NCBI RefSeq assembly: GCF_003340495.1
Contig: NZ_QASA01000001.1
Coordinates: 1,240,001-1,304,000 of the forward strand
DNA length: 64,000 bases
Direction of reading: 5' to 3'
Source of the DNA: Adhaeribacter pallidiroseus
GTDB lineage: Bacteria; Bacteroidota; Bacteroidia; Cytophagales; Hymenobacteraceae
Part shown: in pieces, positions 1 through 64,000 of the stretch
How positions within the stretch are numbered: position 1 is the stretch's first letter
How the letters are laid out: each line of letters opens with the position of its first letter
Position numbers and translations under genes: made by a program
Notes under the pieces: model-generated
What the model saw: the letters and a program-made list of their open reading frames with translations, nothing else
What the model was told of the DNA's origin: nothing
The model's database searches: none

Positions 1-250
1 AACACCGCTGGTGCGGTTAAGTCTAAAGCAGGTGGCAGGAAAGATTCATTTTACCGTGGCGGATAATGGCTTGGGTATTCGCGCAGATCAACAAGATAAA
101 ATATTTACCTTATTCAAGCGCTTTCATAACCATGTAGAAGGAAGCGGTCTGGGTTTATATATCGTTAAAAAGATGGTGGAGGATGGCCAAGGGCAAATAC
201 AGGTAAATAGCATTTTAGATCAAGGCACTACCATTACAATCATATTTTAA
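1..250 (+). CDS. Sensor histidine kinase, C-terminal fragment (cut by window edge)
   Basis: Only the end of the ATP-binding (HATPase_c) domain of a sensor histidine kinase lies in the window. The reading frame is open from base 2, so the true start is upstream. Visible motifs are the N/G1 box DNGLGI and the G2 box GSGLGLYIVKK, which together bind ATP for autophosphorylation of a conserved His (not visible here). The tail closely resembles the end of the kinase on the opposite strand just downstream (shared HNHVEGSG), so the two are likely paralogues arranged tail to tail. Its sensor part and partner regulator cannot be judged from this fragment. Confidence 0.85.
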   Translation, partial: TPLVRLSLKQVAGKIHFTVADNGLGIRADQQDKIFTLFKRFHNHVEGSGLGLYIVKKMVEDGQGQIQVNSILDQGTTITIIF

Positions 251-516
251 GTTTCTTATCAAGAATATCTGCGTAATTGCTTTGGGAATAAATGGTATTA
301 TTACGCCGGTTACCTAATGAGAAAATGCTGCTCCAGAATCCCCGGTAAAGCTGTTTCGGTTTAGGGCTTAATCATTAAATCAGCAACCGCTTATTTTTAA
401 AAAACGCTCCTTCAGATAATAGGCCGTACCATCCGCATCTACTGGCAAAGCACTAGCAATATTAGTCACGGTATTTTTTTAAAAATAGGTAATGTTCCAA
501 AGTATTCCAGCAAAAC

Positions 517-3087
517 TTATTGCTTATTACGCGGAAAGAAAACCTGAAAAGTGGAGCCTTCGTCCAGCGTACTTTGTACCTGGATTTTACCACCCGCATT
601 GTCGATGATTCTTTTAAACATGTATAAGCCAATTCCGGAACCTTCCACGTGATTGTGCAGCCGCTGGAACATGCTAAAGAGCTTTGGTTTGCCGGATAAG
701 TCCATGCCCAAGCCATTATCCGAAACAGAAAGTACCTGGTATTCGTCTTTTTGGGAACAATGCACTTTAATCCAGGATGTTCGCGTAGGAGAGCGGTACT
801 TGAGCGCATTGGAAAGTAGATTATACATAATATTGCGTAAGTTCTTCGGGGAAAAGTAGATGCTGGGGCAAGCGCCTACTTCTAGTTCTATTTTGGCCTG
901 CGCGGCTTGAATATCCGGGGTTAAATCTAGTTGCACCTCGGCAATCAGGGTTGCTAAATCAATGGGGGTGGCTTCCAGGCTATTCTCTTTCTGCAGCTTG
1001 GTAATTTCGGTTAAATGATCAATGGTGCGCTTAAAGCGTTGCACCGAATCTACAATTAAATGCATGGTGTACTGCGTAGATTTGTCGTGAATGGATGCGG
1101 GTGGTAATTGGTCCCGCAAGGCTTCCATCAAACCTTCAATATTAAGAATAGGGGCTTTTAAATCGTGCGAGGCCGTGTAAATAAAGTTATCCAGGTCCAC
1201 GTTTACGCGCAGGAGCTCCTGGTTAGTTTGTTGTAATTCTTGGTTCGCCAGTAGTAAACTTTCGGCTAAGGCTGTAGCCTGTTTCTCACTCGCTTCAAGG
1301 GATTGGCGAGCTGCTACCTGATTGGTAATATCGTTTATTAAAGTATAAAATCCGACAACTTGACCATTTTGCCAATCGGGCACATAACTGGTGCGGATAT
1401 GCTTGGTAAAGCCTTCCCGGTAGGGCATAGAGGCTTCAAAGTTTAGGCGTTCTCCCGCTAAGGCCCGGTCAATATATTCTTTTACTCTCTGGTAAGCCGT
1501 TTCGCCTATTATTTCCCGCACGGGATGTCCCAGCAAATCCGCTGGTTTTTGATTAAACCAACTCTCATAGGCCTGGTTAGCAAACTGGTATTTCTCATCC
1601 TGATCCAGGTAACCAATAAGTACGGGTAAGGCGTCGGTAATCAGGCGTAGTTGTTGGGTACTAGCTTCGCTGGCTTGGCGGGCTTTCACCTGCTCGGTTA
1701 CTTCAAAGGCAAATACCACTACCCCATCAATGCGCCCCTGCCAATCATTACGGGCTTGCTGGATAAAGTTGAAGTAACGTTTTTCCCATACGCCATCTTG
1801 CGGGCGGGCTAAAGGGATGAGCAGTTCTTGTTCTTTATGGGTTTTTCCGGTGCGAAAAACTTCTTGAAAAGTACGATAAACCTTATTCTCAGAGATTTCC
1901 GGTAACACTTTCAAAATAGGAGAACCAAGTAGATGCCGACCCGGAAAGAGTTGTTGGTAAGCCGGATTAACTAATTCATAAACTAAGTCCGCGCCCCCTA
2001 ATATACAAATAGCGGCGGGCGCCTGCATAAACAACCGTTCTAAGCGGAGCCGCTGCCGTTCGGCTTCGGCCTGAGCTTTTTGCACTTCTTGCGTCCGCTG
2101 AACCACACGTCCTTCCAGTTCTTCGTTGAGACTTTGGAGCGCCCACTGGGTTCGTAATACTTCCTCATTAGTGGCTAGCAGCTCTTCGTTAATTACCTGT
2201 AACTTCTCGTTGAGTTGTTGGACCTGGTGTCGGGTATTTACCTGCTCGGTTACTTCTACTGCTACATTCAATACTCCCAGCACTTGGCCTTGTTCATTGT
2301 AAAGAGGCTGGAAGACTAAATTAAAATAACCTGTTTTTAAGTGTCCTTGGCGGAATATTTGCGCGGGAATTTCAGTGCCCACAAAAGGAACCTGGGTGTG
2401 AAAAACGGTAGCAATCTGCTCACTAAAATGCTGGTCTTGTAGCTCCGGAAGCGCTTCATTAAAGGACCGGCCTAATACTTGCCCGGGCGAACGCCCCCAA
2501 AGATTACACATCATGGCATTAGCCAGCGAAATGCGTTGTTCCGGTCCTTCGAACAAGCTAATGGCGGCGGGTGCTTGTTCAAATAAGCGTTGCAAGATCG
2601 CCCGCTGATTTTCCACTGCCTTCCAGGCGGCTACTTCCCGAATCTGACTTTGCCGCAACAATCTATCGGCTTGCACCTGGCCCGTGACGTTCACAACCGC
2701 GTGAATGATGTGCCGGACCTGGCCTTGCGCATCGAGTACCGGCGTATTGCGGGGTAACCAATGGCGCTCTACAAATTGGCCAACGTTCTCCGGATCGGGT
2801 ACATCGTAGTGCTGGCGGGCCATCTCGTGGGGCTTACCCGTGGCTAATACCTGTTCTAAAGAAGCCCGTAAATTAGATACTCCTTTTGCTTCGGGTGTTT
2901 GCGGGTTGTCAGGAAAAGCTTCAAAGATAGAGCGCCCCATTAAGTTTTTCCGTTCAGTCAGGGTAGCTTCTAAATAAACATCCGAAATGGCTTCAATGCT
3001 AAACTCCCGGGAAAGTAATAGAAACGCTCCCGGCATAGAATTAAAAACAGCCAACAAGAGATGAGGCTCGGTATTAAGATCAAACAT
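517..3087 (-). CDS. Multi-PAS soluble sensor histidine kinase
   Basis: This is an 856-residue histidine kinase with no membrane segment, so it probably senses inside the cell. About four PAS domains occupy roughly residues 5-125, 160-280, 345-465 and 475-595. A strong Glu/Gln-rich coiled coil at about 285-345 separates PAS2 from PAS3. A HisKA domain follows with SHDLKAP (phosphoacceptor His near 641). The HATPase_c domain has SNALKY (N box), DNGLGMD and GSGIGLYMFKR. I chose the ATG at 3087; an in-frame TTG at 3108 would add 7 residues. No receiver domain or response regulator gene is adjacent, so the partner is unknown. It ends facing a partial paralogue 266 bp away. The family is secure; the signal sensed cannot be inferred. 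Confidence 0.93.
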   Translation of the reverse strand: MFDLNTEPHLLLAVFNSMPGAFLLLSREFSIEAISDVYLEATLTERKNLMGRSIFEAFPDNPQTPEAKGVSNLRASLEQVLATGKPHEMARQHYDVPDPENVGQFVERHWLPRNTPVLDAQGQVRHIIHAVVNVTGQVQADRLLRQSQIREVAAWKAVENQRAILQRLFEQAPAAISLFEGPEQRISLANAMMCNLWGRSPGQVLGRSFNEALPELQDQHFSEQIATVFHTQVPFVGTEIPAQIFRQGHLKTGYFNLVFQPLYNEQGQVLGVLNVAVEVTEQVNTRHQVQQLNEKLQVINEELLATNEEVLRTQWALQSLNEELEGRVVQRTQEVQKAQAEAERQRLRLERLFMQAPAAICILGGADLVYELVNPAYQQLFPGRHLLGSPILKVLPEISENKVYRTFQEVFRTGKTHKEQELLIPLARPQDGVWEKRYFNFIQQARNDWQGRIDGVVVFAFEVTEQVKARQASEASTQQLRLITDALPVLIGYLDQDEKYQFANQAYESWFNQKPADLLGHPVREIIGETAYQRVKEYIDRALAGERLNFEASMPYREGFTKHIRTSYVPDWQNGQVVGFYTLINDITNQVAARQSLEASEKQATALAESLLLANQELQQTNQELLRVNVDLDNFIYTASHDLKAPILNIEGLMEALRDQLPPASIHDKSTQYTMHLIVDSVQRFKRTIDHLTEITKLQKENSLEATPIDLATLIAEVQLDLTPDIQAAQAKIELEVGACPSIYFSPKNLRNIMYNLLSNALKYRSPTRTSWIKVHCSQKDEYQVLSVSDNGLGMDLSGKPKLFSMFQRLHNHVEGSGIGLYMFKRIIDNAGGKIQVQSTLDEGSTFQVFFPRNKQ

Positions 3088-3783
3088 TCCAATCAACTTA
3101 TAGGCCAAGGAGTAAAGGTTGGATTATTGTACTTACCTTTCTGGAATAGTATTACGGAACTTGCTTCAATACAGCTGAAAAGAAGAATATACTTAACATT
3201 TTTTATTGGTTTAGTTTAAAAATAGGTGGATGACGTGTCCTGAAAAATTTGTTCCATAATTTACTTTTTTTAGGTTCACCTTTTAACCTCTGCAACCAGA
3301 CTTTTTTAGTTTAAAACTGTTTTAAATGGCCGTTATATCAATCAATCTTAACATTTAATTGTTGAGTCGAGTTGTAGCCAAGAACAATAAACTTGTACCA
3401 CAGCCAGCAGAATTTTTTAAATCTATGGAAGAGAATCATTAAGCTTGTAACAGCCGGGCGATGGTTCGCCTAGTGAGCCGCTCTAAAAGGAAGTGCTTTG
3501 GTAACGCTTTTACTGCTAATGCTACCAAAGGCTTTCTTTCCACTGCTTGTCTTTTACAAGTTTCTCATTTATAATTCTGCTTACCCTACCGGGTTTTTCC
3601 ATTTTTATCTATTTTTACAAACCGGCAAGGAGGGCAATGGGTTATATTTTAAAACTTCGGTGATATCTATTCGGCGTATATTGCGTCTTATTGTCTTTTC
3701 CCTAATTTTAGCATCCTTACTTTTACGACACTACTCAATTTTCAGGATTATTGGCTATTGTAATTATAAACAGGAATAAGTTA
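3088..3783. other. Intergenic region, divergent promoters
   Basis: About 700 bp lie between the divergent kinase and enolase-superfamily genes and should hold both promoters. A 93-codon hydrophobic open frame at 3498-3779 overlaps no known family and lacks a clear ribosome-binding site; I do not consider it a gene. No repeat or RNA gene was recognised. Confidence 0.4.
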
Positions 3784-5298
3784 ATGAAGAACACGCTACA
3801 ACAAATAATGATGGCCAACAAAGCCACTGAAGAAAAGCAAAAGGCAATTCATCAGACCGAAATAAATAATCCGTTAACAAAACCGGACCGGCGCCATTTT
3901 TTAAAAAAATCAGTTTTAGGCGGTGTCTCCTTAGCTAGTTTCCTGAATCTGTCCGTGGAAGATACGTTGGCCCAGAGTACCGCTAAAGTAAACCGGGCCT
4001 CTAACCCATCGGAATTAAAAATTACCGATATGCGGTACGCCACGGTATCAAATGGTACCTCGTTTACCAATGCCCGTAACGTAATAATCCGGATAGATAC
4101 CAACCAAGGTATTTACGGGTTAGGCGAGGTTCGGGATGGGGGCGATGCGCGTTATGCCCTTTTCCTGAAAAGCCGGCTGCTGGGTCAGAATCCCTGCAAC
4201 GTAGAAATGCTATTTAAAATGATAAAGCAATTCGGGAATCATGGTCGCTTGGGCGGTGGCGTAAGTGGTGTAGAAATGGCGCTCTGGGATTTAGCCGGTA
4301 AAGCGTACGGCGTACCGGTTTGGCAACTGCTGGGCGGGCATTACCGCGATAAGGTTCGATTGTATTCGTACGTTCCCGGCCACTCGGTAACCAATATGGA
4401 TGTAGCCAAGTTTAAAGCCGACATAAAACACCGTCTGGAAGAACAAGGCTTTACCTGGTTAAAAATGCACCCGGGCATCCAAGTGTACAGTAGTATTTTG
4501 GGCACTACCGTTAATACCAAATTTGTTCCGGGTTTCGGTACCGATGATCTGAGTTTTGGTTCTTACCAGAGTACGCGGCATCCTTTCACGGCTATTCAGG
4601 TAACTGACAAAGGACTGGACTTACTCGCAAAATACGTGGATACTATTCGTTCTATTGTGGGCTACGAAGTTCCTTTATCCGCCGATCACATGGGCCACTT
4701 CGACGTAAATAATTGCATCCGGGTGGCGCGGGCCCTGGAACCGTTCCGGATGGCCTCGTTGGAAGATTTTGTACCCTGGGACAGCACCGACCAGCTAAAA
4801 ACCATTACCGACGCCATTACTACGCCCACCATGACTGGCGAAGATATTTACCTGAAAGAAACCTTTCAGAAGCTCTGTGATGTACGGGCCGTGGATATTG
4901 TGCAACCCGACATGGGAAGTTCCGGCGGCATCCTGGAAACCAAAAAAATTGGCGATTACGCCGAAGAAAAAGGAATTGCCATGGGCCTGCACTTTGCCGG
5001 TACGCCAATTTGTTTTATGGCTAACGTGCACAGCGCTGCGGCTACGCAAAATGTACTAGCCCTGGAAGTTCCCAACCAGGTAGTAGATAATCCGTGGTGG
5101 CCTACTTTAGTAAAAATGGTAGGCAAACAACCTTTGTATACCAAGGGCTACGCTCATGTGCCTTTAGATGCGCCAGGCTTAGGGGTAGAATTAAACGACG
5201 AAGTAGTGAAACAACACTTGCATAAAGAAGATACCTCTTATTTCCGGCCCACCCCCGAATGGAACGAAACACGCTCCCATGACCGGATTTTTAGTTAA
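3784..5298 (+). CDS. Tat-exported mandelate racemase/muconate lactonizing enzyme family protein
   Basis: This is an enolase-superfamily enzyme of 504 residues that probably abstracts a proton alpha to a carboxylate in a sugar acid or similar substrate. The N-terminus carries a twin-arginine signal (RRHFLKKSVLGG, Arg 36-37) after an unusually long leader of about 35 residues, ending near TLAQ, so it is likely folded in the cytoplasm and exported. The barrel shows the expected catalytic set: Lys227 in WLKMHPG, metal ligands Asp301 (SADHMG), Glu327 (SLEDF) and Glu353 (TGEDIY), and His403 (GLHFAGTP). The ATG at 3784 is preferred over a TTG at 3751. It stands alone between kinase and Crp-type genes, so the substrate is unknown. 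Family assignment is firm; racemase, dehydratase or cycloisomerase activity cannot be separated. Confidence 0.9.
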   Translation: MKNTLQQIMMANKATEEKQKAIHQTEINNPLTKPDRRHFLKKSVLGGVSLASFLNLSVEDTLAQSTAKVNRASNPSELKITDMRYATVSNGTSFTNARNVIIRIDTNQGIYGLGEVRDGGDARYALFLKSRLLGQNPCNVEMLFKMIKQFGNHGRLGGGVSGVEMALWDLAGKAYGVPVWQLLGGHYRDKVRLYSYVPGHSVTNMDVAKFKADIKHRLEEQGFTWLKMHPGIQVYSSILGTTVNTKFVPGFGTDDLSFGSYQSTRHPFTAIQVTDKGLDLLAKYVDTIRSIVGYEVPLSADHMGHFDVNNCIRVARALEPFRMASLEDFVPWDSTDQLKTITDAITTPTMTGEDIYLKETFQKLCDVRAVDIVQPDMGSSGGILETKKIGDYAEEKGIAMGLHFAGTPICFMANVHSAAATQNVLALEVPNQVVDNPWWPTLVKMVGKQPLYTKGYAHVPLDAPGLGVELNDEVVKQHLHKEDTSYFRPTPEWNETRSHDRIFS

Positions 5299-5915
5299 AA
5301 AGAGTTTAACATTTTAAAAAGAAACTCCTAAACAAGCTTAAGTGGGTAAAAAAAGACAGGAATAACTTTAAAAAACAAAACCTTGAAAACTATTAAGATT
5401 TCTTGTCAAGGATTTGGACCTCTGGAAAAGATTTCTAAAGTAAATTCCCTGGCCGGTATAGTTTGCTTGTTCTTTCCAGCTTCAAATTTCAACTTTTATT
5501 TTAAATGCAACAATGGCCCAATTACTTCATTGTTTCGATTTTAAATACACTATCAAATATTTTTTATAAAAAAAAGACCGGGTAGTTTTAGATTTTTTGT
5601 TGGCTATTCTTCTCGAAAATCATTTTAACGTATTAAAGTTAGAGGCTGCTTGACCTAAGTGGACTTATAGGACTGGGTTAGCCGAGTAAGAGGGTAGCGT
5701 CGCCTTTTTTTTTGAAGCGAAGTGCTTCACACCATTTTATTTGTTGCTCGTTCCTTTATTTTTGTTATTATTTTATTGTGTGAGCAACAAAAAAACAACA
5801 TTGTGCCCGTTTTCTCTCTCCAGAATCTTCTCGTAAGACTACCTTCTCTAAAATACTAGCTATATGTATTATCAAGTATAAATAAAAACAATTGAACAAA
5901 TTTTCTGCCGCCGAA
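5299..5915. other. Intergenic region with a spaced inverted repeat
   Basis: About 600 bp without a convincing gene. A nine-base inverted repeat TTGTTGCTC (5741-5749) / GAGCAACAA (5782-5790) lies 125 bp upstream of the Crp-type regulator gene and could be an operator or a weak hairpin. A minus-strand frame at 5768-5956 overlaps the regulator start and is judged spurious. Confidence 0.3.
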
Positions 5916-6494
5916 ATGTGTCTAAACAGCTTTAAACAAGCCGTTACTGCTATCATGCCAATGGAACTCGAGGATTTTGAGAACCTATTACCCGTTCTAA
6001 AAAGTAGGACAGTAAAGAAAGGAGAGTTGATTTTACAGGAAAATCAGGTGTGTCGATACATATACTTTTTATGTAACGGTTTGGTAAGAATGTATTATTT
6101 AGATAATGGAAAAGAGATTAGCTTCCGTTTTACCGAGGGCGGTAACTTTTTTGTAGATTTTCAGAGTTTCCTTACGCAGAAACCATCCCGGTATTATTGG
6201 GAAGCAATGCAGGATGTGGAGCTTCTCCTGATACCTTATGTATCTGTCCAACATATCTATAAGTTATATGCCCGGTGGAATTACTTTGGCCGAGCTATGG
6301 CCGAGCATGTGTATTTGCAGCTGAACGAGCGAGTGGAGATGCTGCTTTTTATGAAACCAGAAGAACGGTACAAGTACCTTTTAAAAACAAATCCCACTTT
6401 AATTAACCAGGTTACTTTAGCTCATCTTTCCTCGTATTTGGGTGTCAAGCCAGAATCTCTCAGCCGTATTCGCAAAAGAATTTCTGAAAAATAA
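5916..6494 (+). CDS. Crp/Fnr family transcriptional regulator
   Basis: A 192-residue cyclic-nucleotide-binding-type regulator. The N-terminal half is a cNMP-binding beta-roll (pattern VKKGELILQENQVCRYIYFL, GLVRMYYLDNGKEISFRF), followed by a long dimerisation helix and a short C-terminal helix-turn-helix (TLAHLSSYLGVKPESLSRIRKR). It has the shape of the many Bacteroidota Crp/Fnr proteins lacking the Fe-S cysteines of Fnr, so the ligand is unknown. I chose the ATG at 5916; a TTG at 5892 would add eight residues. The EthD-type gene follows 64 bp downstream on the same strand and is a plausible target or operon partner. Confidence 0.88.
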   Translation: MCLNSFKQAVTAIMPMELEDFENLLPVLKSRTVKKGELILQENQVCRYIYFLCNGLVRMYYLDNGKEISFRFTEGGNFFVDFQSFLTQKPSRYYWEAMQDVELLLIPYVSVQHIYKLYARWNYFGRAMAEHVYLQLNERVEMLLFMKPEERYKYLLKTNPTLINQVTLAHLSSYLGVKPESLSRIRKRISEK

Positions 6495-6558
6495 TTTCTT
6501 AACCAAAGTCAATTTTTACGACTAACGGATTACTCACCTTTGCTAATATAAAAATACT

Positions 6559-6900
6559 ATGGTTAAATTTTCAATTTTCCTTCGCAAGCGAGCTGATATA
6601 AATCAGACCGATTTTGTTGATTATCACAAAACGCAGCATGCGCCTTTATTTACGTCTTTGCCGGAAGTGAAACAGTACGTTCATAAGTATGTACAAAGTC
6701 ATGCGGTGCCGGTAGCATTGCCCGGCTTTCCTGATACTTACTATAATGGCATTACCGAGTTGTGGTTTGATGATGTAGCATCCATTGGTAAAGTATTTGG
6801 GTCAACGCAATACCTAGCAATTGTTCGTCCTGACGAAGAGAAGTTTCTTGCCTTGAATGAGTGCGGCTTTTTAATTACTACCGAAAACCACGTAATGTAA
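6559..6900 (+). CDS. EthD-domain small protein
   Basis: A 113-residue single-domain protein of the EthD / dimeric alpha-beta barrel group. The start MVKFSIFLRKRADINQTDF with a following YHKTQHAPL pattern (His after the first strand-helix turn) is typical. Family members include small ring-cleavage, decarboxylase and ethyl-tert-butyl-ether accessory proteins, usually acting as dimers in the cytoplasm, but most are uncharacterised. It follows a Crp/Fnr regulator gene by 64 bp and is closed by a hairpin terminator just downstream. No enzymatic role can be assigned. Confidence 0.8.
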   Translation: MVKFSIFLRKRADINQTDFVDYHKTQHAPLFTSLPEVKQYVHKYVQSHAVPVALPGFPDTYYNGITELWFDDVASIGKVFGSTQYLAIVRPDEEKFLALNECGFLITTENHVM

Positions 6901-6907
6901 TAATTGC

Positions 6908-6939
6908 AACTGGGCAGTTGATTCCCAAACTGTCCAGTT
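6908..6939. terminator. Hairpin terminator between convergent genes
   Basis: AACTGGGCAGTT (6908-6919) and AACTGTCCAGTT (6928-6939) pair with one mismatch around an 8-nt loop, starting 8 bp after the EthD-type stop codon and followed by a T/A-rich tail. It lies between convergent genes and probably stops transcription from the plus strand. Confidence 0.6.
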
Positions 6940-7001
6940 TTAAAAATATAGAATGGAGACCCTTCATTTTTAGTGGCCTTCTACAATTGTCCGAAGAAAA
7001 A

Positions 7002-7607
7002 TTACTTCCTTTTTAATTGGGAAGGTTTGTCCAATTTTTCGGTTTCTAACTTCTGACTGACTAGATCAGCTATTTCGGCCATCCTTTTTTGCCTAGTTAC
7101 TGGTAGTTTGGCCACGGCCAGCCGTTGCAGAAGAGCTTTTCTTACTGATTTGCTTAAACGAAGGAAAAAATCCTGTGAGCCTTTTTTAGTTTCAAACTCT
7201 TTTGCCAGGTCCAGAGGTATTATTAATTTTTCTACTTCGTCTAGAATGGTCCAAGATCCATTTTGTTTTGCCCGGTCAATGCTTGCAAAACCAGCTGGCG
7301 TCATCAAGCCTTTACCAATAAGATGTTTAATTTTTTCTTTATTCACTTTCGACCAAGTTCCGTTAGGTTTTCGCTGGGTAAAAAACTGCATAAACTTGTC
7401 TTGGTCCAGTGCTATTTTCTTACTATCAATCCATCCAAAGCAAAGTGCTTCGTCTACGGCGTGGCTCCAGGAGATAGTAGGCATACCGGATTTCTTTTTA
7501 TAAAATATGAGCCCTACCGCTTGTTTAGATTGATGATTGTCTACTAACCATTGCCGCCAATCTTTTTGGCTAGCGGGACAAAAAGTAGCTATATCTTTTT
7601 TTTGCAT
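7002..7607 (-). CDS. YdeI/OmpD-associated family protein
   Basis: A 201-residue cytoplasmic protein of the YdeI/OmpD-associated family. Diagnostic features are the N-terminal W-x2-WL block, KKKSGMPTISWSHAVDEALCFGWIDSKK and the RKPNGTWSKVNKEKI segment. Homologues are described only loosely (bacteriocin- or stress-associated), so no reaction is assigned. It is 9 bp downstream of a DUF1761 membrane protein gene and probably in the same transcript. The Lys-rich tail (LDKPSQLKRK) is unremarkable for the family. Confidence 0.85.
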   Translation of the reverse strand: MQKKDIATFCPASQKDWRQWLVDNHQSKQAVGLIFYKKKSGMPTISWSHAVDEALCFGWIDSKKIALDQDKFMQFFTQRKPNGTWSKVNKEKIKHLIGKGLMTPAGFASIDRAKQNGSWTILDEVEKLIIPLDLAKEFETKKGSQDFFLRLSKSVRKALLQRLAVAKLPVTRQKRMAEIADLVSQKLETEKLDKPSQLKRK

Positions 7608-7616
7608 GGCTTCTTG

Positions 7617-8033
7617 CTATCTCATGGCCACTAAAACAATACTTACTATAAAGATACCCACTAAATGATAGGCGCCACTGATTATTCCGTAATGAATGGG
7701 ATAGGGTATATTCGGGTTGATAGCAATGTTGAAGGTATTGGCTACCAAATAGCCTCCACCCACGATAAAGGCAAACCCCATGGCTTGGCTATAAGTATCT
7801 AGGCCTAAAGCATAGAGCAACAGGGCACTCGTAATGGTGATGATGAAGGAGCAAACTGCCGGGCCAATAATGAAGATGGGAGCTGGTTTAGCAGGTAACT
7901 CATTTTCTTTTCCCAAGGAAATCGCGTACTGCTTTTTAAACAGTACGGTAAACCAAACTCCACCGAGTATCGTGTAAGCTACAAAGGCTATCAAAACGCT
8001 AATCCAATTAATATTTGCTAACTGACTCATCAT
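7617..8033 (-). CDS. DUF1761 family membrane protein
   Basis: A 138-residue inner-membrane protein with about four transmembrane helices (roughly residues 10-30, 55-75, 82-100 and 115-137). The pattern INWISVLIAFVAYTILGGVWF matches the start of the DUF1761 family. Its function is unknown. It sits between a Rid-like gene (107 bp upstream) and the YdeI-like gene (9 bp downstream), all on the minus strand, suggesting a small operon. The start codon ATG at 8033 is directly followed by a second ATG. Confidence 0.85.
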   Translation of the reverse strand: MMSQLANINWISVLIAFVAYTILGGVWFTVLFKKQYAISLGKENELPAKPAPIFIIGPAVCSFIITITSALLLYALGLDTYSQAMGFAFIVGGGYLVANTFNIAINPNIPYPIHYGIISGAYHLVGIFIVSIVLVAMR

Positions 8034-8139
8034 ACTAGTATATTTTTAAATTTGATTGTATGCACTGATTTGTTTTAATTTTAAAACATTAAAAAGGAGG
8101 TCACATTTTATGAAACTCCTTTTTAATGTACTTTCCGGA

Positions 8140-8532
8140 CTACTTCACCACCGTAGCTTCCAGTTCCACGGTTAATCCGGCAAAAAGCCCTTGCACTTCA
8201 ATTAACGTAGTTGCTTGGCGAATGCCATGCTTGGCGGTGAACGCTTGATAAACATCCACGCACGTAGTGAAAAACTCGGTGGTAGAAGTAGTAAAAACAT
8301 TTAACCGCACAATACCGCTGCATGCATACCCGGCCTCACTAATAAGTTGTTCTAAATTCTGGATGGTTTGCAACAGTTGGGCTCTCATGTCGCCGGTACT
8401 AGGTTGTCCATTCGCATCAATGGCTACCTGCCCGGAGCAATAAAGCGTTCCTACCGGATTTTTTATTTCAACGGCCTGTACGGAATTAGTTCTTTCACCC
8501 CATTGCCAAGGGTCAATTGTGCGTTTTTCCAT
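8140..8532 (-). CDS. Rid-family (YjgF/YER057c/UK114) protein, probably non-RidA
   Basis: A 130-residue member of the Rid superfamily of trimeric enamine/imine-handling proteins. The fold is recognisable from VGTLYCSGQVAIDANGQ, the central helix QLLQTIQNLEQLI and the C-terminal LTVELEATVV. In true RidA deaminases an Arg sits in a P-A-R-S-x-V-E-V-type motif; here the matching segment reads RQATTLIEV and the Arg seems replaced by Thr, so 2-aminoacrylate deaminase activity is doubtful. It lies 98 bp downstream of a WYL regulator, which may control it. Confidence 0.87.
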   Translation of the reverse strand: MEKRTIDPWQWGERTNSVQAVEIKNPVGTLYCSGQVAIDANGQPSTGDMRAQLLQTIQNLEQLISEAGYACSGIVRLNVFTTSTTEFFTTCVDVYQAFTAKHGIRQATTLIEVQGLFAGLTVELEATVVK

Positions 8533-8629
8533 TTTTATTGTGTTTTAGATTAGTTGAAAAAGTGGTTGGTTCCTTAATAATATAAAGGTAAGTCCGGCTA
8601 GTGACAGCCTTATGTCAGGGGTGAAATAT

Positions 8630-9322
8630 TTAATGCGATTTATCGAAAAATTCTTGGAGAGTCATTTTATGGGGCGAGAACTTGTTGGATAGAATTTCCA
8701 GATGCTTTATTCGATCCAAACGGAAATAGCGAAATTCTTTTCGTAAGCGGCACCAAGCTACCAGTAACCAATTTTCCGTGGTGCTTACTAAGGCAAAAGG
8801 CTCAATTAATCGGCTGGTAATGTTATTGGCTTCGTTGCTGTATTCTATTTTGGTCAGACAAAAATTAGTAAGGGCAAATTGCAGTTGAGATAAGTTGTTA
8901 CTGTTTTTTTCGCTGTTGCTGTTTTGATTAAATCGGGTCCGTTCGGCCAGCAGGTTAGCTTTGTCTTTTAAAGAATAGCCTAATACGGCTTTAATTTTAT
9001 CAATTGCCTCGACATAATCCTTTACAAAAGAAGAATCTTTGTTTTTTAACACTAATTGTTCGGCCAGAATTAAGGCATTTGCTTGATTTTCCGTAAACAT
9101 AACCGGAGGAATTTTGTACCCTTCCATTAAGGTATAACCTTTGCCTTCTTCGGTAATAATAGGAACCCCCGATTGTTCTAATGCTCTGATATCGCGGTAA
9201 ATGGTTCTTATACTAACCTGAAATTTGTCGGCCAAGCTTGTGGCGGTAATTAGGCGTTTGGTTTGCAATTGAGTTAAAATTGCCGTAAGTCGGGAAAGTC
9301 GATTTGTCTCGTTTTCGTACAT
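8630..9322 (-). CDS. YafY-type HTH/WYL-domain transcriptional regulator
   Basis: A 230-residue regulator. An N-terminal winged helix-turn-helix occupies about residues 1-60 (SRLTAILTQLQ, SLADKFQVSIRTIYRDIRAL). The C-terminal WYL domain at about 145-225 contains RLIEPFALV, WLLVAWCRLRKEFRYFRLDRI. WYL domains bind nucleic acid or nucleotide-like ligands and often regulate stress or defence genes. The genes downstream on the same strand (Rid-like, DUF1761, YdeI-like) are candidate targets. It is shorter than WCX-containing WYL proteins, so it belongs to the compact YafY-type group. Its start at 9322 has no close rival. Confidence 0.9.
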   Translation of the reverse strand: MYENETNRLSRLTAILTQLQTKRLITATSLADKFQVSIRTIYRDIRALEQSGVPIITEEGKGYTLMEGYKIPPVMFTENQANALILAEQLVLKNKDSSFVKDYVEAIDKIKAVLGYSLKDKANLLAERTRFNQNSNSEKNSNNLSQLQFALTNFCLTKIEYSNEANNITSRLIEPFALVSTTENWLLVAWCRLRKEFRYFRLDRIKHLEILSNKFSPHKMTLQEFFDKSH

Positions 9323-9420
9323 CTTTTAATTTAGGCTAACAAGTACCTGGTCGATTTATGAGAGGGTTACCATTCCATTAACCGCATAGTGGGGCATTAC
9401 CTGGTTTGCTAGGTAGGTTT

Positions 9421-10344
9421 TCAGCTAAATGATTGTCTAAATTCTAAAGGGGATAAGTTGGTCTTGTTTTTAAATAGTTTACTGAACGACTGCGGATGTT
9501 CAAAACCTAATTCGTAGGCAATTTCGCTTACCGATAAATTCGTTACGGATAACTTTTCTTTTGCTTTTTCAATTAATTTATCGTGGATGTGTTGCTGGGT
9601 GCTCTGGCCGGTTAACACTTTAAGCAAACTGCGTAGGTAATTGGGCGATATATTTAAATTTTTCGAGATGAATTGAACAGTAGGTAATCCTTTTAGTACT
9701 AAATCATCGCTGTTAAAGTAAGCCGTAAGCAATTCTTCCAAACGGTCCAGGATTTTATGATTACTAATTTTTCGGGTAATAAACTGGCGGTGATAAAACC
9801 GTTCGGCATAATTTAGTAAAGTTTCAATCTGCGAAATAATGATATCCTGACTAAACTTGTCGATGGTGGAATGATATTCTTGCTGGATGTTTTGAATGAC
9901 GTTGTTAAGCGTAGCTTCCTCCTTTTCAGATAAAAATAAGGCCTCATTTACGGAATAACCGAAGTATTCGTAACGTTTTATATTTTTAGCTAAGGCTGTA
10001 TTCCATAAGAAATCGGGGTGAAGCAGCAATATCCAACCTGATTTCTTTAAAGCAGCATTATTCTCCTCCACTTGGGTGCTAAAGACTTGTCCGGGCATAA
10101 TAAAAAACAGCACGCCTTCATCAAAATCATATTGCTGCTGCCCGTATTTAAATTTAGCATGAGCATTTCTTTTCAACGCGATCGAATAAAAATCAAGCAC
10201 CCAACTAACAGCATTATTAGCCGGATTATGTTTAATGGTTGAATAATCGACCACACTGATTAAAGGATGTTCGGGCTGAGGTAAGCCTCTGGAACGATGA
10301 AAATCACGGATGGTTTTTAATCTTTGGATTGGTAAATCTTTCAT
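9421..10344 (-). CDS. AraC family transcriptional regulator
   Basis: A 307-residue AraC/XylS-type activator. The N-terminal half is a cupin-like sensor (YDFDEGVLFFIMPGQVFS). The C-terminal pair of helix-turn-helix motifs includes ISPNYLRSLLKVLTGQ and LSVSEIAYELGFEHPQSFSK, ending LSPLEFRQ. I prefer the ATG at 10344 (MKDLPIQRLKTI); an upstream ATG at 10410 would add 22 residues encoded by a TTGTTTG repeat and is less likely. The SDR-DUF1097-NmrA gene group starts upstream on the same strand, and regulators of this type often control such neighbouring oxidoreductase genes. Confidence 0.9.
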   Translation of the reverse strand: MKDLPIQRLKTIRDFHRSRGLPQPEHPLISVVDYSTIKHNPANNAVSWVLDFYSIALKRNAHAKFKYGQQQYDFDEGVLFFIMPGQVFSTQVEENNAALKKSGWILLLHPDFLWNTALAKNIKRYEYFGYSVNEALFLSEKEEATLNNVIQNIQQEYHSTIDKFSQDIIISQIETLLNYAERFYHRQFITRKISNHKILDRLEELLTAYFNSDDLVLKGLPTVQFISKNLNISPNYLRSLLKVLTGQSTQQHIHDKLIEKAKEKLSVTNLSVSEIAYELGFEHPQSFSKLFKNKTNLSPLEFRQSFS

Positions 10345-10521
10345 AGTATGTGCTTCCGAATGAGCTTTATAAGTAGTTGTTTGTTGTTTGTTGTTTGTTA
10401 TTCGGTTCATAGAGATATGCTAATCAACTACATCATTATCAATCTTTATTCATTTAATTTTGTCCCAGTAGGTAATATAATCACTTTATAGTACCTAAAG
10501 ACCTACCCGTGCAAGAATCCT

Positions 10522-11244
10522 TTACCAGGGTACTTCCCCTTCTTCCCGAAAGAATTTTCCGGTTGGGCCATTATGCTCCATGGTGGCAAGTTTAACTATC
10601 GGGCGGGCTCCTTCTTCTACTGATTTTGTTCCTCTGGATTGATTCAGGTCCGTAGCGGTATAACCCGGCGTAACACTGTTGATTTTAAATTTAGTATTTC
10701 TATATTCATGCGCTAGCATCACAGTAAAAGCATTCAGGGCGGTTTTTGAAGACCCGTAGGCATGATAAAAGTCCCAATTGGAATTGCGCGCAGGGCTGCT
10801 ATGCAGCGTTAAAGACCCAACTTCACTCGAAACATTCACAATAACGGGTAGATTCGCTTTTTTTAAAAGAGGAATAAATTGCTGCGTGGTTTGTACAGCA
10901 CCAAAATAATTGGTGTCGAATACTTGGCGTAAGTTTGCGATGGCGCAGGTGGAGCTGTTTTGTGGCTGCTCTCCGCTAATGCCGGCGTTGTTTATTAAAA
11001 TATCTAAAACAGCAATTTTTAATTCTAATTCTGATTTTGCCTGTTTTATGGAATTGAGATCCGTAACATCCATTTCGATGGCATCAACATTTAAAAGACC
11101 GCCATCTTTCAATTTGCTTACCGCATCATTGCCTTTTTGTTTATCCCTGCTGGCTAAGTAAACATAGTATCCTAATTGCGCTAATTGTTTAGCGGTTGCA
11201 AAACCTATTCCTTTATTGGCCCCGGTTATCAATACAGTTTTCAT
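10522..11244 (-). CDS. Short-chain dehydrogenase/reductase
   Basis: A 240-residue classical SDR oxidoreductase, NAD(P)H-dependent and cytoplasmic. The cofactor motif is TGANKGIG (residues 7-14), followed by NNAG, the catalytic Ser in NVSSEVGSL and the YGSSK motif (Tyr and Lys of the active site). The spacing of these motifs resembles carbonyl-reductase-like SDRs that act on quinones or aldehydes, but the substrate is not predictable. It is the last gene of a compact minus-strand run after the DUF1097 gene (27 bp gap), and an AraC gene follows 177 bp further on. Confidence 0.92.
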   Translation of the reverse strand: MKTVLITGANKGIGFATAKQLAQLGYYVYLASRDKQKGNDAVSKLKDGGLLNVDAIEMDVTDLNSIKQAKSELELKIAVLDILINNAGISGEQPQNSSTCAIANLRQVFDTNYFGAVQTTQQFIPLLKKANLPVIVNVSSEVGSLTLHSSPARNSNWDFYHAYGSSKTALNAFTVMLAHEYRNTKFKINSVTPGYTATDLNQSRGTKSVEEGARPIVKLATMEHNGPTGKFFREEGEVPW

Positions 11245-11271
11245 ATTGTAGTTTGTGAAAATATAAACGGG

Positions 11272-11763
11272 TTAATGGCTGCCTGCCTGAGAGGTCGAGC
11301 CGCTATGAACAAGCTTGGTTACGATAAAATCTACCCCATAACCTAATGTAAACCCAGCGGCCAGCGGCAGGAACAATTGTTTAATTATGGGAATAAGCGC
11401 TATAGTTGGTTCTGCTCCGTAAAAAACAACTAATCCGAAAAACCAGGCCGTTAGATCGTGCAGATTTTTAATTTTAATTAAAAATGCCAATGAACCGATT
11501 AAGATAAAGATGGCCAAGTACGGACCAAATTCGCCGACAAAGCCCGCTAAGAATTCTCCTGCAAGCTCAATTAGTACACTCAACCCAATTCCTAAAATAA
11601 TCTGTAGGTATATATTAAGTGATTTTTGGACCGATTTACCGTACAAGTAAAAACAAATCCAAGCCATAAACAATACCCAACCCGGCCACTCCAACGAAAT
11701 AGATAGATACACGGCCAAGGCTCCGAACAGCCCCATGATGGCACCAAATAAGAAAGTTTTCAT
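11272..11763 (-). CDS. DUF1097-like membrane protein
   Basis: A 163-residue hydrophobic protein with five or six transmembrane segments. Its overall pattern (GALAVYLSISLEWPGWVLFMAW, a central acidic ELAGEF pair, GYGVDFIV near the end) resembles the DUF1097/YcdZ family of inner-membrane proteins of unknown role. It lies 6 bp downstream of the NmrA-like gene and 27 bp upstream of the SDR gene, so the three are probably co-transcribed. The C-terminal tail is hydrophilic. Confidence 0.75.
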   Translation of the reverse strand: MKTFLFGAIMGLFGALAVYLSISLEWPGWVLFMAWICFYLYGKSVQKSLNIYLQIILGIGLSVLIELAGEFLAGFVGEFGPYLAIFILIGSLAFLIKIKNLHDLTAWFFGLVVFYGAEPTIALIPIIKQLFLPLAAGFTLGYGVDFIVTKLVHSGSTSQAGSH

Positions 11764-11769
11764 ACTGAT

Positions 11770-12672
11770 TTATTTATTATTTTTAAAAATTGCTGCGAAT
11801 TCTTGGGCGTAATCCGTCATTTTTACTTTCCCGAAAACGGCGGGTAAGTTTTGATTATAATCTTCGAATAATTTGCCGGAATGCATGGCTGCGTTCATTT
11901 CTACTAAACCAGCTGCCAAGTGGGGCGCCACGCCGATGGATTCTAGGCGGCTCTGCATTTGTTCATCAGAAATAACTACCCATTTTAAGTCAGGCTTTCC
12001 GATAGCGGCACCCAGAATACTGGCTGTTCTATTACAGGTCAGCTCATCGCTTACTACATACCGTATTTTTTTCTCCTCAGTCAATGTTGTAAGTTCCTCC
12101 GCAATCACAGCGGCAATATCGATGGGCGAGACCCAGGGAATTAGATCATCACCACCATAATTGGCAGCGATTAATCCGGAATTTTTAATGACGGGTAAAA
12201 AGCCTACTAAATTGTAGTAAAAAGCAAGCGGACGAATATGGATCAGGACTACATCTGAAGACAGTTTTTTTAAAATACTTTCTACCAAGTGATGAAATAG
12301 TAGTATGCCGTTGCCTTTGCCTAGATGAGCGCCAATGCTGCTGAGATGCACCACCCGCTTTACCCCCGATTGCCGGATGGCTTGTACAAAATTGTGACCT
12401 AGATTGCTGTAATAGTCAGTAATGTTGAGGGTATGATCGAAGAAGCTAACCGGAGGCTCCATTAAATAAACTGCGTCTGCACCGGTAAATGCCTGGGTAA
12501 GAAAATCTACATTTTCGATTGTGCCGATAGCGGGTTTGGCACCTAATGCTTCGATGTATCCCTTCTTTTCTGAGTTACTGCTAACAACCGTAATAGAATG
12601 TCTTTTTGCTATTAAATTCTCGGTAAGGGGTTGGCCAATGTTTCCTAACGAACCTGTAAGTGTGATTTTCAT
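11770..12672 (-). CDS. NmrA-like NAD(P)-binding protein
   Basis: A 300-residue atypical SDR / NmrA-like protein. The N-terminal dinucleotide-binding motif TGSLGNIGQPL starts at residue 4, followed by ADAVYLMEPP and VKRVVHLSSIGA. It lacks a clear classical YxxxK pair, which is common in NmrA-like proteins that sense NAD(P) redox state or act as quinone reductases. The start is the ATG at 12672, because the family motif begins at once; a frame extending to 12750 would add 26 residues not seen in the family. First gene of the NmrA-DUF1097-SDR group. Confidence 0.88.
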   Translation of the reverse strand: MKITLTGSLGNIGQPLTENLIAKRHSITVVSSNSEKKGYIEALGAKPAIGTIENVDFLTQAFTGADAVYLMEPPVSFFDHTLNITDYYSNLGHNFVQAIRQSGVKRVVHLSSIGAHLGKGNGILLFHHLVESILKKLSSDVVLIHIRPLAFYYNLVGFLPVIKNSGLIAANYGGDDLIPWVSPIDIAAVIAEELTTLTEEKKIRYVVSDELTCNRTASILGAAIGKPDLKWVVISDEQMQSRLESIGVAPHLAAGLVEMNAAMHSGKLFEDYNQNLPAVFGKVKMTDYAQEFAAIFKNNK

Positions 12673-13480
12673 ATTTCTGTTTTTTGTTGTTGTAAAGGTG
12701 AGCAACAATAAAAAAACAGGTGTAGCCGAATCGCCTTTAGTTGTAGTCAAAAAGTATACTATTGCTTTAAATGTTTGATTTTATTAAGAACGATAAGATA
12801 ACAATAAGAATAGATTTAAAAATCTGGCGAATAACGAAAACAAGATGAACTTCATCATGATTAACTCCCAATAAGAATTAAAAATAAACGATCAGCGTTT
12901 TTTAGGATAAATCAACCTTCTTTAGAACGACTCACTGTTTTTTATATAATACGGCTTATCAGGCTAAGTTTGGTTAGTAGGAGAGGAATAGTAACTTTCC
13001 CTTAATTAAAATTCAGCATTCCATTCCATTTTGTTTGTTGCAAATGCCATCTTTTTAGTGGCAGTTTTGTGGCCAACACTATTTATTTTGCTGCCACTAA
13101 CGAGAGAAAAAGCATAATAAGGACTTTTTGTATGGTTGTTTAGTTGCGGATTTGTTGCAATAAACCCGCAATAGTGTGGCTGTTTTCCAACATCCACTTG
13201 ATAAAGGGTGTTTTCAAAGGGTTAGGAGCAAGCCTGCTTTGTTTCTCCGGAGAGAATAGCCATTTTACTTAACTTTTAATTACAAGGCAAATTGAGTTTA
13301 CAGAAGCTAAAGTCAGGTAAGAATTTAAAGATAAACTTATTGATAGCCTTGCTGTCAGTGGAAAGTAAAAGAAGAAATTAATTTTATGCCTTATGTCCAC
13401 CTTAATCCGGATTTCGGGTGGTTAAAACACCAGAACAAGGGTTTACTTTTGTTGCGCATCCTATGTTGAGCCAGGTACTT
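12673..13480. other. Intergenic region between divergent genes
   Basis: About 800 bp between the NmrA-like and AraC-fusion genes. A perfect ten-base inverted repeat TTAGTGGCAG (13055-13064) / CTGCCACTAA (13091-13100) separated by 26 bp is a possible operator or hairpin. A 63-codon minus-strand frame at 13006-13197 overlaps this repeat and has no recognisable family; it is not called. Otherwise nothing was recognised. Confidence 0.35.
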
Positions 13481-14572
13481 ATGAAGAAAGAGGAGATTCA
13501 TCTTTTTGAATTAGCCACTAGCCCTTATGGACTGGTAATTTCCCCCATGCGGGATGACTTTCTCCCTACCGAAGAAGTTACACCGGCTTTCGATCCCCAT
13601 CGCCATGATTATCATTCTCTTTTTCTATTAGCTAGCGGGTGCCTTGAATTAATGGTCGATGCCCAACGCGTAAGTATGGAAGCACGATCTATGCTGCTGA
13701 TCTATCCCGGCCAGGTGCACTGCTGCCTGCACGCGGCCGAAATCTCCGGATGGGTTACTTCATTCGACGGTAAATTTCTGGATCCCAAAGCGCGGGCGGT
13801 GGTCGAACAGCCAGTTGGAAAAATACCACACTTCCAATTAACAGCTGCGGAATTTTCTTTCTTCCACCAATGCTTGAACCTTACCCATGCGACCACCGTG
13901 GCCGAAAATCCCGGCCTGTTTCAGTTGCAACTGCTACAAGCATTGATCAACGGCGTCTATTATAAAGTTGCCAACCTGTACAATTCGCAGTACTCTCTAC
14001 CCTCTTACGCTGCCCGACCGGTCGAGATCACGCAACAGTTCATAAAGTTAATTAAAATCCACTTTCTTCGCCTAAGAAAGCCAGCGGATTACGCCGCCCT
14101 AATGCACCTGTCGGTGAGTTACTTGAATGATACGGTTAAATCCATGACGGGCTTTCGGGCCACTTACTTTATTCAGCAGGAATCTATGGGGGAGGCACAG
14201 CGGCAGCTGCTTTACACTTCTCTGTCCGTAAAGGAAATCGCTTATTTGCTGGGCTATCAGGATGCTAAGTACTTTATTCGCCTGTTTGCCAAAGTAACTG
14301 CAACATCGCCAACTGCTTTCCGGAAAGCCCATCAGCGGAACCCTGCCAACTTCCGGAAAACCGTCCTGATTTTTAAAACTGATGTAACTACTTCCGCAGA
14401 AGCTACTCTCATCCTAAAAGCGCTGCTAAAACTATTGCCTAACCACCAGGCGAACTTTGACCTGGAGGACCAGGACCGTATCCTGCGCATCGAAGGCCTA
14501 CCCATTTCCCCGGAGATAATTATCAATGCTTTAGGCCAACAAGATCATATCGCCGAGGAAATTCTTTTTTAA
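13481..14572 (+). CDS. AraC family regulator with C-terminal HMA-like domain
   Basis: A 363-residue protein with an AraC-type core: an N-terminal cupin sensor (FDPHRHDYHSLFLLASG, LLIYPGQVHCCL) and a double helix-turn-helix at about residues 190-290 (YLNDTVKSMTG, LSVKEIAYLLGYQDAKYFIR). After about residue 300 it continues into a compact domain (VLIFKTDVTTS, NFDLEDQDRILRIEG, ISPEIIINALGQ) resembling small ferredoxin-like heavy-metal-associated proteins of Bacteroidota, but without a CxxC metal site. I chose the ATG at 13481; a GTG at 13418 and an ATG at 13463 are also in frame. The monooxygenase gene begins 21 bp downstream, suggesting autoregulation of a two-gene operon. Confidence 0.85.
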   Translation: MKKEEIHLFELATSPYGLVISPMRDDFLPTEEVTPAFDPHRHDYHSLFLLASGCLELMVDAQRVSMEARSMLLIYPGQVHCCLHAAEISGWVTSFDGKFLDPKARAVVEQPVGKIPHFQLTAAEFSFFHQCLNLTHATTVAENPGLFQLQLLQALINGVYYKVANLYNSQYSLPSYAARPVEITQQFIKLIKIHFLRLRKPADYAALMHLSVSYLNDTVKSMTGFRATYFIQQESMGEAQRQLLYTSLSVKEIAYLLGYQDAKYFIRLFAKVTATSPTAFRKAHQRNPANFRKTVLIFKTDVTTSAEATLILKALLKLLPNHQANFDLEDQDRILRIEGLPISPEIIINALGQQDHIAEEILF

Positions 14573-14593
14573 ACGTTATTGCCCCGTGCTTAT

Positions 14594-15805
14594 ATGAAAA
14601 TTAAAAAAGTTTTAATTACCGGGGCTAGTATCACCGGCCCAACCTTGGCATACTGGCTGCACCATTACGGATTTGCGGTTACGGTAGTGGAACGGGCCAG
14701 CAAACTGCGTTTAGGCGGCCAGAACATTGATGTGAAAGGACCGGCATGGGCAATTGCCCAAAAAATGGGTTTAGAAGAAAACATCCGGGCAGCCAACACT
14801 ACGGAAATCGGCATTCGTTTTGTCAACGGACGAAATCAGACTCTGGCGGAATTTCCTAAGGAAAATGCCCTGAGTATGACGCAAGAACTGGAGATCCTGC
14901 GTGGTGACCTGGTTCAAATTTTGTATGAGCGTACCAAAAATAACGTCTGTTACCGCTTCGGCGACTCGGTTTCAAATCTAATGGAATCAGAAAATCACCT
15001 GGCTGTTAATTTTGCCAGCGGACATAGCGAAGATTTTGATTTGCTGATTGTGGCGGAAGGCATTGGTTCCCACACTCGTCAATTAGCTTTTAGCCATCCG
15101 CCCAATTTTAAATTCCTGAACTTATATACGGCCTACTTAACCATAAGCAAAGCTGCAACCGACAGCCGTTGGGCTCGGTGGTACAACGCTCCGGGTGGGG
15201 TAGTGTTTATCCTACGGCCAGACAATTATGGAGAAACAAGAGCCTCCATTACTTTTTTTTCGCGGGACGAGCAGTACCGGGACCTGACACTAGCGGAACA
15301 AAAAAAAGTGCTGATCGACCGGATTAAAGGTACTGATTGGGAATCGGAAAGGCTAGTTAAAGAAATTGAGCGTACCACTGACCTGTATTTTGACAAGGTC
15401 AGCCAGGTTAAAGCGTCGCGGTGGAGTACTGGCCGGGTAGCCTTGGTGGGCGATGCGGCTTACTGTGCGACTCCCATTGCCGGCAAGGGAACCGATTTGG
15501 CCATGGCTGGCGCCTATATTCTGGCCGGGGAACTCTCCCGGGGAAACACCTATGCAGAAGCTTTCCAGGCGTACGAGCAGCGAATGCGTCCTTATGTAGA
15601 GAAGTGCCAGAAATTACCACCGGGCGTTCCGTCCTTGGTGTATCCGACCTCGCGGTTGGGAGTTGGCCTATTAAACAGCGTTTACCGTTTGCTGGGAAGC
15701 GGACCGGTCCAATGGACAACCGGCTTGTTCAGCCAGAAAAAAAATCCGGAAATGGAATTGGAATTGCCGGATTATAATCAGTCGTCAGGAAGCGAGTACC
15801 TTTGA
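14594..15805 (+). CDS. FAD-dependent monooxygenase (PHBH/TetX-type fold)
   Basis: A 403-residue flavoprotein monooxygenase. The N-terminal FAD-binding Rossmann motif is degenerate (GASITGPTLAYWL) and is followed by VVERA. The second FAD motif is GDAAYCATPIAGKGTDLAMA, near residue 285. The shape and length match group A aromatic hydroxylases and the TetX-like enzymes that hydroxylate antibiotics, but no substrate can be assigned from sequence. The start is the ATG at 14594; an upstream TTG at 14579 is in frame. It directly follows the AraC-HMA fusion gene and is probably controlled by it. Confidence 0.9.
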   Translation: MKIKKVLITGASITGPTLAYWLHHYGFAVTVVERASKLRLGGQNIDVKGPAWAIAQKMGLEENIRAANTTEIGIRFVNGRNQTLAEFPKENALSMTQELEILRGDLVQILYERTKNNVCYRFGDSVSNLMESENHLAVNFASGHSEDFDLLIVAEGIGSHTRQLAFSHPPNFKFLNLYTAYLTISKAATDSRWARWYNAPGGVVFILRPDNYGETRASITFFSRDEQYRDLTLAEQKKVLIDRIKGTDWESERLVKEIERTTDLYFDKVSQVKASRWSTGRVALVGDAAYCATPIAGKGTDLAMAGAYILAGELSRGNTYAEAFQAYEQRMRPYVEKCQKLPPGVPSLVYPTSRLGVGLLNSVYRLLGSGPVQWTTGLFSQKKNPEMELELPDYNQSSGSEYL

Positions 15806-16303
15806 TAGACCAAAAACTCTCTTAGAATGCCAATTTTTCGGAGATTGACCCCCCTTGCCTTACGTAAAAAGACTTATAAGATTGTTTTGCTAAACTATTT
15901 TTTTGGCTCCTAAAGGAAAATTGCGACTAGCATGGAATATACTTGCTGAGTAACAAGACACAAGTAGTAAGACACAAGTATCAAGACAAAATATGATCTA
16001 AATATTTAAAATTCAATAGTTTAGCCACGTGTTTTTTATAGAGTAATATACCTTGTAATTTGTCCTGTAACTTAGTAATGAGGAAAGAGAGTAAATCAAC
16101 TTGTTTTTACATATTTTTTAAAAATACCAGAAAAGGCGTACCAAACAAACCCGTTCAGGGGTGTTTAAATAGATTTTCTTTGATAACGAATATTAGTTTA
16201 AATAAAAGCTTTTATCTGACTTTTGGCTTATTTAAGAGTTAAATGCATTCTTTTTATAATTTGCGCCGATTTTATTTTCTGATTGGTATATCCCATTTTA
16301 TTA
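15806..16303. other. Intergenic region with short direct repeats
   Basis: About 500 bp. Near 15955-15987 the unit AAGACACAAGTA occurs twice, followed by a partial third copy (CAAGACAAA). A plus-strand frame at 16060-16242 is Lys/Ser/Phe-rich with no family signature and is not called. No terminator was recognised after the monooxygenase gene. Confidence 0.35.
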
Positions 16304-17410
16304 ATGAACAATAATGCGCTGGCCACTAAGCCACACTACCCCATCTTAGACGGTTTGCGCGGAGTCGCCGCCATTATCGTGGTTACCTTTCACCTGGCTG
16401 AACCATTCTCCACCAGTAATTTAGATAAAATGGTCAATCACGGTTATCTGGCGGTCGACTTTTTCTTCTTATTATCCGGATTCGTGATCGGCTATGCTTA
16501 CGACGACCGTTGGCCCAGGATGAGCCTGGGTAGTTTTTTTAAACGCCGGATTGAACGGCTGCAACCCTTGGTGATTTTGGGAATGAGCTTAGGCGCTATC
16601 GGCTTCTATTTTACGGATTCTACCCTCTGGCCGCTCATTCATAATGTACCGTTCTGGAGGATGCTGCTGGTACTGCTGATCGGTTACACGATCTTGCCTG
16701 TGCCCTTATCGCTGGATATACGGGGCTGGCAGGAGATGCACCCCTTAAATAGTGTGGGCTGGTCCTTGTTCTTTGAATACCTGGCCAACATTCTTTATGC
16801 GGTCTGGATCCGGAAATTCTCTAAAACGGCCTTAAGTATCTTCGTCGGACTCGCGGCTATCGCCCTAACCCACCTGGCCATTACCAACGGTGACGTGAGT
16901 GGTGGCTGGACCTTGAATGTGGAACAGGTACGCATAGGGCTAACCCGTACCATGTACCCTTTCTTTGCCGGTCTGTTACTTTCTCGGGTAGCGAAACCAA
17001 CGCGTATTATAAATGCCTTTTTCTGGTGTAGCCTTTTAGTGGCAATTGTTCTGTATATGCCGCGCATCGGCGGTGCAGAGCAGGTTTGGCTGAACGGGAT
17101 CTATGACGCTGTTTGCATAATCATTGTTTTCCCGCTGATCGTATATCTGGGGGCCAGCGGGGTAACGTCAACGCCCAGAGAGAACCGGATCTGCCAATTC
17201 TTAGGGGGTATATCCTATCCGCTTTATATGGTACATTACCCACTAGTCTATTTTTACGTGGCCTGGATCAGCAATCATAAAGGTGTAACGCTTGGGCAGG
17301 TATGGCCCTATGCGTTACTTATTTTAACCAGCAGTATTATTTTGGCCTATGCCGCCCGGAAATGGTATGATGAGCCGGTTCGCCAATGGTTGCGAAAAAA
17401 GCTGGCGTAG
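16304..17410 (+). CDS. Acyltransferase 3 family membrane protein (OafA/YrhL type)
   Basis: A 368-residue polytopic inner-membrane O-acyltransferase that probably adds acetyl or similar groups to a cell-surface polysaccharide. Hallmarks are HYPILDGLRGVAAIIVVTFH near the start (Arg and His of the conserved catalytic region), VDFFFLLSGFVIGYAY, RRIERLQP and about ten hydrophobic segments. The C-terminal FLGGISYPLYMVHYP is also typical. The start is the ATG at 16304; a TTG at 16283 would add seven residues. It stands alone, followed by a strong bidirectional hairpin, and has no glycan-synthesis neighbours to indicate its substrate. Confidence 0.92.
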   Translation: MNNNALATKPHYPILDGLRGVAAIIVVTFHLAEPFSTSNLDKMVNHGYLAVDFFFLLSGFVIGYAYDDRWPRMSLGSFFKRRIERLQPLVILGMSLGAIGFYFTDSTLWPLIHNVPFWRMLLVLLIGYTILPVPLSLDIRGWQEMHPLNSVGWSLFFEYLANILYAVWIRKFSKTALSIFVGLAAIALTHLAITNGDVSGGWTLNVEQVRIGLTRTMYPFFAGLLLSRVAKPTRIINAFFWCSLLVAIVLYMPRIGGAEQVWLNGIYDAVCIIIVFPLIVYLGASGVTSTPRENRICQFLGGISYPLYMVHYPLVYFYVAWISNHKGVTLGQVWPYALLILTSSIILAYAARKWYDEPVRQWLRKKLA

Positions 17411-17503
17411 GAGTAGAATAGGGTAAATATGGTTGCCCACAAGTAATCGTTGGTTAATCAAGAGCATTGACCCACTAGCACCTTTTTAATTTAAAATTTA
17501 GTG

Positions 17504-17547
17504 GTCCTGAAAGAGGTTGACTATTTTTTAATAACTTCTTTCAGGAC
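17504..17547. terminator. Bidirectional hairpin terminator
   Basis: GTCCTGAAAGA (17504-17514) pairs perfectly with TCTTTCAGGAC (17537-17547). The stem extends inward by four more pairs including a G-T wobble, leaving a loop of about 14 nt. It lies between the convergent acyltransferase and Pr6Pr-like genes. Confidence 0.65.
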
Positions 17548-17620
17548 AGGACAAATCATTTTAAATAAGTCTATTTAGCAGGAATCAAAACAAGGAAAGA
17601 GCAAGCTAATTATGGCTTGG

Positions 17621-18274
17621 TCAGAGCAAAAGATTTTTTTTGGCAATAAAGTTTCCCCAGGTTAAGAAAATAGCGGAAAGAACGAGGAAGAGCAGGGATA
17701 TACCCAGGCAATTGAGGAGAACAGACTGAATACCGATTGTTTTAACATTAAGAAATGGATAAGGATAAAAGCTGGTCCAATTGGCGCGAATTAAAACAAA
17801 AAGCAGATAAGCAAAAGGGTAAATGAGCCAGTATAAAATGATTTTCCAGTTTAACTGGTCCTGGTGGCTGAATAGTATCCAATAAATGATAAAAAGTACC
17901 GGATTCACTACGTGCAGGAGTTCGTCCACCAACATTTGAAGGCCTTGGGGATCCCAGATAAAACGTAGCACGAGATTATAGATAAGCCCCACTATAAAAA
18001 TATAAATAGCTACTGCCGTTTGCGTGGCTTGTTTGGAAAAGAAAGCAGCTATTTTGGAGTTTGGCATTAACAGCAAACAGGTACTGAGCAAAGCAATAAT
18101 GAGGTTAGTGTCCAGCGTAAAGTAGCTAAAATACCGGATAATGGTTTCTGCAGGAGAGGCAATTTGACTGTGGAGGTTCAGGTAGAACTGGCTTATTAAG
18201 GCAATCCATTCTAATAAGAAAATAAGTGTTAGAATACCCTTACGCATGTTATTTTTTATCAATTTATGTGTCAT
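17621..18274 (-). CDS. Pr6Pr family membrane protein
   Basis: A 217-residue integral membrane protein with about six helices. Recognisable features are the N-terminal EWIALISQFYLNL, RYFSYFTLDTNLI, the central RFIWDPQGLQMLVDELLHVVNPVLFIIYW and PFAYLLFVLIRANW, which match the Pr6Pr (FAR-17a/AIG1-like) family. Its function is unknown. The start codon at 18274 overlaps the phospholipase A stop by one base (TAATG), pointing to translational coupling; an ATG at 18247 is an alternative that would remove nine residues. It is the last gene of the lipoprotein-phospholipase-Pr6Pr group. Confidence 0.85.
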   Translation of the reverse strand: MTHKLIKNNMRKGILTLIFLLEWIALISQFYLNLHSQIASPAETIIRYFSYFTLDTNLIIALLSTCLLLMPNSKIAAFFSKQATQTAVAIYIFIVGLIYNLVLRFIWDPQGLQMLVDELLHVVNPVLFIIYWILFSHQDQLNWKIILYWLIYPFAYLLFVLIRANWTSFYPYPFLNVKTIGIQSVLLNCLGISLLFLVLSAIFLTWGNFIAKKNLLL

Positions 18275-19230
18275 TATAACCATTCAATCAACGAAACCGC
18301 TATTCCAATGGTACTTTGGCGGTGGTTATAATCAATCAGCGTTTCTCCATAACCGTGCGAAAGTTGCAAATGGCCTTTCAGGTGACCTGCCACGCGGTAA
18401 GTCCAGTCAAATATTAATTGTCCATGGTTTTTGTTTCCTAATCGTAAAGAGTGACTGCCGGTTAGAGAATACAGACTACGGCCGCCATTATAGATTAAAG
18501 TAGCATCACCTCTACCCACGTAATCGGTAATCGCCGGGTTTTCATCGTCTGTATCCGGTAATCGGTACCAAGGCCGCAGGTAAATAGTCCACTTATTCCG
18601 TTCTAGAGCTACGTACGCAATCACCCGGTTCCAGCTCCGAGAGAGAGGCAAGGAGCGACCATTCGATTGATGGTTCATGGCTAGGCCCATCATGCGGGCT
18701 TTAAAACCGAGCACGTTGAAAGTAGTAGCAAAGTTCAGTAGCACTTCCGGTTCATAGTTGGTTTCCCGGAAAGGACGGGAAAAGCCGACGTTGTAAATTT
18801 GCCAATGTGACTTTTGGGTATAGGCCACCCACAAATCGCCGTGCCGGCCCCAGATGCCTTGCCAAACTTTGGTTTTAAAACTTAACTGAAATTTTGCTTC
18901 GTACTTGCCGTAATCATACTTAATAGGCGAGGAGTAGAGTGGGTTTTCACTGAAAGGTTGCTCATTCGGATTACTGGACTTACGCCCAGCAGTAATGTAG
19001 ACGGGCTTATAAGGGGTAATCAAAAAAGTGCCCCGTCGGGTCGTAGAATCTAGTTCCCAACGGTCCGTTAAACGATGCGCATCCAGCTTTTCTTCGAATA
19101 AGGGCGCTACCTGAGCTTGGGCTTCGGAGAGTGGACAGCTGGACCCGAGCAAGGTTATAAAAGGAACACACCCCCTAATAGTTTTTAAGAAACATTGGCC
19201 GGCATGCGTAATAGGGTAGGTTTTTTTCAT
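18274..19230 (-). CDS. pldA: Outer-membrane phospholipase A
   Basis: A 318-residue outer-membrane phospholipase A (OMPLA), which hydrolyses misplaced phospholipids in the outer leaflet. The catalytic signature is clear: NHQSNGR provides His187 and Ser189, and SRSWNR provides Asn201. An N-terminal signal peptide ends near SEAQAQ, and alternating beta-strand segments make up a 12-strand barrel. I chose the ATG at 19230 (MKKTYPITHA); the frame extends to 19284, which would overlap the upstream lipoprotein gene. It is between a lipoprotein gene (40 bp upstream) and a Pr6Pr gene (overlapping by one base), forming an envelope operon. Confidence 0.93.
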   Translation of the reverse strand: MKKTYPITHAGQCFLKTIRGCVPFITLLGSSCPLSEAQAQVAPLFEEKLDAHRLTDRWELDSTTRRGTFLITPYKPVYITAGRKSSNPNEQPFSENPLYSSPIKYDYGKYEAKFQLSFKTKVWQGIWGRHGDLWVAYTQKSHWQIYNVGFSRPFRETNYEPEVLLNFATTFNVLGFKARMMGLAMNHQSNGRSLPLSRSWNRVIAYVALERNKWTIYLRPWYRLPDTDDENPAITDYVGRGDATLIYNGGRSLYSLTGSHSLRLGNKNHGQLIFDWTYRVAGHLKGHLQLSHGYGETLIDYNHRQSTIGIAVSLIEWL

Positions 19231-19270
19231 AGAGTTAAACCAGGTAAGATTAATGCTTTTAAAATTCTGT

Positions 19271-20044
19271 TTACTGACCCGCATACATTAATTTGTCGGC
19301 TTGTTTTAGGATATACCCCTTCCAGGGGTAAAGCTTCCACGCGCCGTTTCCCCAATGATGCTGTCCTTCCGCGCCTTGCCGATTTAACAAGATAGCTTCC
19401 CGGGCCGGGAGAAAAAGTTCTGCTTGTTGCTGATCCTCTGAGAACAGAATAAAAGCTGATCCTGGTCTTACTTCGGCCTTCTTCAGCGGATTTAAACGGA
19501 TTCCTGCCGAGCGTATCGGAACACATTGCCTTTGTAAATTGGACCAGGTAAATCCAAATGAAGTAAGACAGCTATGCGCATCCTGTTGGCAAGGCATTGG
19601 TTTTAAAAGAATGCTGTTATCAAAATTAATAGCGGCTTTGTTGGCAAAAGCTGATTTCTGACCGAGGTTGGTTACTTCTCCGTATCCTTCGATCCAAGTC
19701 TGATCCTTTTTCAAGAAGGCTACTTGACGAACGGATATTTGTCCTTCGGAAAGGAAAGTATAATCAGCAAAAAGCGTATCTCCTTTCATTTGCCCCGCAA
19801 TAGTTCCGGTATTATAATCTTTCCCGGCCAAAGCATAAATTAACTGCCCTTTTATAGAATCACCCACCGGGTTCAGGTGCAGCAAAACACTATCCTGGCT
19901 GGAGCTGTACTGATAACAAGAGGACCTGCGTTTATTCTTACTTGTTTTTAGGGTAGTGTTTTCAACAGGAATCTTCTTTTGCTCGCTTTGGCAGCTCAGT
20001 AATACAGGAAAGCTGGTCGCCAGAATAAATAATTTTATTTTCAT
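19271..20044 (-). CDS. Lipoprotein of unknown function
   Basis: A 257-residue predicted lipoprotein. The signal MKIKLFILATSFPVLLSC ends in a lipobox with Cys18. The first half reads like a small beta-rich domain (DSVLLHLNPVGDSIKGQLIYALAGKDYNTGTIAGQMKGDT) found in hypothetical Bacteroidota lipoproteins; the second half has two Cys (CQQDAHSC) and ends with a Trp-rich segment. No enzymatic motif is visible. It is immediately upstream of the outer-membrane phospholipase gene and likely acts in the same envelope context. Confidence 0.75.
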   Translation of the reverse strand: MKIKLFILATSFPVLLSCQSEQKKIPVENTTLKTSKNKRRSSCYQYSSSQDSVLLHLNPVGDSIKGQLIYALAGKDYNTGTIAGQMKGDTLFADYTFLSEGQISVRQVAFLKKDQTWIEGYGEVTNLGQKSAFANKAAINFDNSILLKPMPCQQDAHSCLTSFGFTWSNLQRQCVPIRSAGIRLNPLKKAEVRPGSAFILFSEDQQQAELFLPAREAILLNRQGAEGQHHWGNGAWKLYPWKGYILKQADKLMYAGQ

Positions 20045-20113
20045 GAGGTAGTAGCAGGCAGTAGCTTGTCAGTTAATTTAAATAAGTTGGACCATATGGA
20101 AAAAGCAAAATAC

Positions 20114-20542
20114 TTACTTGCTGGCAATTTGCTTTAATAGTTCGCGCATTTCCGTGAGTAGCACTTCTTCTTTCGTGGGAGCGGGCGGAATAAAGGGGGC
20201 CGCAATCTTTCGTCGAGTAAGGGTATTCATTCCTTTGACCACCAGAAAGATGATAAAAGCCAAGATGATAAAGTTAATCAGAATGGTAATAAAGTTGCCC
20301 CAGGCAAATACCGGTCCTACCTTCTTTGCGTCCACTAAGGCCATTCCTTGTTTAATTTTATTGGAAAGAGGAATGTATAAATTACTGAAATCAACGTCGC
20401 CGATAATTTTACCTATCAAAGGCATAACTAAATCATTCACGACTGAGTCGACAATTCGCCCAAAGGCGGCACCAATAATGACCCCTACGGCTAAGTCAAT
20501 GACATTACCGCGCATGGCAAATTCTTTGAATTCTTTTAACAT
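20114..20542 (-). CDS. mscL: Large-conductance mechanosensitive channel MscL
   Basis: A 142-residue MscL, the homopentameric inner-membrane channel that opens on hypo-osmotic shock. The N-terminus [31 protein letters not shown] is diagnostic, with TM1 at about 15-45 and TM2 at about 78-105 ([19 protein letters not shown]). The C-terminal helix [16 protein letters not shown] is conserved. The start is the ATG at 20542; the longer open frame to 20704 adds residues not found in the family. Confidence 0.96.
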
Positions 20543-21020
20543 AATAATAGGTGGTTTAAGATGTATAGGATTTTGCGTCCTTATAGAAAAGCAGTTAATA
20601 TTAACCGGTGAAATTCTGGAGGTTATATCGTGCCTAATCCGGAAATACGTTGATTCAACGTTTCGCAAAACGACCGTTTTACGTGACCAAAACAAAACCA
20701 CCAAAAAGAGGCTTTTTTCATCTAAAAATTATCTCGAATGACCATTGATCACCTTATCAATTAAAACTTAGTATTGATTTATGAGATGAGCCATAGCCAA
20801 GGATCATTATGTATTTCCAAACAGCAGGAATAAAAAAATTTATAAAATTGCTGAAAACGAACTAGGTGCGTTAAGTATTTAGGATACTAGTTCAAAAAGC
20901 TAAACGGGACTGACTTGTAGGGCCTAAGATTACCATGAGCAGGTCAGCTGAGATAACTAGTAAGCTTAAAATAGGAGCCAGCTCTACCGTTTAATAGTTA
21001 GTTGTTCCTGAATTCTTCCC
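20543..21020. other. Intergenic region, mscL promoter side
   Basis: About 480 bp between the mscL start and the trpS terminator hairpin. It should carry the mscL promoter. No gene, repeat or RNA was recognised. Confidence 0.3.
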
Positions 21021-21070
21021 AAGATAATCTTTGTAGTACAATGCTTCCACCATACTACAAAGATTATCTT
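21021..21070 (-). terminator. 18-bp perfect inverted repeat at the trpS stop codon
   Basis: Arms AAGATAATCTTTGTAGTA (21021-21038) and TACTACAAAGATTATCTT (21053-21070) pair perfectly around a 14-nt loop. The inner arm touches the trpS stop codon. There is no clear T-run on the transcribed side, so it may act as a 3' stabilising hairpin as much as a terminator. Confidence 0.65.
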
Positions 21071-22044
21071 TACACCTGATAACCTAATCTTTCCCGAACC
21101 CGGGCCAGAACTTTAGAGCCAATGGCTCGGGCTTTAGCAGCTCCCTCGGCTAGTTTGCGGTCCACTTCGGGCAGGTTGTTCATGTAGTACGTAAACAGCT
21201 CCCGTTCCTGCTTATATTTTGTTATGATCAGCTCGTATAAAGCTTGTTTGGCATGGCCATAACCATAATTACCCGCCAGGTAACGCTGGCGCATTTGTTC
21301 TGTTTCTTCCGGGGAGGCCAATAAGGAGTAAAGCATAAAAGTTACGTCTGTATCCGGATCTTTAGGGTCCTCTAGCGTTTTACTATCGGAAATAATCGAT
21401 TTTACCGCTTTATTTAGTTTTTTATCGTCTTCAAAAATATCAATGATATTTCCCCTGGATTTGCTCATTTTAGTCCCGTCCGTTCCCGGAACCAGCATCA
21501 CCGCTTCGTCAATCCGGGCTTGCGGTATTATAAATGTTTCGCCGTAAGCATTATTAAAAGCCGTAGCAATGTCGCGGGCCATTTCTAAATGTTGCATCTG
21601 ATCTTTCCCAACGGGCACAAACTCGGCATCGTACAGAATAATATCCCCCGTCATTAAAACTGGGTAAGTAAATAAGCCCGCGTTTACATCGGCTAATCGA
21701 TTAGACTTGTCTTTGAACGAATGAGCGTTGGCCAGCATCGGAAAAGGCGTTAAGCAACTTAAATACCAGGTAAGTTCCGTAACTTCCGGTACATCCGATT
21801 GCCGGTAAAATAGATTGCGGTCGGTATCAAAGCCAAAAGCTAACCAAGCTGCCGCTACGGCGTAGGTATTCGCACGTAATTGCTGGGCATCGCGTACGGT
21901 AGTCAGCGAATGTAAATCGGCAATAAAATACAAAGAATCGTTAGCGGAATTTTTAGAAAGCTCAATAGCCGGAATAATGGCCCCCAACAAATTACCTAAA
22001 TGTGGCCTTCCTGAGCTCTGAATTCCAGTTAAAATGCGCGACAT
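21070..22044 (-). CDS. trpS: Tryptophan--tRNA ligase
   Basis: A 324-residue class I aminoacyl-tRNA synthetase that charges tRNA-Trp. It has the HIGH-equivalent PHLGNLLGA at residues 14-22, the KMSKS loop in GTDGTKMSKSRGN, and TrpS-type residues such as GDIILYDAEFVPVGKDQMQH. Length matches bacterial TrpS. A long hairpin lies at its stop codon. It is separated from the upstream transporter gene by a tract of seven-base repeats. Confidence 0.97.
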   Translation of the reverse strand: MSRILTGIQSSGRPHLGNLLGAIIPAIELSKNSANDSLYFIADLHSLTTVRDAQQLRANTYAVAAAWLAFGFDTDRNLFYRQSDVPEVTELTWYLSCLTPFPMLANAHSFKDKSNRLADVNAGLFTYPVLMTGDIILYDAEFVPVGKDQMQHLEMARDIATAFNNAYGETFIIPQARIDEAVMLVPGTDGTKMSKSRGNIIDIFEDDKKLNKAVKSIISDSKTLEDPKDPDTDVTFMLYSLLASPEETEQMRQRYLAGNYGYGHAKQALYELIITKYKQERELFTYYMNNLPEVDRKLAEGAAKARAIGSKVLARVRERLGYQV

Positions 22045-22078
22045 ACTAATTTTTTAAATTTTTGGCAAGTTAGTGATG

Positions 22079-22259
22079 AAAGTTGCAGGTTACAAGGTGC
22101 AGGTTGGCAGGTTTGTAGGTTGCAAGTTGCAGGTTAGAAAGTTGAAAAGTTGGCGGGTTGAAATGTTTCATAGTTGGTAATTTAATAAGTAATGGCTAAT
22201 CAAAAACTATTAATCTTTAAACTAATCACCTGCAACTTGCAACCTGTAACCTTCCAACT
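22079..22259. repeat. Seven-base repeat tract forming a long imperfect hairpin
   Basis: From 22079 to about 22135 the sequence is a run of GTTGCAGGTT-like units; at 22228-22258 the reverse complement appears (GCAACTTGCAACCTGTAACC). Together they can form a long imperfect hairpin downstream of the transporter gene and upstream of trpS, so this is probably the transporter's terminator. Similar tracts lie at 37.75 kb and 43.81 kb. Confidence 0.6.
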
Positions 22260-23045
22260 AAATTTCTGCCGCCTCTTGTTGAATTTTTTCGGATAGAGGA
22301 TTGCCCAGGTACCGGTCAATGGCAAAATGAGCGATATAGAGTAAGGGCGTGAGTACTACGGCCACGACAAATTTATAAATGTAGTTAATGGTGGCCACAG
22401 CCAGCACTTGTTTCAACGGCCAGTTACCAAAAAGGTAAAAAGCAATAAATAAGACGACCAGGGAATCTATCAACTGTGATACTAACGTGGAACCAGTGGC
22501 TCGTAACCAGATTTTACGGCTACCCGTTACCCGGCGCAACCAATGAAATACCGAGGCATCTAAAAACTGCGAAATTAAAAAAGCCGTTACCGAGCCAATA
22601 ATAATACCGGAACTCTGGCGAAAAATGCTGTTAAAGGCGTAATTAATGTTAAAGGGCTGGCCATCCGGACCTTTGCCATTGACATCTAACCAAAAAGCAG
22701 CCGGTGGTAAAGCGCTGATAACCATGATGACTAAAAACATGTACAAAATCAGCAGAACGGTGATGATGCTTATTTTCTTGACGCCTTCTTGGCCAAAGTA
22801 TTCATTAATAATGTCGGTACTGATAAAAACAATAGGCCAAATAACTACTCCGGCCGTTAAATTAAAATCCAACCTAAAATCAGAAAGTACCGGAATATGG
22901 GCTCCAGGCAAGCCAAATATCGCCTCGGCCGAAAATATCTTGACCCCTATCAACTCGGCTAATAAAGCATTTGCCAGAAAAATGCTGCATAAAATTAAAA
23001 ATAAAGTATTTTTTTATGTTTTGCCGAAGTAGTTAAGTCCGCCAT
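22258..23045 (-). CDS. Queuosine precursor (VUT family) transporter, apparent frameshift near the start
   Basis: The uninterrupted frame (22258-22953, starting at a TTG) encodes most of a VUT/YhhQ-type transporter: IGVKIFSAEAIFGLPGAHIP, GVVIWPIVFISTDIINEYFG and several membrane helices. The family's N-terminal helix lies upstream in the same frame (LFLILCSIFLANALLAE) but is cut off by a stop. Adding one A to the seven-A run (minus strand; plus 23009-23015) joins it to an ATG at 23045 and gives MADLTTSAKHKKNTLFLIL, a normal family start. So the gene is either frameshifted, rescued by slippage on the A run, or mis-sequenced. The family imports queuosine precursors such as preQ0/preQ1. Confidence 0.88.
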
Positions 23046-23568
23046 AGGTTGTTTTTACCAGCAATTTACACCAAGATGTTTGGAATAAAAGGGTGCAAAA
23101 TTAAAATTATTTGATCCAATCTACTCCGTTAATACAATAGCTATAGTTCGCTATCCTGCTATAAAGGAATTGTTGTAACCTGTGTTTAGCGTCTTGCTTA
23201 TTACTAGTGTTTCAATCTTGAGTTTTCCCTTGTAGAGTTATCCTGGAAGAATATAATCAGCAGAAAACAAGAAAAAGCAACTAGGAGAATGGGGATTACT
23301 TCTTATAATTTAAAAATTACGGAATGAATATCTTCTATGCAAAAGCGCTGTAGGGTTACATCCTTTCGGACGGCCAACATGTGCGGATATATCTGCTTCT
23401 GGTATGAAGCTCGGCTTCTCTAATTTTTAAATTTTAGGTTTAATTTGGGCGAGACTAATGGAAAGAGAACGCTATTACTAAGCCATTCCAATTTTTTGAT
23501 CCTTTGAGGTACAATTTCAGATGATCTTGGCAAGGATTCTTAAAAAATTTAAAAAAAAAGATTTTAAA
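23046..23568. other. Intergenic region
   Basis: About 520 AT-rich bases between the transporter start and the RNase Z stop. It should hold the transporter promoter. I found no gene, repeat or hairpin. Confidence 0.3.
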
Positions 23569-24486
23569 TTACTCCAGTACCTGAATGGTTTTACCTTCCA
23601 GTGCCAGTTGCGTATTGGCAAAAACCACTTGCGCCTCCTCAAGGAGCGGGTTTAAATCGCGGTAGCGAACCGAAAAATGACCAATCAGCAAGCGTTTAAC
23701 TTCCGCTTTTAAGGCCAGCGTAGCGGCTTGGCGCGCCGTGGAATGCAGGGTGTAGGCCGCTTGGTGTTGCAGCTCATCCAGAAAAGTAGCTTCGTGGTAA
23801 AGTAAATCTACGTGTTGGATATAAGGCAAAATATCTTCTTTGTATTTGGTATCGGAACAATAAGCATACGACCGGCTGTGATTCGGTTCGCGGGTTACAT
23901 CCAGGTTGGCAACTAATAATTCTCCGTTTTCATTAAAGATATCCTGGCCCTGTTTTAAGCGAATAAGTTGAGGTGGCGTTAAAAAGGCAGGTAACTTATC
24001 TTTTACTAAATGCCGCAATTTAGGCTTTTCCCGGAACAAAAAACCGCAGCAGGGCACCCGGTGCTGCATGGGCAAAGTATGCACCGTTATGGCTTTATCC
24101 TCGTAGACTAGCGCATGAACCGTAGTATCCAGTTCATGGAAAATAAGTTTAAAGCTGAGTTGGGTATTGGAATATCTTAGTTGGGTGGTCAGAATTTCGT
24201 CTAAACCAGCCGGACCAAATAATTGCAGGGGTAGGGTGCGATGCTGCAAGTGCATGGTGGAAAGCAACCCGAATAAACCAAAATAATGATCGCCGTGGAG
24301 GTGGCTGATAAAGATATTGGAAATGCGCTGATGCTTTACTTTGTAACGCATCAGCTGCATTTGCGCATTTTCGCCGCAATCAATCAGGTTTATTTGATTG
24401 CCAATGGTTAATACTTGAGCAGTATGATGTCGGTCGGGGGAGGGAGTGGCGGAAGAACTGCCCAGTATTTTAAGCTCAAAATCCAA
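23569..24486 (-). CDS. rnz: Ribonuclease Z
   Basis: A 305-residue metallo-beta-lactamase-fold endonuclease that trims tRNA 3' ends. The zinc-binding motif HLHGDH is at residues 62-67, preceded by LIDCGENAQMQLMR. Later ligands fit YCSDTKY (Asp) and IGHFSVRY (His), with the YHEATF motif typical of RNase Z. Length matches the short bacterial form. It lies 20 bp downstream of the STAS gene and is probably co-transcribed with it. Confidence 0.95.
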   Translation of the reverse strand: MDFELKILGSSSATPSPDRHHTAQVLTIGNQINLIDCGENAQMQLMRYKVKHQRISNIFISHLHGDHYFGLFGLLSTMHLQHRTLPLQLFGPAGLDEILTTQLRYSNTQLSFKLIFHELDTTVHALVYEDKAITVHTLPMQHRVPCCGFLFREKPKLRHLVKDKLPAFLTPPQLIRLKQGQDIFNENGELLVANLDVTREPNHSRSYAYCSDTKYKEDILPYIQHVDLLYHEATFLDELQHQAAYTLHSTARQAATLALKAEVKRLLIGHFSVRYRDLNPLLEEAQVVFANTQLALEGKTIQVLE

Positions 24487-24506
24487 TACTTCCGCGGCTT
24501 ACCTGA

Positions 24507-24884
24507 TTATTCTTCTTTGTTGGTTAAATCGCGCTCAATCTCGTGCAGAAACACGCGATCAATGGCTTCTTCTACCGATGGTAAAATATTTAAAACGGTT
24601 TCCAGTTTCGAAATAGTAATCAGTTTCATAACGTGATCCTGCAAACCAGATAAAATTAGTAAGCCATTAGAAGAATTACATAAACGATTGGCAATTAAAA
24701 TAGAGCTAAGGCCCGATGAATCCGTATATTTAACATTGCCTAAATCTAAAATCAAGTTAGTAATACCTTCAGCGTTTAATTTAACAAATTCTGATTTCAG
24801 GTCTGGGGCAATAGTAGTATCAAGCTTTTTCTCATCAATGGTGATGATCGTATAGTTTTCTTTTTTATCAATGGTGTATTTCAT
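24507..24884 (-). CDS. STAS-domain anti-sigma factor antagonist
   Basis: A 125-residue single STAS domain of the SpoIIAA/RsbV type. DSSGLSSILIANRL carries the conserved Ser that a partner-switch kinase would phosphorylate. The N-terminal YTIDKKENYTIITIDEKKLDT and the central GITNLILDLGNVKY are typical. No anti-sigma kinase is adjacent, so the partner is elsewhere. RNase Z follows 20 bp downstream, an arrangement often seen in Bacteroidota. Confidence 0.9.
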   Translation of the reverse strand: MKYTIDKKENYTIITIDEKKLDTTIAPDLKSEFVKLNAEGITNLILDLGNVKYTDSSGLSSILIANRLCNSSNGLLILSGLQDHVMKLITISKLETVLNILPSVEEAIDRVFLHEIERDLTNKEE

Positions 24885-24968
24885 AAGAACTGAAATAAGG
24901 TTTAGAATGCGAATGTACTAAAAAAAATTAATATTTTATAATTAATGTGGCTTTAAGAAGCTGTATTA

Positions 24969-25901
24969 TTAAACATTTTGCAATATATTGGCTTTAATTC
25001 GGTTATTTATCTCGTTATAGTCGGTTTTCTCAAAAGCGTTACCGGTAACAACTTCAAACAGCTCAATATAGCGCTCCGAAATACTGCTGATCCAATCATC
25101 ATCCATTTCGGGAATTCTTTGACCGGTTTTACCCTGAAAATTATTTTCGATTAACCATTTACGAACAAACTCTTTCGATAATTGTTTTTGAGTGGCACCC
25201 GCTTTTTGCCGTTCCTCGTAGCCTTCGGCGTAAAAATAGCGCGAGGAGTCCGGGGTGTGCACTTCATCAATCAGATAAATTTTATCATTGGCCTTCCCGA
25301 ATTCGTATTTGGTATCCACGAGCAGTAAACCGCGTTGCGCCGCTATTTCGGTACCCCGCGCAAAAAGCAGATAGGTGTACTCTTCTAACTGCCGGTAATC
25401 CTCGAGAGCTACAATTCCTTGAGCTACAATATCGGCCGCCGAAATATCGGCATCGTGTCCTTCGGCAGCTTTGGTGGTAGGCGTTATGATGGGTTCGGGT
25501 AATGGATCGTTTTCCTTTAAACCTTCGGGCAGCGCTACCCCGCAGACCGCGCGTTTGCCGCTTTGGTATTCCCGCCAGGCATGACCGGCCAAATAACCCC
25601 GGATTACCATTTCTACTTTAAAAGGTTCGCAGTTAATGCCAATGGTAACGTTTGGGTCCGGGTGCGATACCACCCAATTAGGAACAATATCGGCGGTAGC
25701 TTTTAAAAAAGTAGCAGCAATTTGATTGAGTACCTGGCCTTTGTACGGGATAGCGCGCGGCAGAACCACATCAAAGGCCGAAATACGGTCGGTAGCTACC
25801 ACCGCCAGTTTATCCTGGAAGTAGTATACATCCCGAACTTTACCGCGGTAAAAACCAGTTTGATTATCAAAATTATAATTTGTCTCTTTAAGAGCCTGCA
25901 T
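24969..25901 (-). CDS. purC: Phosphoribosylaminoimidazole-succinocarboxamide synthase
   Basis: A 310-residue SAICAR synthetase of purine biosynthesis, which joins aspartate to CAIR using ATP. Evidence: [13 protein letters not shown] and [13 protein letters not shown] at the start, [17 protein letters not shown], the [12 protein letters not shown] motif and [13 protein letters not shown] near the end. This is the longer Bacteroidota/yeast-like form. The start is the ATG at 25901 ([11 protein letters not shown]); the open frame to 25937 is not needed. It appears monocistronic. Confidence 0.95.
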
Positions 25902-26155
25902 CCAAAATAGTTTCAAAATAGAATACAAAGTTAGCAAGATATTCCATAGGTCAAAATAAGTCTAAATACGGAAATACCCGTGCTACTCGCGAAGTTCTTA
26001 CTCTTATTTCGTGTAAATAATACTTATATAATTTATAATGGATGAAATATGCGGTAATTAGCCGCTTTTTTTAAATTAAATGAAAAAATACGTCAACAAT
26101 GGTATTGCTAATTAGTATGGATAATTGCTAAAAAATTTACTTAAACTACCGAAAT

Positions 26156-26185
26156 AAAAAAGCCTGCGCGTAGGCAGGCTTTTTT
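26156..26185. terminator. Bidirectional intrinsic terminator after lysA
   Basis: AAAAAAGCCTGC (26156-26167) and GCAGGCTTTTTT (26174-26185) form a perfect 12-bp stem with a 6-nt loop and T-runs in both directions, 25 bp beyond the lysA stop. It would terminate lysC-lysA. Confidence 0.85.
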
Positions 26186-26209
26186 ATGGGTGCGAATATG
26201 AACTTAAAT

Positions 26210-27358
26210 TTAATTAGAGCTGTAAATAGCAACGGCTTTTTCGCGTAAATTATAATTTGAAGCCATAACCTCGGCGTACGCGCCGGCCGTGCGAATGGCC
26301 ATTACATCGTGCCGGTGCGTTTCGGGCAAGGGTACATTTTGCGCAAAACAATCCGATGATTCGCAAATAGGACCCACTACATCGTAGGTTTGTTCCGGTA
26401 GATGGCTGCTTAAATTTTCAATTTTATGATAAGCCTGGTACAGCATCGGCCGGATTAACTCGGTCATGCCGGCGTCCAGGATAGCAAAATTCTTCTTTTG
26501 GCCTTTTTTAATGTAAAGTACCCGGGAAACTAAAGTACCGCATTGCGCTACCAGCGCCCGGCCTAATTCATAATGAACAACCTGCCCTGGCTGAACTTGT
26601 AATAGCCGGTTAAAAATGGCAAAATAAGCAGCAAAATCCGGAATAGCATTACTTTCCGGCTCATAATAATCAACGCCTAATCCGCCGCCTACATTTAAGT
26701 GTTTCAGATGATAGCCTTGGTCCCGAAATCCTTGTTGGATTTCGTTTACCCGCACGCATAATTGTTCAAAAACCTGCAAGTCGGTAATTTGCGAGCCAAT
26801 GTGAAAATGAATGCCTATTAATTCTAAGTTGGGTAATTGCTTTAGCAAGTTTAATACCTCAGGCAGTTCCCAGGTATTAATGCCAAATTTATTTTCTTCC
26901 AGACCGGTGGTAATGTATTTATGGGTATTGGCATTTACATTGGGGTTAATGCGGAGAGCGATACGAGCCGTTTGGTTATGCTGCTGGGCCAATTCGTTCA
27001 ATACTTCCAACTCTTGCACCGATTCGCAGTTAAAGCAAAAGATATCGGCATTTAAAGCAATTTTGATTTCTGCATCTGATTTGCCTACCCCCGCAAAAAC
27101 AACCTGACTGGCTTCAAAGCCGTTGGCCAGGGCTTGCTTAATTTCGTTACCGCTCACACAATCGGCCCCAAGGCCGTATTGCTGAATTAATTTTAAAATT
27201 GGTTCGTTGCTATTGGCCTTTAAAGCATAATGAATGTGATAGCCGTATTTAGCAGCTTCGGTGCTGGCAGTTTCTAAAGTTTGCTTTAATAAATCTAAAT
27301 CGTAGTAGTAAAATGGCGTGGGGGTGCCGTTCCAATTTTGTTCTTTTAAATTACGCAT
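26210..27358 (-). CDS. lysA: Diaminopimelate decarboxylase
   Basis: A 382-residue PLP enzyme that makes lysine from meso-diaminopimelate. The PLP lysine lies in HYALKANSN, near residue 48, and the phosphate-binding loop follows as GVDYYEPES and GGGLG. C-terminal CESSDCFAQN and AGAYAEVMASNYN are family signatures. Its start overlaps the lysC stop by eight bases, so the two genes are one operon. A strong terminator follows. Confidence 0.96.
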   Translation of the reverse strand: MRNLKEQNWNGTPTPFYYYDLDLLKQTLETASTEAAKYGYHIHYALKANSNEPILKLIQQYGLGADCVSGNEIKQALANGFEASQVVFAGVGKSDAEIKIALNADIFCFNCESVQELEVLNELAQQHNQTARIALRINPNVNANTHKYITTGLEENKFGINTWELPEVLNLLKQLPNLELIGIHFHIGSQITDLQVFEQLCVRVNEIQQGFRDQGYHLKHLNVGGGLGVDYYEPESNAIPDFAAYFAIFNRLLQVQPGQVVHYELGRALVAQCGTLVSRVLYIKKGQKKNFAILDAGMTELIRPMLYQAYHKIENLSSHLPEQTYDVVGPICESSDCFAQNVPLPETHRHDVMAIRTAGAYAEVMASNYNLREKAVAIYSSN

Positions 27359-28682
27359 GTTCGGCTATTCTTTCAAAAACTCCTGTGTTTAAAGCTTTTA
27401 AGGCTTGTTTTTTATCGGCAGTGGCAATGAGCAAACTAATATTGTTTTTACTGCCACCGTACGAAATCATACGCAGCGGTATATCTTTCAAAGATTTAAA
27501 AATTTTTAAGGTAGTTCCCGGCACTTCTTCAATGGAGTCGCCTACCAGGCAAATTATGGTTTGGTCTGTATCTACCTGCACGGAACCAAATTCCTTTAAC
27601 TCCGCAATAATTTCCGGTAAGTATTTGGTGTTATCAATCGTTAACGACACGGCTACTTCCGAGGTAGTAACCATATCGATGGGGGTTTTATATTCTTCAA
27701 AAACCTCGAAAATTCGACGCAGAAAGCCATAAGCCAGCAGCATCCGGCTCGACTTTACATTAATAGCCACAATACCATCTTTAGCCGCTACGGCCTTAAT
27801 GCTTTTACCCGATGATTGGGCCGATATGGTAGTACCTTTAGCCTCGGGCTGCATGGTGTTGAGTAGTTTTACCGGAATGTTTTTTTGTTTGGCTGGTAAT
27901 ACGCTGGAAGGATGCAGAATTTTAGCGCCAAAATAAGCCAGCTCCGCTGCTTCATCAAACGATAATTCCGCAATCGGGTAGGTATCGGGCACTACCCGGG
28001 GGTCGTTGTTGTGCATGCCGTCGATATCCGTCCAGATTTGAATTTCGGAAGCTTGGACGGCGGCGCCAATTAATGAAGCGGAATAATCGCTGCCGCCGCG
28101 TTTTAAATTATCTATTTCGCCGAAAGCATTGCGACAAATATAACCCTGCGTAATAAATAAATTTGATTGGGGGTATTTAGCTAACAGAGCGGTTAATTCT
28201 TCTTCCAGAAAAGTTAAATCCGGTTCTTCGTTTTCATCAATCCGCATAAAGCTTAATGCGGGCAGTAAAACGGAATTTTGATTCAACTCCTCCAGTAGAA
28301 ACTGGAATAAATGCGTAGAAAGTAATTCGCCTTGCGCCAAGATGGCCCGTTCTTCCCGAATAGAAAAAGGGCCGGTAGCCAATGATTTTATAAAATCAAT
28401 GTGCGAAAGCAAAAAGTCGAGCGCGGCAAATTTTTTCTTTTCCGTGGTGTACAGCTCATTTATCACTTCGCGGTAAATTTTATGCAAATTCTCCGTTAAG
28501 TCTAAGGCTTCTTTGGTTTGTTGCTGGTACAACTTGTTCGCTATTTCCACGAGTTTATTAGTGGTACCCGACATAGCCGATAGCACTACCATTTTCGGCT
28601 CTTCAGCGCTTATTAAATTGGCAACTAATCTCATGTTGTGCGCGGAGCCCACGGAAGTTCCGCCAAACTTTAATATTTTCAT
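27351..28682 (-). CDS. lysC: Aspartate kinase (monofunctional)
   Basis: A 443-residue aspartokinase, first step of the aspartate-family pathway. It begins MKILKFGGTSVGS (KFGGTS at residues 4-9) and has the KRGGSDYSASLIGA substrate/ATP motif and two C-terminal ACT regions (VAINVKSSRMLLAYGFLR, QTIICLVGD). It lacks a homoserine dehydrogenase domain. Translationally coupled to lysA by an eight-base overlap, so it is likely the lysine-dedicated isoenzyme. Confidence 0.95.
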   Translation of the reverse strand: MKILKFGGTSVGSAHNMRLVANLISAEEPKMVVLSAMSGTTNKLVEIANKLYQQQTKEALDLTENLHKIYREVINELYTTEKKKFAALDFLLSHIDFIKSLATGPFSIREERAILAQGELLSTHLFQFLLEELNQNSVLLPALSFMRIDENEEPDLTFLEEELTALLAKYPQSNLFITQGYICRNAFGEIDNLKRGGSDYSASLIGAAVQASEIQIWTDIDGMHNNDPRVVPDTYPIAELSFDEAAELAYFGAKILHPSSVLPAKQKNIPVKLLNTMQPEAKGTTISAQSSGKSIKAVAAKDGIVAINVKSSRMLLAYGFLRRIFEVFEEYKTPIDMVTTSEVAVSLTIDNTKYLPEIIAELKEFGSVQVDTDQTIICLVGDSIEEVPGTTLKIFKSLKDIPLRMISYGGSKNNISLLIATADKKQALKALNTGVFERIAEHA

Positions 28683-29015
28683 TAAACCTGTATTTTAGCA
28701 ACTGCTACAAATCTAATAAAATACCCTGTACGCTTTGTAATTATTCAGCTACTTGTTAAATAATTGTTAAATTTTTAAAAAAATTGTTTATTTTAGTATA
28801 AATAATAAGGCAAAATACCGCCGTAAGCCATTTTAATGAAAAAACCATCAGCAAATACACTTGCCAAATGTTTACTGGTGTTTGAAAGCCTGCTAATTTG
28901 TTCTTAATTGCCTTGTAAAGTGAGGTTTAGACGAACAAAAGTAAAACCTTATTTTACTATTTAGAGTAAAAGATATTTCCTGCTTTGCCTACCCACCTTA
29001 AAAACATGCCTATTT
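28683..29015. other. Intergenic region with candidate lysC promoter
   Basis: About 330 bp between divergent lysC and a hypothetical gene. On the minus strand TAGATTTG (28708-28715) fits the Bacteroidota -7 box TAnnTTTG, 26 bp upstream of lysC; I could not see a convincing -33 TTTG partner. No lysine riboswitch was recognised. Confidence 0.3.
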
Positions 29016-29474
29016 ATGGAAGATTACAATTACACCTATTCCGATACGGATTTAGACATTATTTCTAAAAAAGAGTTCTGGAAGCTCTTAAAAACCGGAT
29101 TAATCATCGACGCCCGCAACGGTGGACTTATGCTGGGGCCTTCTATTGAACAAGGCGGCATTGACTGTGTAGCCGAAACGGCCGATGGCTTTATGAAAAT
29201 AGGCAAAATTGAAGGTGGCGTATTTATTATTAACTCTCTAGCTAATAAAAATTACAGCGATAAGCTACAAGCTTTTAATGCTTACGATGTGCTTTTTCTG
29301 GAGGATGAACCCGTGGATTATATTATTTCGCCCACCACCTCCGTGTACAATACCTTCGGGAACGATGAAAAGCTGGTTTGGTTACGGGGCGACGAGTTTA
29401 TCATGAACAAGTACGCTTCTTTTAAATTTTTGAAAGAAATTGAAGAAATCAACTACTTCGACTTTCGGGTTTGA
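29016..29474 (+). CDS. Conserved hypothetical protein
   Basis: A 152-residue acidic, soluble protein with no signal peptide or membrane segment and no family I can name. It has a hydrophobic ISKKEFWKLLKTGLIIDARNGG start, alternating Gly-rich turns (GGLMLGPSIEQGG) and ends ASFKFLKEIEEINYFDFRV. Codon usage resembles neighbouring genes and the ATG follows an A-rich leader. It stands alone, divergent from lysC; a tract of GGTTGGAAAGTTC-type seven-base repeats follows its stop codon. Confidence 0.7.
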   Translation: MEDYNYTYSDTDLDIISKKEFWKLLKTGLIIDARNGGLMLGPSIEQGGIDCVAETADGFMKIGKIEGGVFIINSLANKNYSDKLQAFNAYDVLFLEDEPVDYIISPTTSVYNTFGNDEKLVWLRGDEFIMNKYASFKFLKEIEEINYFDFRV

Positions 29475-29620
29475 GTTTTTAGTTCAAAGGTTGGAAAGTT
29501 CAAAAGTTTTAAAGTTTTAAAGGTTGGAAAGTTCTTCGGTAAGGTACCAGCTTTTATGATTTACCTTTTTTAAAATTTTTATAAGCTGTTAACGGTGGTC
29601 TATAAACTATCGTCTTTCGA

Positions 29621-30832
29621 TTAAAATCCTTTTCTGATTATTAAGGCCGAAGCGTTGCCGCCGAAACCTGCCGCTAATAACATAATTCGCCGGATCGATT
29701 TAGGCTTTAGTTGCTCCTGGGTAATCACGGGGTAAGGAAATTTTAAAAAAATTTGATTTTCTAACATCCAAAGAGCGTACTCTATACTTAAGGCGGCGGA
29801 AGCTCCTAAGGTGTGGCCAATGAGTAATTTATTGGAAGTCAGCAACGGAATACCTTCCCCAAATACGGCTTTAATAGCGTTAATCTCGGCCGCATCGCCG
29901 GCGGCGGTACCCGGCGCGTGCAATACGATGGCATCAATTGTTTGATCGTTTTCGGGTAATTGCAAGATAGCTCCGCGCATGGCTTTTTGAAAATTTAAGC
30001 CTTCCCGCGAAATCCCTGTTTTACTCGTAATTTTTTCAAAGCCAAACCCAATTGCCTCCAGCAAAATGGAATCTTGCTTTAGTTGATTCGCTTGGGTACG
30101 TTCCAAAGCAAACAAAGCCGCTCCTTCACCCAAAACAAAGGTATTTTGTTTTTCGGCATTCAACGGGCGACACCAAAAGTTACTTACCGGTTCTTTGGCG
30201 TAAATACCAATGGCCTGCATTTGAGCCACGGTAAAAGGCGTAAGTGGCGCTTCGGAGGCGCCGGCTAAAAAGCGCGTAGCCATTCCGGATTGTAACCAGG
30301 CAAAACCATTCGCAACTGCCTGCAAAGCTGTACTACACGTAACCGAATGACTTACTACCGGACCCTCGGTTTGTAAATCGTGAGCTGCCCAACTCGAAAT
30401 ATTCCCTAAAGTAGTAGTGGGAGAGGTTTGGGAAGATAATTGGGAAGGGTTCGTTCTAAAATCTTCCAGGTTTTGCTCCAAAAGTTCGGTAGCTCCCCGC
30501 GAAGAACCAATGTTAATGGCTACTTCAATATCGCTAACCCAACCGGCTTTTTTTACTGCCTGGCGAGCCGCATGCATGGCCAATAAAACCGTTCGGTCCA
30601 GGTTTTTGTACATTTTATTTTCCTGTCGAATGGTTGTGATTTCTGCCTCGGCCTCGGGCGACAAAGCAGCAACAGGAACCGGAGAATTTTTTAAAATTTT
30701 TAAATTTATCCGGGATTCTGCCTGTAAGTACGCTACATTTACCTCCTTAGGTGTACATCCTAAAGGCGAAATAGCGCCCCAGCCTTTAAGCGCAATATAG
30801 CTGTTGTGCGTTGTCAAATTAGTTTTCTGCAA
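29621..30832 (-). CDS. Beta-ketoacyl synthase in the biotin operon
   Basis: A 403-residue thiolase-fold ketosynthase of the FabB/FabF group. The triad is present: Cys166 in VTCSTALQA, His305 in LHAPGTAAGD and His340 in KLLIGHTLGAS. The usual HGTGT motif is changed to HAPGT while spacing to the following Asp is kept. It overlaps bioA by 14 bases and is the last gene of bioB-bioF-bioD-bioA, so it very likely acts in making or elongating the pimeloyl chain, or in another step linking fatty-acid and biotin synthesis. No bioC, bioH or bioW gene lies in the cluster. Confidence 0.88.
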   Translation of the reverse strand: MQKTNLTTHNSYIALKGWGAISPLGCTPKEVNVAYLQAESRINLKILKNSPVPVAALSPEAEAEITTIRQENKMYKNLDRTVLLAMHAARQAVKKAGWVSDIEVAINIGSSRGATELLEQNLEDFRTNPSQLSSQTSPTTTLGNISSWAAHDLQTEGPVVSHSVTCSTALQAVANGFAWLQSGMATRFLAGASEAPLTPFTVAQMQAIGIYAKEPVSNFWCRPLNAEKQNTFVLGEGAALFALERTQANQLKQDSILLEAIGFGFEKITSKTGISREGLNFQKAMRGAILQLPENDQTIDAIVLHAPGTAAGDAAEINAIKAVFGEGIPLLTSNKLLIGHTLGASAALSIEYALWMLENQIFLKFPYPVITQEQLKPKSIRRIMLLAAGFGGNASALIIRKGF

Positions 30833-32096
30833 TTAAAGTAAGCATGCCGGTAACTACCCCGTAAATTTGCGCTAACTGCTCATTGGTAGTGCAGTAAGGC
30901 GGCATTACGTAAATAATGTTGCCGAGCGGCCGTAGAATAACATTGTTATCCAGCGCAAATTGATACAGCTTCTGCCGGACGTTGTTGAAGTAAGAGGTTT
31001 CGCCGGTATTAAACTCAATGGCCAACACTGTACCCAATTGCCGGCATTCTTTAATGGTTGGATGATTACTTAACTTAGAACGAAATTGCGCGTGTTGTTG
31101 ACTTATGCGTAGCCTGTTTTCCTGGCAGATTACATCCGTAAATAAATCCAGACTGGCCAGGGCCGTGGCACAAGCAATAGGGTTGGCAGTAAAGGAATGA
31201 CCGTGAAAAAAAGTTTTAGCTGGATTGTCGCTTAAAAAAGCTTCGTATATCGCCGCGGTGCTACTGGTAACGCCCAAAGCCATGACGCCCCCGGTTAATC
31301 CTTTAGATAAACATAGGATATCTGGCTGGTTTTTTAAAAATTCGGTGGCAAAGTTTTTCCCGGTTCGCCCGAAACCCGTCATTACCTCATCGGCAATGGT
31401 GATAATATTACTTTGCTGGCATATTTCCAGCAGGTCATCCAAAATAGCGGGCTCGTACATTACCATGCCGGCAGTACCCAGCAATAAAGGTTCAAAGATA
31501 AAAGCGGCTACGTCGCCTTTTTTTAAAATTTCCTGAATCTGCGAGAGTACCAGTTGTTCTTTGCCCGGTACGGGCACATCCAGGAATTCTACCTCAAACA
31601 AATACTGCACAAACGGTTGGGTAAAAGCACTGCGGCTACTTACCGACATGGCCCCAAAGGTATCGCCGTGGTAGGAGTCCCGGAAAGCAATAATTCTACG
31701 TTTGGGCGTACCTCTATTTTCCCAGAATTGAATGGCCATTTTTAAAGCTACTTCCACGGCCGTCGAGCCATTATCGGAGTAAAAAATGCGTTTCTGATTG
31801 TGGGGTAAAATGGACAGTAACCTTTCGGCTAGTTCTACAGCGGGCCGGTGCGTGAATCCGGCAAACAGAACGTGATCGAGTTCCTTGATTTGTTGGGCCA
31901 CTTTCTCCGCAATGTAGGGGTGGGAGTGGCCGTGAATGGTAACCCACCACGATGATACCGCGTCCAGGTAAACAGCACCGTCTTCGGCATATAACAAACT
32001 GCCTTCACCCCGCACAATACCAATGGGCAAAGCCGCCGTTTGCATTTGGGTATAAGGGTGCCAGATAATTTCGTGATCGCGGGAGGCTAAACTCAT
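30819..32096 (-). CDS. bioA: Adenosylmethionine--8-amino-7-oxononanoate transaminase
   Basis: A 425-residue class III PLP aminotransferase that converts KAPA to DAPA with S-adenosylmethionine as amino donor. Seen: IIWHPYTQMQ at the start (BioA-specific), ADEVMTGFGRTGK, and the PLP Lys in LSKGLTGGVMALG. The ATG at 32096 overlaps the bioD stop in an ATGA arrangement and begins MSLASRDHE; a start at 32114 would overlap more and is less likely. It continues into the ketosynthase gene. Confidence 0.95.
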   Translation of the reverse strand: MSLASRDHEIIWHPYTQMQTAALPIGIVRGEGSLLYAEDGAVYLDAVSSWWVTIHGHSHPYIAEKVAQQIKELDHVLFAGFTHRPAVELAERLLSILPHNQKRIFYSDNGSTAVEVALKMAIQFWENRGTPKRRIIAFRDSYHGDTFGAMSVSSRSAFTQPFVQYLFEVEFLDVPVPGKEQLVLSQIQEILKKGDVAAFIFEPLLLGTAGMVMYEPAILDDLLEICQQSNIITIADEVMTGFGRTGKNFATEFLKNQPDILCLSKGLTGGVMALGVTSSTAAIYEAFLSDNPAKTFFHGHSFTANPIACATALASLDLFTDVICQENRLRISQQHAQFRSKLSNHPTIKECRQLGTVLAIEFNTGETSYFNNVRQKLYQFALDNNVILRPLGNIIYVMPPYCTTNEQLAQIYGVVTGMLTLIAEN

Positions 32097-32710
32097 AGTA
32101 AAAAAGGTTTCCATTGCTCGGCGTAATGCTTTACTACCGCCGCGTTTATAGTGGTTTCCGGCAAAAGCGCGCCGAGTTTGGGAACACCAGCGTAAGTCGT
32201 GATATAATCCTCGGAAGCCGAGGTAGGTGGTCCGTTGAAGATAATGCCTTTAATCGGTATTTTTCGCTGCTGCAAACTTTGCCAGGATAATAAAGTATGA
32301 TTGATGCTGCCCAGATAATTCTGAGAAACCAGAATAACTTCGGCTTGCAATTGCGCAATTAAGTCAATAATCAAAAATTGATTATTTAAAGGCACCATTA
32401 AACCGCCGGCTCCTTCGATAATTAAATGGTTTTGGGTTTGGGGTAAAATAAAATTAGCGGAATCAATAGTAACTTGTTCTACGGCGGCTGACAAGTGCGG
32501 CGAGGCCGGTAGCTGAAAGCGGTACGTTTCCGGGTGAAAATAAGATTGCGGATTAGTAACTAATTCTTTTACCCGATCGGTGTCCGAAAAATCTAAACTC
32601 CCCGATTGAACGGGTTTCCAGTAGTCGGCTTGCAAGGCTTCGGTGATTATGGCGGCTACAATGGTTTTACCCACATCGGTACCAATGCCGGTCACAAAAT
32701 ATCTTTTCAC
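32093..32710 (-). CDS. bioD: Dethiobiotin synthase
   Basis: A 205-residue P-loop enzyme that carboxylates DAPA to dethiobiotin using ATP and CO2. The P-loop is GIGTDVGKTIVAA (residues 8-20), then YWKPVQSGS and IIEGAGGLMVPL, all BioD motifs. It lies 4 bp downstream of bioF and overlaps bioA by four bases. Confidence 0.95.
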   Translation of the reverse strand: MKRYFVTGIGTDVGKTIVAAIITEALQADYWKPVQSGSLDFSDTDRVKELVTNPQSYFHPETYRFQLPASPHLSAAVEQVTIDSANFILPQTQNHLIIEGAGGLMVPLNNQFLIIDLIAQLQAEVILVSQNYLGSINHTLLSWQSLQQRKIPIKGIIFNGPPTSASEDYITTYAGVPKLGALLPETTINAAVVKHYAEQWKPFLL

Positions 32711-32714
32711 TAAT

Positions 32715-33833
32715 TTAAAAAATCAAATGTTGTAATAAACTATCTACTTGCTCCTGGGTATTAAAAGCGTGAATAATAACGCGCAGCCGTTCTTTACCTG
32801 CGGGTACGGTTGGGCTAAAAACCGGTCGCACATCAATATTGTTTTGCTGCAACTGTTCGCTGATTTTTTTTAATTGCGCCACGTTGTTCTGGAAAATGCC
32901 GTTAATCGGTCCCGAATTTTTTAAAAAAATTCCCGTGGCAGCGGCTATTTTCTGGTTCAGGTAGCCGGAAAGAGCTTTTACGTGTTGTCGTTCGGCTTGC
33001 AGCGAAGGCAGGAAACTATAGGCACCTTTGATGGCTAAAATAGTATGCAGCGGCAAAGCTGTACTATAAATAAATGGTCGGCTAAAATTGATAAGGTATT
33101 CCCGCAAAGCTACAGAACCAACTACAACCGCCCCGTGGCTGCCAATGGCTTTGCCAAAGGTCATGATGCGGGCAAATACTTTGTTTGCCAATTTTTGTTC
33201 TACTACTAACCCTTCACCATTTGGGCCAAACAAACCGTTCGAATGCGCTTCATCTACTATTAAGTAAGCGCCTTTCTCTTCGCAAAATGCGGTTAAATCC
33301 AGAAGCGGCGCCTGGTCACCATCCATGGAATAAATAGATTCTACGGCTATATAGGCATTACCCGTGGCATGCTTAAACTTACGGCTTAAATCTTCTAAAG
33401 AATTGTGCTTGAAAGAATACGCCTTGGCTAGACTCAACCGGATACCTTCTTTGATGGAAGCGTGGCTGGCTTCGTCGTAAAAAATAGTATCACCCCGTTG
33501 CGGCACCGCCGAGAAAATTCCCAAATTAGCCACGTACCCGGAGTTAAACAGCAAAGCCGCTTCGGCTTGGTGAAAAGTAGCTAATTGTGCTTCGAGTAAT
33601 TCGTAAACCGGATGATTGCCGGATAAAAGCCGCGAACCGGTCGCTCCCATTAAGTAATCGGAGAATTGCTCTGCTTCCAGTGCCACTAGTCGCTTTAAAG
33701 CAGCTGATCGGGCTAAACCCAGATAATCATTCGAACAAAAATCAATTTGCGCCTGGCTGGTTTTTAAGCGGCGGTAGGTCCCTTGGTCGAGTCGGGTATT
33801 TAATTTTTGCTGTAAGTTTTTCGGAAACTGCAT
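32715..33833 (-). CDS. bioF: 8-amino-7-oxononanoate synthase
   Basis: A 372-residue alpha-oxoamine synthase (PLP-dependent) that condenses pimeloyl-ACP/CoA with alanine to KAPA. Evidence: FCSNDYLGLA, GATGSRLLSGN, DEAHSNGLFG and the PLP Lys in TFGKAIGSHGA. It starts 3 bp after bioB and is the second gene of the operon. Confidence 0.94.
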   Translation of the reverse strand: MQFPKNLQQKLNTRLDQGTYRRLKTSQAQIDFCSNDYLGLARSAALKRLVALEAEQFSDYLMGATGSRLLSGNHPVYELLEAQLATFHQAEAALLFNSGYVANLGIFSAVPQRGDTIFYDEASHASIKEGIRLSLAKAYSFKHNSLEDLSRKFKHATGNAYIAVESIYSMDGDQAPLLDLTAFCEEKGAYLIVDEAHSNGLFGPNGEGLVVEQKLANKVFARIMTFGKAIGSHGAVVVGSVALREYLINFSRPFIYSTALPLHTILAIKGAYSFLPSLQAERQHVKALSGYLNQKIAAATGIFLKNSGPINGIFQNNVAQLKKISEQLQQNNIDVRPVFSPTVPAGKERLRVIIHAFNTQEQVDSLLQHLIF

Positions 33834-33836
33834 GGC

Positions 33837-34829
33837 TTAGTTAGCCGGTTCCAAGGCATTTTTAAATGCTTTGCGCGGTTCTAAGCCCAATAACGCAAAC
33901 ATAGCCTGGTCTTCGTTGAAATCCGGGTTAGGCGTAGTTAACAATTTATCGCCGGAGAAAATAGAATTCGCGCCCGCTAAAAAGCAAAGAGCTTGTTCGG
34001 CTACGCTCATCGTACTCCGCCCCGCTGATAAACGCACCATGGTTTTGGGCATGGTTATGCGAGCGGTAGCAATCATGCGAATCATGTCCCAAACCGATAC
34101 GCGGGGCTGATGCTCCAGGGGAGTACCAGCTACCGGAACCAGAGCATTAACCGGCACTGATTCCGGATGTTCCGGCATGGTGGCGAGTACGTGCAGCATT
34201 TCAATCCGGTCTTTGGTGGTTTCGCCTAAGCCAATAATGCCGCCGCTGCACACCGAAATACCGGCTTTGCGCACGTGGTCGATGGTGTTTAAACGGTCTT
34301 CGTATTTGCGGGTGGTGATAATATTGCTGTAATGATCGCCGGAAGTATCCAGGTTATGGTTGTAGGCGTATAAACCGGCTTGTTTTAGCCGCTCGGCCTG
34401 GTATTCGTTTACCATTCCTAGAGTACAGCAAACTTCTAAGCCCATGTCGTTTACCTGCGTAACCATACCCAGTACCCGGTCGAAATCGCGGTTATCGCGT
34501 ACCTCGCGCCAGGCAGCGCCCATGCAGAAACGCGTAGAACCGGCATTTTTGGCGCGGGTAGCCGCTTCCAGCACTTCTTCGTCTTTTAACAAACCATGCG
34601 CTTTTACACCAGTTTGGTAACGGGCGGCCTGCGGACAATAGGCGCAATCTTCGGGGCAACCCCCGGTTTTTACCGATAACAAGGTACATACCTGTACTTC
34701 ACTACCGGTTTGGTGTTGGCGATGCACATTCGCGGCTTCAACCATTAGTTCCAGGATGGGTTTGTGGTAAATTTCCCGGATCTCGTCCATCTCCCAATCG
34801 GTGCGGATGCTATTATTTAAGTTCGACAT
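33837..34829 (-). CDS. bioB: Biotin synthase
   Basis: A 330-residue radical SAM enzyme inserting sulfur into dethiobiotin. The radical SAM cluster motif is [12 protein letters not shown] (Cys-x3-Cys-x2-Cys, about residues 52-62). [12 protein letters not shown] and [10 protein letters not shown] are further BioB signatures. First gene of the bioB-bioF-bioD-bioA-ketosynthase operon; its promoter must lie in the repeat-rich 650 bp upstream. Confidence 0.97.
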
Positions 34830-35078
34830 AGCCTGTTATTTTGAATTTCGAAAGTAAAGAAGAATTTACTACTTTAAAAAATTACTTGAGCGGTGGTATA
34901 GCCGTTTTTTCTTTAACTATCAGGTACTGATAAAACTAAAAACACCAAGGCTAAGCCTGGGTTTTAAGATTTTTAAATATTTATCGGAATTAGGTTAATC
35001 TTAGCTCAGATTTTTTAAGAATGAGGGCAGGTACGTAAAGCTCATACGCGTATACTAAATTTTTGAAAATTCGAGTAT

Positions 35079-35238
35079 CTGGCGCAAGTCTTAGCGTAGC
35101 GAGACTTGTGCTGAAAAGACATAGGCAAGTCTCCTGACTTGCGTATTGCCACTTTTTTACTTTTTACCGCATTCGGAAGTCTGGAGACTTCCTTTCGTCA
35201 ACAAGTCACAAGTCTCGTTGCGCTAAGACTTGTGCCAG
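35079..35238. repeat. Composite palindromic repeat element
   Basis: Two 32-bp arms (35079-35110 and 35207-35238) are inverted copies with three mismatches. Between them are two smaller hairpins with 4-nt loops: GCAAGTC/GACTTGC (35125-35142) and GGAAGTC/GACTTCC (35175-35192). A diverged copy lies at 51627-51710. The design resembles REP/BIME-like non-autonomous repeats. Confidence 0.75.
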
Positions 35239-35264
35239 TTTGGGAATAGGCTTTGTATAGCAAT

Positions 35265-35377
35265 ATGGCGCGGAAGTTACTTCCGTGACTTTCTAAATTA
35301 TGCAGGTAAGTTAATGTAGAATTAATAAGCTTTCGATTAAGCTCCTAAGCAAGTCACGGAAGTAACTTCCGCGCCAT
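35265..35377. repeat. 27-bp perfect inverted repeat
   Basis: Arms at 35265-35291 and 35351-35377 are exact reverse complements over 27 bases, 59 bp apart. Each arm contains the smaller palindrome GGAAGTTACTTCC or its complement. It lies next to the composite repeat element and may be part of the same mobile-repeat family. Confidence 0.8.
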
Positions 35378-35412
35378 CCCGAAACCACTTTAATGAACAG
35401 GTTTAAAAAAAC

Positions 35413-35446
35413 AAAAAAGCGTCTGATCATAACTACCAGACGCTTT
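35413..35446 (-). terminator. murA terminator
   Basis: GCGTCTG (35419-35425) and CAGACGC (35437-35443), flanked by an A-run and TTT, form a stem with an 11-nt loop about 35 bp after the murA stop. Confidence 0.7.
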
Positions 35447-35480
35447 CCTTACAAAATTTAAAAAATTAGTGCTTCCGAAA

Positions 35481-36788
35481 CTATAATCGTCTGATATCTG
35501 CGCCAATGGCGTTCAGGCGTTTGTCTATGTATTGGTAACCACGATCAATTTGCTCCACGTTGTCAATTATACTTTTACCTTCTGCGGATAAAGCGGCAAT
35601 TAATAAGGCAACGCCAGCCCGGATGTCGGGTGAAGTCATTTTAATGCCCCGGAGTGGTACTTGCCGGTTGTGGCCGATTACGGTAGCGCGATGCGGATCG
35701 CACAAGATAATCTGCGCGCCCATGTCAATTAACTTGTCCACGAAAAATAAACGGCTCTCGAACATTTTCTGATGGATCAGGACGGTACCTTTGGCTTGGG
35801 TAGCCGTAACTAAAGCCACGCTGATTAAGTCGGGCGTAAAACCAGGCCAAATAGCATCGGCAATGGTTAAAATACTGCCATCGATGTAGGTGTCTATTTC
35901 GTAGGAATCCTGGGCCGGAATGTAAATATCATCACCCCGGAACTCCATTTGAATACCTAAGCGGCGGAAAGTATCCGGGATAATACCTAATTCCTGTATT
36001 TGGGCATTTTTTATCGTGATTTCGGAACCAGTCATGCCGGCTAATCCAATAAAAGAACCAATCTCAATCATGTCGGGCAACATGCGATGGTCAGTGCCAC
36101 CCAGCTTTTCCACGCCTTCAATTACGAGTAAGTTAGAACCAACGCCGCTAATTTTAGCACCCATGCGCAACAGCATTTTACAAAGTTGTTGCAGGTATGG
36201 TTCGCATGCCGCGTTGTAAATAGTGGTGGTACCTTCAGCCAGTACCGCTCCCATTACAATATTGGCGGTACCCGTTACCGATGCTTCGTCGAGCAGCATG
36301 TAGGTTCCTTTTAACTTGTTAGGAGCCGTAATCTGGAAGAAAGAATCCTGGGAATCATAATTAAAAGTAGCGCCCAGTTTTTTCAAACCGTTAAAGTGCG
36401 TATCCATCGGGCGACGGCCAATTTTATCGCCACCCGGCTTCGGTAAAGCGCATACCCCAAAACGCGCCAGCATCGGTCCCATAATCATCACCGAGCCCCG
36501 CAAAGCCCGCCCCTGGGCCGCGTATTGTTCCGTTTTTAAATAATCCAGGTTAATATCGTCGGCGATAAAGGTATACGTAGCCGCGTCCTTCTTTTCTACT
36601 TTTACGCCTAAGGAAGCTAAAATTTCAATTAATTTATTTACATCCCGAATGTCCGGAACATTAGAAATCGTGACGGGTTCGGAGGTGAGTAATACGGCAC
36701 ATAAAATTTGCAAAGCTTCGTTTTTGGCGCCCTGCGGAATAATTTCTCCTTTTAGTTTATTGCCACCAATTACTTCAAAACAGGCCAT
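35481..36788 (-). CDS. murA: UDP-N-acetylglucosamine 1-carboxyvinyltransferase
   Basis: A 435-residue EPT-fold enzyme catalysing the first committed step of peptidoglycan synthesis (enolpyruvyl transfer from PEP to UDP-GlcNAc). It has Lys22-Asn23 in GAKNEALQIL, ALRGSVMIMGPMLARFG and RPMDTHFNGLKKLGA. The residue equivalent to the catalytic, fosfomycin-reactive Cys115 of E. coli is Asp121 (PGGDKIGRRP). Asp at this position is known from naturally fosfomycin-insensitive MurA enzymes. A hairpin terminator follows. Confidence 0.97.
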   Translation of the reverse strand: MACFEVIGGNKLKGEIIPQGAKNEALQILCAVLLTSEPVTISNVPDIRDVNKLIEILASLGVKVEKKDAATYTFIADDINLDYLKTEQYAAQGRALRGSVMIMGPMLARFGVCALPKPGGDKIGRRPMDTHFNGLKKLGATFNYDSQDSFFQITAPNKLKGTYMLLDEASVTGTANIVMGAVLAEGTTTIYNAACEPYLQQLCKMLLRMGAKISGVGSNLLVIEGVEKLGGTDHRMLPDMIEIGSFIGLAGMTGSEITIKNAQIQELGIIPDTFRRLGIQMEFRGDDIYIPAQDSYEIDTYIDGSILTIADAIWPGFTPDLISVALVTATQAKGTVLIHQKMFESRLFFVDKLIDMGAQIILCDPHRATVIGHNRQVPLRGIKMTSPDIRAGVALLIAALSAEGKSIIDNVEQIDRGYQYIDKRLNAIGADIRRL

Positions 36789-36946
36789 TTAAATGAGTTA
36801 AGAGTTATAAGTTAAGAGTTATAAGTTGAATATTTCAGGCAAATAATAGCCTAAAACACGAACCTAAACTATGCGCGATTTAAAATAGAAATGGAAATAA
36901 TTAGAGTTTGCACCAAAGTTAGCCGGGAAAGCACGAACGATAAGCT

Positions 36947-36980
36947 GTGCCATTGTTTGTGTCTTCACAAACAACTTTTA
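36947..36980. repeat. Solitary palindromic repeat unit
   Basis: TTGTTTGTG (36953-36961) and CACAAACAA (36966-36974) form a 9-bp hairpin with loop TCTT. Including flanks it matches, in reverse orientation, the unit found twice in the MITE-like element at 56466-56606. Confidence 0.65.
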
Positions 36981-37042
36981 GGCCTTTAGCGAAAGTCTTA
37001 GTTAAAAAACGAACAACAGGTAACTAGCAACCAGCAACTAAA

Positions 37043-37726
37043 CTACTGTTGTTTTTTGCGTTGCTGCTGTTTGTTGTCCTGCATTTTCTTCCGGTTGTTA
37101 TTATTATTGTTGTTGTTGCTATTGTTGTTATTGTTGTTGGAAGAATTATTATTCTGATAAGCCGCTTTGGCGCTTACTTCAAATAAGCTGTTGGCTTCGA
37201 TGCGGGCCAGATCCATGTTTAATTTACCCCGGGAAAGTTCGCGAATGTTATTCAGAATAATCTCGTCGGTGATAGAGTCTTTATTATAAGTGCGGTAAAG
37301 CGTTTTCATAAGTTTACCCAAGGAGATAATGGCCGCATCCTGCTCGTCCCGGTCTTTAATTTCAATGGCCTTGTTAATTAAGTGCTCCACGTTTTTACCG
37401 TAGTGTTTGTACTTCGGAACATCGTGCGGAATATCCATGCGAGCGGGTTTATCGTTCAGGTATTCCATGGCACTTAACGGATACGGGCAATCTACATCCA
37501 GCTTCCCATCGGACATTACGAACAAATGGTTCCACAGCTTTTGCTGCATATCCTGAATATCCCGGATCGCCGGGTTGAGTTTGGCCATGAGATTAACCAA
37601 CAGTTGCGCGCTGCGGCTGCGTTGCGCCCGGTCTTCGATGGATAGAATGTAGGTTACAATATTTTGAACATTTCTGCCGTACTCGCGCAGTAGTAGTTCC
37701 TGTTTAAAACTGGAATTAGCAATCAT
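37043..37726 (-). CDS. DUF4290 family protein with Asn-rich tail
   Basis: A 227-residue cytoplasmic protein of the Bacteroidota-specific DUF4290 family, function unknown. The conserved part is residues 1-180 (LLLREYGRNVQNIV, PYPLSAMEYLNDKPARMDIP, KYKHYGKNVEHLI). A low-complexity tail follows: about 20 residues nearly all Asn with a few Ser, then RKKMQDNKQQQRKKQQ. The Asn tract is encoded by ATT/GTT-like triplet repeats (plus strand, about 37095-37153) and is likely length-variable. It lies between murA and the helicase gene. Confidence 0.9.
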   Translation of the reverse strand: MIANSSFKQELLLREYGRNVQNIVTYILSIEDRAQRSRSAQLLVNLMAKLNPAIRDIQDMQQKLWNHLFVMSDGKLDVDCPYPLSAMEYLNDKPARMDIPHDVPKYKHYGKNVEHLINKAIEIKDRDEQDAAIISLGKLMKTLYRTYNKDSITDEIILNNIRELSRGKLNMDLARIEANSLFEVSAKAAYQNNNSSNNNNNNSNNNNNNNNRKKMQDNKQQQRKKQQ

Positions 37727-37750
37727 AAGGTAAAGGTAAGATTTTTATTT

Positions 37751-37855
37751 AGTATCAGGTAGCAGGTAGCAGGTATCAAGTAGCAGGTAGAAATATTTAG
37801 AATTAAACTTAAATCAAATTTATTTTTAAGTCTTACTACTTGCTACCTGCTACTT
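37751..37855 (-). terminator. Hairpin of seven-base repeats upstream of DUF4290 / after helicase
   Basis: 37751-37790 is a run of AGGTAGC-like seven-base units; AAGTAGCAGGTAG (37778-37790) pairs perfectly with CTACCTGCTACTT (37843-37855). It lies immediately after the helicase stop codon and probably forms a terminator or 3' hairpin. Confidence 0.6.
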
Positions 37856-40082
37856 ATTCATGTATACGTAGTTTGGCGAAGCTGAGGAGTAAAGTTTTTT
37901 CGCCGGCTTCTTCAAATTCGATAATGGCTTTGGTGCTGTTGCCTTGAGTGTCCATTTTAGAAACTACACCAAAACCAAATTTAGGGTGTTCTACGCGCAT
38001 ACCGGCTTGTAAGTTGGCGGTGTCGCTGGCTACAAAGTCGGCGGGGGGCACGTAGTTGGTGGCTTTCTTTACTGCGGGCGTGCTCGGGATTAAATTGCTT
38101 TTGCGTTTTAAAACCTTATCAAAAACATTTTCTGCTTCGCCGTACTGGAAATTTAAAAATTTCGAATCAATCTCGTCGATAAACCGGCTTTTTTCGCAGG
38201 CCCGCAAATTGCCCCACTGGTAGCGACTGGTAGCGTAGGAGAGGGTCAGTTTTTTTTCGGCGCGGGTAATGGCTACGTAAAACAAACGGCGTTCTTCTTC
38301 TAAATCGGCGCGGGTAGTCAGCATCATTTGGCTCGGGAACAAATTTTCTTCCATGCCCACGATGTGCACGTTCCGGAATTCCAATCCTTTGGCCGAGTGA
38401 ATGGTCATCATGGTGACGTATTCGCTGCCATCGTCCTGTTGTTTGTCGGCGTCGGTAATTAAAGCAATATCCTGCAAAAAGGCCGATAAGCTTTTATCTT
38501 CTTTTTCCGGGTCGTCCACAAATTCTTTAATCCCGTTGAGTAATTCCTGGATGTTTTCGTACCGGGCCAAGCCTTCGATGGATTTATCGGCGTACAGTTC
38601 TTCCACGATGCCGGATTGTTTGGCAATGTGCTTGGCTACTTCGAAAGCATCGTTTTGCTCAGCCATAATGGCGAAGCTTTTAATTTTAGTCGCAAAATCT
38701 TCGATAGGGGTGGCTACCCGGCCGGTCAAAAAGCTTTTAGCATTACTTACTACTTCCCAAATCGTGTGGTTGGTTTCGTCGGCCGAAACAATAATTTTTT
38801 CGATGGTGGTATCGCCAATGCCGCGTTTCGGGTAATTGATTACGCGGCGTAAAGCTTGCTCGTCGTTGGGGTTTACGGTAAGGCGCAGGTAGGCAATTAA
38901 ATCTTTAATTTCTTTCCGTTGGTAGAACGACAAGCCCCCGATAATGCGGTACTTGATGTTCATCTTCCGCAAAGCTTCTTCCATGGCCCGGCTTTGGGCG
39001 TTGGTGCGGTACAGAATGGCGAAATCTTCGTAGGAAAGATGGTTGTTCATCTTTTCTTCAAAAATAGCGTTGGCCACCAATTTTCCTTCTTCGTTGTCGG
39101 AATTGGCTTTGATTACTTCAATCAGCGGACCTTCTTCGTTGTCGGTAAAAACATCTTTGCGCAGTTGGGCTTTGTTGTTTTTAATAACGGAGTTAGCGGC
39201 GTACACAATGTTTTTGGTAGAGCGGTAGTTTTGCTCTAGTTTAAAAACTTCCAGCTCGGGGTAATCGCGCTCGTAATTTAAAATATTCTGAATATCGGCA
39301 CCCCGGAAGGCGTAAATACTTTGGGCATCGTCGCCTACCACGCAAATGTTGCGGTTTTTGGCGGCCAGTTTGCGGGTAATTAAATACTGCGAGTAGTTGG
39401 TATCCTGATACTCATCCACCATCACGTATTTAAAAATATTCTGGTATTTGTTCAGGGCATCTACGTGTTCTTTGAACAGCACGTTGGTATTAAACAATAA
39501 ATCATCAAAATCCATCGCGCCGGCTTTAAAGCAGCGGCTTTGGTAGGCCTGGTATATTTCCCCGATTTTGGGGCGCATCGCCGCTTCGTCGTCCGCCTGA
39601 ATGGTAGGGTCCTGACGGTATTGCGCTACGGTGATCAATTTGTTTTTAGCCGCCGAAATCCGGCCCAGCACCATGCCCGGCTTATACAGCTTTTCGTCCA
39701 GGTTCATTTCCTTCACGATGTTCCGGATCAGGGTTTTGGAATCGTCGGTATCGTAAATAGTGAAGTTGCTGGGGTAACCAATCTTCGGCGCTTCGGAACG
39801 CAGAATTTTCGCAAACACCGAGTGGAACGTGCCCATCCAAATATTTTTGGCCTCGTTGCCGATTACCTTTTCAATCCGGTGCCGCATTTCTTTGGCGGCT
39901 TTGTTGGTAAAAGTTAACGATAAAATATTAAAAGGATCTACGCCTTGGCTTATTAAATGGGCAATCCGGTAAGTTAATACCCGGGTTTTGCCGGAACCAG
40001 CGCCGGCTATAATCATGACCGGACCGTCGGTGTGCAGGACGGCGGCGCTTTGTGATTCGTTTAGTAATTTCAGGTAATCCAT
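37854..40082 (-). CDS. UvrD/PcrA-type ATP-dependent DNA helicase
   Basis: A 742-residue superfamily 1A 3'-5' helicase acting in repair and replication restart. Motif I GAGSGKTRVL is at residues 27-36, the Walker B motif is DEYQDTN, motif III GDDAQSIYAFRGAD, motif IV QNYRST and motif VI VAITRAEKKL. The C-terminal HPKFGFGVVSKMD segment is the PcrA-type tail that binds RNA polymerase in other bacteria. Typical length; start MDYLKLLNESQ. pcrA or uvrD are both possible names. Confidence 0.96.
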   Translation of the reverse strand: MDYLKLLNESQSAAVLHTDGPVMIIAGAGSGKTRVLTYRIAHLISQGVDPFNILSLTFTNKAAKEMRHRIEKVIGNEAKNIWMGTFHSVFAKILRSEAPKIGYPSNFTIYDTDDSKTLIRNIVKEMNLDEKLYKPGMVLGRISAAKNKLITVAQYRQDPTIQADDEAAMRPKIGEIYQAYQSRCFKAGAMDFDDLLFNTNVLFKEHVDALNKYQNIFKYVMVDEYQDTNYSQYLITRKLAAKNRNICVVGDDAQSIYAFRGADIQNILNYERDYPELEVFKLEQNYRSTKNIVYAANSVIKNNKAQLRKDVFTDNEEGPLIEVIKANSDNEEGKLVANAIFEEKMNNHLSYEDFAILYRTNAQSRAMEEALRKMNIKYRIIGGLSFYQRKEIKDLIAYLRLTVNPNDEQALRRVINYPKRGIGDTTIEKIIVSADETNHTIWEVVSNAKSFLTGRVATPIEDFATKIKSFAIMAEQNDAFEVAKHIAKQSGIVEELYADKSIEGLARYENIQELLNGIKEFVDDPEKEDKSLSAFLQDIALITDADKQQDDGSEYVTMMTIHSAKGLEFRNVHIVGMEENLFPSQMMLTTRADLEEERRLFYVAITRAEKKLTLSYATSRYQWGNLRACEKSRFIDEIDSKFLNFQYGEAENVFDKVLKRKSNLIPSTPAVKKATNYVPPADFVASDTANLQAGMRVEHPKFGFGVVSKMDTQGNSTKAIIEFEEAGEKTLLLSFAKLRIHE

Positions 40083-40296
40083 CTGCTTCAGGGCTGTCAG
40101 GGAAAAGGGTTGGCAAGTTAAAAAAAAATGTGGTACTCTCTTCTATGCTAACACGCAAACTACCCGGTTCAGTTTCTTAAAATTTCTTTCAGCCGGGACT
40201 TTATAAATTATCTTACGATATATTTTTATTATTACTAAATAATTGTATCATTACGAATGTTTCGTAGTATAGAAGATTAATAAATTATTTAAAAAT

Positions 40297-40665
40297 ATGG
40301 AAAAGTTAACTGCCCCGGAAGAGCAAGCCATGCAAGCCGTCTGGAAAATAGGAGAGGCCCACGTGAAGCTATTTTTAGAACAAATAAAGGAACCCAAACC
40401 ACCTTATACCACGCTGGCCTCTACTATTAAAAACCTGGAAAAAAAAGGTTACCTGAGCAGCCGTTTAGTAGGAAATACTTACCTGTACCAACCGGCTATT
40501 TCGGCAGCAGAATACAAAAAGAAATTCATGAATGGCGTGGTGCAGAACTACTTCGCTAACTCTTATAAAGAGCTGGTAAACTTTTTTGTGGAGCAGAAAA
40601 AAATATCGGCCGAGGAGCTACAGGAAATTATTACTATGATCGAAGGAAAAAATAACAACCAGTAG
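40297..40665 (+). CDS. BlaI/MecI/CopY family transcriptional repressor
   Basis: A 122-residue winged-helix repressor of the BlaI/MecI type: EEQAMQAVWKIGEAHVKLFLEQI, TLASTIKNLEKKGYLSSR. It normally dimerises on promoter DNA and is cleaved when a paired M56 (BlaR1) sensor-protease detects its signal. The M56 gene begins one base after this stop codon but is broken, so the repressor is probably an orphan. No beta-lactamase or other target is visible nearby. Confidence 0.92.
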   Translation: MEKLTAPEEQAMQAVWKIGEAHVKLFLEQIKEPKPPYTTLASTIKNLEKKGYLSSRLVGNTYLYQPAISAAEYKKKFMNGVVQNYFANSYKELVNFFVEQKKISAEELQEIITMIEGKNNNQ

Positions 40666-40666
40666 C

Positions 40667-41434
40667 ATGGAAGGGGTACTCATTTATAGTCTGAAGGTAG
40701 CCATTTGCCTGAAAGTGCTTTAATGATTTTACTTCTTAGCCTTGCGCCATTGGACGTTTTATAACTGGAACCGTTGGTTTTTGTTCCTGGGTACGCTGGT
40801 TTGTTACGCAATTCCGGCTTTGGCAACTTTGTCGTGGTTCCAAAATTCACCAAATCCGTATGGTCCGGTTATAAAAATTATTCCCCGGCTGTATACGCTT
40901 GCAACTCCTGGTTTTACTGCTGCAACTTATCCGGACATTTATACCGATTTTTTAAATTTTTGGCTGCCGTTGCTATTTTTTACCGGAATGCTGGCGCAGG
41001 GCACCCAACTGGCTATGCAGTTCTGGCCTTTTTACCAGTTGCGCCAACAAGCCAAAAGGTTACCGGATTATGCAGAAAAGGTGTACCAGGTAGATCAAAA
41101 CCTGGCTCCGTTTTCGTTTGGGTAGTCTATTTTTTAAATTCTGAGCTGCTTCAGCCCGCGGAGTTTCCCGAAATTATCCGGCATGAGCTGGTGCATATCC
41201 GGCAAAAGCCCACCTGCGATGTTCTTTGGCTGGAGTTCTTATTGCTTTTTTAGTGGTATAATCCTTCCGGTAAATGTCAAAGATCTACCTCCGCCACCGC
41301 TCGTAGTTCGAGAATTTGCAATGCCTAGTAAGTTTGAAGAAAATAGTGAAATGTACGATTTTAACGATCCGATCAGCAAAGCTAAGGCCGCAGAGCAATA
41401 CGGGGAGCTGCCGAAAAGTTTGTTACAGTGGTAA
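40667..41434 (+). pseudogene. Degraded M56 family (BlaR1-like) sensor protease
   Basis: Family sequence is spread over two frames. It starts at ATG 40667 (MEGVLIYSLKVAICLKVL) and hits in-frame TAA-TGA at 40721-40726, then continues in the same frame as WTFYNWNRWFLFLGTLVCYAIP with membrane helices. Near 41120 a frameshift moves it to another frame carrying the zinc-protease motif HELVH (IIRHELVHIRQK), which stops at 41251. A tail with PPPPLVV, back in the first frame, ends at 41434 after an apparent deletion. At least three lesions make this a clear pseudogene, though the normal protein is about 500-600 residues. Confidence 0.88.
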
Positions 41435-41458
41435 AAACATGGCTTACTAACTAAGAAA

Positions 41459-41501
41459 AACAAGAAAGAGCCGACACCCAAAAGGGCGGCTCTTTCTTGT
41501 T
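41459..41501. terminator. Bidirectional intrinsic terminator
   Basis: AACAAGAAAGAGCCG (41459-41473) pairs perfectly with CGGCTCTTTCTTGTT (41487-41501) around a 13-nt loop, followed by AAAAATTT. It lies between the convergent M56 pseudogene and GAF gene. Confidence 0.85.
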
Positions 41502-41518
41502 AAAAATTTAAAAATTTT

Positions 41519-42055
41519 CTATAACAAATCTTTATTACCATTCAAACGCATAATCTTTTCCTCTAGCAAAGGAGAAACAATGGTAAGCAGGTGCTCCACC
41601 AGGCCTGGGTTTTTAATAGGCTTTTCGTCGAGCAGGGTAATAATGCCAATGTTTTTTTGATTCAGGTCTTTTAGAGCCATACCCATGTAACTATGTACGC
41701 CCAAGTGCTGCAAAATAAGCGCTTCCGGAAACTCCTGCTGGATGCCCAAAGGGTAATAACAAATACTGTGGCTTAAAGCATTCTGGCAGGGAGCGCCAAT
41801 GGTGCTGTACACGGCATTATCCAGCACGGTGCCGTTGGCCATAAATAATAGAGAGCTTAACTCCGATAAATCCTCGGTGTGCGCTTTGCTGATCAGGATG
41901 TATTTTACCTGCGTAATGTCGTAAATATGTTTGGCTAGTACCTCCAGCGTATTGGCGGGTTTTACCTGCAAAGCTAAATGTATGGTCTGGTTGATAAGGG
42001 CTTTTTCTTCGAAGTTCCAATCATCAATGCGGTGGTGTATAAATTCATATTTCAT
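41519..42055 (-). CDS. GAF-like domain protein
   Basis: A 178-residue cytoplasmic protein that looks like a lone GAF sensor domain: VLAKHIYDITQVKYILISKA, NAVYSTIGAPCQNALSHSICYYP, LGVHSYMGMALKDLNQKNIGIITLLDEKP. The pattern is close to GAF domains with a CYYP region seen in histidine kinases of Bacteroidota. There is no output domain. The ATG at 42055 (MKYEFIHHRIDD) is preferred over a start at 42076. Confidence 0.8.
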   Translation of the reverse strand: MKYEFIHHRIDDWNFEEKALINQTIHLALQVKPANTLEVLAKHIYDITQVKYILISKAHTEDLSELSSLLFMANGTVLDNAVYSTIGAPCQNALSHSICYYPLGIQQEFPEALILQHLGVHSYMGMALKDLNQKNIGIITLLDEKPIKNPGLVEHLLTIVSPLLEEKIMRLNGNKDLL

Positions 42056-42429
42056 AGCCCAAATTTTTACAAACAATACGTTTTACTGGATAGTGTAGCG
42101 CTTCTAAGAAATCCGATAGCCGCTTTATAATAAATTTTAAATTTTTTAAATGGAGAGCGCCAGGCTAGTAAATGCAAGTTAAATATTTTTAAAAGCGATT
42201 TGGCATTCTTTACAAATAACCACGAAGGGTCATGCTAATCAGTAATAAATGAGTAAATTTTAAATTGATAATAAAGTAATAACTAAAATTTAACAATTTC
42301 TTAACATTACCCATAGTTGTTTTATTCTCTTAAACTGACCTTGATTCTCTACTTTTGTAAAATTTTTAAAGTTTAGGCGTTCTCTCCACTCTCCACCCGC
42401 GTCGGCTTTAAAAACAAAAGAGACTAAAG
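42056..42429. other. Intergenic region with candidate porin promoter
   Basis: AT-rich 370 bp between divergent GAF and porin genes. TACTTTTG at 42350-42357 fits the Bacteroidota -7 box TAnnTTTG, about 72 bp upstream of the porin start; a TTG lies further upstream than the usual spacing, so this is tentative. Confidence 0.3.
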
Positions 42430-43809
42430 ATGAGAAAAAATGTTTGGCTGCCCAAACTAAAAAAGGGCCGTTGGTGCTATATAACAACCTTTTTACTGGT
42501 AAACACTTTTGCTTTCCGGGCAGCCGCCCAGCAAAGTAACCAGGATTCTACTACTTCCCAGGGCGAAGGAATTTACTCGGTTTTTAAAAAGTTCGAAAAT
42601 TTAAAATTTAGCGGCTACATCCAGCCACAATTTCAGTTGGCCCAGAGTGCGGGCGCTCCCAGCTTTGCGGGTGGTAACTTTGCGGCTAATTCCAACAACC
42701 GGTTTATGCTGCGGCGGGGCCGCATCCGGATGGAGTATACCATGTTGCAGCACGATGAATTGCCTTCGGTGGCGTTTGCATTTCAGTTTGATGTAACCGA
42801 AAGAGGCGTGCAGATTCGGGATTTTTACGGGAAAATTTACGAAAATCATTTTAGTACATTTCATTTGACCACCGGCATGTTCCCGCGGCCTTTTGGTTTC
42901 GAAGTCAATTATTCTTCGTCGCAGCGCGAAGCTCCGGAACGGGGCCGTATGTCGCAGATTTTGTTCCGTACGGAACGCGATTTAGGCTTGATGCTGAGTT
43001 TTGAGCCGCAACGGAAAAATGCTGCTCTCAAAAATTTACGCGTGGAAGCCGGTTTATTTAATGGTACGGGCGTAGCCGCTCCCACCGATTACGACAGTCA
43101 TAAAGATTTTATCGGTCGCGTTTCGCTCAAACCTTCATTAATTGCTAAAAAACTAGTTCTGTCCGGGAGTGTGTCGCATTACAATGGCGGCATGCGCCAG
43201 TTTGGTAAACAAGTGTACCGGTTAAACAAAACCGTTGCCGGACCTATGTTCCAGGTAGATTCTGCGGAAACCAATATTGGTAAAATTGCTACCCGCCGGT
43301 ATTACGGTGCTGATGCGCAACTTAAAATTTTAAACAAATGGGGCGCTACGGAGCTTCGGGGCGAATTTATCACCGGCCGGCAACCTGGTATTGCCACATC
43401 TTCGGAAGTGCCTTCCACCGAACCAACTACCGACGAAATTACCTTCGTGAATAATCTGCCTTTTGCCCGGAAAGTAGGTTTGCCCATTTACCACCGCCGG
43501 TTTAACGGCGCTTATTTTTACTTTTTACAAGATATTAAAACTAATCGCGACCAGATTGTACTTAAATACGATTGGTATGATCCGAACCAAGAAGTAAAAA
43601 ACAGTGAAATTGGCCGGCTAGGTTCCAACACCAATGAAGCTGATATTAAATTCAGCACCTTAGGCGGCGGGTATATTCATAATTTTAGCAATAACGTGCG
43701 CTTTACTTTTTGGTACGACTGGGTGACAAACCGACCCACGCAACTAGCCAAATACGCCCACGACTATAAAGACAATATTTTAACTATTCGCGTAATGTAT
43801 CGTTTTTAA
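42430..43809 (+). CDS. Phosphate-selective porin family outer-membrane protein
   Basis: A 459-residue outer-membrane porin of the OprP/OprO type. The signal peptide ends near AFRAAAQQ. The mature protein starts with FSGYIQPQFQLAQSAG, then RFMLRRGRIRMEY, and consists of alternating beta strands ending in the aromatic residue YRF. Family members form trimeric 16-strand barrels that take up phosphate or pyrophosphate; the actual substrate here is unknown. No Pho-box or phosphate transporter is nearby. Confidence 0.9.
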   Translation: MRKNVWLPKLKKGRWCYITTFLLVNTFAFRAAAQQSNQDSTTSQGEGIYSVFKKFENLKFSGYIQPQFQLAQSAGAPSFAGGNFAANSNNRFMLRRGRIRMEYTMLQHDELPSVAFAFQFDVTERGVQIRDFYGKIYENHFSTFHLTTGMFPRPFGFEVNYSSSQREAPERGRMSQILFRTERDLGLMLSFEPQRKNAALKNLRVEAGLFNGTGVAAPTDYDSHKDFIGRVSLKPSLIAKKLVLSGSVSHYNGGMRQFGKQVYRLNKTVAGPMFQVDSAETNIGKIATRRYYGADAQLKILNKWGATELRGEFITGRQPGIATSSEVPSTEPTTDEITFVNNLPFARKVGLPIYHRRFNGAYFYFLQDIKTNRDQIVLKYDWYDPNQEVKNSEIGRLGSNTNEADIKFSTLGGGYIHNFSNNVRFTFWYDWVTNRPTQLAKYAHDYKDNILTIRVMYRF

Positions 43810-43866
43810 GCAGGTAGCAAGTAGCAAGTAGCAGAACTCTTTAATCTTGCTACCTGCTACCTGCTT
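43808..43866. terminator. Hairpin of seven-base repeats between convergent genes
   Basis: AAGCAGGTAGCA (43808-43819, touching the porin stop) pairs with TGCTACCTGCTT (43855-43866). The arms consist of GTAGCA-type repeat units, as at 37.75 kb. Likely bidirectional terminator. Confidence 0.65.
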
Positions 43867-43871
43867 CTTGT

Positions 43872-46478
43872 TTATTTCTCCAGTATTACCTGCTCCGAAA
43901 TTTCTGCTAAGCCTTGTTGCATTTTTAAAATATAGAGGCCTCTCGGTAAGTTCTCGACCGGAATTTTTACAGTTTTCGTTATTTGATTTTTGTGGTCGCC
44001 GGCCGTAGTATACACCGGCTGGCCTTGATTATTGTACAGGGTAAGCACAGAACTTGCATCCCAAGCCGCCGGAAGATCTATCGTTACATAAGAGCGGGCA
44101 GGGTTGGGGTAAATGCGTAAGTCTATGGCAGACGCGCTCGTACTTGGGGTAACTTCCAGATAATCCAGGTTAGGGCCCGAGGTTCCGGTAGCCGTTAACC
44201 GCACTTTATTAGTACCGGCGGTTAAAGGGGCATTTACACTTTTACCAGCCCAGTTGGTCCACTGGCCGGTAGCAGTAAAGGCTAAATCCGCGGAAATAAC
44301 TTTTTCGTTCACCTGCAACCGCAGATTTCGGGTGCCCTGGTTTAAGGCGTACTGTACTTTTAAATTATAGCTGCCCGCCGTGGGTACATAAACGGTAAAT
44401 TCTACGTAATCGTCGCTTTCATTTATAAAATCCGCAAAACCTTTACCGCTAAAGCCCGCATTTTTTGCCGAAACCTGAGCTCCTTTTAACAAAGCTTCTT
44501 CGGCTTCGAGCTTATACGTTGTTGAAATGTCGCGGTAAACGGCGGTGTAAGTAGCGTTATTTTGCGGCGTAGCAATGGTTTGGTTAGCCGCCCCACCGTG
44601 CTGCCATTTTTCAAAAACATAGGTTTTACCATTCAGAGTTTGATTATCTACCGGCCCTAAACTTCTTGCAATGCCTTCCACGCTGGTTTCGGTGTGCGGG
44701 GCGGTAAACGGTTGCCCATCCATCGTTACTTTTAATCCGGCCGGTTGAGTGGCCAGCGTGATGGTAGAGGTATACGGATGAATGTCGCGGGAAACGGTGT
44801 GGGTTAAGCCTTTCGAGTCTTTTACCGTTACGGATAGTTCGTACCACACATTGGCCGATACTTCACCGCTGGTAGGTATAGTAAAAGAACCACTCTTTAC
44901 CCCGGCGGCTATAGGCGGACCATCGTGGGTATGTGTATCATGATGAAAATCAACGGACCAGGTAAAAGCGCTGGCCGGCAAGGTGCCATCTTCCTTATCC
45001 GTAGCTTCCCCGGAAAACAGAATGGTCTGACCTCCCCGGTAAAGTGAGTTAGCCGCCGGCGTATTAATTATAGCTATTGGTGGACTGTTAAAGGCAGTAA
45101 CAGTAAGCGCAACAGAGCTGCTGGTAACGCTGCCCACCGCATTTTTAACCAATACCCGGTAATTACCGGCGTCCGTTGGTTTTGTGCTGGCGATAGTGTA
45201 AGTAGCCGCAGTAGCGCCGCTAATGTTTGCATTATTTTTTTGCCATTGGAAAGTAAGCGGCGTTTGGCCCGTTACCGTAACGCTATATGTGGCGGGCTGG
45301 CCGGCCGGTACCGAAATACTTTTTGGCTGTTGCACAATTTCCGGAGCTGTATTCGTCGTATAAATAATCTTAAATACCGCGCTAGTGGTTCTTTCCAGGT
45401 AATACAAATTGCCATCGTTGCCTACGGTTAACCCTAAGGCGCTTGCGCCTAAGCCTGTAGCAAAAGGTTTTCTTTTAACCGTACCACCGGAAAAATCAAG
45501 GAAATTAATCCATTTGCTGCAATAATCCTGAAAAAAGTATTTCCCCCAGTAAGCCGCCGGGTAATTGGTTGTAGTGGGATTAAAAAATACCCCACCGGTA
45601 ATGGCGCAACCTGTTCCGTCTTCGGCGCTAAAGTTGCGCGAATACGTATAAACCGGGTTCACGTAATTAGGATTGGTGCTAACCCCTTCGGTTATGGGCC
45701 AGCCAAAGTTTTTTCCCCCGGTAGTAGCATTATTAATTTCCTCCCAGGTAATCTGGCCCACATCATTTACGAACATTTTGCCGGTACCAGGCTGCACCGA
45801 GAAAGTAAACGGATTGCGTAAGCCCAAGGCCCAAATTCTTTTTTGCTGCGCGGAGCCAGTAGGGAAAGGATTTCCGGAAGGTACCGACCCATTGGTGTTA
45901 ATGCGCAATAATTTGCCGTGGTACGTATCCTTATTTTGGGAGTTAGCCGAGTTGGCATTGTCACCCACGGCTACGTATAATTTTCCGTCGTTGCGGAAGT
46001 GCATGGCGCCGCCATTATGATTAGTGGCCGAGCTAAGCGGGTCCAGATCCAGTACTACTACTTCGCTACCGGGTACTACCTGGTCGCCGTTCGCGGTAAA
46101 CCGGCTAATGCGATTGTGGGAAGCGTCGGGTAAGGTGTAATAAACATACAGAAAATTATTGCTGGCGAAATTTGGATCTAATACTAAGCCAATTAACCCT
46201 CTTTCCCCTTCGGGCGTTACCGGCAATTGCATGAAAGGAGTGGTTAGTAACTTGCCATTTTTGATTATCCGTAAATTGCCGTTCTGCTGCGCTACAAAAA
46301 TTCTTCCATCCGGGGCAAAGGTCATGGTAGTGGGCTTGGAAATGCCTGCAGCCACTTGCACCCGACTAAAACCGGTTGGTAAATTCTGCGCTAAAGTTTG
46401 AGAACTGATCAGGAATAAAATAAGATAGAAAAGATTTTTTTTACCTTTTAAGGTAGATAATAGCGTAGAAAAAGTCAT
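43872..46478 (-). CDS. Secreted PQQ-type sugar dehydrogenase with Ig, CBM6 and T9SS sorting domains
   Basis: An 868-residue exported multi-domain protein. After a signal peptide (LFYLILFLISSQTLAQ) comes a soluble-glucose-dehydrogenase-like beta-propeller (about residues 30-390: ISKPTTMTFAPDGRIFVAQQ, NHNGGAMHF, FLYVYYTLPDASHNR). Then an Ig-like domain (APEIVQQPKSISVPAGQPATY), another Ig/PKD-like segment, a CBM6 carbohydrate-binding domain (KLEAEEALLKGAQV ... GPNLDYLEVT) and a C-terminal T9SS type A sorting domain (IYPNPARSYVTIDLP). So it is secreted by type IX and probably attached to the surface, oxidising sugars. The ATG at 46478 is preferred. Confidence 0.92.
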   Translation of the reverse strand: MTFSTLLSTLKGKKNLFYLILFLISSQTLAQNLPTGFSRVQVAAGISKPTTMTFAPDGRIFVAQQNGNLRIIKNGKLLTTPFMQLPVTPEGERGLIGLVLDPNFASNNFLYVYYTLPDASHNRISRFTANGDQVVPGSEVVVLDLDPLSSATNHNGGAMHFRNDGKLYVAVGDNANSANSQNKDTYHGKLLRINTNGSVPSGNPFPTGSAQQKRIWALGLRNPFTFSVQPGTGKMFVNDVGQITWEEINNATTGGKNFGWPITEGVSTNPNYVNPVYTYSRNFSAEDGTGCAITGGVFFNPTTTNYPAAYWGKYFFQDYCSKWINFLDFSGGTVKRKPFATGLGASALGLTVGNDGNLYYLERTTSAVFKIIYTTNTAPEIVQQPKSISVPAGQPATYSVTVTGQTPLTFQWQKNNANISGATAATYTIASTKPTDAGNYRVLVKNAVGSVTSSSVALTVTAFNSPPIAIINTPAANSLYRGGQTILFSGEATDKEDGTLPASAFTWSVDFHHDTHTHDGPPIAAGVKSGSFTIPTSGEVSANVWYELSVTVKDSKGLTHTVSRDIHPYTSTITLATQPAGLKVTMDGQPFTAPHTETSVEGIARSLGPVDNQTLNGKTYVFEKWQHGGAANQTIATPQNNATYTAVYRDISTTYKLEAEEALLKGAQVSAKNAGFSGKGFADFINESDDYVEFTVYVPTAGSYNLKVQYALNQGTRNLRLQVNEKVISADLAFTATGQWTNWAGKSVNAPLTAGTNKVRLTATGTSGPNLDYLEVTPSTSASAIDLRIYPNPARSYVTIDLPAAWDASSVLTLYNNQGQPVYTTAGDHKNQITKTVKIPVENLPRGLYILKMQQGLAEISEQVILEK

Positions 46479-47076
46479 TGGTATGCTGATTAAAATGATT
46501 GAATTTACATGAAAACACGGGGGGATGTACTGGATTGAAGCACAAAAATTGGCTTTTTGGGGTGAATATTTAAAAGTATAAAGTGAGTTTTTATGCAACC
46601 CGTTTTTAAAAAACTCGGCTTAAAATAAATAAGGTTCTTTCGGGTGGATTTTTAAAATAGCTGTAAAATTTTACTTACCGAGGTCCGGTGAGTTAGTTAG
46701 TACACGATTTTGGTTGATTGCGGTGCGGTTTTTTAAATTTTAGGTTGATTTAGATTAGGGAATTACTGGTAACTTGCAGCTGGGCTTAACCTTTTAAAAA
46801 CAATATTTGGTATCATAAATTATCTTTTTTTCTGAAACTAAACTTTCCCCAATATAGGATAAAAGCTTTAAAAACCAGTAGAAAATCCATGAATTTAGCC
46901 TATTCGCAAAAAGATACTACAAGTATTTTGTACAGACACAGCTTTTAACCCCGCCCGGAGTAGGGGTCGTTGTTCCTGTTTAAGCAATATTTTAAAAATC
47001 AGAATCATACATACGCCTTTCTCCTAGCGTTTTTACCCCGTATTTCAAAAGCCCGGCCGCTACTTTCTTTGTTTAT
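46479..47076. other. Intergenic region
   Basis: About 600 AT-rich bases upstream of the dehydrogenase gene and downstream of the beta-propeller lipoprotein gene. It should contain the dehydrogenase promoter. No gene or repeat was recognised. Confidence 0.3.
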
Positions 47077-48585
47077 TTAGCGAGTAGCCGAAAATACCCC
47101 GTTTCCATTAGAACCCATGTAAGAACCCCAGACGGGCTTTTCTTTGATTTGAATGGGCGTATCAATGCGTTTAATGCGCATCCCTAAAAAAGAAAGTAAA
47201 TCGGAGTGGTTGTAATACTGGCAATGCACAATATCCAGGTAGCCATCTTGGTCGAGGTCGCCGAGCCAGGGCGTAGAAAAAATGTTTTTAAATCCTTTGG
47301 TTTGATCAATGGGATTTATGGAATTGTGCTTAAAATCAATTGCTAAAAGTTTGTTTTCTATCGGAAAGGAAGTTTGATTGAGTAAACTGCGGTTGCAATC
47401 GTATTCGTTGATACTCAGGATAACCTCGTCTTGTCCGTCGTGGTTTAAATCATAAACTACCGGCGACGAAAATCCGGAACAGCCTAAGGCGTTTTGGTAA
47501 GCAATTTTGCCATTTTTACCATCGAGTAAAATCTGACGAGTTCCTGTATTGCTGGGCCAGGCTCCTTTGCTTACAAAAGTAAAAAAATCCGGAATAGCAT
47601 CATCCGTAAAATAACCCACGGCAAAGCTGTTGCTCGATTCGGTTTCGGGTATTTGCTGTTGCCAGATTAACTGTTGATTTTGGCCATCCAGGGCAAATAT
47701 AGTGCTGCCGTGCGAAATAGCCACAAGATCCGGCACTTGGTCGTTGGTAATATCTACTACAACGGGCGGCGCTATAAACCCATGGCCTTTTTCCGAAGCA
47801 ATTATTTTGGCCCGGGATAGTTTATGCTGCATCAAGTCGGTGAGTTTAGCCAAGTATAAATTGCCCGCTATGGTTTCGCCACCGGTACCAAACAAAATAT
47901 GCCACTCCTGCTCGGCTGGCCGTTTAAAACACACCGGCGACATGTAGGACTCCCGGCCGTCGGGCATGGTATCGGCAGCTAGTACCTGTCCGTTTTTAGC
48001 ATCGATTACCATTAAAACGCCCGGAAAACGATCTTTGGTGGAATTCGGTTGGGCATTGGCGTTGCCCCCGTTAATGGTAAGTAATTCTTGGAAGCCATCG
48101 TTATTCTGGTCCGGAATTAAGGCTAGATTATAAAAGTTAAAACGTGCAAATTTTAAAATTGGATCATGTTCGAACTGATACTTATATTCCCAGATTACTT
48201 TCCCGGTTTTGCCATCCAGCGCTTTTAAATGGGGCGAACGGCCCCCGATAAAAACATCTGACACGTTATCCTGGGTAATATCGTATAAAGTGGCGGAGCC
48301 GTACACCTGGTCCGGGGCTTGCTGCTGCCATAGGACTTTCCCGGTTTTTCCGTCCAAGGCCAGAATTCCTTGTTCGCTTCCTTCAAATTCGTTTTTACCG
48401 GCTCCCATCACAATGTCCAGGGTGCCATCTTGGTTTAAATCGGTGGCTCGCGGCGACGATTGCGAACCAATGCTGTACAGGTTTTTATCCCAGACCACGT
48501 TGCTTTTGCTTTTTTTAGGCGTGCAATTTTGAATAATAATACAGTTTAGAAAAAAGAAAAAAGCCCGGTAACAAAAGTGCCGCAT
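47077..48585 (-). CDS. Exported beta-propeller protein (PQQ-like/FG-GAP repeats)
   Basis: A 502-residue exported protein, probably a lipoprotein (LNCIIIQNC, Cys22 candidate). It contains repeated blade motifs of two kinds: PQQ-like LDGKTGKVLWQQ / LDGKTGKVIWEY and FG-GAP/VCBS calcium-type DLNQDGTLDIVMG, DLNHDGQDEVILS, DLDQDGYLDIVHC. These build a seven- or eight-bladed propeller used for ligand or partner binding; no catalytic residues are evident. It is next to the secreted PQQ-type dehydrogenase on the same strand, but 600 bp away. Confidence 0.85.
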   Translation of the reverse strand: MRHFCYRAFFFFLNCIIIQNCTPKKSKSNVVWDKNLYSIGSQSSPRATDLNQDGTLDIVMGAGKNEFEGSEQGILALDGKTGKVLWQQQAPDQVYGSATLYDITQDNVSDVFIGGRSPHLKALDGKTGKVIWEYKYQFEHDPILKFARFNFYNLALIPDQNNDGFQELLTINGGNANAQPNSTKDRFPGVLMVIDAKNGQVLAADTMPDGRESYMSPVCFKRPAEQEWHILFGTGGETIAGNLYLAKLTDLMQHKLSRAKIIASEKGHGFIAPPVVVDITNDQVPDLVAISHGSTIFALDGQNQQLIWQQQIPETESSNSFAVGYFTDDAIPDFFTFVSKGAWPSNTGTRQILLDGKNGKIAYQNALGCSGFSSPVVYDLNHDGQDEVILSINEYDCNRSLLNQTSFPIENKLLAIDFKHNSINPIDQTKGFKNIFSTPWLGDLDQDGYLDIVHCQYYNHSDLLSFLGMRIKRIDTPIQIKEKPVWGSYMGSNGNGVFSATR

Positions 48586-48769
48586 AAATTAGAATAGTAA
48601 TGGAATAAGATAAAATAGTCCGGATAAATGGGAAAATAAGTTTAAATCCTTAAACGAGCTATTATTTAAAATTTATTCAAAATAAGATTAGTAGGCCCTC
48701 TAAAATTTAAAAAAATGCTTTAACAGGCTTTTGTGCTGGTAAAGTTAAAAATAGGCCTTTATTAAAACA

Positions 48770-50020
48770 CTATAATTTTAAACGAATGCCGAGGCGGCTT
48801 AATAAACCCGTTACGCCGACACAGCCCAGCGCAAACAAGAACGACTTTAATAATCCCACGCCGCCGGTGAGCATCCAGGCTGGCCAGTGAATGTTTAAAA
48901 GATTTACGGCCGCATAGGCCAAGTAGGGAAGCAGGTAACACAACAAGGTATCGGTGCCGGCCGGTTTAATAAAGCTAAACCAATGCGCTTTCCCTTTTAT
49001 ATCGGCTAACCAATAAATAGCCATAAAGGCCAGAATGGTTAAAGCACTGCAGATAAATAACCAGGCCGGGGTGGCGCCCAGCTTGGCAATGCCCCAGTAA
49101 GGCCGCGTATAAAAGCCTAAAGCCATTAAGCCCACCGCCACCCCGCCTAATACCAACAATAGCCGGCCAGAATTATTTTGTGGCCGGAAATGCTGAATGA
49201 GCAAAGTTATAATTACGCCGCCTAAAGTAATCGCTACCAAGGTGCCGCCTAAAATAGGATTAGGAATAATATTTAAAAAACTATCCGCTGGAATTAACTT
49301 GGCGCTGGATGCCATACTTAAACCGCAGAACAACACCCATGCTACTCCAATCAAAAAATACTGGCGGCCGGCGAAAAGCGTAGTAAGGGCACTCGCCAGG
49401 TAAGACCAGCCAATTAACCCCAGAATGCCCCACCAGTAAGTAGCAAACTGGCCCGCTTCATCGCCTTCGCCGCCTCGGTACATAAAAGCTAGAGTTAGTA
49501 AAATTCCCACTCCGATTGCTTGTAATAACCGGGCCACCCCAGGTTTAACAGTAACCGGGTACATATTCCAAATCAAAATAAACGCTAAACAGGAAAGGGA
49601 GTACCAGCCCGTCCGGGAAAGTCCCGTGGCTGTTTCCTGAATGTATTCGCCATTTACTAAAAACAAACCCATTACCAACAAAGCCAGGGTGCGGGCGGCT
49701 ATATGACCTACCAAGGTAAACGTACGATCGCCTTTCTTTTTTCGGTTGGCGATTGCTAAGGGTATAGACATGCCCACAATAAACAGAAAAGCCGGGAAAA
49801 CGGTATCGGCTAAACCCATGCCATCTACGCCACGGGGCACATGTTCCAACCAAGCCGGTATATGCTTTAACGACCACAAATCATTTACAAAAATCATGAG
49901 CACCATGGTAATGGCTCTTAAAATATCAATAGATGCTAACCGGGCAGGGGCAACAGAAGTTGCCGCTATAGGTTTAAACCCAGAGGCGTTATTTACAGGA
50001 GTTGTTTGGGTAAGGGCCAT
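48770..50020 (-). CDS. DUF5009 / heparan-alpha-glucosaminide N-acetyltransferase-like membrane protein
   Basis: A 416-residue polytopic membrane protein with about eleven helices. RLASIDILRAITMVLMIFVNDL near the start and DGMGLADTVFPAFLFIVGMSIPLA are diagnostic of the DUF5009/HGSNAT group of membrane acyltransferases, whose bacterial members probably acylate sugars of the cell surface. The start is the ATG at 50020 (MALTQTTPVNN); the longer frame to 50074 adds residues without support. It is unlinked to any glycan operon. Confidence 0.88.
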   Translation of the reverse strand: MALTQTTPVNNASGFKPIAATSVAPARLASIDILRAITMVLMIFVNDLWSLKHIPAWLEHVPRGVDGMGLADTVFPAFLFIVGMSIPLAIANRKKKGDRTFTLVGHIAARTLALLVMGLFLVNGEYIQETATGLSRTGWYSLSCLAFILIWNMYPVTVKPGVARLLQAIGVGILLTLAFMYRGGEGDEAGQFATYWWGILGLIGWSYLASALTTLFAGRQYFLIGVAWVLFCGLSMASSAKLIPADSFLNIIPNPILGGTLVAITLGGVIITLLIQHFRPQNNSGRLLLVLGGVAVGLMALGFYTRPYWGIAKLGATPAWLFICSALTILAFMAIYWLADIKGKAHWFSFIKPAGTDTLLCYLLPYLAYAAVNLLNIHWPAWMLTGGVGLLKSFLFALGCVGVTGLLSRLGIRLKL

Positions 50021-50478
50021 AGTGGATGGTGATAGGTAGGGAAGTAATATACTGGATTTATGGTATTTAAACAATGATGGTAAGCGGCATTTTAAATAGT
50101 TTTACTGAAAGCAATTTTACCGGTAAAAAGCTTCGTAAAACCAGCTTTCATAAAACATAAATTTGGGTGATAAAAGTAACGCGGTTATCTATTTAAATGA
50201 AAGCACCGAATATGAAAAAAAAAACCAACGGTAAAAGATTACTTTATGGATTGATACCTAAGTTGGAATTCGGCAAAATAGAATTGTTGCGGATCTCAGA
50301 TTAGCAAAACCATTTTGTTTCATGTTTTATTTGCGGAGCCAGGGTTGGGGCTTAAACAATGATTTTTTAAATTTTTCTATTTCTCAACAGCTATTTATTT
50401 AAAAAGCAGGTTTTAATTTTAAATTTCTATTCACCGGAATAATTCTTAATTTTCCGTTTGCACCTAACAAAAACAGCC
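50021..50478. other. Intergenic region between divergent genes
   Basis: About 460 AT-rich bases between the DUF5009-type and esterase genes; both promoters must lie here. No repeats or RNA were recognised. Confidence 0.3.
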
Positions 50479-51558
50479 ATGAAAAAACGCATACCATTTG
50501 GTCGAGTGATTTTTTGGGTAACCTTCTTTGCCTTCGGCCTGATCTTACCCGGTTACGGTCAGAGCAGCGCTGTTTTAGCGGGAAAAGTAGAGCGGATTAA
50601 GGTGCACGGCAAAGGTTTGGAGGGAAACCTGGCCGGCGATTCTCCGGACCGGGAAGTGTCGGTGTATCTGCCGCCTAGTTATAAAGCGAATACCAAGCGC
50701 CGCTACCCCGTAGTTTTTCTTTTGCACGGTTACACCGATAGCGATGCCAAGTTGTACGGTTTTGAAAAGCACTGGATGAACTTACCGGAAGTGCTGAACC
50801 AAGCTTTTGACAAAAGCAAAACTCAGGAAATTATTTTTGTAACGCCTAATGCGTATACGCGTTTTCAGGGCAGCATGTATTCTAACTCTGCTACTACGGG
50901 CAATTGGGAAGATTTTGTCGCGAAAGAACTGGTGGCTTACATCGATAAAAATTACCGCACCATCTCGAAAGCGGCAAGCCGGGGTTTAGCCGGGCACTCG
51001 ATGGGCGGGTACGGTGCCATGCGCATTGGCCAGAAATATCCAGAGGTTTTTTCCAGTTTGTATTTGCTGAGCCCGTGTTGTTTGGAAACCACCAGCAACG
51101 TCTCCCCGGATGCTACTGCTCAAGCGAAACTAGCCGCTATTAAAACGCAGGAAGATTTTGAGAAAGCCGATTTTTTCACGAAAGCTACTTTTGCGTCGGC
51201 AGCGGCCTGGTCGCCGAATCCGGCTAAACCGCCTTTTTACCTGGACCTGCCTTTGGAGAATGGCCAGGTGCAACCAATGGTTTTGGCTAAATGGACCGCC
51301 AACCGGCCCCTCGCCAGCATCGACCAGCATATATTTGCCCTCCGGAAATTACGCGGAATAGCTTTTGATGCCGGTTCGCAGGATAAAGGCATTGCCGCCA
51401 GCATTAAAGAACTAGATAAAGTGCTTAATAGCTACGGCATTAAACATTTTTACGAAGAATACGACGGCGACCACATCAATCGCGTAGCCGAACGCATTGG
51501 CGGTAATTTGTTAAAATTCTTTTCGGAGAACTTAGCTACCGATCAACCGAAAAAATAA
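50479..51558 (+). CDS. Secreted alpha/beta-hydrolase (esterase D/feruloyl-esterase-like)
   Basis: A 359-residue exported esterase of the alpha/beta-hydrolase fold. The signal peptide (RVIFWVTFFAFGLILPGYGQ) leads into DSPDREVSVYLPPSYK, the oxyanion-region VVFLLHGYTDS, the nucleophile elbow GHSMGGYGAMR (Ser174) and the catalytic His332 in YDGDHINR. Members of this group (Pfam Esterase) deacylate sugars or phenolic esters, or hydrolyse mycolyl-type esters; the substrate is unknown. The ATG at 50479 is chosen over TTG 50458. Confidence 0.9.
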   Translation: MKKRIPFGRVIFWVTFFAFGLILPGYGQSSAVLAGKVERIKVHGKGLEGNLAGDSPDREVSVYLPPSYKANTKRRYPVVFLLHGYTDSDAKLYGFEKHWMNLPEVLNQAFDKSKTQEIIFVTPNAYTRFQGSMYSNSATTGNWEDFVAKELVAYIDKNYRTISKAASRGLAGHSMGGYGAMRIGQKYPEVFSSLYLLSPCCLETTSNVSPDATAQAKLAAIKTQEDFEKADFFTKATFASAAAWSPNPAKPPFYLDLPLENGQVQPMVLAKWTANRPLASIDQHIFALRKLRGIAFDAGSQDKGIAASIKELDKVLNSYGIKHFYEEYDGDHINRVAERIGGNLLKFFSENLATDQPKK

Positions 51559-51626
51559 AAATTTAAAAATTTAAAGAAGCGGAAGCAAGTTTAAATGCAA
51601 GTATGCTTTTATAATGAAAGAATTTA

Positions 51627-51710
51627 GCGCAAGTGTTCCGCATAGCGTCACTTGTGCTTTAAAGACCAGGGGAATTCTCTGACTTTCGGATGTTATAAAC
51701 TTCCTTTTAT
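51627..51710. repeat. Decayed copy of composite palindromic repeat
   Basis: GCGCAAGTG (51627-51635) and CACTTGTGC (51649-51657) form a hairpin; the following bases resemble the middle of the element at 35079-35238 in the same order but with decayed inner hairpins. It ends 26 bp before the start of the next gene. Confidence 0.55.
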
Positions 51711-51736
51711 TAATAGTTAGGCCACATTGAAGAATA

Positions 51737-52222
51737 ATGACAGGATTCAAAGAGAATACTATAAAGATAGCATCTGCGCTAGGTCTCTCTAATGACAACT
51801 TTGCAGCTGTTGGGATTCATGATTGGCCATTAATCATGCAGAAGATTGAACGGAACTTTGTAAAGAAGGAAAACTCCAATACTAAATTTAATTGGTGGTG
51901 GGAAAGCTTCAAAGGTCCTCATTTTAGTATTGATTTTATAAATGATAATGCTTTTATATTCCTTGATCAAATAGTTGATAAAGAAGAAAAAGTTTGGTTT
52001 GTGGCTTGTGATTCTGATTATGACCCAAGTAAGTTTTGGCTGTTTCAAGGATATATCAACCCAATTCAAAAGATAATTGGAGAGCTACCTTATATTGAAT
52101 ATTATATAGTATCCAAAAAATATGAATGGTTGATTTGTGAAAGTGACCATGGTGTGTTAATAGGATTAGGAAGTATTATTCCTAAAATGCAGCAATTTAA
52201 AATAGAAAACAACGTGGCCTAA
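51737..52222 (+). CDS. AT-rich hypothetical protein, cassette-like
   Basis: A 161-residue soluble acidic protein without a recognised family. Its start MTGFKENTIKIASALGLSND and Trp-rich middle (NWWWESFKGPHFSIDFI, VWFVACDSDYDPSKFWLFQGYI) recall the small single-domain proteins common in immunity-type or gene-cassette settings, but I cannot name one. The base composition is clearly more AT-rich than neighbouring genes. It is flanked upstream by a decayed repeat and downstream by an attC-like palindrome overlapping its stop codon. Transfer is likely. Confidence 0.7.
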   Translation: MTGFKENTIKIASALGLSNDNFAAVGIHDWPLIMQKIERNFVKKENSNTKFNWWWESFKGPHFSIDFINDNAFIFLDQIVDKEEKVWFVACDSDYDPSKFWLFQGYINPIQKIIGELPYIEYYIVSKKYEWLICESDHGVLIGLGSIIPKMQQFKIENNVA

Positions 52223-52288
52223 CAAGGTGTATAATTCAGGCTTCGGCTACGCCTTGCCCGCATCATACACTAGACGTACCGGTTACGC
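52217..52288. other. attC-like palindromic site
   Basis: GCCTAAC (52217-52223, overlapping the stop codon) and GTTACGC (52282-52288) stand as imperfect outer complements; GTGTAT (52227-52232) and ATACAC (52265-52270) pair inside, around an inner GC-rich AGGCTTCGGCTACGCCT hairpin. The layout resembles an integron attC recombination site, but the right end is not a perfect match and no integrase is in the window. Confidence 0.4.
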
Positions 52289-52500
52289 TTCGCTAAACCA
52301 GCCCCAACTTTTACCCATTTTCAGGCATTTCATTTCTAGTTGGCGGGAGAAAATAGTATTGGTAAGCGCCAGTCGGAGGTTGGCCGTTAAAATAGTAATA
52401 GCGCTTTGCTTACTTTAAGCATAACCAAACAGAATAAATTGTAAACTTCAGCATGTGCCGAGGGTATTGTTTTTTTTGATTTTTTAAATTTTTGGCTAAC
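52223..52500. other. Region downstream of the cassette-like gene
   Basis: Beyond the attC-like palindrome (to 52288) the remaining 210 bp up to the oxidoreductase stop codon include a plus-strand open frame (52227-52418) that overlaps the palindrome and has no family signature; it is not called. Confidence 0.3.
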
Positions 52501-54672
52501 TCAACTCTTTTTCAGGTGTGCCGATAAGCCATTGGGCGCCAAGGGCAAGGTTTTAAGTTTGATGCCTGTGGCATCCGCAATGGCATTTCGGATGGCCGGG
52601 GCAATGCCTACAATCGGAGCTTCGCCGGCGCCCGCCGAAGGTAAATCCGGGCGGTTAATTTGCACAATTTGGATAGCCGGTACATCTTTAAACCGGGGTA
52701 CCCGATACTGCGCAAACGTAGGATTTAAAATTTTGCCGTTTTCAAAATCAATGGCCTCGAATAAAGCGCCGCCTAAGCCTTGCACCATAGCTCCCATAAT
52801 TTGTTGGTCTAAATGCGCCGGGTTGATAATAGCGCCGCATTCAAAAGCCGTTACCAGCCGCAATACCTTTACAGCGCCGGTAGTGCGGTCAACAACAACT
52901 TCGGCACAAGAGGCTGTAAAGCCGCCTTTTTCGGTGCCGCCGGCCAGGCCAAAACCATGATCCGGGGCGGGTTTGGCTTTGCCCCAACCAAAAGCTTCCG
53001 CCGCCGCTTCTAAAACCGCCTGCAAACGCGGTTCTTTTAAATTTTTTAACCGGAACGCCAGCGGATCTAGGTTAGCTAATTGCGCCAAGTCGTTCATCTG
53101 CGATTCCAGGGCAAAAATATTAGCCGTGGAGGCTAAACCGCGGTAAGAACCTTGCTGTAACGGCGACTCTACCGGGTGGAATTGGATTTGCTGGTTTTCT
53201 ACGGTGTAAGGGGTATGAATGCCGGAGTTACCCGAGTTGTAATTATGAAATTCCCAGGCCGTGAGCGTACCGTCGTTCTTGATGCCGCTGCTTACTTCTA
53301 TAACGCCCGCCGGCCGGAAATAAGCCCAGGTAAATTCTTCGGGCCTTGTCCAGGTGAGTTTCACGGGTTTTTGGGCTGCTTTGGCCAGACGGGCCGCTTC
53401 GGAGGCGGCTTCGCCGGAGTGCTTGCCGCCGTAAGCCGATCCAGTATCCGGCATGATTACCCGCACTTGTTCTTTGGGTAAGTTAAATTCTTCGGCTAAA
53501 TCGCTTTGCACCCCAAATGGGCGTTGCGTACCCGTCCAGACGGTGAGTTTGCCTTTTTTCCATTGGGCCAGGGCAGCGCGCGGTTCCATGGGGGCATGGG
53601 CAATGTATTCTACGGTGTAAGTAGCTTTTAACGTTTTATCAGCGGAGCTTAGCCCTTGCGTTATGTTGCCTTTGCTGGTACCGGCATTTCGGCCACCTTC
53701 TGGCGCGTTAGAAGCATTCTTTTTTAAAAAATCAAATATTTCGGCCCGCGCAGGCTGGGGTTTGGTTTGCCATTCAGCTTTAATAGCAGCCAGAGCTTTA
53801 TTCGCGGCAGTTAAATCGGGGGCCGCTACGCCTACAAAATCTTTTTCGTGTACTACCGTTACGCCGTTTATCGCTTGCGCTTTAGATACATCTACGGTAA
53901 TTAAGGTAGCGCCAAAGCTGGGTGGCCGTAAAATTTTGCCGTACAACATACCCGGCAGCTTCATATCCGACACGTAGGTGTGCTTGCCCGTAATAAAACG
54001 GCGTCCGTTTACTTTGGGTACCGAGGTTCCGGCAATTTTCCATTCCGGCACCGGGGTAGCTGGCAAATCAGGAATTATCTCTTGTACTAATTGCTTGCCT
54101 TTTACTACATCGCCGTAGCTTATTTTTTGGCGGCTGGCCGGATGCGTGATTTTGCCATTGGCTGCTTGCAGCGTGCTTTTATCAACTTTCCATTCCTGGG
54201 CAGCCAGGGTTAATAAGGTTTCGCGGGCGCTTACCGCCGCTTTCCGGAGTTGGCTGCCCATGGCGGGTGTGCTGCGGCTGCCAAACGTACCGGCGTCGTA
54301 AGGTACCTGGTCGGTATCGCCCATTATCATGTTTATGGCCGTGATGGGTACCCGCAGTTCTTCGGCTACTACCTGGGCCAGCGAGGTGCGAATATTTTGG
54401 CCTACTTCTACTTTTCCGGTAAAAACGCTAACCATGGAATCCGGGCTAATGTGCAGCCAGGCACCAATTTGGCTTTCCGGCAATTTAGCATTTGTAAAAG
54501 CAGTTTCCTTTGGCGAGGCTGCTAAAGCGGCAGGAGGCATTACCAAAGCTACGGCCAGACCACCGCCCAGCCATTTTATAAATTTCCGGCGGTTTATTAC
54601 CTCCGGGGCGGCGGGTAGCAGTTCGGGTAATTCTGCTGGGTATAACCGGTCTTCAGCTTCTCTGGGCTCCAT
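52501..54672 (-). CDS. Molybdopterin-binding subunit of isoquinoline 1-oxidoreductase-type enzyme
   Basis: A 723-residue molybdenum hydroxylase large subunit (xanthine dehydrogenase family, IorB-like). It bears a Tat-type signal (NRRKFIKWLGGGLAVAL, residues 27-43), unusual for xanthine dehydrogenases but normal for periplasmic IorB. Molybdopterin motifs include GDTDQVPYDAGTFGSRSTP, DTGSAYGGKHSG, QGSYRGLASTANIFA and GAGEAPIVGIAPAIRNA. With the [2Fe-2S] subunit encoded 12 bp upstream it oxidises N-heterocycles or aldehydes in the periplasm; the substrate is not predictable. No cytochrome c gene follows. Confidence 0.92.
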   Translation of the reverse strand: MEPREAEDRLYPAELPELLPAAPEVINRRKFIKWLGGGLAVALVMPPAALAASPKETAFTNAKLPESQIGAWLHISPDSMVSVFTGKVEVGQNIRTSLAQVVAEELRVPITAINMIMGDTDQVPYDAGTFGSRSTPAMGSQLRKAAVSARETLLTLAAQEWKVDKSTLQAANGKITHPASRQKISYGDVVKGKQLVQEIIPDLPATPVPEWKIAGTSVPKVNGRRFITGKHTYVSDMKLPGMLYGKILRPPSFGATLITVDVSKAQAINGVTVVHEKDFVGVAAPDLTAANKALAAIKAEWQTKPQPARAEIFDFLKKNASNAPEGGRNAGTSKGNITQGLSSADKTLKATYTVEYIAHAPMEPRAALAQWKKGKLTVWTGTQRPFGVQSDLAEEFNLPKEQVRVIMPDTGSAYGGKHSGEAASEAARLAKAAQKPVKLTWTRPEEFTWAYFRPAGVIEVSSGIKNDGTLTAWEFHNYNSGNSGIHTPYTVENQQIQFHPVESPLQQGSYRGLASTANIFALESQMNDLAQLANLDPLAFRLKNLKEPRLQAVLEAAAEAFGWGKAKPAPDHGFGLAGGTEKGGFTASCAEVVVDRTTGAVKVLRLVTAFECGAIINPAHLDQQIMGAMVQGLGGALFEAIDFENGKILNPTFAQYRVPRFKDVPAIQIVQINRPDLPSAGAGEAPIVGIAPAIRNAIADATGIKLKTLPLAPNGLSAHLKKS

Positions 54673-54684
54673 TTTTTTAAATTT

Positions 54685-55137
54685 TTACGCTTGCGCAGCG
54701 GCTTCCTGAATGGCTTTTATAATGCGCGGGTAGGTGCCACAGCGGCACACGTTGCCGTTCATAAAATCAATGATTTGTTCTTCGGAAGGTTGGGGATTAT
54801 TTTTAAGCAAAGCCACCGTAGATAGCACCATGCCGGAGGCACAATACCCGCATTGAAAAACATCTACCTTTAAATAAGCTTCCTGCACGGGGTGCAAGCG
54901 GCCGTTTTTTTCTAAACCCTCAATGGTAGTAATGTTTTGGCCGGCTATACTGCTAATAGGGGTTTGGCACGACCGCGTGGCTTTGCCATCTACCAACACC
55001 GTGCAGGCGCCGCATTGGCCTTCTCCGCAGCCGTACTTGGTACCCGTTAAATCTAACTCATCGCGCAGCACAAACAGTAACCGGGTTTCCGGAGCGGCCT
55101 GGGTTATGCGTTTTATTCCATTTATTTGAAGCTCCAT
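54685..55137 (-). CDS. (2Fe-2S)-binding subunit of isoquinoline 1-oxidoreductase-type enzyme
   Basis: A 150-residue iron-sulfur subunit (IorA-like). The plant-ferredoxin-type cluster motif is CGEGQCGACTVLVDGK, with a later Cys (RSC); the second cluster is CGYCASGM ... NVCRCGTYPRI. It passes electrons from the molybdenum subunit encoded 12 bp downstream. Having no signal of its own, it would be co-exported with the Tat-bearing partner. The ATG at 55137 (MELQINGIKRI) is chosen over an upstream start at 55173. Confidence 0.95.
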   Translation of the reverse strand: MELQINGIKRITQAAPETRLLFVLRDELDLTGTKYGCGEGQCGACTVLVDGKATRSCQTPISSIAGQNITTIEGLEKNGRLHPVQEAYLKVDVFQCGYCASGMVLSTVALLKNNPQPSEEQIIDFMNGNVCRCGTYPRIIKAIQEAAAQA

Positions 55138-55558
55138 GGTGTAAATAGTTGTTCGTTCAACGCGGTTCAACAAATAAAACTTGCTAAATAATATATTCCA
55201 GTAGAATCTTTTCTAAGTAAATCTACTGGAAAAACTTATCCCCAAAACAGGGAAACACTTGTAAGCTATTTAAATTTCAGGAAAAAGGCAAGAAGTAGCA
55301 AAACTGAAAAAGTTTGGGTTTAAATTTTAACCATAGCTTTTATTTGAAAACAGTACCATCAGGAAGATACTTGCTCAGGTCTCTTTCACTTTGTGATACT
55401 AGGATTAATGGTAGCTAGCCGCGCCGCCTTTAGGTTATTTTTTTAAATTTAAGATAGAAATTCTTTTACAAACATCAGGGATTAGCAGGAATGGTAAAGT
55501 AATGCTTGTGGCTATATTTATGCAATTAAAAGGAGAGCAACAAGCATTATTATATCAA
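55138..55558. other. Intergenic region
   Basis: About 420 bp. It separates the molybdenum-enzyme operon from the last gene of the hydrolase group. No hairpin, repeat or gene was recognised. Confidence 0.3.
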
Positions 55559-56320
55559 CTAACTGATCTCGCCGTTTTTAGCTATTTCCAGTTCTTCAAT
55601 AACCGCATTTTGCAGCGCGGCAAATTCTATTTCCCGATGGGTATCCCGGATAATTATAGATAAATCTAAGGCAGCAAAATCATTTTTACGACCAATGGTT
55701 GTTTTACCTAATTTATCAAAATCCCCGTTGATATCGGTAAAACTTTGCACCCACGTCAGGATAGGTTTATCATCTACTTTACCCAGAAACTTACCGAATA
55801 CACCGGCTACCGAAAACAATAAGTCCGAGATTTGGGTAACGGCACTGGCATTTTTCACGACCTCTTTTAAAGTAGAAACCACACTGGCAAATTCCGGATC
55901 ATTCTTTACATCCGACATAACTTTAGCCACATCGCGCAGGTTTTGTTTACTTTTTAAAATAGAGGCCAGCACGTGAATTTGGCTGGGGCTTTTATCTGTA
56001 ACTTGTTGCTGTTTCCAGAAATAGATAGTTTTATCCACGGGCAAATCTTCATTATCTCCTACTTTGGCAAAGCCTTTCAGTTCCAGATTCTGCAACGCAT
56101 CGCCCGTGTCGCTTACCACAATTAGCATCAGATACATTTTAGAAAATCCGGGAAAGGGCCCAATCTTAGGTGTTTTATTATTGATAATAAAGGCCCGCGA
56201 CAAACGCACCTCAATGCCCGTTATATTTTGAGAAGTAGCAATGCCTGCGGGTTTACTATTTTCGGCTCCTTCAAAAGCAAATTGCTCCACAAAAGCGTCT
56301 TCTTTAATGTTTAATGCCAT
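55559..56320 (-). CDS. Hypothetical protein, last gene of the hydrolase group
   Basis: A 253-residue soluble protein without signal peptide; I recognise no family. The first 100 residues are strand-rich (ITGIEVRLSRAFIINNKTPKIG, FSKMYLMLIVVSDTGDALQN, KTIYFWKQQQVTD), the middle is helical (ASVVSTLKEVVKNASAVTQISDLLF), then VAGVFGKFLGKVDDKP and FAALDLSIIIRDT. It could be a binding or regulatory partner. It lies downstream of the lipase gene, but a MITE-like repeat at 56466-56606 intervenes. Confidence 0.7.
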   Translation of the reverse strand: MALNIKEDAFVEQFAFEGAENSKPAGIATSQNITGIEVRLSRAFIINNKTPKIGPFPGFSKMYLMLIVVSDTGDALQNLELKGFAKVGDNEDLPVDKTIYFWKQQQVTDKSPSQIHVLASILKSKQNLRDVAKVMSDVKNDPEFASVVSTLKEVVKNASAVTQISDLLFSVAGVFGKFLGKVDDKPILTWVQSFTDINGDFDKLGKTTIGRKNDFAALDLSIIIRDTHREIEFAALQNAVIEELEIAKNGEIS

Positions 56321-56465
56321 AGTTTCTGTTTTGTTGAACCAGGATATTGTTTTTAAACCAATCGCTATTACTTTATTCTTGCGCCCAGCTTTTTACCAAA
56401 TGGTATCCGGAAGAAGCTGGTAGGTTAGAATTAATACAAACTATATCTGAAAGATAGACAAAATC

Positions 56466-56606
56466 AGGGCTTACGCAAAAAACTCATAAAGTCGTTTGTG
56501 AAGACACAAACGATGGCACCGAAAAACACATCAAGTCGTTTGTGAAGACACAAACGGCGGCATCGCCCATTGGCAGTGTCCTCACTGCCAACTTTGCGTA
56601 AGTCCT
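56466..56606. repeat. MITE-like element with terminal inverted repeats
   Basis: Terminal repeats AGGGCTTACGCAAA (56466-56479) and TTTGCGTAAGTCCT (56593-56606) match except one base. Inside are two copies of the hairpin CGTTTGTG-AAGA-CACAAACG (56493-56512, 56537-56556) and one TTGGCAGTG-TCCT-CACTGCCAA (56570-56591). About 141 bp, non-coding: a miniature transposable-element-like structure. Confidence 0.75.
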
Positions 56607-56696
56607 AAATATAAATAATTCCCGATTCTGGAAAGTTAAGTGGACCTGCGCTATTACCTATAAATAAAATTCCCTTTTAAAAAAGGGAATATAAAG

Positions 56697-56981
56697 TTAG
56701 CTGCCGTCCGGTTTCTGCTTGAACAACCATTTGGTCCACAGTAATTCTGTGCGCAATAAAGTGTAAGATTTAGCCTGCTGTTTACCGGATTTTTCGAAAT
56801 AAATGCTTTTATTAAAGCTTTTGCCTAATAACTGGCTGATAAAAATACCTAGTAATGGAATGGCTGTTGTTTTGTTTCGTTCGCTTTGGCCGGGCGCTAG
56901 GGTTGCTTCTAAATTTTTGGGCCGGGCGCGTAGCTGCGGCACGGAGAGAGCCGTATTTTTAAATTTTTCGGAAACTCCCAC
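56697..56981 (-). CDS. Small hypothetical protein (GTG start)
   Basis: A possible 94-residue basic protein that would start at a GTG (56981), 37 bp after the lipase stop. Codon usage looks coding (RKxP-rich: LRARPKNLEATLAPGQ, GKQQAKSYTLLRTELLWTKW) but there is no family match, ATG or strong Shine-Dalgarno. It may be a real small gene of the hydrolase group, or a chance frame. Confidence 0.4.
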   Translation of the reverse strand: MGVSEKFKNTALSVPQLRARPKNLEATLAPGQSERNKTTAIPLLGIFISQLLGKSFNKSIYFEKSGKQQAKSYTLLRTELLWTKWLFKQKPDGS

Positions 56982-57018
56982 CGTACCTTTATGCTATTGA
57001 CAGATTTTAAATAACTTT

Positions 57019-58419
57019 TTATGCCACAATAACTTGGTTGCCATCCGCTACGAATTGTTCCGGTTCATCGGGGGCGGATTTAATGGGCGGCGCTAAAAAA
57101 TGCTGGATTATATCGGCGAACATATCTCTGCAAACCCAGTATCTGCTGTGCGTAAAACTTATTCGGCTGGCTTTAAATTGGCAGTTTATGTTTTTCACTC
57201 CCTGGTAATAATCCAAAGAACCGCTTACGTAATCGTGGCCGTCCCAGTAATTATGCCAGGTAACGTCATCAAATAATCGTTTTTCGCAAGGCTTTACGAT
57301 AAATTTATAATCCGATTGGTTTACCCAGTCGCGTTGCTTAAAGCCATGAAAATTGTTGATGATCTGGGCCCGCAAGTACTCTTTATCTGCAACCTGTTCC
57401 CGGAAAAAGAAGGCGATTTTGTCTAAAGGGCTGCCAAAAGTTACTAAACCGGCAAACCTTTCGGAAATTTTCCGGCCATCGGCGGGGGAGTTACAAGTAC
57501 CGTTGCCGGAGTAGCCGTTTATTTCGCCCTGATTTACTAAGTGGTTTAGCCGATTTATGGCGTCAAAAGCTACCTGGCTGCCCAAAGAGTGCCCGGCGAG
57601 CAAAATTTTGCCGTAGGTAAAGGCGGGTGTTCCTTCGCTGGTTACCGCGCGAGCTTCCAGCAAGTATTTCAGCGCTTGCACGGCTCCGTCTAAAATGCAA
57701 TTACGAATTTTAAAAAAACGCGATTTAGCATCGGTTGTATTATAAATAGCAATGTCGTTGAGTACGTTGGCTATTTTGTCAAAAGTACCGTTTAATTTGT
57801 CTTGCAGGAATAAAGAAACAAAAGAACCAATAATGGGAATGGCAGTTAATAATTTCACCCCAAAATCAATGATCCAGTTCAGAAAAACAAATAATTGGGG
57901 CAAGAAGCTTACGCAAAACCAGTAACGAAACGGCTTAAACGCGCTATCTTGAATAAAAATGCTCCGGTCGTTGTTCGTTTGCGCAAAATTTACATTATCC
58001 CGGTAAAATTTACGGGCTCCTTTGGTAACATTATTCAGCCAGGTATTTAAATCTTTGATAGTCGCTTGACCTTCGGTTTCGTGCGCCCAGTAGTATTCGT
58101 AAATATCTAAATGCGGGTCTTCTGCATTTTTCGGGTAAATTCTTAAGAAATTATCGAACCAAGGCACCTCACTGTCCGAAGCTGTTTTTTTAGCCAGTAG
58201 ATGTTGAATTTCCAAGTCATAACCGGCGTCCTGGTACGTTTCCACTAATTGGCTGGCAAACCCGTCGAGGGTTTCTAAGGGATTTTGATTGCCAATACCG
58301 TGAATAACCAGAATGGCCGTATCTTGTTCCGGCCACCGACCGCCGAGGGCTTTCCGGAGATCGGGGTAGTGAGTAAGGGGCGTACTGGAATTTAGTTTAA
58401 ACTTTTCGTTTTCGGACAT
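57019..58419 (-). CDS. Lipase-like alpha/beta hydrolase with membrane segment
   Basis: A 466-residue alpha/beta hydrolase. ILVIHGIGNQNPLETLDGF (residues 36-54) provides the oxyanion His40 region, GHSLGS (Ser278) the nucleophile, Asp333 (GSPLDK) is a likely acid and HNYWDGHDYVSG (His395) a likely base. Between the oxyanion loop and the nucleophile is a long insert including a hydrophobic stretch at about 168-206, predicting membrane association; there is no signal peptide. It resembles DUF/lipase-type effectors that attack phospholipids, but no substrate is proven. A 20-bp palindrome lies 61 bp upstream. Confidence 0.8.
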   Translation of the reverse strand: MSENEKFKLNSSTPLTHYPDLRKALGGRWPEQDTAILVIHGIGNQNPLETLDGFASQLVETYQDAGYDLEIQHLLAKKTASDSEVPWFDNFLRIYPKNAEDPHLDIYEYYWAHETEGQATIKDLNTWLNNVTKGARKFYRDNVNFAQTNNDRSIFIQDSAFKPFRYWFCVSFLPQLFVFLNWIIDFGVKLLTAIPIIGSFVSLFLQDKLNGTFDKIANVLNDIAIYNTTDAKSRFFKIRNCILDGAVQALKYLLEARAVTSEGTPAFTYGKILLAGHSLGSQVAFDAINRLNHLVNQGEINGYSGNGTCNSPADGRKISERFAGLVTFGSPLDKIAFFFREQVADKEYLRAQIINNFHGFKQRDWVNQSDYKFIVKPCEKRLFDDVTWHNYWDGHDYVSGSLDYYQGVKNINCQFKASRISFTHSRYWVCRDMFADIIQHFLAPPIKSAPDEPEQFVADGNQVIVA

Positions 58420-58715
58420 AATTCTTTGATAAGCTTATACAAACAACCTTAAACGTATGGAACAGCCGGTACTTTTGCAATACTGATTTTTCAGTATTTT
58501 TTAAATTTTTAAATTCTTAAGGGCGATAGATGGTCTGGTTGCGATAAGGCGGATTTGTAGGCTGGCATTCTGTTATTCTAATCGTCTGCATAAACTCGTT
58601 TCCTATTGCTGAGTGGAATTAGAAAAAGTTTCCTTAAAAAAAGGCTGATTTTAAATGCTTGCCAAGATTCCAAAATCAGCCGAAGATGCTAGTAGTTTGC
58701 TTTCGAAAGGATCTG
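58420..58715. other. Gap between lipase and dipeptidase genes
   Basis: About 300 bp holding the palindrome at 58480 and presumably the lipase promoter. No gene was recognised. Confidence 0.35.
58480..58508. promoter_or_regulatory. 20-bp palindrome with T-rich tail, copy 1
   Basis: AATACTGATTTTTCAGTATT (58480-58499), followed by TTTTAAATT. Perfect 8-bp half-sites with a 4-bp centre. It lies 61 bp upstream of the lipase start. Identical palindromes at 63531 and (reverse orientation) 63690. Candidate operator; a mobile repeat is the alternative. Confidence 0.5.
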
Positions 58716-60491
58716 CTAGGAAGTTCTCTTAACTAAGGGTTTTACCGGTGCCAAGGCAAAGCCGCGGGTTTCCAAAAAGCGTTTGCCATTTTCAAACATA
58801 ATACCACGGATTAATTCTCTTACTTTAGCATCGTCTATTTTACCTTGAGCGTTGGTGGGTAGGAGCGTAGAGCCGCCATTTTCTTTGCGGTAAGCTTTAT
58901 CGGCAATGGGTAGCCATCTTAAAAGTACTTTTTCCAGGTCGGGCATTTTTGAGGAATCGCGGCAAATTTTTACCGGGTCAATTAGCCCGTCGAAATCGCT
59001 GCCGATGCAGATATGTTCCCAGGGATTCGGCGCTTGGGCCTCAATTTCGGCTTGGTTGGCTTTAGCTACCGCCACGATGTGCAGCAAATTAAAGCATAAA
59101 CTTAAAGGGTGCCGCTCTTCTTTAGTAGGAATAAGCCACGACTCGGCGGTTTCCAGGCTTTCCAGCGGTTCGGTGCCCAAGCCTCTTACCTGCAGGTGCG
59201 GGAAAAAAGTTTTAAAATCGGGTACCGACAAGTATTCGGATTGTTCTTTGGCGCCTAGCCCTATTTTGGCCTGGAAACCGAGTATGCGAACATCCAGCGA
59301 TATGCCAATCAGCCCGCCCGAGCGCAGCACCTCCACAATATCTTCGTCCATTAAATTAATGCTCCAAGGGTTAAAAGTAAATTCCTCATTCAGATCGGAG
59401 CCCCACTCGCCGGCTTTTCTTCTTTTGGTCGTAATTTCCACGGCCCGGATGCCCGCCTGCGCAAAACCGGAAAATTTAGAGATAGCCTCTACCCACTCGG
59501 GCAGCGAATAACCGGTTACTCCTACGTGCGAGGCAATTAGCGGAATATGCGCATAGGCGGCATTGTTTTGGCGGAGCGCGTATAAATCTTGCCGCGATTT
59601 TAAACCCATGTGCTTAATATCTATTAAAATGGGTGTGGCCTTATCGGTTCCATCAGCTTCTTTTACCGTCATGGTATAGGCGGCAGCCACTACTTCTTTG
59701 CCCAGCGGCGTAATGCCGTTGCCCACCGGGTAAAAAGCGCCGTGTTTCAGCATTTTCATCCCGAAAGCGTGGGTGGCCAAAGGTTGCTCGATAATGTGGG
59801 ATAAGTGAGTTAAGGTAATGTAAAAAAGATCCATCCCTTCGGCCCACAAGGCTTTATGTAGCCGTTGCAAGCTCGCCACCACTCCGGCGGGTTCCGCCAG
59901 ACAAAAATCCTGATAAACGGCATCGGCTTTGCCGTTGGTGGGCTGGGCATCGTATACGTTGGGTTTGGCTACCTTTACCCGCGATAAATTATGGCCGCCC
60001 TCCATGCCTAAAGCAAGAAATGTTGTATCGCCTTCTAGCTTTACGGGATTTTTCCGGGTTAAAAACGCTACTTTCTCATTTGGATTTTTAGCCAGCGTCC
60101 GGTAAAGGTCCAGTTCTTTAATAAACATGCGGTAATACGAGACTTCGCCCAGCCGCACCGATTTCATGTGTCGCTGGTCGAGGGGGCGGGTCCAGTTCGA
60201 TTTTAAGAGCTTAGATAGAAAACCTTCGCTGTCGGCAATGCCGTGTTCAATGGCTACTACGTTGGCAATTCCCAGCCGTACGCCGCCTTTCTGCATTTGC
60301 TCCAGGCAACATTGGCTCTCCAGAATGTGCAGCACTTCTTCGTCGGCCAAATCCATCAGGTCGTTTTTTAAATCCATGGCCTTGATGAGTTCCGGCGCTT
60401 GCCGCGTGGAAGGATAGTCTTCTTCGAAGCGGGTAATAAATTGCTTGAAAACCGGGTGAAAATGAAAATCAAAATAAGATTGCTGGGCCAT
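58716..60491 (-). CDS. M19 (renal dipeptidase)-like metallohydrolase
   Basis: A 591-residue cytoplasmic protein of the M19/amidohydrolase fold, larger than usual M19 dipeptidases (about 350-400). Visible metal-site elements: FDFHFHP (His10, His12), the bridging Glu164 in LGMEGGHNLS, TLTHLSH, DIKHMGLKS (His294), IASHVGVTG (His322) and GSDFDGLIDP (Asp499 or Asp501). It ends GIMFENGKRFLETRG, like the M19 helix. The extra length comes from an N-terminal insertion and a middle insert around 180-215 and 345-450. Its start lies 11 bp after the dual-protease stop, so the two are one transcript. Confidence 0.85.
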   Translation of the reverse strand: MAQQSYFDFHFHPVFKQFITRFEEDYPSTRQAPELIKAMDLKNDLMDLADEEVLHILESQCCLEQMQKGGVRLGIANVVAIEHGIADSEGFLSKLLKSNWTRPLDQRHMKSVRLGEVSYYRMFIKELDLYRTLAKNPNEKVAFLTRKNPVKLEGDTTFLALGMEGGHNLSRVKVAKPNVYDAQPTNGKADAVYQDFCLAEPAGVVASLQRLHKALWAEGMDLFYITLTHLSHIIEQPLATHAFGMKMLKHGAFYPVGNGITPLGKEVVAAAYTMTVKEADGTDKATPILIDIKHMGLKSRQDLYALRQNNAAYAHIPLIASHVGVTGYSLPEWVEAISKFSGFAQAGIRAVEITTKRRKAGEWGSDLNEEFTFNPWSINLMDEDIVEVLRSGGLIGISLDVRILGFQAKIGLGAKEQSEYLSVPDFKTFFPHLQVRGLGTEPLESLETAESWLIPTKEERHPLSLCFNLLHIVAVAKANQAEIEAQAPNPWEHICIGSDFDGLIDPVKICRDSSKMPDLEKVLLRWLPIADKAYRKENGGSTLLPTNAQGKIDDAKVRELIRGIMFENGKRFLETRGFALAPVKPLVKRTS

Positions 60492-60502
60492 TTTTTTAAA
60501 AT

Positions 60503-63259
60503 TTAGCGCTGGAAACTCTCAAAATAATCGTTTAGTATTTGCTTGCTCTTGATTCTACTGTTGGGCGAAGCAGACTCCAGGCCACTGGGGGGCTGGCTTT
60601 TGATTAAAGCCGTGAGCGCTGTTCGGCCGCGGCCGGTGAGGTTTACGAAATCCGTGGATTCCTGGTGGCCCGGCGTTACTTTCCGTTTCAAGGTATTCCA
60701 TAAAAAATGGATGGCTTCCCGCACCCCTAAATCGGCTTTAGCTCTTCCATTTACGTCTTTGTACGCATAAGTCAGTGCTTCTTTTGGAGGCGGTTCGCAT
60801 TGCAGCAGCTTATCTATATTCAGGATTCCTTTCCCGTACATATTTTCTTTCCAGGTATAGTGATCTGGTTTCCGGGCGCTGGTCTGTAAGCAGTACCGGA
60901 AAGCTTCTACCACTTGCCATTTCTCCGGATATTTTTTTATTTCAGCGCTATAACGGGCTTTCCATAAGGCGGCGGCGGCGGCCACGTGGGGAGTAGCGTA
61001 ACTGGTGCCGTCGCCGTAGGCCATTATTTCCTGGCCGTCTTTATCCACAAAAGGCACGTACACCGATTCGCCGGGGGCCGCAATATCCACGGCGGGTCCG
61101 TAACTGGTACCGCTCCAGGGCTTTTCGTCGGGGTTGATGGCGGCTACCGCAATGGTGCCGGCGTATAACGCGGGGGCTACCACCATTTCTACTTCGTTGC
61201 CGGCCGCGCACACCCAGATTACTCCGTTGTCGTAAGCCAGTTTGGCGGCTTTTTCCATCATGGGGCGCGGGTAACTACCCATGCACATGAATATAATATC
61301 GGCGTTATTACTTACGGCGTGGTTCACGGCACTTACTAATTCTTTGCCGCCGCCCAGCAGCACTACCGTTTTGGCAATGCGGTAAGGAATCAATTTTAAT
61401 AAGGTATTATTCGAATCGTACAAAATGCCCTGATTCCCTTCGTTGGCGTAAGGCGGTTTGATGGTGCCGCCAATTACCAGGCTGGCGGTGCGGGTACCGT
61501 GGTTCGGATGTTTAAAAAACCATTTGGCCAGTTCGTCATGGGCATCGGTGTCGTTATCGATAAAATCCATGTCGAACTGCAAATTATAGGCTTCTTTTAC
61601 CTTGGAGTGGGTAGAATAGCCCGTGTCGAACTGCACGAGTTTTAAATCGCCAATATTTTCTTTAATAGCTTCCCATAACTTAGCATCTTTCTGCGTTTCT
61701 GTAAATTTTACGGCGCGCCAGTTCCATCTTCTTACGGCAGGCCAATTTTTATTTGCTATTTCGGCTTTACATAAAACGGAATCTTTCCATTTTTCTAGGA
61801 ATTTATCTTCGTTCCAGGTGGCGGTGCCGTCGTTGTAAATAACATCCACCGCCGATTCCTGACCGGTAGGTTGACCGCCAAAATTAACACCGGTACTGGC
61901 TACATCGGTATAAACCGGTAAATCCGGAGTGCAGGTATCAATATGAGGCAAGGCTTCTATTTCGGCGGCCAGCTCCCAGGGCGCCCGGTCCGACTTTACC
62001 GTGAGGTAGTAAAAACGCCTTTGGTCGGCATCCGAGGCGTACGGGAAAATGGGTTCGCTTTTCACCAAACCCGTTAAAAACGTGCGCGCGTTCGTTTTCC
62101 AGTCTTCCTGCAAAGCTTCCATGGCAGATAATTCTACCTCAAAATATTGCAGACCGCCCGGCCTGGCTTGCGGCAATTCCGGAGCAGGCGCACTTTCCGA
62201 GAGAGGGGCGGGCGGAGGAGCCACTGCTGTCTCTTTTGGGGCGGGCATCGCGGCAATTTCAAAAATCTGGTTGCGGTATTGTTCCATTTCTTTCGGGATT
62301 TCGATTTTAGCAATTGCTTTTAAAATGCTGCTGATCCGGATGCCTTCGTTGCCCATCCAGTCGATCACATCGTCCGGGTCGCCGGGCTCCACCACGGTGC
62401 CGTTTTTGCGCAGCCACTGGCCTTGGTTGTTGCGGCGGGGTACCCCGCTGTGGTGCAAAGCCACTACTTCGCCGGTACCCAGCCCTACCACCATGCTGCC
62501 CGACGAGCCCGGCAAAGTATCGGACTCGTAGATTAAAAAATTATCGGTGAGCGTGAGCATCCGGATGTCTTTGAGTACTACTTTTTTATAGTCGCCGGCT
62601 GGGTGTTGAATTACGATGCAATTTTCGCCGTCCAGGATTTTACCTAAGCTTTTATCTAACCGTACCGGCTGAAAATCCGTAACCGCTATGCCTTCTTCCG
62701 ATTTGGTTTCGATCGCCACAATGGTAAAATCCAGGCCACTAAACGGCACCGTGATCTGCTTTTCGATGGGCGAGGTCATGTAAAAAAGGTCGGGCCGCAG
62801 TTTAAAAGTTACCGGGTCGGAGGCGCCGGTGCCCAGCAATTCGTATTTAAATTGAGCCAAAGAAGTTTGGGCGGTTTCGGCATCGGGCAGCACGTGGTTG
62901 TTAGTAATAATTAAATTGGGGGCAATTAAAAACCCCGTACCGTACCCTGAGCCCCCAAAGGGGCTGCGAATCATGACGCGGCACACCGATTCGGAGAGCT
63001 GTAAGATTTTGCGCAGCACCAGTACGTCCTGGAAATTGGGCACGCCATTGATGCGCTCTACCGCGTCAACGGGGGCCAATCCTTCTCGCTCAATGCGTTG
63101 GGCCAGGCGGGCTGCTTCGTCGGGGCTTTGGATTTCCGTTAAAGTTACCTGGCCTTTGCGGTTATGGTAAATACCGTTTTTTATTCTTTCAATTTCCCGG
63201 ATAGAGGCCGAAAAGCGGTCGGAGGCGTAATTGGCAACACTGGTTTGGCTTTTATCCAT
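60503..63259 (-). CDS. Dual trypsin-like/subtilisin-like serine protease
   Basis: A 918-residue protein with two complete serine-protease triads. Residues ~90-320 are a trypsin/V8-like domain: GTGFLIAPNLIITNNHV (His122), GLDFTIVAIE (Asp177), LPGSSGSMVVG (Ser253). A Pro/Ala-rich linker spans about 338-366, followed by an inhibitor-like segment (370-450). Residues ~535-800 are a subtilase: VQFDTGYS (Asp545), HPNHGTRTA (His587), AAGNE (Asn688), GDGTSYATPHVA (Ser753). No signal peptide or sorting tail, so probably cytoplasmic. It may autoactivate or act sequentially on substrates. First gene of the group; a long leader region with palindromes lies upstream. Confidence 0.9.
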   Translation of the reverse strand: MDKSQTSVANYASDRFSASIREIERIKNGIYHNRKGQVTLTEIQSPDEAARLAQRIEREGLAPVDAVERINGVPNFQDVLVLRKILQLSESVCRVMIRSPFGGSGYGTGFLIAPNLIITNNHVLPDAETAQTSLAQFKYELLGTGASDPVTFKLRPDLFYMTSPIEKQITVPFSGLDFTIVAIETKSEEGIAVTDFQPVRLDKSLGKILDGENCIVIQHPAGDYKKVVLKDIRMLTLTDNFLIYESDTLPGSSGSMVVGLGTGEVVALHHSGVPRRNNQGQWLRKNGTVVEPGDPDDVIDWMGNEGIRISSILKAIAKIEIPKEMEQYRNQIFEIAAMPAPKETAVAPPPAPLSESAPAPELPQARPGGLQYFEVELSAMEALQEDWKTNARTFLTGLVKSEPIFPYASDADQRRFYYLTVKSDRAPWELAAEIEALPHIDTCTPDLPVYTDVASTGVNFGGQPTGQESAVDVIYNDGTATWNEDKFLEKWKDSVLCKAEIANKNWPAVRRWNWRAVKFTETQKDAKLWEAIKENIGDLKLVQFDTGYSTHSKVKEAYNLQFDMDFIDNDTDAHDELAKWFFKHPNHGTRTASLVIGGTIKPPYANEGNQGILYDSNNTLLKLIPYRIAKTVVLLGGGKELVSAVNHAVSNNADIIFMCMGSYPRPMMEKAAKLAYDNGVIWVCAAGNEVEMVVAPALYAGTIAVAAINPDEKPWSGTSYGPAVDIAAPGESVYVPFVDKDGQEIMAYGDGTSYATPHVAAAAALWKARYSAEIKKYPEKWQVVEAFRYCLQTSARKPDHYTWKENMYGKGILNIDKLLQCEPPPKEALTYAYKDVNGRAKADLGVREAIHFLWNTLKRKVTPGHQESTDFVNLTGRGRTALTALIKSQPPSGLESASPNSRIKSKQILNDYFESFQR

Positions 63260-63530
63260 AGGTTTAAATCATTAACAAAAAGGAAAATACTTTACCTGCT
63301 ACCCTTATTTTTAAAAATGAGGGGATAGGTAGTTAATTGCTTATCAGAACCCTGCTGGAGTAAACGCTCGGTCATTGGTGTTGCCTCTAGCGGTAAAATT
63401 AAATGGCGGCGGCAGGTATCTGTTTAACTAGCTTTTTTTCTGCATTTCCTAACCGGTTAGCAATCCTTGTTTAATGAATAATCTGGCTGGGTTTGCATTT
63501 TTAAACTTAGAGGAAAAGCCTGGCCACCGC

Positions 63531-63559
63531 AATACTGATTTTTCAGTATTTTTTTAAAT
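63531..63559. promoter_or_regulatory. 20-bp palindrome with T-rich tail, copy 2
   Basis: AATACTGATTTTTCAGTATT (63531-63550) followed by TTTTTAAAT, 272 bp upstream of the dual-protease start. Same sequence and orientation as copy 1, including a preceding GC and the T-rich, AAAT tail. Confidence 0.5.
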
Positions 63560-63679
63560 TTAGAGTAGAAATAACTTATGGTGCCTTATAGGCTCCTGAC
63601 TTGCCGATGAAAACACACCGTATGGGCATGTTAAGGTAAGTCCCATTTATAAAATAGCTAACCCGTTAAGTAGTAATAG

Positions 63680-63709
63680 ATATTTAAAAAATACTGAAAA
63701 ATCAGTATT
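63680..63709. promoter_or_regulatory. 20-bp palindrome with T-rich tail, copy 3 (inverted)
   Basis: AATACTGAAAAATCAGTATT (63690-63709), reverse complement of copies 1 and 2, preceded by the complementary A-rich tail (ATTTAAAAA from 63681). Together with copy 2 it forms a large inverted repeat 139 bp apart. Confidence 0.5.
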
Positions 63710-64000
63710 GTGGGTGAAACAGACTTCTCTTACATTTAATTTTATAAACCATCGGGAAACTTGGCTTCCTGCAACACTTTGCATCAAACAGTAATACGGA
63801 TATAACCCAGGTTTTTACTCCTTACTGCTTCCTTCACAATATACGATTGCTCAATTAGCTATCGCTGACAAGCATCTATTGAATATAGAATAAGATGAGG
63901 CTACAAGAAATCCGTCCTTGAACTTTAGGATGGGATTTCATAGCGTATTATTGAAAATTCACTCCTATAAAAGTTGTCATGAGACTAGGCCAATTTATAC

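Follow-up and report, generated by a model that had tools for sequence, protein, structure and literature searches.

Near one end of a 64,000-nucleotide stretch of the Adhaeribacter pallidiroseus genome (the window), five genes for hydrolases and unrecognized proteins lie on the same strand. A first-pass annotation made from the letters alone proposed that they form a single module, perhaps a protease-triggered conflict system. We asked which of these genes belong together and what the conserved part might do. The features of the locus are as follows.

60503..63259, minus strand: S1-I9-S8 protease, 918 aa (S1S8; core gene 1)
62456..62941, minus strand: Trypsin_2 (S1) domain, residues 107-268 (Pfam, E 1.4e-14)
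61925..62152, minus strand: I9-like (subtilisin prodomain) fold, residues 370-445 (structure model and PDB match)
60830..61627, minus strand: Peptidase_S8 domain, residues 545-810 (Pfam)
58716..60491, minus strand: M19-fold metallopeptidase, 591 aa (core gene 2)
57019..58419, minus strand: alpha/beta-hydrolase (lipase-like) with a hydrophobic insertion, 466 aa; outside the conserved pair
56697..56981, minus strand: 94-aa ORF with a GTG start, no family
56475..56610, no strand: genome-dispersed palindromic repeats
55559..56320, minus strand: 253-aa protein, family unnamed (alignment of 7 members); outside the conserved pair
63979..64000, plus strand: first bases of a divergent cassette of giant proteins, which continues outside the window

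A conserved pair within the gene run

The genes described in the first-pass annotation are real, and the linkage that it drew between the dual protease and the M19-like enzyme was borne out: S1S8 lies directly upstream of M19 on the same strand in 17 of the 81 M19-like loci examined, as well as in the window. The gap between the two genes is -1 to 103 bp in the 16 loci with both ORFs called; one locus (L036) was counted among the 17 by search match. A further locus (L026), at the edge of its contig, carries a C-terminal fragment of S1S8. The S1S8 and M19 distances correlate with r = 0.986 across 17 pairs (16 loci and the window) and with r = 0.959 across 12 non-redundant pairs, and none of 5000 permutations gave a correlation as high. 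The S1S8-linked M19 rows fall within one 20-row clade (100/100), together with three unlabelled rows. The window S1S8 protein is 67.9% identical to that of Rufibacter (L020), and S8 and trypsin occur as separate adjoining genes on a Sinorhizobium conjugative plasmid. The conserved unit is therefore two co-inherited genes, S1S8 and M19, and the five-gene module is not real.

The remaining genes did not travel with this pair: blastp matched neither the lipase, the 253-aa protein nor the 94-aa ORF in any of the 81 M19-like loci, which largely refutes the five genes as a conserved set. That they nevertheless form one dedicated system is highly improbable. All five share a strand, and hydrolase genes recur beside relatives of the 253-aa protein at other loci; however, the 253-aa protein was found in only 2 of 296 genomes and the lipase in 5 of 296 (own genome counted), and S1S8 was not found in the examined stretches of the other lipase and 253-aa loci (L108-L112). 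The 94-aa ORF may not be a gene. The palindromes that had been noted around the set proved to be repeats scattered across the genome, and we rejected them as a shared regulatory signature.

The association with other hydrolases that had been proposed for the run survives in a looser form. Relatives of the 253-aa protein elsewhere adjoin patatins, peptidoglycan peptidases or TPR-S/trypsin/CHAT genes, which places this protein outside the pair, in a loosely connected network of hydrolase genes; membership of that network is less clear for the lipase. Around M19, at least one gene from our hydrolase list occurs within eight genes in 42 of 80 loci, and such a gene occupies position -1 in 29 of 70, counts that are partly circular because the list was seeded with genes already seen near M19. 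Less circular are the cross-links between loci recovered with different queries (L146-L109, L146-L013, L109-L099 and L108-L066). Sequence profiles identified no solved relative of the 253-aa protein. A 217-aa protein that precedes S1S8 in one locus (L028) was considered as its homologue, and the match (E 0.038) does not support this.

Domain structure and catalytic residues of the two enzymes

In the structure model, the 918-aa protein consists of a helical N-terminus, a Trypsin_2 S1 domain, an I9-like fold and an S8 domain. As had been noticed from the sequence, it combines two catalytic domains and has no signal peptide or other export signal, and both triads are intact and conserved in relatives. 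The S1 triad (H122, D177 and S253) is kept in all 16 aligned S1S8 rows. The S8 domain has its Asp/His/Ser triad and oxyanion Asn, with D545, H587 and N688 kept in 16/16 rows and S753 in 15/16; the serine is lost in a single row (L032).

The I9-like fold has the predicted topology beta-alpha-beta-beta-alpha-beta, is flanked on both sides by low-confidence linkers, and has pro-subtilisin E (3whi) among its matches. Pfam gave no I9 match in the protein, although the fold appears in the model with mean pLDDT of 72-89 over the residue blocks spanning 371-450; the S1S8 model as a whole is only fair (mean pLDDT 66.7, pTM 0.53) and is weakest in parts of S8. Given this prodomain-like fold between S1 and S8 in the model, S8 is probably synthesized as a zymogen. 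Pro-subtilisins likewise carry an I9-like domain ahead of S8, whereas the 918-aa protein has an S1 protease and a helical domain in front and no signal peptide.

The 591-aa protein has an M19 fold. Six residues (H10, H12, E164, H294, H322 and D499), which we take to be equivalent to the binuclear metal ligands of M19 enzymes, are present in 42/42 M19-like rows. The canonical M19 motif, found in membrane and renal dipeptidases, is HxD; in contrast, the first putative ligand motif of the 591-aa enzyme and its relatives is HxH in 42/42 rows. The 591-aa enzyme also differs from these dipeptidases (PDB 3lu2, 1itq and 5lwz) in that the matched chains are ~190-280 residues shorter and in that it lacks an export signal.

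Known and predicted protease cascades and a proposed mechanism

The closest described kind for the pair is the trypsin-NucA peptidase cascade that Kaur et al. 2020 (eLife e52696) predict as System 3, in which S8 occurs occasionally. Both have a trypsin-like domain as the head and an additional enzyme encoded in the same chain or operon; S8 is present at times, and some operons recruit peptidoglycan enzymes. The pair differs in being without the NucA nuclease and a detected EAD, in having an S8 protease with an I9-like prodomain in the place of the nuclease together with an added M19 metallopeptidase, and in occurring in Bacteroidota whereas System 3 is mostly alphaproteobacterial. Because the nuclease is missing, we regard the pair as a variant of System 3 and not as a member.

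Pfam found neither a NucA/Endonuclease_NS nor an MBL family domain in the five window genes, and Pfam and NCBIfam found no nuclease, sensor NTPase or EAD domain in either pair protein; for EAD there was no Pfam match at E<1, and the N-terminus of the 918-aa protein is helical in the model. The S1 head is 35-41% identical to those of trypsin-NucA fusions. The genome encodes one such fusion elsewhere (L146; NucA/Endonuclease_NS, E 4.8e-38), and 22 plasmid records match it, 17 of them over at least 80% of its length.

Trypsin-like proteases activate a pro-nuclease in antiphage systems, according to Tuck et al. 2025 (Science). In the Hachiman, AVAST and Canu pairs described there, a linked proenzyme is switched on by a protease of the trypsin or caspase type, as proposed here; however, the partner in those pairs is an MBL-type nuclease, whereas here the proposed proenzyme is S8, part of the same polypeptide as its activator.

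Our preferred reading, held tentatively at somewhat less than an even chance, is that the pair is a co-inherited two-gene proteolytic unit, probably cytoplasmic, in which an S1-to-S8 zymogen cascade would work with M19, conflict being its likeliest use. A trigger would act on the N-terminal helical domain or on S1; cleavage would then fall in one of the flexible linkers (336-368 or 449-482), removing the prodomain and activating S8. Once active, S8 might degrade proteins of the cell or of an invader, leaving peptides for the M19 enzyme to trim. In the predicted trypsin-NucA systems a related S1 head bears a nuclease, and the pair could thus be their counterpart armed with S8 instead; its likeliest use would be an abortive or cell-dismantling conflict response. 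If so, it would represent a two-step protease zymogen cascade inside a bacterial cell, a protein-digesting analogue of the protease-gated nucleases demonstrated in antiphage systems, and a readily testable example of regulated protein breakdown.

Ordinary intracellular turnover, in which S1 and S8 cut proteins and M19 finishes di- or oligopeptides for reuse, is a somewhat unlikely alternative. A protease and a dipeptidase in one unit make the simplest pathway. In eight loci of Kaistella and Chryseobacterium the pair also lies between the same two neighbour families, which we take to be SPFH-like and dGTPase-like, an arrangement suggestive of a stable place on the chromosome. None of the PADLOC models fits the five window proteins (best E 0.0014 for the 253-aa protein and 0.0019 for the 918-aa protein), and the IetS model matches S1S8 at E 0.045 only. 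Against turnover stand the fusion of two proteases with a prodomain-like domain, the relationship of the S1 head to trypsin-NucA fusions, and rarity: among 395 Bacteroidota genomes sampled, with at most two candidates scored per genome, full-length S1S8 was found in one, the window's own. This rarity, the serine loss in L032, the shared neighbours in the eight loci, the lack of a PADLOC fit, the absence of nuclease, sensor NTPase and EAD matches in the pair and the modest quality of the S1S8 model were also counted against the conflict reading. The protease-triggered conflict system suggested at first is partly supported: the architecture of the pair resembles the predicted cascades of Kaur et al. 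2020, but the five genes do not co-occur and PADLOC gave no fit.

Genomic context and the giant DUF6603 cassette

We also ran PADLOC, with no control set, on 123 neighbouring proteins (112 of the 128 neighbours from 10 pair loci, after 16 were dropped for being short, overlapping or open-ended, and a further 11 proteins from the window and L018). At E 1e-5, 29 families matched, and 23 of the 25 listed matched one member; the matches include dGTPase (2 members), IetA (E 2e-59), RT_UG29, DrmC, QatA and TRIP13. Several look like housekeeping cross-matches. The IetA match is a single IetA-like AAA protein; in IetAS, IetA is the AAA protein that partners an S8 protease.

Delivery of the signal-less hydrolases as cargo of an injection system is very unlikely. 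The genome holds an eCIS-like locus (L113) about 290 kb away, relatives of the lipase lie close to a DUF4157-like protein in L109 and to a tube-like protein in L111, and an S1-endonuclease protein lies near an annotated DUF4157 gene (L131). However, the L113 sheath, tube, VgrG-like and PAAR-like ORFs had no blastp match in M19-like loci, a search with this single eCIS as query that a diverged eCIS could escape; the only L113 ORF that matched (L023, L030 and L035) is 451 aa long and probably encodes an AAA protein. Processing of a peptide natural product (RiPP) is extremely unlikely: genes annotated as lantibiotic dehydratase and LanC are found close to the copy on a Hymenobacter plasmid (L013), but were seen at that one annotated copy.

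The divergent cassette that begins at the window's edge encodes proteins of 574, 1171 (DUF6603), 1120, about 1900 and 622 aa and is found in bacteria and haloarchaea. A limited literature search on DUF6603 found no paper. In four of seven Bacteroidota loci (the window, Rufibacter L020, G471 and G110), an S8 gene lies next to the giants, and six of the seven giant-bearing genomes hold just 0 to 9 S8 places. One explanation is that the S8 protease matures or turns over the neighbouring giants and so processes the products of the cassette. This is distinctly unlikely, since S8 is absent from the examined stretches at G080 and G127 and from the whole G476 genome, the examined stretches of five plasmid cassettes (with incomplete gene tables) contain no annotated S8, and in 16 of the 17 S1S8-M19 loci the examined flanks gave no match to a giant. 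The window 622-aa giant is 60.6% identical to that of G471 and 35.2% identical to that of Rufibacter over its C-terminal 391 aa; the window giants are thus closer to those of G471, while S1S8 shares 67.9% identity with that of Rufibacter, which suggests that the two associations may be independent.

A broader reading, which we consider unlikely, is a protease-armed system of a kind without earlier description: an S1-activated, I9-gated subtilisin and an M19 finisher would act with the DUF6603 giants and their partners as sensor or scaffold, the protease serving as executioner or maturase; lipases, patatins, caspases, nucleases and peptidoglycan enzymes without export signals would be swapped between loci as alternative executioners. 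The very large proteins of the cassette are widely distributed, and the repeated presence of S8 genes beside them offers a first handle on the cassette.

A viral origin was considered and rejected: IMG/VR yielded no relative for the M19 alignment, S1S8, the two-row 253-aa alignment or the first 230 aa of the 622-aa giant. Among phage records, there were two S8-domain matches for S1S8, and one unannotated 'Bacteriophage sp.' record matches the 1120-aa giant (g1120).

The protease pair in the window

All five minus-strand ORFs that the first-pass annotation had claimed are present as described. The 918-aa protein contains the two expected protease domains, one trypsin-like (S1; Trypsin_2 at 107-268) and one subtilisin (S8; Peptidase_S8 at 545-810), with their catalytic triads present; a prodomain-like domain is also indicated in this protein, hereafter S1S8. 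The 591-aa ORF starts 11 bp downstream of the 918-aa gene, and modeling shows an M19 fold for its product, the nearest relative of which comes from Rufibacter latericius. The canonical M19 metal motif is HxD; HxH is found at this motif in 42/42 rows of our alignment of the M19-like subfamily.

Three accessory ORFs (466, 253, and 94 aa) complete the set. In the 466-aa ORF, we found hydrophobic segments along with motifs of the lipase type, and a phospholipase A1 structure matched a three-row profile weakly (E = 0.0032). Based on simple hydropathy, a hydrophobic N-terminal signal occurs in 0/5 proteins, consistent with the reported lack of export signals. The palindromes around the gene set are dispersed repeats. 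A DUF6756 protein at window positions 51737-52222 is seemingly unrelated to the pair.

Co-inheritance of the S1S8 and M19 genes

We scanned a profile made from five M19-like proteins against the GTDB species collection; this analysis identified 174 relatives, of which the best 80, plus a Hymenobacter plasmid copy (L013), formed a comparison set of 81 loci. A full-length S1S8 gene lies on the same strand directly upstream of M19 in 17/81 loci, a proportion among best matches rather than an estimate of the population fraction.

Loci with S1S8 directly upstream of M19: L013, L020-L025, L027-L030, L032, L033, L035-L037, L039

At L036, the gene caller missed the M19 ORF, and a search match places it beside S1S8. 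None of the three accessory ORFs had a blastp match (E 1e-4) in the 81 loci, so the proposed co-occurrence of five genes was not borne out.

S1S8 and M19 are co-inherited. Their pairwise distances correlate at r = 0.986 across 17 pairs (the window plus the 16 linked loci other than L036) and at 0.959 across 12 non-redundant pairs, and 0/5000 permutations equaled either correlation. A tree built from 77 M19-like proteins places every one of the 17 linked members within a 20-row clade with support of 100/100. The other clade rows, unlabeled as linked, are L026, in which S1S8 is present as a C-terminal fragment at the contig edge; L034 (7679-11674), in which a nucleotide-cyclase/TPR protein gene takes the place of S1S8 directly upstream of M19; and L038. 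The linkage label requires four changes on this tree, for which the simplest reading is a single gain followed by losses. The wider family in the tree set belongs to Bacteroidota, except for one row on a contig named Beijerinckiaceae.

Scoring up to two candidates in each genome, we recovered full-length S1S8 from 1/395 sampled Bacteroidota genomes, the window's own. S1S8 matched 83 plasmid records to some extent; one of the 83 covers at least 80% of S1S8, and that copy is paired. The Hymenobacter plasmid pair (L013, 19148-25716) has lantibiotic dehydratase and LanC genes in its vicinity.

Related hydrolase loci and known systems

At loci of the 253-aa and lipase families, accessory-gene relatives were not found together with the pair. 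The 253-aa family occurs in 2/296 Bacteroidota genomes (own included) and in 6/195 in one other family. In one genus, the member comes after a membrane patatin at three loci (L108, L155, L156); elsewhere it adjoins an M15 peptidase (L157) or diverges from a TPR-S/trypsin protein (L158). In the operon-like L159 (4021-13538), the relative has a 1772-aa LCAT/CHAT/TPR-S protein on one side and, on the other, a 456-aa TPR-S protein that matches a PADLOC TIR effector (E = 2.2e-7); a nearby patatin matches PADLOC phospholipase effectors. The lipase family occurs in 5/296 genomes, own included. The locus of one relative (L109) encodes a DUF4157-like protein as well as an enzyme with weak GH46 similarity, and that of another (L111) a tube-like protein; nothing comparable was found at L110 or L112.

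A second S1 locus of the own genome (L146, G000:C1:1841001-1860900) encodes a 707-aa fusion of S1 with Endonuclease_NS, an enzyme whose weak GH46 similarity falls below the cut-off (E = 3.7e-4), membrane proteins, and two small proteins common to other loci, and it shares families with L109 and L013. The eCIS-like L113 (G000:C1:1584001-1603900) has a sheath-like ORF (PF04984 just below cut-off) and ORFs that we take to be tube-, LysM-, VgrG-, PAAR-, and gp25-like. The genes beside unpaired M19-like genes encode DUF900 hydrolases, Amidohydro_2 with a membrane protein, caspases, patatins, a Tle1-like lipase, and amidases; L048 also has a separate S8 gene nearby. Enrichment by neighbor position is partly circular because the hydrolase list was seeded from those neighbors. 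Plasmids often carry S1-NucA proteins (22 records matched, and in 17 the match spanned at least 80% of the query), and on a Sinorhizobium meliloti conjugative plasmid (L162, 7593-12470) separate S8 and trypsin-like genes are adjacent, with a patatin near.

Kaur et al. (2020) predict trypsin-NucA peptidase cascades (System 3), the nuclease sometimes flanked by S8 domains, and Tuck et al. (2025) show a linked proenzyme to be activatable by a trypsin-like or caspase-like protease in antiphage defense. The pair resembles the trypsin-NucA cascades in kind; because it lacks the nuclease core, we do not class it as a System 3 member. This likeness, the plasmid loci, and the linked proenzyme lead us to favor a reading in which S1 would trigger a prodomain-gated S8 protease and the M19 enzyme would act after S8 as finisher; we infer zymogen activation of S8, its substrates, and a conflict role. 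Against this reading, no PADLOC model fits any of the five proteins, the Kaistella/Chryseobacterium copies of the pair look like stable residents, and one copy (L032, 7158-9995) has glycine in place of the S8 catalytic serine, with its S1 triad intact.

The adjacent giant-protein cassette

Window 63979-64000 and G000:C1:1303979-1320177 (L017, L018); plus strand; giant-protein cassette, divergent from the pair

The cassette products are 574, 1171, 1120, about 1900, and 622 aa long; the 1171-aa product is a DUF6603 protein (E = 1.7e-136), and a single literature search on DUF6603 found no paper. The 1120-aa protein occurs in 6/296 Bacteroidota genomes (own included) and was matched on 13 plasmid records, including Streptomyces, haloarchaea, Rhizobium, and Gemmatirosa; an annotated DUF6603 gene is adjacent in 5/5 annotated plasmid records viewed. 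A homologue is also present in MT835531.1 (36070-39231); this entry is titled Bacteriophage sp. and may be a mislabeled cellular contig.

The cassette has an adjacent S8 gene at 4/7 Bacteroidota loci:
Window: S8 gene divergent from the cassette
Rufibacter L020: same strand, S1S8 itself
Genomes G471 and G110: other S8 proteins

No S8 was seen at the G080 or G127 cassette loci or in the whole G476 genome, and 0 genes are annotated as S8 in five plasmid cassette stretches, whose gene tables are incomplete. Six whole genomes have 0 to 9 S8 places each; with so few, that many cassette-adjacent S8 genes are unlikely to have arisen by chance, on a rough judgment rather than a formal test.
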